9,592 nucleotides of DNA, taken from the NCBI GenBank assembly GCA_913040875.1, contig CAJWHX010000102.1:1-9592 (forward strand). The letters run 5' to 3'. Below the pieces are notes generated by a model, which had not been told where the DNA came from, ran no database searches, and saw nothing but the letters and a program-made list of their open reading frames with translations. This DNA is from an uncultured Pseudomonadota bacterium. Its GTDB lineage: Bacteria; Myxococcota; UBA796. Below are positions 1-9,592 of this stretch, one piece after another. The position numbers were made by a program, and so were the translations under genes. Position 1 is the first letter of the stretch. Each line of letters starts with the position of its first letter.

Positions 1-607
1 TGGCGGACCCCCTTGGGTCCCTCTGAGCGCCACTTGGGTAGTCACCAGACCGGTCGTGGCACCATTCCCACACGTTGCCCAACATGTCGTAGAGCCCAAA
101 GGTGTTGGGTTTCTTCTTCCCGACTGGGTGGGTCTTGTCGCCACTGTTGCCATCGTACCAGGCCACAGCGTCCAGTTTGCCGTAGCGCGCACCTTTGGTG
201 CCGCCGCGGGCCGCGTACTCCCACTCGGCCTCTGTCGGTAGGCGACCACCTTTCCATTTGCAGTAAGCGTCAGCTTCATACCACGTTACCGCGACGACTG
301 GGTGCTCATCTCCTCGGCCGGCACGTCTATGGGTTGCTCCAGCTCCGTCAGCGTTTTCTGTTCGCCATCGTAAGCCTGGAGTACTCCAATAAGTGTTGTC
401 ATTCCATCCGTCCGCCACAAATTGTTCAAAGGCCTGAATGCTCACTTCTGTGAGATCTATTTTGTATGGAGAGAGGGTGACAACGTGTGCGGGAGTTTCA
501 TCAGGAGTATTCCCGGATCCCATTGTAAACTTGCTTTCCCCAAAGGATGCAGTGGTATCGGCGTTTGCTGATGACATAAGTGTGGTAAATAAAGTTAAGA
601 ACATCAT
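1..607 (-). CDS. Exported FGE-sulfatase (SUMF1) domain protein, C-terminus beyond left edge
   Basis: About 202 codons are visible on the minus strand. The chosen ATG is the first of two consecutive ATGs (607-605). It starts a signal peptide ending in an AxA-type site (SANA, residues 13-16), so the product is probably periplasmic or secreted. From residue 22 the SUMF1 fold is clear: FTMGSGNTPDETPAH, then YKIDLTEVSIQAFEQF, HPVVAVTWYEADAYC, KGGRLPTEAEWEYAARGG and NTFGLYDMLGNVWEWCHD. Family members include formylglycine-generating enzymes that mature sulfatases, and also many non-FGE proteins (PvdO-type, EgtB-type). The paired catalytic cysteines of true FGE lie further C-terminal and are off the window, so activity cannot be judged. 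No good Shine-Dalgarno precedes the ATG. An in-frame TTG at 652-650 would give a longer signal peptide with Lys and Arg. The first 360 bases (domain core) are about 62% G+C, but 361-600 (N-terminal part) is about 45%. Confidence 0.9.
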   Translation of the reverse strand, partial: MMFLTLFTTLMSSANADTTASFGESKFTMGSGNTPDETPAHVVTLSPYKIDLTEVSIQAFEQFVADGWNDNTYWSTPGLRWRTENADGAGATHRRAGRGDEHPVVAVTWYEADAYCKWKGGRLPTEAEWEYAARGGTKGARYGKLDAVAWYDGNSGDKTHPVGKKKPNTFGLYDMLGNVWEWCHDRSGDYPSGAQRDPRGSA

Positions 608-815
608 GTATATTCTATAACCGATGCAAATTTTAGAAAAAATATTATTCAAATTGTCCGAACATAAATACTTCCATCGTTTGTATATATGCAACAGCAG
701 ATTGTGGTGATTTATGGTCAACTTGCCGCCACATAAAACAAAGGGCTAAATCGACAGTAACGTTGGTTTTCTTTTGTGGACTGTTGTACACTATCTATCA
801 CAAGAGGAACATGAC
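608..815. promoter_or_regulatory. Divergent AT-rich intergenic region with presumed back-to-back promoters
   Basis: This 208-nt stretch separates the minus-strand SUMF1-domain gene from the plus-strand AAA+ operon, so promoters for both should lie here. For the minus gene the best sigma70-like pair I see is CGGACA (660-655) and TAAAAT (635-630), with a long 19-nt spacer. For the plus operon a weak pair is TTGCCG (723-728) and CTAAAT (746-751), with a 17-nt spacer. Neither is convincing alone. The Shine-Dalgarno AGAGGA at 803-808, 7 nt before the ATG at 816, decides the start of the AAA+ gene. No RNA gene or further reading frame is evident. Confidence 0.35.
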
Positions 816-2249
816 ATGGCACAAGATACAACGGAACACAGTAAAAGAAGGTCTGGTACAAAGAAGTCTCCCTATCGAGGTCAAAAAACGATTCATCACA
901 ATGTACTTCGTGCTCTTGGGGTTGTTGGTTGGGAGCATTTAGAAGGGCCTATTTTGGCGGCGCTCGTCACAGAATCTCCGATTTTATTGATTGGAGAACA
1001 TGGAACAGCCAAGTCTATGGTCCTCGAGAGACTGGCAGTAGCATTGGGGGTGACCTTTCGTCACTACAACGCCAGTATTTTGAATTTTGATGATCTAATT
1101 GGCTTTCCGGCTCCAGATGCTGAGGCTGGACGCGTACGATATTTACGTTCAGAATTAGATGCATGGGATGCAGAGGCCATATTTGTGGATGAGATTTCAC
1201 GATGTCGTCCGGATATGCAGAATCGATTGTTTCCACTGATTTACGATCGCAAGCTGCAAGGTGCTGCACTCACAAAATTGAAGTATCGATGGTCTGCTAT
1301 GAATCCACCACCATCAGAGGATGATCCCAATGCCTATTTTGGTTCCTTTGAGTTGGACGCGGCCTTTGCTGACCGATATGACTGGATACTTCGAGTCCCT
1401 ACCAATTTAAGTGCCGACAGCCGTTTGCACATCATCAAGGGAACAACGGTAGAGGAAAATGCGGCTGAACGTCTACATGAGGCGATGCGCATTACCAGAT
1501 CCAAGCTGCACTTGATAGAAGAAATTCATGGTGACAATATTGCGCGATTTTTTGAGAGTTTGTTCATGATTTTGCAGCGCAGACAGTTTGGTGTTTCATA
1601 TCGCCGAATTCGGATGATGTACAAGAATTCGATCGCACTGATTGCAACCGGGTACTATGAGAATATATCGGATGCGCTTTATCGTGCCGTACTGTACAGT
1701 ATGCCGCAAAACACCAATCAGGAGATCAAAGGTTCTCATATTCAACCGTTGATCGGGTTGGCACTCAAGATCCAGTCCATTCCTGTGAATGATATCCGAA
1801 AGCAGCTGCTAGAAGAAACGGATGAGATTAAGCGGGTCGTACTTGCCTTGCAGTCGAAACAACAAGATTTGATCACCGCAACGGTATTGGACTCCTATGC
1901 TTCATTAAAACCAGCGGAGCGTGTGGGGTTGTCGGCACAGCTATTTCCAATCTTAATGGAGTATCACCCAGAGACACCTGCGATTGTATTGATGCAGTTG
2001 GCCGATGATGTGTCTAAAATCCAATCGTTGCAGGCGCACACAGCCCTCATACCAACGCACTCAGAAAAGTACAGGATTGCCCAAAAAATTGTGTCTTCAG
2101 CAGCAATGTTGCGAACAGATCAGGCGTGGATTGAAGATGTTCTATGGGTTGGGTTTGAGCACAGACTGATTGAAACCATTGAAGAAGTGATCAATACTGC
2201 CAGATTTTGTCGTAAGATTATAGGTCTGCTGGCCCCGTTGAAGAAATGA
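816..2249 (+). CDS. MoxR-type AAA+ ATPase
   Basis: This is a 477-aa cytoplasmic ATPase. The Lys/Arg-rich N-terminal tail (residues 1-24) looks disordered. The AAA+ core follows: Walker A GEHGTAKS (60-67), a DDLIGFPAP segment (92-100), Walker B AIFVDE (121-126), sensor-1 Asn163 in SAMNPP, and a likely arginine finger Arg187 in FADRYD. A lid-like SYRRIRMMYKNSIALIATG segment follows, then roughly 150 residues of mainly helical, family-specific C-terminus. MoxR ATPases work with VWA-domain partners as chaperones that remodel or load metal or cofactor into client complexes. The VWA partner here is two genes downstream. ATG 816 is preferred to an in-frame TTG at 774 because AGAGGA sits 7 nt before it. 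The gene is first in a co-directional set; 53 nt separate it from the next gene. The client is unknown. Confidence 0.92.
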   Translation: MAQDTTEHSKRRSGTKKSPYRGQKTIHHNVLRALGVVGWEHLEGPILAALVTESPILLIGEHGTAKSMVLERLAVALGVTFRHYNASILNFDDLIGFPAPDAEAGRVRYLRSELDAWDAEAIFVDEISRCRPDMQNRLFPLIYDRKLQGAALTKLKYRWSAMNPPPSEDDPNAYFGSFELDAAFADRYDWILRVPTNLSADSRLHIIKGTTVEENAAERLHEAMRITRSKLHLIEEIHGDNIARFFESLFMILQRRQFGVSYRRIRMMYKNSIALIATGYYENISDALYRAVLYSMPQNTNQEIKGSHIQPLIGLALKIQSIPVNDIRKQLLEETDEIKRVVLALQSKQQDLITATVLDSYASLKPAERVGLSAQLFPILMEYHPETPAIVLMQLADDVSKIQSLQAHTALIPTHSEKYRIAQKIVSSAAMLRTDQAWIEDVLWVGFEHRLIETIEEVINTARFCRKIIGLLAPLKK

Positions 2250-2302
2250 ATGGGGTGTGGCGGTGTATGGATCACAAGATTGAACGAAACGAGGGGATGT
2301 AA

Positions 2303-2743
2303 ATGATAGAAAAGGGACAAGCATGGCACAACATGAGTGCACCTCCGCGATCTCAGATTCAAGTCGCTCCCAATCGAAAAGGGGGCGCTGTGGTTCGGAT
2401 AGCTGTTCCCGGTGTTTTACAACAAAGTTTGGATTGGAAACAGTACATCATGGACTTTTGTGAAGTGGACACATGGGACAATTTGATTCAATATGCCAAT
2501 GATGCTCTACCAAAGGTTCCTCCATTGCCGCCATTTTTTGTGATGGGCGCCACAAAAATGAAAGCTGAGTACCAACTCGATCCTTTGGTGACGGTTGCAT
2601 TGCTCGCTAGAACAGCTCAAAATTTGTGTTTACTGAATGCCAAGCCCATGTATACGTTCGAGCGACTTAGACAAGGACGAATGCTGAATGATCAGAGAGT
2701 GATACGGCACCTCACCCTATTTCACATTGAGAGGGACATATGA
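2303..2743 (+). CDS. Uncharacterised 146-aa protein of the AAA+/VWA operon
   Basis: I do not recognise this family. The ATG is well supported by GAGGGG at 2291-2296, 6 nt upstream. The stop overlaps the next start as ATGA (2740-2743), so it is probably translationally coupled to the metallopeptidase-VWA gene. The protein is soluble, with no signal peptide or membrane segment. It has a short basic N-terminal segment (PRSQIQVAPNRKGGAVVRIA), an acidic/aromatic middle (DFCEVDTWDNLIQYANDALP), a proline cluster (KVPPLPPFFVMG) and a helical C-terminal half. Its two Cys residues show no metal-site pattern. Because it sits between the ATPase and its presumed VWA partner, I infer an adaptor or client-recognition role. 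Nothing in the sequence proves this. Confidence 0.8.
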   Translation: MIEKGQAWHNMSAPPRSQIQVAPNRKGGAVVRIAVPGVLQQSLDWKQYIMDFCEVDTWDNLIQYANDALPKVPPLPPFFVMGATKMKAEYQLDPLVTVALLARTAQNLCLLNAKPMYTFERLRQGRMLNDQRVIRHLTLFHIERDI

Positions 2744-4131
2744 GCGTATTGAATCGAATCCACAATCTGATCGCTGCGATGCCATATGGTCTTGAGAAGA
2801 TGATATCACTGATGGATATAGAAGAGTCCACAGATGTGAAAACCGCTTGTGTACCAATAGGGGGGCGACCGAAGATCGTCTTGAATCCCGAATATGTCAA
2901 AGAACATTGCGAGACAGACGAGAAACTATATATGCTGATTCAGCATGAACTCCACCACGTACTGTTGGGGCATACGAGACTCTTTAAACGAAGCACTCCG
3001 CAGCACAACATCGCTTTTGATGCGATCATCAATGCCATGCTCTGTAGAGCCAAACCCGAACCAGAATGGACGGCACTCTTTCGAGACAGTTATGCCCATG
3101 ACAAGTTTCCAGAGTGCTTACTTAGACCCCCTGAAAATTTTCCAAACAAGCCAATATTTCCAGAGGGGATGCCGGAGAATGTATGCGCAGTGATTGAATC
3201 CATTTATTACAGTCAATCGGGTACCTTCTTTGATGTCTACGCACTGCTGGTGAAAGTGGTACAAGTGACCATCCCAAAAGACATGGATGCAGAAACCATC
3301 GCAAAACTCTTTGGGAATGGTTCTTTTGGACTCTCGCCAGACTCGGATTTGGTGGCAGATCTATTGGGGAATCACGATGAAGACGCACGAGGATTGGACA
3401 GTCAAGATGACCCAGATTTGTTTGATATAGTCCGCCAAATTGTTGAAGAATGGCCACAGCCACCCACTCCGATAGCAGGTCGTTCACTCAACGATGTGTT
3501 GAAAGATCGAATTGTCAAAAGAGTGGATGTATCAAGACTGATCGTTCGTCAGATGACCGATGCTGTATTGAGTGCAGTGGTCTCTAGAGGGAAAGAGAAG
3601 GGTGGAATATGGGATATTGAATACGAACGCTACCAGCAATTCTTACCAGTCCGTGACCGACGTGCGTTTGCGATGCAACAAGTTGGCGGACTGGTCCCCA
3701 TGTATGTAGCTGAAATTCCCAAGGAGATCTTTTCACGCAACGAAGTGGCGGTATATGTAGATGTGTCTGGCTCTATGGGAGAGTACCCCAATTATTTGAT
3801 TCGTGCTTTGCAAGCCGTACAGCGTAGAGTGAATGTACGAACGTTTGTATTTTCCACTGTTGTAGAAGAAGTCCTCCTAGAAAATGTCGATCGACCATCG
3901 TACCATACCACCGGTGGAACTAGTGGTCTAGTCGTGTGGCGACACATTAGGGAGAATGAGTTTAAATCTGTGGTCGTTCTAACAGATGGCTATGTCGGAA
4001 AGGTGGAACCAGAGTTTCGAGACATGAAAAAAACCGCGAATATTCAATTTTTAATCACACCAGATGGGTGGAAAGAGGATGTGAAGTCCATTTCAAGACG
4101 AAGTCAGATATTGAGAAGTTCTGTAAGTTAA
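2740..4131 (+). CDS. Fused putative zinc metallopeptidase / VWA-domain protein
   Basis: This 463-aa protein resembles the 'predicted metal-dependent peptidase' group (DUF2201-type N-terminal domain plus VWA-like C-terminal domain). The N-terminal domain has HELHHVLLGH (69-78), giving HExxH with a further His78, then NIAFDAIINAML (90-101), the downstream D...N element seen in these families. A linker (about 180-250) is acidic and Gly/Asp-rich. The VWA domain has MIDAS elements DVSGS (341-345), Thr394 in TGGTSG and Asp416 in VVLTDG, so Mg2+-dependent ligand binding looks intact. No signal peptide or membrane segment is visible, so it is cytoplasmic. GAGG at 2731-2734 and the ATGA overlap support the start. 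VWA proteins of this kind partner with MoxR ATPases, as the operon suggests. Proteolytic activity is inferred from the motif only; the metal site could instead be structural. Confidence 0.9.
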   Translation: MSVLNRIHNLIAAMPYGLEKMISLMDIEESTDVKTACVPIGGRPKIVLNPEYVKEHCETDEKLYMLIQHELHHVLLGHTRLFKRSTPQHNIAFDAIINAMLCRAKPEPEWTALFRDSYAHDKFPECLLRPPENFPNKPIFPEGMPENVCAVIESIYYSQSGTFFDVYALLVKVVQVTIPKDMDAETIAKLFGNGSFGLSPDSDLVADLLGNHDEDARGLDSQDDPDLFDIVRQIVEEWPQPPTPIAGRSLNDVLKDRIVKRVDVSRLIVRQMTDAVLSAVVSRGKEKGGIWDIEYERYQQFLPVRDRRAFAMQQVGGLVPMYVAEIPKEIFSRNEVAVYVDVSGSMGEYPNYLIRALQAVQRRVNVRTFVFSTVVEEVLLENVDRPSYHTTGGTSGLVVWRHIRENEFKSVVVLTDGYVGKVEPEFRDMKKTANIQFLITPDGWKEDVKSISRRSQILRSSVS

Positions 4132-4164
4132 ATAACTGATTTTAAATACTATTTTGGAGAAAGT

Positions 4165-5271
4165 ATGAGTAATAATATTTCTGTTTATGTACCCAATCGT
4201 CAAATCGCAGAGTTCATCTTGCCTGGTCATCCAGACAAATTGTGCGATCGAATAGCGGATCGATTGGTGGATGAAGCGTGTGCGAGAGACGTCAAATCTT
4301 TGGTTGGGGTTGAAGTGGCTTTGCATCAGCAAGTTGTCCTGGTCACAGGTTGTATCACCACTGTTCCAGCGATGACTCCATCAGAGGTCGATGCTATCGT
4401 GCGCCAAGTGTTTAGAGATGCTGGTTATGATGAATCTTGGTTGGCTGCGGACTCTTTGCGGATTGATCACGATCTTCGATTGGAGCTGCTCGATGATGAT
4501 TTGCGAGGGCTGAGAAGCATTTCAGACGATCAGGCTATCTGTGTTGGGTATGCCGGTGGTGCTGCTGAAGATCGATATTTACCCAAGGCTCATCGATTGG
4601 CCTATTTGGCCGGTCAGCACATGCTCGCCATTCGTCATCAATATGGGTTGGGACCCGATGGGAAAGTGATCGTAACTTGCGATGGAGAAGAGATTGAACA
4701 AGTGTCCATTTCATTGCATCACCATTCCGATAGCGATCGTCGCGACATCTTCAGAATGGCCTGGGAAGTGGCTCAGTACATTGGTCTTACAGATCCCAAT
4801 AAACTTACCGTGAATGGCGGTGGGGATTTTGATGTGGGGGGCCCATGGGGAGACAATGGACTCTCTGGAAAGAAACTTGTTGTGGATGCCTATGGCCCGC
4901 ACATCAGTATTGGTGGTGGTGCTTGGTCAGGAAAAGACCCTCATAAAATAGATCGTGTGGGTGGTTTGATGGCTCGATATCTAGCACTCTACGCAATCAG
5001 AATGGGGCTTGGTAACGAAGCGCGAGTCACCTTAGGTTGGCACCCAGGTGATGCATCACCATCCTACACCCTTCTAGAAGTGGACGGACAGATTCGGAAA
5101 TGGGGACTTTTGGGACCCGTAGATTGCTCGATTGATGGTGTGTGGTCATTCTTTCGATTGGGTGAAGTGAATTTTGCAGACTATGCGGATGGTTCTTGGT
5201 TCCAGCGTTCCTCACCGTGGGATGTTTTGAATCGAAGCGATAGGATTGAACAGGTGGAACAGAACTCTTGA
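4165..5271 (+). CDS. Divergent S-adenosylmethionine synthetase (MetK) homologue
   Basis: The protein has 368 aa, against about 384 for E. coli MetK. Shared blocks are PGHPDKLCDRIADRLVDEA (20-38), the VEVAL...LVTGCITT strand pair (49-66), DDQAICVGYA (121-130), VGGPWGDNGLSGKKLVVDAYG (224-244) and GGGAWSGKDPHKIDR (250-264). MetK makes S-adenosylmethionine from ATP and methionine. By eye alignment to E. coli, His14, Asp16, Lys17, Glu42, Asp118, Lys165, Asp238, Lys245, Lys265, Lys269 and Asp271 have equivalents here; Arg244 is Lys. Glu55 is replaced by Cys63, and the QSPDI loop with Gln98 is absent; both bind methionine in the E. coli enzyme. It is therefore either a degenerate or altered-substrate paralogue, or a lineage-specific SAM synthetase. 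GGAGA at 4156-4160 sets the start. It lies only 33 nt after the VWA gene, so it is probably in the same operon. Confidence 0.85.
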   Translation: MSNNISVYVPNRQIAEFILPGHPDKLCDRIADRLVDEACARDVKSLVGVEVALHQQVVLVTGCITTVPAMTPSEVDAIVRQVFRDAGYDESWLAADSLRIDHDLRLELLDDDLRGLRSISDDQAICVGYAGGAAEDRYLPKAHRLAYLAGQHMLAIRHQYGLGPDGKVIVTCDGEEIEQVSISLHHHSDSDRRDIFRMAWEVAQYIGLTDPNKLTVNGGGDFDVGGPWGDNGLSGKKLVVDAYGPHISIGGGAWSGKDPHKIDRVGGLMARYLALYAIRMGLGNEARVTLGWHPGDASPSYTLLEVDGQIRKWGLLGPVDCSIDGVWSFFRLGEVNFADYADGSWFQRSSPWDVLNRSDRIEQVEQNS

Positions 5272-5352
5272 TTCGGATGTTTAAGTGTGTTGAACTTGTG
5301 CATTGATCGGTTAGAGTGTGTTGATTTATTCATGAAAACAACTGGAGACACC

Positions 5353-5703
5353 ATGAAATATCTTGTACCAATGATGCTGATGACTGCCTGTGCACCATCA
5401 GAAGACAAATTTGAAGCTGAAACCATTTCCATTACCTGTGAGAAAACTTTTGAATGCACTGCGGAAGAAGACATCGCAGCGGCTCAAGACATGGGCTTTT
5501 GGCCACTTGGAGAAGATGCAGCCGAATGCGTGGAAATTTTAACTGAGAATTCAGAAGACGATTCGGATGATACAGCAGCTACAGGCTTGGTATACAATAA
5601 AGAATATGCCAAAGACTGTTTGGATGCGATGGCAGAGATGTCCTGTGACGACTTCACCAGTGGTTTACCATCTGCTTGTGAAGATGTGTATTCAGAAGAG
5701 TAG
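5353..5703 (+). CDS. Small acidic six-cysteine lipoprotein
   Basis: This 116-aa precursor starts at ATG 5353, chosen because GGAG at 5344-5347 lies 5 nt upstream and the signal peptide begins there (MKYLVPMMLMTAC, lipid Cys13). The mature part is strongly acidic, with a SEDDSDD stretch near residues 67-73, and has six further cysteines: 29, 35, 59, 89, 98 and 109. They are spaced as C-x5-C, then single Cys in an AAECVEIL helix, an AKDCLDAM helix, MSCDDF and SACEDVY. That spacing suggests three disulfides outside the cytoplasm. Small lipoproteins of this style are familiar from Myxococcota-like genomes, but I cannot name a function. It is monocistronic or last in its unit, because a strong terminator follows 20 nt after the stop. 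The in-frame ATG at 5332 (also ahead of 5353) has no comparable ribosome site. Confidence 0.8.
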   Translation: MKYLVPMMLMTACAPSEDKFEAETISITCEKTFECTAEEDIAAAQDMGFWPLGEDAAECVEILTENSEDDSDDTAATGLVYNKEYAKDCLDAMAEMSCDDFTSGLPSACEDVYSEE

Positions 5704-5723
5704 ATCATCCCTCCAATCTGCAT

Positions 5724-5782
5724 AAAGTCTTTGTATTCAGACCTCATAGATTCAAACTTTGAGGTGAATACGAAGGCTTTTT
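5724..5782 (+). terminator. Rho-independent terminator with a long bulged stem
   Basis: The arms are 5724-5746 and 5760-5780, closing a 13-nt loop (5747-5759). The inner stem pairs ACCTCA with TGAGGT. The middle pairs GTATTC with GAATAC after a 2-nt AG bulge on the left arm. The outer 9 pairs join AAAGTCTTT to GAAGGCTTT with two G-U wobbles. That is about 21 base pairs, ending in five T (5778-5782). It ends transcription of the small lipoprotein gene and any read-through from the AAA+/VWA/MetK set. The T-run is only on the plus-strand side, so termination should be directional. Confidence 0.85.
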
Positions 5783-5848
5783 CACTTTTAGAATGGAATT
5801 GGTACCCAGCAGTATACAGAACCGATATACTTGAACAGAATGACCATC

Positions 5849-5854
5849 GGAGGA
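5849..5854 (+). promoter_or_regulatory. Ribosome binding site GGAGGA that decides a non-ATG start
   Basis: GGAGGA is the strongest Shine-Dalgarno in this part of the window. It lies inside the reading frame if ATG 5840 or TTG 5831 is used, but correctly ahead of GTG 5858 and TTG 5861. The 4-nt gap from GGAGG to GTG 5858 matches the spacing seen at the genes starting at 4165 and 5353. Confidence 0.65.
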
Positions 5855-5857
5855 CGT

Positions 5858-7366
5858 GTGTTGAGTTTGTGGATGTGGATGGCTTGTGCGGGGCAAGAGG
5901 CAGCAGAAAAGACAGAGGGTAACGAGACGAAGGCTGAACAGGCCCAATCATTGAATTCGTCAGGCTCTGACTCATCAGGTTCTAATTCGTCAGGTTCTAA
6001 TTCGTCAGGTTCTGCTTCGTCAGGTTCTGCTGGGGTAGCATCACAAAATGCGAATTCGGCTCAGAAACAACCAGGGATGACCGGTCCAAACGGAAAGGGG
6101 ATCGGACCCAATACCAACATGGGTCCCAAAGGTCCACCACCAAATATGAAGGGTGGGCAGGTCGCCAATGGTTCCGGCGGTGCGTTTCAAGACCCTTCGG
6201 GATTTCCACCGTTTCATGATTGGAAAGCTCCAGAAGGACCCGCGATCGAACAGTTCGGAGGCTGGAGTAAGCCACTTCAGCTGACTCAAAAGCCAACGGG
6301 TGGATACAGACCACAAATAGCGGTTTCAAACGATGATCTGTACCATGTGGTGTACTATGACCGAACCGATGAGGGAGATATTATCCGACATCGAATGTCT
6401 CGAAATGGAACAAAGTGGAGCCCCGCTCAAAGTTTGGGTCATGACAGCGAGCGCAATTGGGGACCGGATATTATCGTCCGTCCTGACGAGAGTGCAGTTG
6501 TAGTATATGATCACGCGATGCCAGATTTTCGTTCTAGGGGGTATGTGACCACCTTTGACCCAATGGGCGGAGATTGGTCTGAGCCGACTCCACTAACACC
6601 AGACGATGGGGGTGAGATCGGTTCTGGGCACGTTGCCAATGCGACAGGGCAAGACTTGGCCTACATCTTTATAGGAAAGCCACTTGGCGAAAAGTATCGA
6701 TTTCAGGCAAAATGGCGATGGTTCAAAGATGGTGAGTGGTCTGAAGTTCAATCCTTTTCGGACGGAAGTGCAGATGCTTGGCACACGAATGTAGAACGCA
6801 GACCGGATGGAAGTGTGGTTGCGGGCTTTGATATTGGAACCGGTGGTGCGGCAACGACCCTCTATTTTGTCGAAGGGAAAGAAGGAACGTTTGGGGAGCT
6901 TCAGAACATCACGCAGAATGGTGAACCGGGGGAACGACCTCATTTCGCGTTTGCTGAAAATGTAGACTATATAACGTGGTTTCATAAAGAGTCTGGTCAG
7001 CCGAAACACATTTATGTTCGGTCGCACCAAGTAGACTCCAATAAATGGGGAGTTGTTGAAGAACCATCGAAAGGATACGGTGGATTTCACTTTGATCCAG
7101 AGATTGATATCAACAAAGATGGTGTCCTCTGTTTGGTTTGGGGTTGGGATGCTGGACAAGATGCCGAGATGGTGTACAGTCTCAATCGAGGAAACGGATG
7201 GAGTGCTCCGAAGAAGATCGCAGACGTGAATTGGGGTAAGCCCGGATTGGCCTCCTTATCATCAGATTCCAAAGGCAATTTCCACGTGGTTTGGAATCAA
7301 GGTGTGCGTGGCTACAACGAAGTGTATTATTCATCCTTGGCAGCTGATTCGTTGGAGGCGCCATAA
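5858..7366 (+). CDS. Beta-propeller-like lipoprotein with Ser-Gly repeat and Gly/Pro/Asn linker
   Basis: With the GTG start the precursor is 502 aa, with a very short signal peptide and lipid Cys10 (MLSLWMWMAC); TTG 5861 and ATG 5840 are alternatives. Residues 34-58 are five SSGSx repeats. Residues 71-100 are a flexible linker rich in Gly, Pro and Asn (GPNGKGIGPN, MGPKGPPPNM). From about 131 to the end, seven repeats of 51-54 residues each carry a W-S-x-P-type corner: W136, W187, W240, W294, F345 (TFGEL), W397 and W448. These alternate with strands such as DLYHVVYYD and NFHVVWNQG. The pattern is that of a six- or seven-bladed, sialidase/BNR-like propeller, but canonical Asp-boxes and sialidase catalytic residues were not recognised. 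I infer a surface binding or lyase/hydrolase-accessory role. It overlaps the downstream hydrolase gene by one base (TAATG), implying coupled translation. Confidence 0.85.
   Translation: MLSLWMWMACAGQEAAEKTEGNETKAEQAQSLNSSGSDSSGSNSSGSNSSGSASSGSAGVASQNANSAQKQPGMTGPNGKGIGPNTNMGPKGPPPNMKGGQVANGSGGAFQDPSGFPPFHDWKAPEGPAIEQFGGWSKPLQLTQKPTGGYRPQIAVSNDDLYHVVYYDRTDEGDIIRHRMSRNGTKWSPAQSLGHDSERNWGPDIIVRPDESAVVVYDHAMPDFRSRGYVTTFDPMGGDWSEPTPLTPDDGGEIGSGHVANATGQDLAYIFIGKPLGEKYRFQAKWRWFKDGEWSEVQSFSDGSADAWHTNVERRPDGSVVAGFDIGTGGAATTLYFVEGKEGTFGELQNITQNGEPGERPHFAFAENVDYITWFHKESGQPKHIYVRSHQVDSNKWGVVEEPSKGYGGFHFDPEIDINKDGVLCLVWGWDAGQDAEMVYSLNRGNGWSAPKKIADVNWGKPGLASLSSDSKGNFHVVWNQGVRGYNEVYYSSLAADSLEAP
5957..6031 (+). 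repeat. Five tandem 15-bp units encoding SSGSx
   Basis: Five contiguous 15-bp units start at 5957, 5972, 5987, 6002 and 6017. The consensus is TCGTCAGGTTCTRMT, with few differences between units (GGC/GGT, TCA/TCG, last codon GAC, AAT or GCT). Units 4 and 5 are identical. Because the unit is a multiple of three, slippage changes tether length without breaking the frame. It encodes residues 34-58 of the propeller lipoprotein. Confidence 0.95.
7354..7358 (+). promoter_or_regulatory. Ribosome binding site GGAGG within the end of the upstream gene
   Basis: GGAGG lies 7 nt before ATG 7366, inside the last codons of the propeller gene. An in-frame stop at 7345-7347 and no start codon between it and 7366 fix the hydrolase start, so its unusually short signal peptide is real. 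Confidence 0.85.
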
Positions 7367-8934
7367 TGCTTCTCTGGCTTGTGTTAAGCTGTTCAGATGG
7401 TAACCAAGAGGTTCTTCAAGAACAAACGTCTCAGACGCCCAGTCAGGATACTGTACAGAGTCAACCTACCTCTGGTCACCAAGCGAAGTCTCAGTCAAAC
7501 GTACAAGGATCGCCAAATAACGGTGTTGGGCCAAATGGTCAGGTCATCCACAAAGGTCACAGTCCGGGTCCAGGACATTCTCCGAATGGTGGTCCACCGC
7601 AGGGAATGTCTGGTGGAATGAAGCCTGAACCGTTTCATGCAGACGTCACTTTTGAATGGACCCAACCTGAAGCCACTTGGAGTACAGAGAGCAAGTCTGT
7701 CATCTGGATTTCACTGGATACTGTGTATGCAAAGCGAATGTCTGTCTACGGGGGGCCTGCACTCGTACCAAACTTAGAAGACTTTTCAGAGAACGCAGTT
7801 GTTTTTGACCATGCGATTAGCCACTTTCCAGAAACCGCCTTGTCTCACTGGACGATGATGTCTTCTATTCTTCCAGAAGTGCATGGAAATGTTCCAGCCA
7901 ATGGTGGTTCACTGTATACAGGTCCGACCATTGCAGACATCGCCAAAGCGCACGATTATGCCACTGGAGGCTTCATTGGTGGCGTTACGATGACCGATCA
8001 AGCAAGTGGATTTGGCCGCGGTTTTGATGTCTATGACGATCAGTTTACGTTTTCCTTTGAGGATATGTCGCGAGAGGGAAAGGAAGTGACACAGCGTGCA
8101 GTAACTTGGATACAGGCTCAAGGAGAGGGAGAATATGTGGCCTTTGCACACTATTTTGACGCTCACTTTCCATATACCCCAAAAAATAATCTGTACGATC
8201 CCGATTATACCGGTGAAATTGATGGAACGGACGCCGTTCTGAGACCCTATCGAGATGGACAAAAGACGCCTAGTCAGCGAGATGTTCAGCACGTGCTGGC
8301 GCTCTATGATGCTGAGATTACAGAGCTGGACACGAAAATTACTCCGTTGCTAAATATGGCTGATGAAAACACGATAGTGGTTGTCACAGCCGACCACGGG
8401 GAATCCTTTTCTCACGATTACTATTTCAATCATCGTGCTGGATTGTGGGATGAGGTGACGCACGTACCTTTGATTATTGGCGGTGGTGGACTGAAAGGAA
8501 GTAGAGTTTCTCAGCAGATTGGATTGATTGATATCCTGCCCACGGTACTCGATATCGCAAAGCTTCCCAGTGACAAACGGTTTATGGGAACATCCAGAGT
8601 CGATTGGATTTTGGGGGATTCTGATATCCATCCCGAAGCAGTATATTCCATCACAGATCCGTGGATGCCAGGTCCGCAGTTTGCCGTTCGAACAGAAGAA
8701 TACAAGTGGATCGATGGCGTACAGCAAGATTGGGTATACAATTTACAAATAGATCCTGCAGAAGAAACGAATTTGAAGAGTGTCCCCAGTTCGATATCCA
8801 CAGCAAAAGAGACGTACCAAGCGTTGGTGGAGAGTCATGTGAAATGGCAGGTGGTCAGCCCACGAAAGCGTCAAATTTCCGATGAAGAATGCAAACGGTT
8901 GATGGCCTTAGGGTATACGACTTGCATGCAATAG
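7366..8934 (+). CDS. Sulfatase/alkaline-phosphatase-fold lipoprotein with Thr nucleophile
   Basis: The precursor is 522 aa. Lipid Cys9 follows a very short signal peptide (MLLWLVLSC). A Gln/Ser-rich tether and a Gly/Pro/Asn linker (about 49-86) follow. The catalytic domain runs from about 110: VIWISLDTV with metal Asp118, then YGGPALVPNLEDFSENAVVF, the nucleophile block FPETALSHWTMM, PEVHG (170-174), YFDAHFPYTP (His267), VVVTADHGESF (Asp343, His344), FNHRAGLWDEVTHVPLII (His356), YNLQIDPAEETNL and a C-terminal LMALGY typical of the family. In sulfatases the nucleophile is Cys/Ser in C/S-x-P-x-R. Here the aligned residue is Thr157 in T-A-L-S-H, as in sulfatase-like proteins carrying TLPSH and in phosphodiesterase/phosphotransferase members. 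It therefore probably does not depend on formylglycine. The substrate is unknown; phospho- or sulfo-ester cleavage at the cell surface is inferred. Coupled to the propeller gene upstream. Confidence 0.92.
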   Translation: MLLWLVLSCSDGNQEVLQEQTSQTPSQDTVQSQPTSGHQAKSQSNVQGSPNNGVGPNGQVIHKGHSPGPGHSPNGGPPQGMSGGMKPEPFHADVTFEWTQPEATWSTESKSVIWISLDTVYAKRMSVYGGPALVPNLEDFSENAVVFDHAISHFPETALSHWTMMSSILPEVHGNVPANGGSLYTGPTIADIAKAHDYATGGFIGGVTMTDQASGFGRGFDVYDDQFTFSFEDMSREGKEVTQRAVTWIQAQGEGEYVAFAHYFDAHFPYTPKNNLYDPDYTGEIDGTDAVLRPYRDGQKTPSQRDVQHVLALYDAEITELDTKITPLLNMADENTIVVVTADHGESFSHDYYFNHRAGLWDEVTHVPLIIGGGGLKGSRVSQQIGLIDILPTVLDIAKLPSDKRFMGTSRVDWILGDSDIHPEAVYSITDPWMPGPQFAVRTEEYKWIDGVQQDWVYNLQIDPAEETNLKSVPSSISTAKETYQALVESHVKWQVVSPRKRQISDEECKRLMALGYTTCMQ

Positions 8935-9132
8935 TTCAGTAATATGTTGGAATTATACTTAAAGATCAATAACTTGTAGGGTTTTAATGTTTGGGTTTCG
9001 GTAAGAGGTGTTCAAACATGGTTGATTTTGCTACAGTCTATACGAAAACGTTATAGGTTGATTGTTTTCGAGTTTGGATTCAGACTTTGCTGTGATTTTT
9101 CGCAACCCACTCTTTGATATTTGGAGTCATTC
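8935..9132. other. Intergenic region before the next lipoprotein gene
   Basis: This 198-nt AT-rich gap has no convincing reading frame and no T-tailed terminator hairpin after the hydrolase stop. The sequence GGTTGATT occurs twice (9020-9027 and 9056-9063). A small perfect inverted repeat lies at 9043-9070. GGAG at 9123-9126, 6 nt before ATG 9133, is the ribosome site of the next gene. No promoter with acceptable spacing could be picked, though one may be present because the gap is long. Confidence 0.5.
9043..9070. repeat. Short perfect inverted repeat upstream of a lipoprotein gene
   Basis: CGAAAAC (9043-9049) and GTTTTCG (9064-9070) are exact reverse complements, separated by 14 nt. No T-run follows, so it does not look like a terminator. 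It could be an operator half-site pair or a weak leader hairpin, or chance in AT-rich sequence. Confidence 0.3.
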
Positions 9133-9592
9133 ATGTTGTTTTCTTTGATCTTTCTGACAGCCTGTAAGGTTGACCGACCTGAACGTACAACGGTATCTGC
9201 TGATGTACAAACCACTCCTCCAAAGCAACAGCCTGGACCCGTAAAATCACCAAATGAGAAACAGTCTACTGGGGCTGTGGGCAATGTTAAGGTAGAGGAC
9301 CAGTCCATACAAGTACAGTTGCCCGCTTTGAAAACACAATCTGGTGTGGGTACCTACTGTTATCTTCAAGAAATGCCGACTACGCTGGACGTTGGTATGA
9401 CGGGGCTTCAGTTCTACGCAGATGACAGCATTGACTTCATTAGCATTAAGGGAGTGCGGCCAGAGACAACCACAGCTGAGAAGGGGCAATGGAGCAATTG
9501 TTCAGATTTTGGCCGTGATGATTCTACTGTTCCGTTGTATGAGGTGGTGGGTGTTGATCTAGCGGATAGTGAAGGGGCGCTCTTCAATGGGT
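9133..9592 (+). CDS. Lipoprotein of unknown family, C-terminus beyond right edge
   Basis: The open frame has no stop before the window ends (153 codons visible). The start is ATG 9133, with GGAG at 9123-9126. An in-frame stop at 9115-9117 leaves only TTG 9121 as an alternative, and that has no ribosome site. The signal peptide is short and uncharged, MLFSLIFLTAC, with lipid Cys11. A Pro/Gln/Lys-rich tether follows (about 14-54; PPKQQPGPVKSPNEKQ), resembling in position and style the tethers of the two upstream lipoproteins. A folded domain then begins near QVQLPALK. It has TYCYLQEMP, GMTGLQFYADDSIDFISIKG and QWSNCSDF; the two Cys may pair. The beta-rich look distantly recalls copper type II monooxygenase-like domains, but the His residues expected there are absent, so I do not assign it. 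Confidence 0.78.
   Translation, partial: MLFSLIFLTACKVDRPERTTVSADVQTTPPKQQPGPVKSPNEKQSTGAVGNVKVEDQSIQVQLPALKTQSGVGTYCYLQEMPTTLDVGMTGLQFYADDSIDFISIKGVRPETTTAEKGQWSNCSDFGRDDSTVPLYEVVGVDLADSEGALFNG

Follow-up and report, generated by a model that had tools for sequence, protein, structure and literature searches.

The four genes at positions 816-5271 of the window (the whole stretch of DNA analyzed, 9,592 nucleotides) can, with very high confidence and as judged from comparison with related loci, be regarded as a single conserved and co-inherited unit. They encode a MoxR-class AAA+ ATPase, a small protein (X), a protein combining an HExxH motif with a VWA domain, and a paralogue of MetK. The unit thus described appears to be a MoxR/VWA-type machine that is new for its near-constant partner, the MetK paralogue. 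Its features are as follows:

816-2249, + strand: MoxR-class AAA+ ATPase (477 aa; open reading frame, Pfam AAA_5)
993-1016, + strand: Walker A motif GEHGTAKS in the ATPase translation
2303-2743, + strand: X, a small, fast-evolving protein (146 aa)
2327-2353, + strand: N-terminal tail motif HNMSAPPRS of X, from alignments of X
2740-4131, + strand: putative HExxH metallopeptidase-like and VWA fusion, DUF2201-like (463 aa)
2944-2958, + strand: HELHH (HExxH); H69, E70, and H73 invariant in 58 aligned rows
3760-3774, + strand: MIDAS DxSxS, here DVSGS; invariant in 58 aligned rows
3919-3921, + strand: MIDAS Thr394; invariant in 58 aligned rows
3985-3987, + strand: MIDAS Asp416; invariant in 58 aligned rows
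4165-5271, + strand: MetK paralogue with a predicted altered methionine side (368 aa)
4351-4353, + strand: Cys63 in place of canonical Glu55 (human Glu70), from residue alignment
4870-4872, + strand: Lys236 in place of canonical Arg244 (human Arg264, a triphosphate contact), from residue alignment
5044-5046, + strand: Pro294 in place of canonical Ile302 (Pro in 74/74 paralogues, Ile in 33/33 canonical enzymes)

Layout and conservation of the four-gene unit

The preliminary description of this DNA had listed four open reading frames, and all of them were recovered at the same positions. Its account of their junctions and motifs held as well: the genes for X and the HExxH-VWA protein are coupled by an ATGA overlap, 33 nt separate the HExxH-VWA gene from the MetK homologue, the translated ATPase carries an intact Walker A motif together with a Walker B-like IFVDE, and HExxH and a complete MIDAS reside on one protein. 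The gap between the ATPase gene and X measures 53 nt, and an alternative in-frame TTG lies upstream of the ATPase frame, at position 774. A promoter or terminator splitting the set had been named as evidence against a common unit; a consensus scan of the + strand revealed no promoter-like or terminator-like sites in either gap (2250-2302 and 4132-4164).

The ATPase matches Pfam AAA_5 (E 3e-13; 50.4 bits, cut-off 22) and, weakly, RavA in the PDB (E 0.001). Its AAA domain with Walker A and B motifs, as well as the VWA-domain gene neighboring it in 21/21 visible units, correspond to what is expected of a MoxR AAA+ protein. The third protein scores barely above the cut-off for VWA_CoxE (27.0 versus 26.4 bits) and, with its HExxH and MIDAS residues, has the residues of a DUF2201 metallopeptidase-VWA protein; it is putatively metallopeptidase-like.

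Gene order and strand were identical in all 21 fully visible loci, the window included. This set is exclusive of L160, L003, and L004, which are cut by contig ends, and of L168 (genome G814), which is devoid of MetK; it contains close relatives (L169/L170 and L161-L163). The unit of G819 is split over two pieces. A strong VWA match was found in 23 sampled genomes. In 21 of these, a MetK homologue is encoded immediately downstream; of the two exceptions, the contig of G132 stops within the VWA gene, and G814 represents a genuine absence of MetK. A search of 289 genomes from the MetK side, evaluated on the loci returned and with G314 and G417 (two matches each) left out, added a further unit in G449. 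Furthermore, a reciprocal search of 282 genomes with a MetK profile at E 1e-62 did not reveal any orphan MetK paralogue at this threshold: it matched nine genomes, eight of which also appear in the VWA list, while the genomes of that list missed by the profile are accounted for by a contig end (G132) and a fragmented frame (G238). In G003, a VWA piece lies at the contig edge.

Protein searches with the VWA protein and the MetK homologue (best 120 of 1973 and of 2294 matches, respectively) led to the same pairing. Within these, 24 of the 55 listed MetK-clade matches sit on contigs identical in size to that of a VWA match among the best 120, and 24 of 42 do so on contigs of at least 3.5 kb, compared to an average of 0.42 in a shifted control. 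Scanning genomes with an alignment of MetK gave a capped listing made up mostly of canonical MetK; at its five best loci, by record title from Xanthobacteraceae, bacterium 'UCB2', Deltaproteobacteria, Planctomycetia, and Acidimicrobiia, VWA homology was found immediately upstream in every case, truncated by the contig end in L003 and L004. Across 19 loci, the distances of VWA, MoxR, and MetK proteins are correlated (r 0.90, 0.90, and 0.80; equalled in 0/1000 permutations), which fits co-inheritance but would also result from plain vertical descent. The proposal that the four genes belong together is thus borne out by order, strand, and adjacency, with an open reading frame in the X position beside the ATPase and HExxH-VWA genes in 21/21 units. 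The contrary outcome, a MetK homologue located elsewhere in related genomes and never adjacent, is not what the genomes revealed.

The strong VWA matches are rare yet occur in distant bacterial groups, and the same is true for the four-gene unit (1-10 genomes per 246-301 sampled). When whole genomes were sampled with this protein or a profile of it as query, such matches were found in 10/282 genomes of the phylum of G003, 6/301 of the phylum of G002, 1/296 of the phylum of G005, 5/246 (plus 5 weak ones) of the phylum of G004, and 1/248 of the family of G001. The weak VWA matches scored 99-136 bits and fall in three-gene sets (L174-L181) that lack MetK and in which a longer protein takes the middle place between MoxR and VWA; in L181, MoxR was not found by the profile. 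Counted together, nine sets lack MetK (three from G1333, two from G1303), eight of which form one sister group from five genomes. Since L174-L181 and G814 are devoid of MetK, the trio is not bound to MetK alone.

Residue changes in the MetK paralogue

MetK is one of the most conserved metabolic enzymes. The homologue encoded in the unit retains the MAT fold, with the S-AdoMet_synt N and C domains above and the M domain below the Pfam cut-off. It differs from MetK proper (TIGR01034), scoring 162.8 bits against an equivalog cut-off of 309.4, with Glu55, Gln98, Ile302, and Arg244 replaced, and the homologues form one clade separate from 33 canonical enzymes (support 0.993). It should be noted that the 74 paralogue rows compared are not independent of each other and that the 33 canonical enzymes are mainly alphaproteobacterial.

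Two of the three methionine contacts are lost: Glu55 is found in 0/73 aligned paralogues and Gln98 in 0/72, whereas both are present in 33/33 canonical enzymes (human Glu70 and Gln113; Glu70 contacts the methionine N). In L158 and L173, a Gln sits one column from position 98, so that its loss there could reflect an alignment shift. All 74 paralogues retain Asp238, the third contact. The ATP and triphosphate residues are nearly all retained as well, with the exceptions of Arg244 (Lys in 73/74), Lys17 (Arg in 13/71), and Lys269 (retained in 71/74). A loss of the gating loop was also considered and rejected, as the corresponding stretch (24-26 residues versus 26-41 in canonical enzymes) is not diagnostic, 7/33 canonical MetKs having 26 residues too; this makes a changed acceptor slightly less probable than it would otherwise be. 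Viral MetKs look unrelated: the best 80 loci of a capped scan have no VWA or MoxR neighbor, and Arg244 is Arg in 81/81 motif matches.

As two of three methionine contacts are replaced, the paralogue may well use another acceptor, a conclusion that we hold as somewhat probable. It would open ATP at C5' and release the triphosphate, with something other than free methionine as the acceptor. A step dependent on an adenosyl group or a nucleotide had been suggested previously; while such a step is plausible, it would probably not be ordinary SAM supply, since nearly all genomes checked also encode a canonical MetK and the methionine side is altered. A second, canonical MetK was identified in 11/12 unit-bearing genomes checked, namely in G002-G005 (a partial match in G005) and in 7/7 further genomes but not in G001; six genomes without the paralogue each have one.

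This bears on the view that the paralogue, though diverged, still functions as a SAM synthetase and feeds a nearby or client SAM-dependent step. The MAT fold and most catalytic residues are retained, and the paralogue may still make SAM, given that Asp238 is invariant and that the human Gln113Ala variant keeps 75.6% of SAM production; an O-methyltransferase beside the unit in L169 would suit such a role. However, Glu55 and Gln98 are replaced throughout, a canonical enzyme is already at hand in nearly all genomes checked, and no outside gene recurs past close relatives, a POT transporter in two genome pairs aside. Local SAM supply is thus unlikely in our estimation. The narrower reading of an altered acceptor, in which the paralogue acts as a C5'-adenosyltransferase on a side chain of a protein or on a small signal molecule of a new type and is served or controlled by the MoxR-VWA trio, is doubtful too, albeit slightly less so. 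If true, several distant bacterial groups would share a 5'-deoxyadenosyl modification new to biology.

Protein X and the proposed machine

The genes of MoxR/VWA pairs often lie next to those of the enzyme matured by the pair, as exemplified by the gene orders norCBQD and cbbLSQO. Since the paralogue is the only other enzyme in the unit, it would be the likeliest client, which the machine would load, activate, or clear. This client model is built on analogy and is held less firmly than the changed acceptor. Taken together, our preferred, though tentative, reading, to which we give a little less than even weight, is that of a MoxR-VWA machine devoted to maturing or remodelling an ATP-using enzyme that derives from MetK and has an altered acceptor. 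Following other MoxR/VWA pairs, the MoxR hexamer would act on the VWA domain plugged into its pore, and the MIDAS would hold the client; the HExxH domain could supply specificity or cutting. In NorD, a finger of the VWA domain enters the NorQ pore, and a linker is remodelled for metal insertion (PMC13036017); for the MIDAS, PMC9976466 proposes contact with an acidic patch on the client.

In the preferred reading, X would be an adaptor whose N-terminal NMSxPPR tail may dock onto the paralogue. No Pfam family was found for X, and although an open reading frame in its position is present in 21/21 fully visible units, it diverges fast. Most copies begin with a short tail, with NMSxPPR in the window and its relatives. 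A loose form of the tail motif, defined after its variants had been seen, was identified in 15/21 units with MetK, in 0/9 sets without MetK, and in 1/198 flanking ORFs. G814, the sole case without MetK inside the family, is also devoid of the motif. However, the correlation between motif and MetK is confounded by descent, because eight of the nine MetK-less sets represent one sister group. For X and the long protein in the middle position of MetK-less sets, hhalign gave a probability of 0.4, and homology between them is not claimed.

Alternatively, X itself could be the substrate, with the paralogue adenosylating its tail, either at Met or at a different side chain, and the MoxR/HExxH-VWA pair unfolding or cutting the modified X. 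The co-occurrence of motif and MetK as well as the low confidence of the tail in an AF2 model are in line with this idea, and the loss of two contacts for free methionine would suit a peptide. On the other hand, the motif is missing from 6/21 units, and its Met is replaced by Tyr in L155 and by Leu in L158 and L163, variants that therefore speak against an obligatory modified Met. Moreover, the model of X is poor in its entirety (mean pLDDT 49.2), and the gating loop is no shorter than in some canonical MetKs. Peptidyl-Met adenosylation, initially considered as the main reading, was demoted on account of the replaced Met, and we regard modification of X as quite improbable.

Genomic context and relation to known systems

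Beside the unit, no fifth gene recurs beyond close relatives, with the exception of a POT transporter that adjoins it in L162/L163 and L169/L170, on different sides. In G002, the set has phage terminase/portal genes on one side and an endolysin on the other, close to a fragment of a type I restriction enzyme. Furthermore, MoxR, X, and a shortened VWA gene were found on a viral contig whose opposite strand encodes tail genes some 3 kb further along, and an integrase is encoded upstream of the unit in L173. These phage and integrase contexts are isolated cases.

Together with the sparse and wide distribution, they would be compatible with an anti-phage or other conflict system, in which the unit senses infection and a MetK-derived nucleotide product serves as signal or effector. 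However, none of the four proteins matched a PADLOC model at E 0.1, and neither plasmids (two VWA queries) nor phages (one query) yielded a match within the limits used. Flanking ORFs (120 of 124, four above 1100 aa being left out) matched 59 PADLOC families compared to 18 for 105 control ORFs from the same genomes (ORFs above 1000 aa left out, 2/14 stretches without an ORF, and 11 canonical-MetK loci not part of the control). Since a single ORF in L172 accounts for 30 of the flank families, this coarse test does not demonstrate an enrichment in defense islands. A conflict role is therefore considered improbable, and the dedicated MoxR-VWA machine is the reading that we carry forward.

No description of the four-gene unit was found in the titles, abstracts, and passages of the literature covered, which mostly does not extend to subscription papers. 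A paralogue clade that keeps the ATP chemistry, has lost two methionine contacts, and in almost all cases observed travels with a remodelling machine would point to a hitherto unknown adenosylation or to a new type of MoxR client. It would also offer a clean, testable case, as the operon is small, the enzyme has a defined change, and the short tail motif is a candidate partner or substrate.

With the MoxR ternary conflict systems (Kaur et al. 2020, PMC7159879), the unit shares MoxR and VWA in one operon. However, its ATPase scores 22 bits against the bpMoxR model (PF20030; cut-off 27), and in that paper the terms 'SAM synthetase' and 'AdoMet' occur zero times, and 'S-adenosylmethionine' occurs five times, in references only. 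The DUF2201 metallopeptidase-VWA proteins (PF13203) likewise combine HExxH and VWA in a single chain adjoining a MoxR gene. While a PF13203 match is precomputed for some relatives, the window protein itself scores slightly under the DUF2201_N cut-off (21.0 versus 23.2 bits), and it is the MetK-less three-gene sets that resemble a sister group. Finally, the unit resembles NorQ/NorD, CbbQ/CbbO, and RavA/ViaA in placing a MoxR-class AAA+ protein beside a VWA protein with an intact MIDAS and possibly in a pore-plugging VWA domain and client remodelling (PMC13036017, PMC9976466). It differs from all three in the N-terminal HExxH domain of its VWA protein, in the additional protein X, and in a near-constant fourth gene derived from MetK.

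Genes flanking the unit in the window

In the window, the four-gene unit (MoxR ATPase, the small protein X, HExxH-VWA protein and MetK paralogue) is flanked by two genes with family-scan assignments, and a further small gene lies immediately past it:

2-721, minus strand: FGE-sulfatase-type protein, on one side of the unit
7366-8934, plus strand: sulfatase, on the other side
5287-5703: small protein with weak likeness to the LA_2478 family (E 3.3e-6, below the cut-off)

Gly/Pro-rich stretches, with GPNG close to the N-terminus, were observed in both the 7366-8934 protein and the one encoded at 5831-7366, the latter also containing a run of SGS repeats.

Neighboring genes and phage settings in relatives

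POT peptide transporters adjoin the unit in two pairs of closely related genomes, the pairs being distant from each other; one locus of each pair is listed:

L162, 7357-9339, same direction as the unit: POT peptide transporter
L169, 12446-14194, same direction as the unit: POT peptide transporter

An O-methyltransferase additionally adjoins the unit in L169.

At locus L182 (genome G002; 1526-17647), phage terminase and portal genes are located on one side of the four-gene set and an endolysin gene on the other, all on the same strand. Furthermore, a viral contig (L194, 1388-4232) encodes MoxR, X (with NNMSTPPKS) and a VWA gene with an early end; MetK is absent from this set, and phage tail genes are found farther along the contig on the opposite strand.

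Further MetK and VWA relatives

Approximately 6 kb from the unit, locus L158 harbors a second MetK-like match (40-966) of canonical strength (165 bits). Among the best 120 of 1973 VWA matches, two (P0074 and P0082; 35% identity) stem from records named Candidatus Uhrbacteria. Sets without MetK, consisting of MoxR, a long middle protein and a DUF2201-like VWA protein, were identified in the phylum of genome G004 (L174-L181), and among them genome G1333 has three VWA places.
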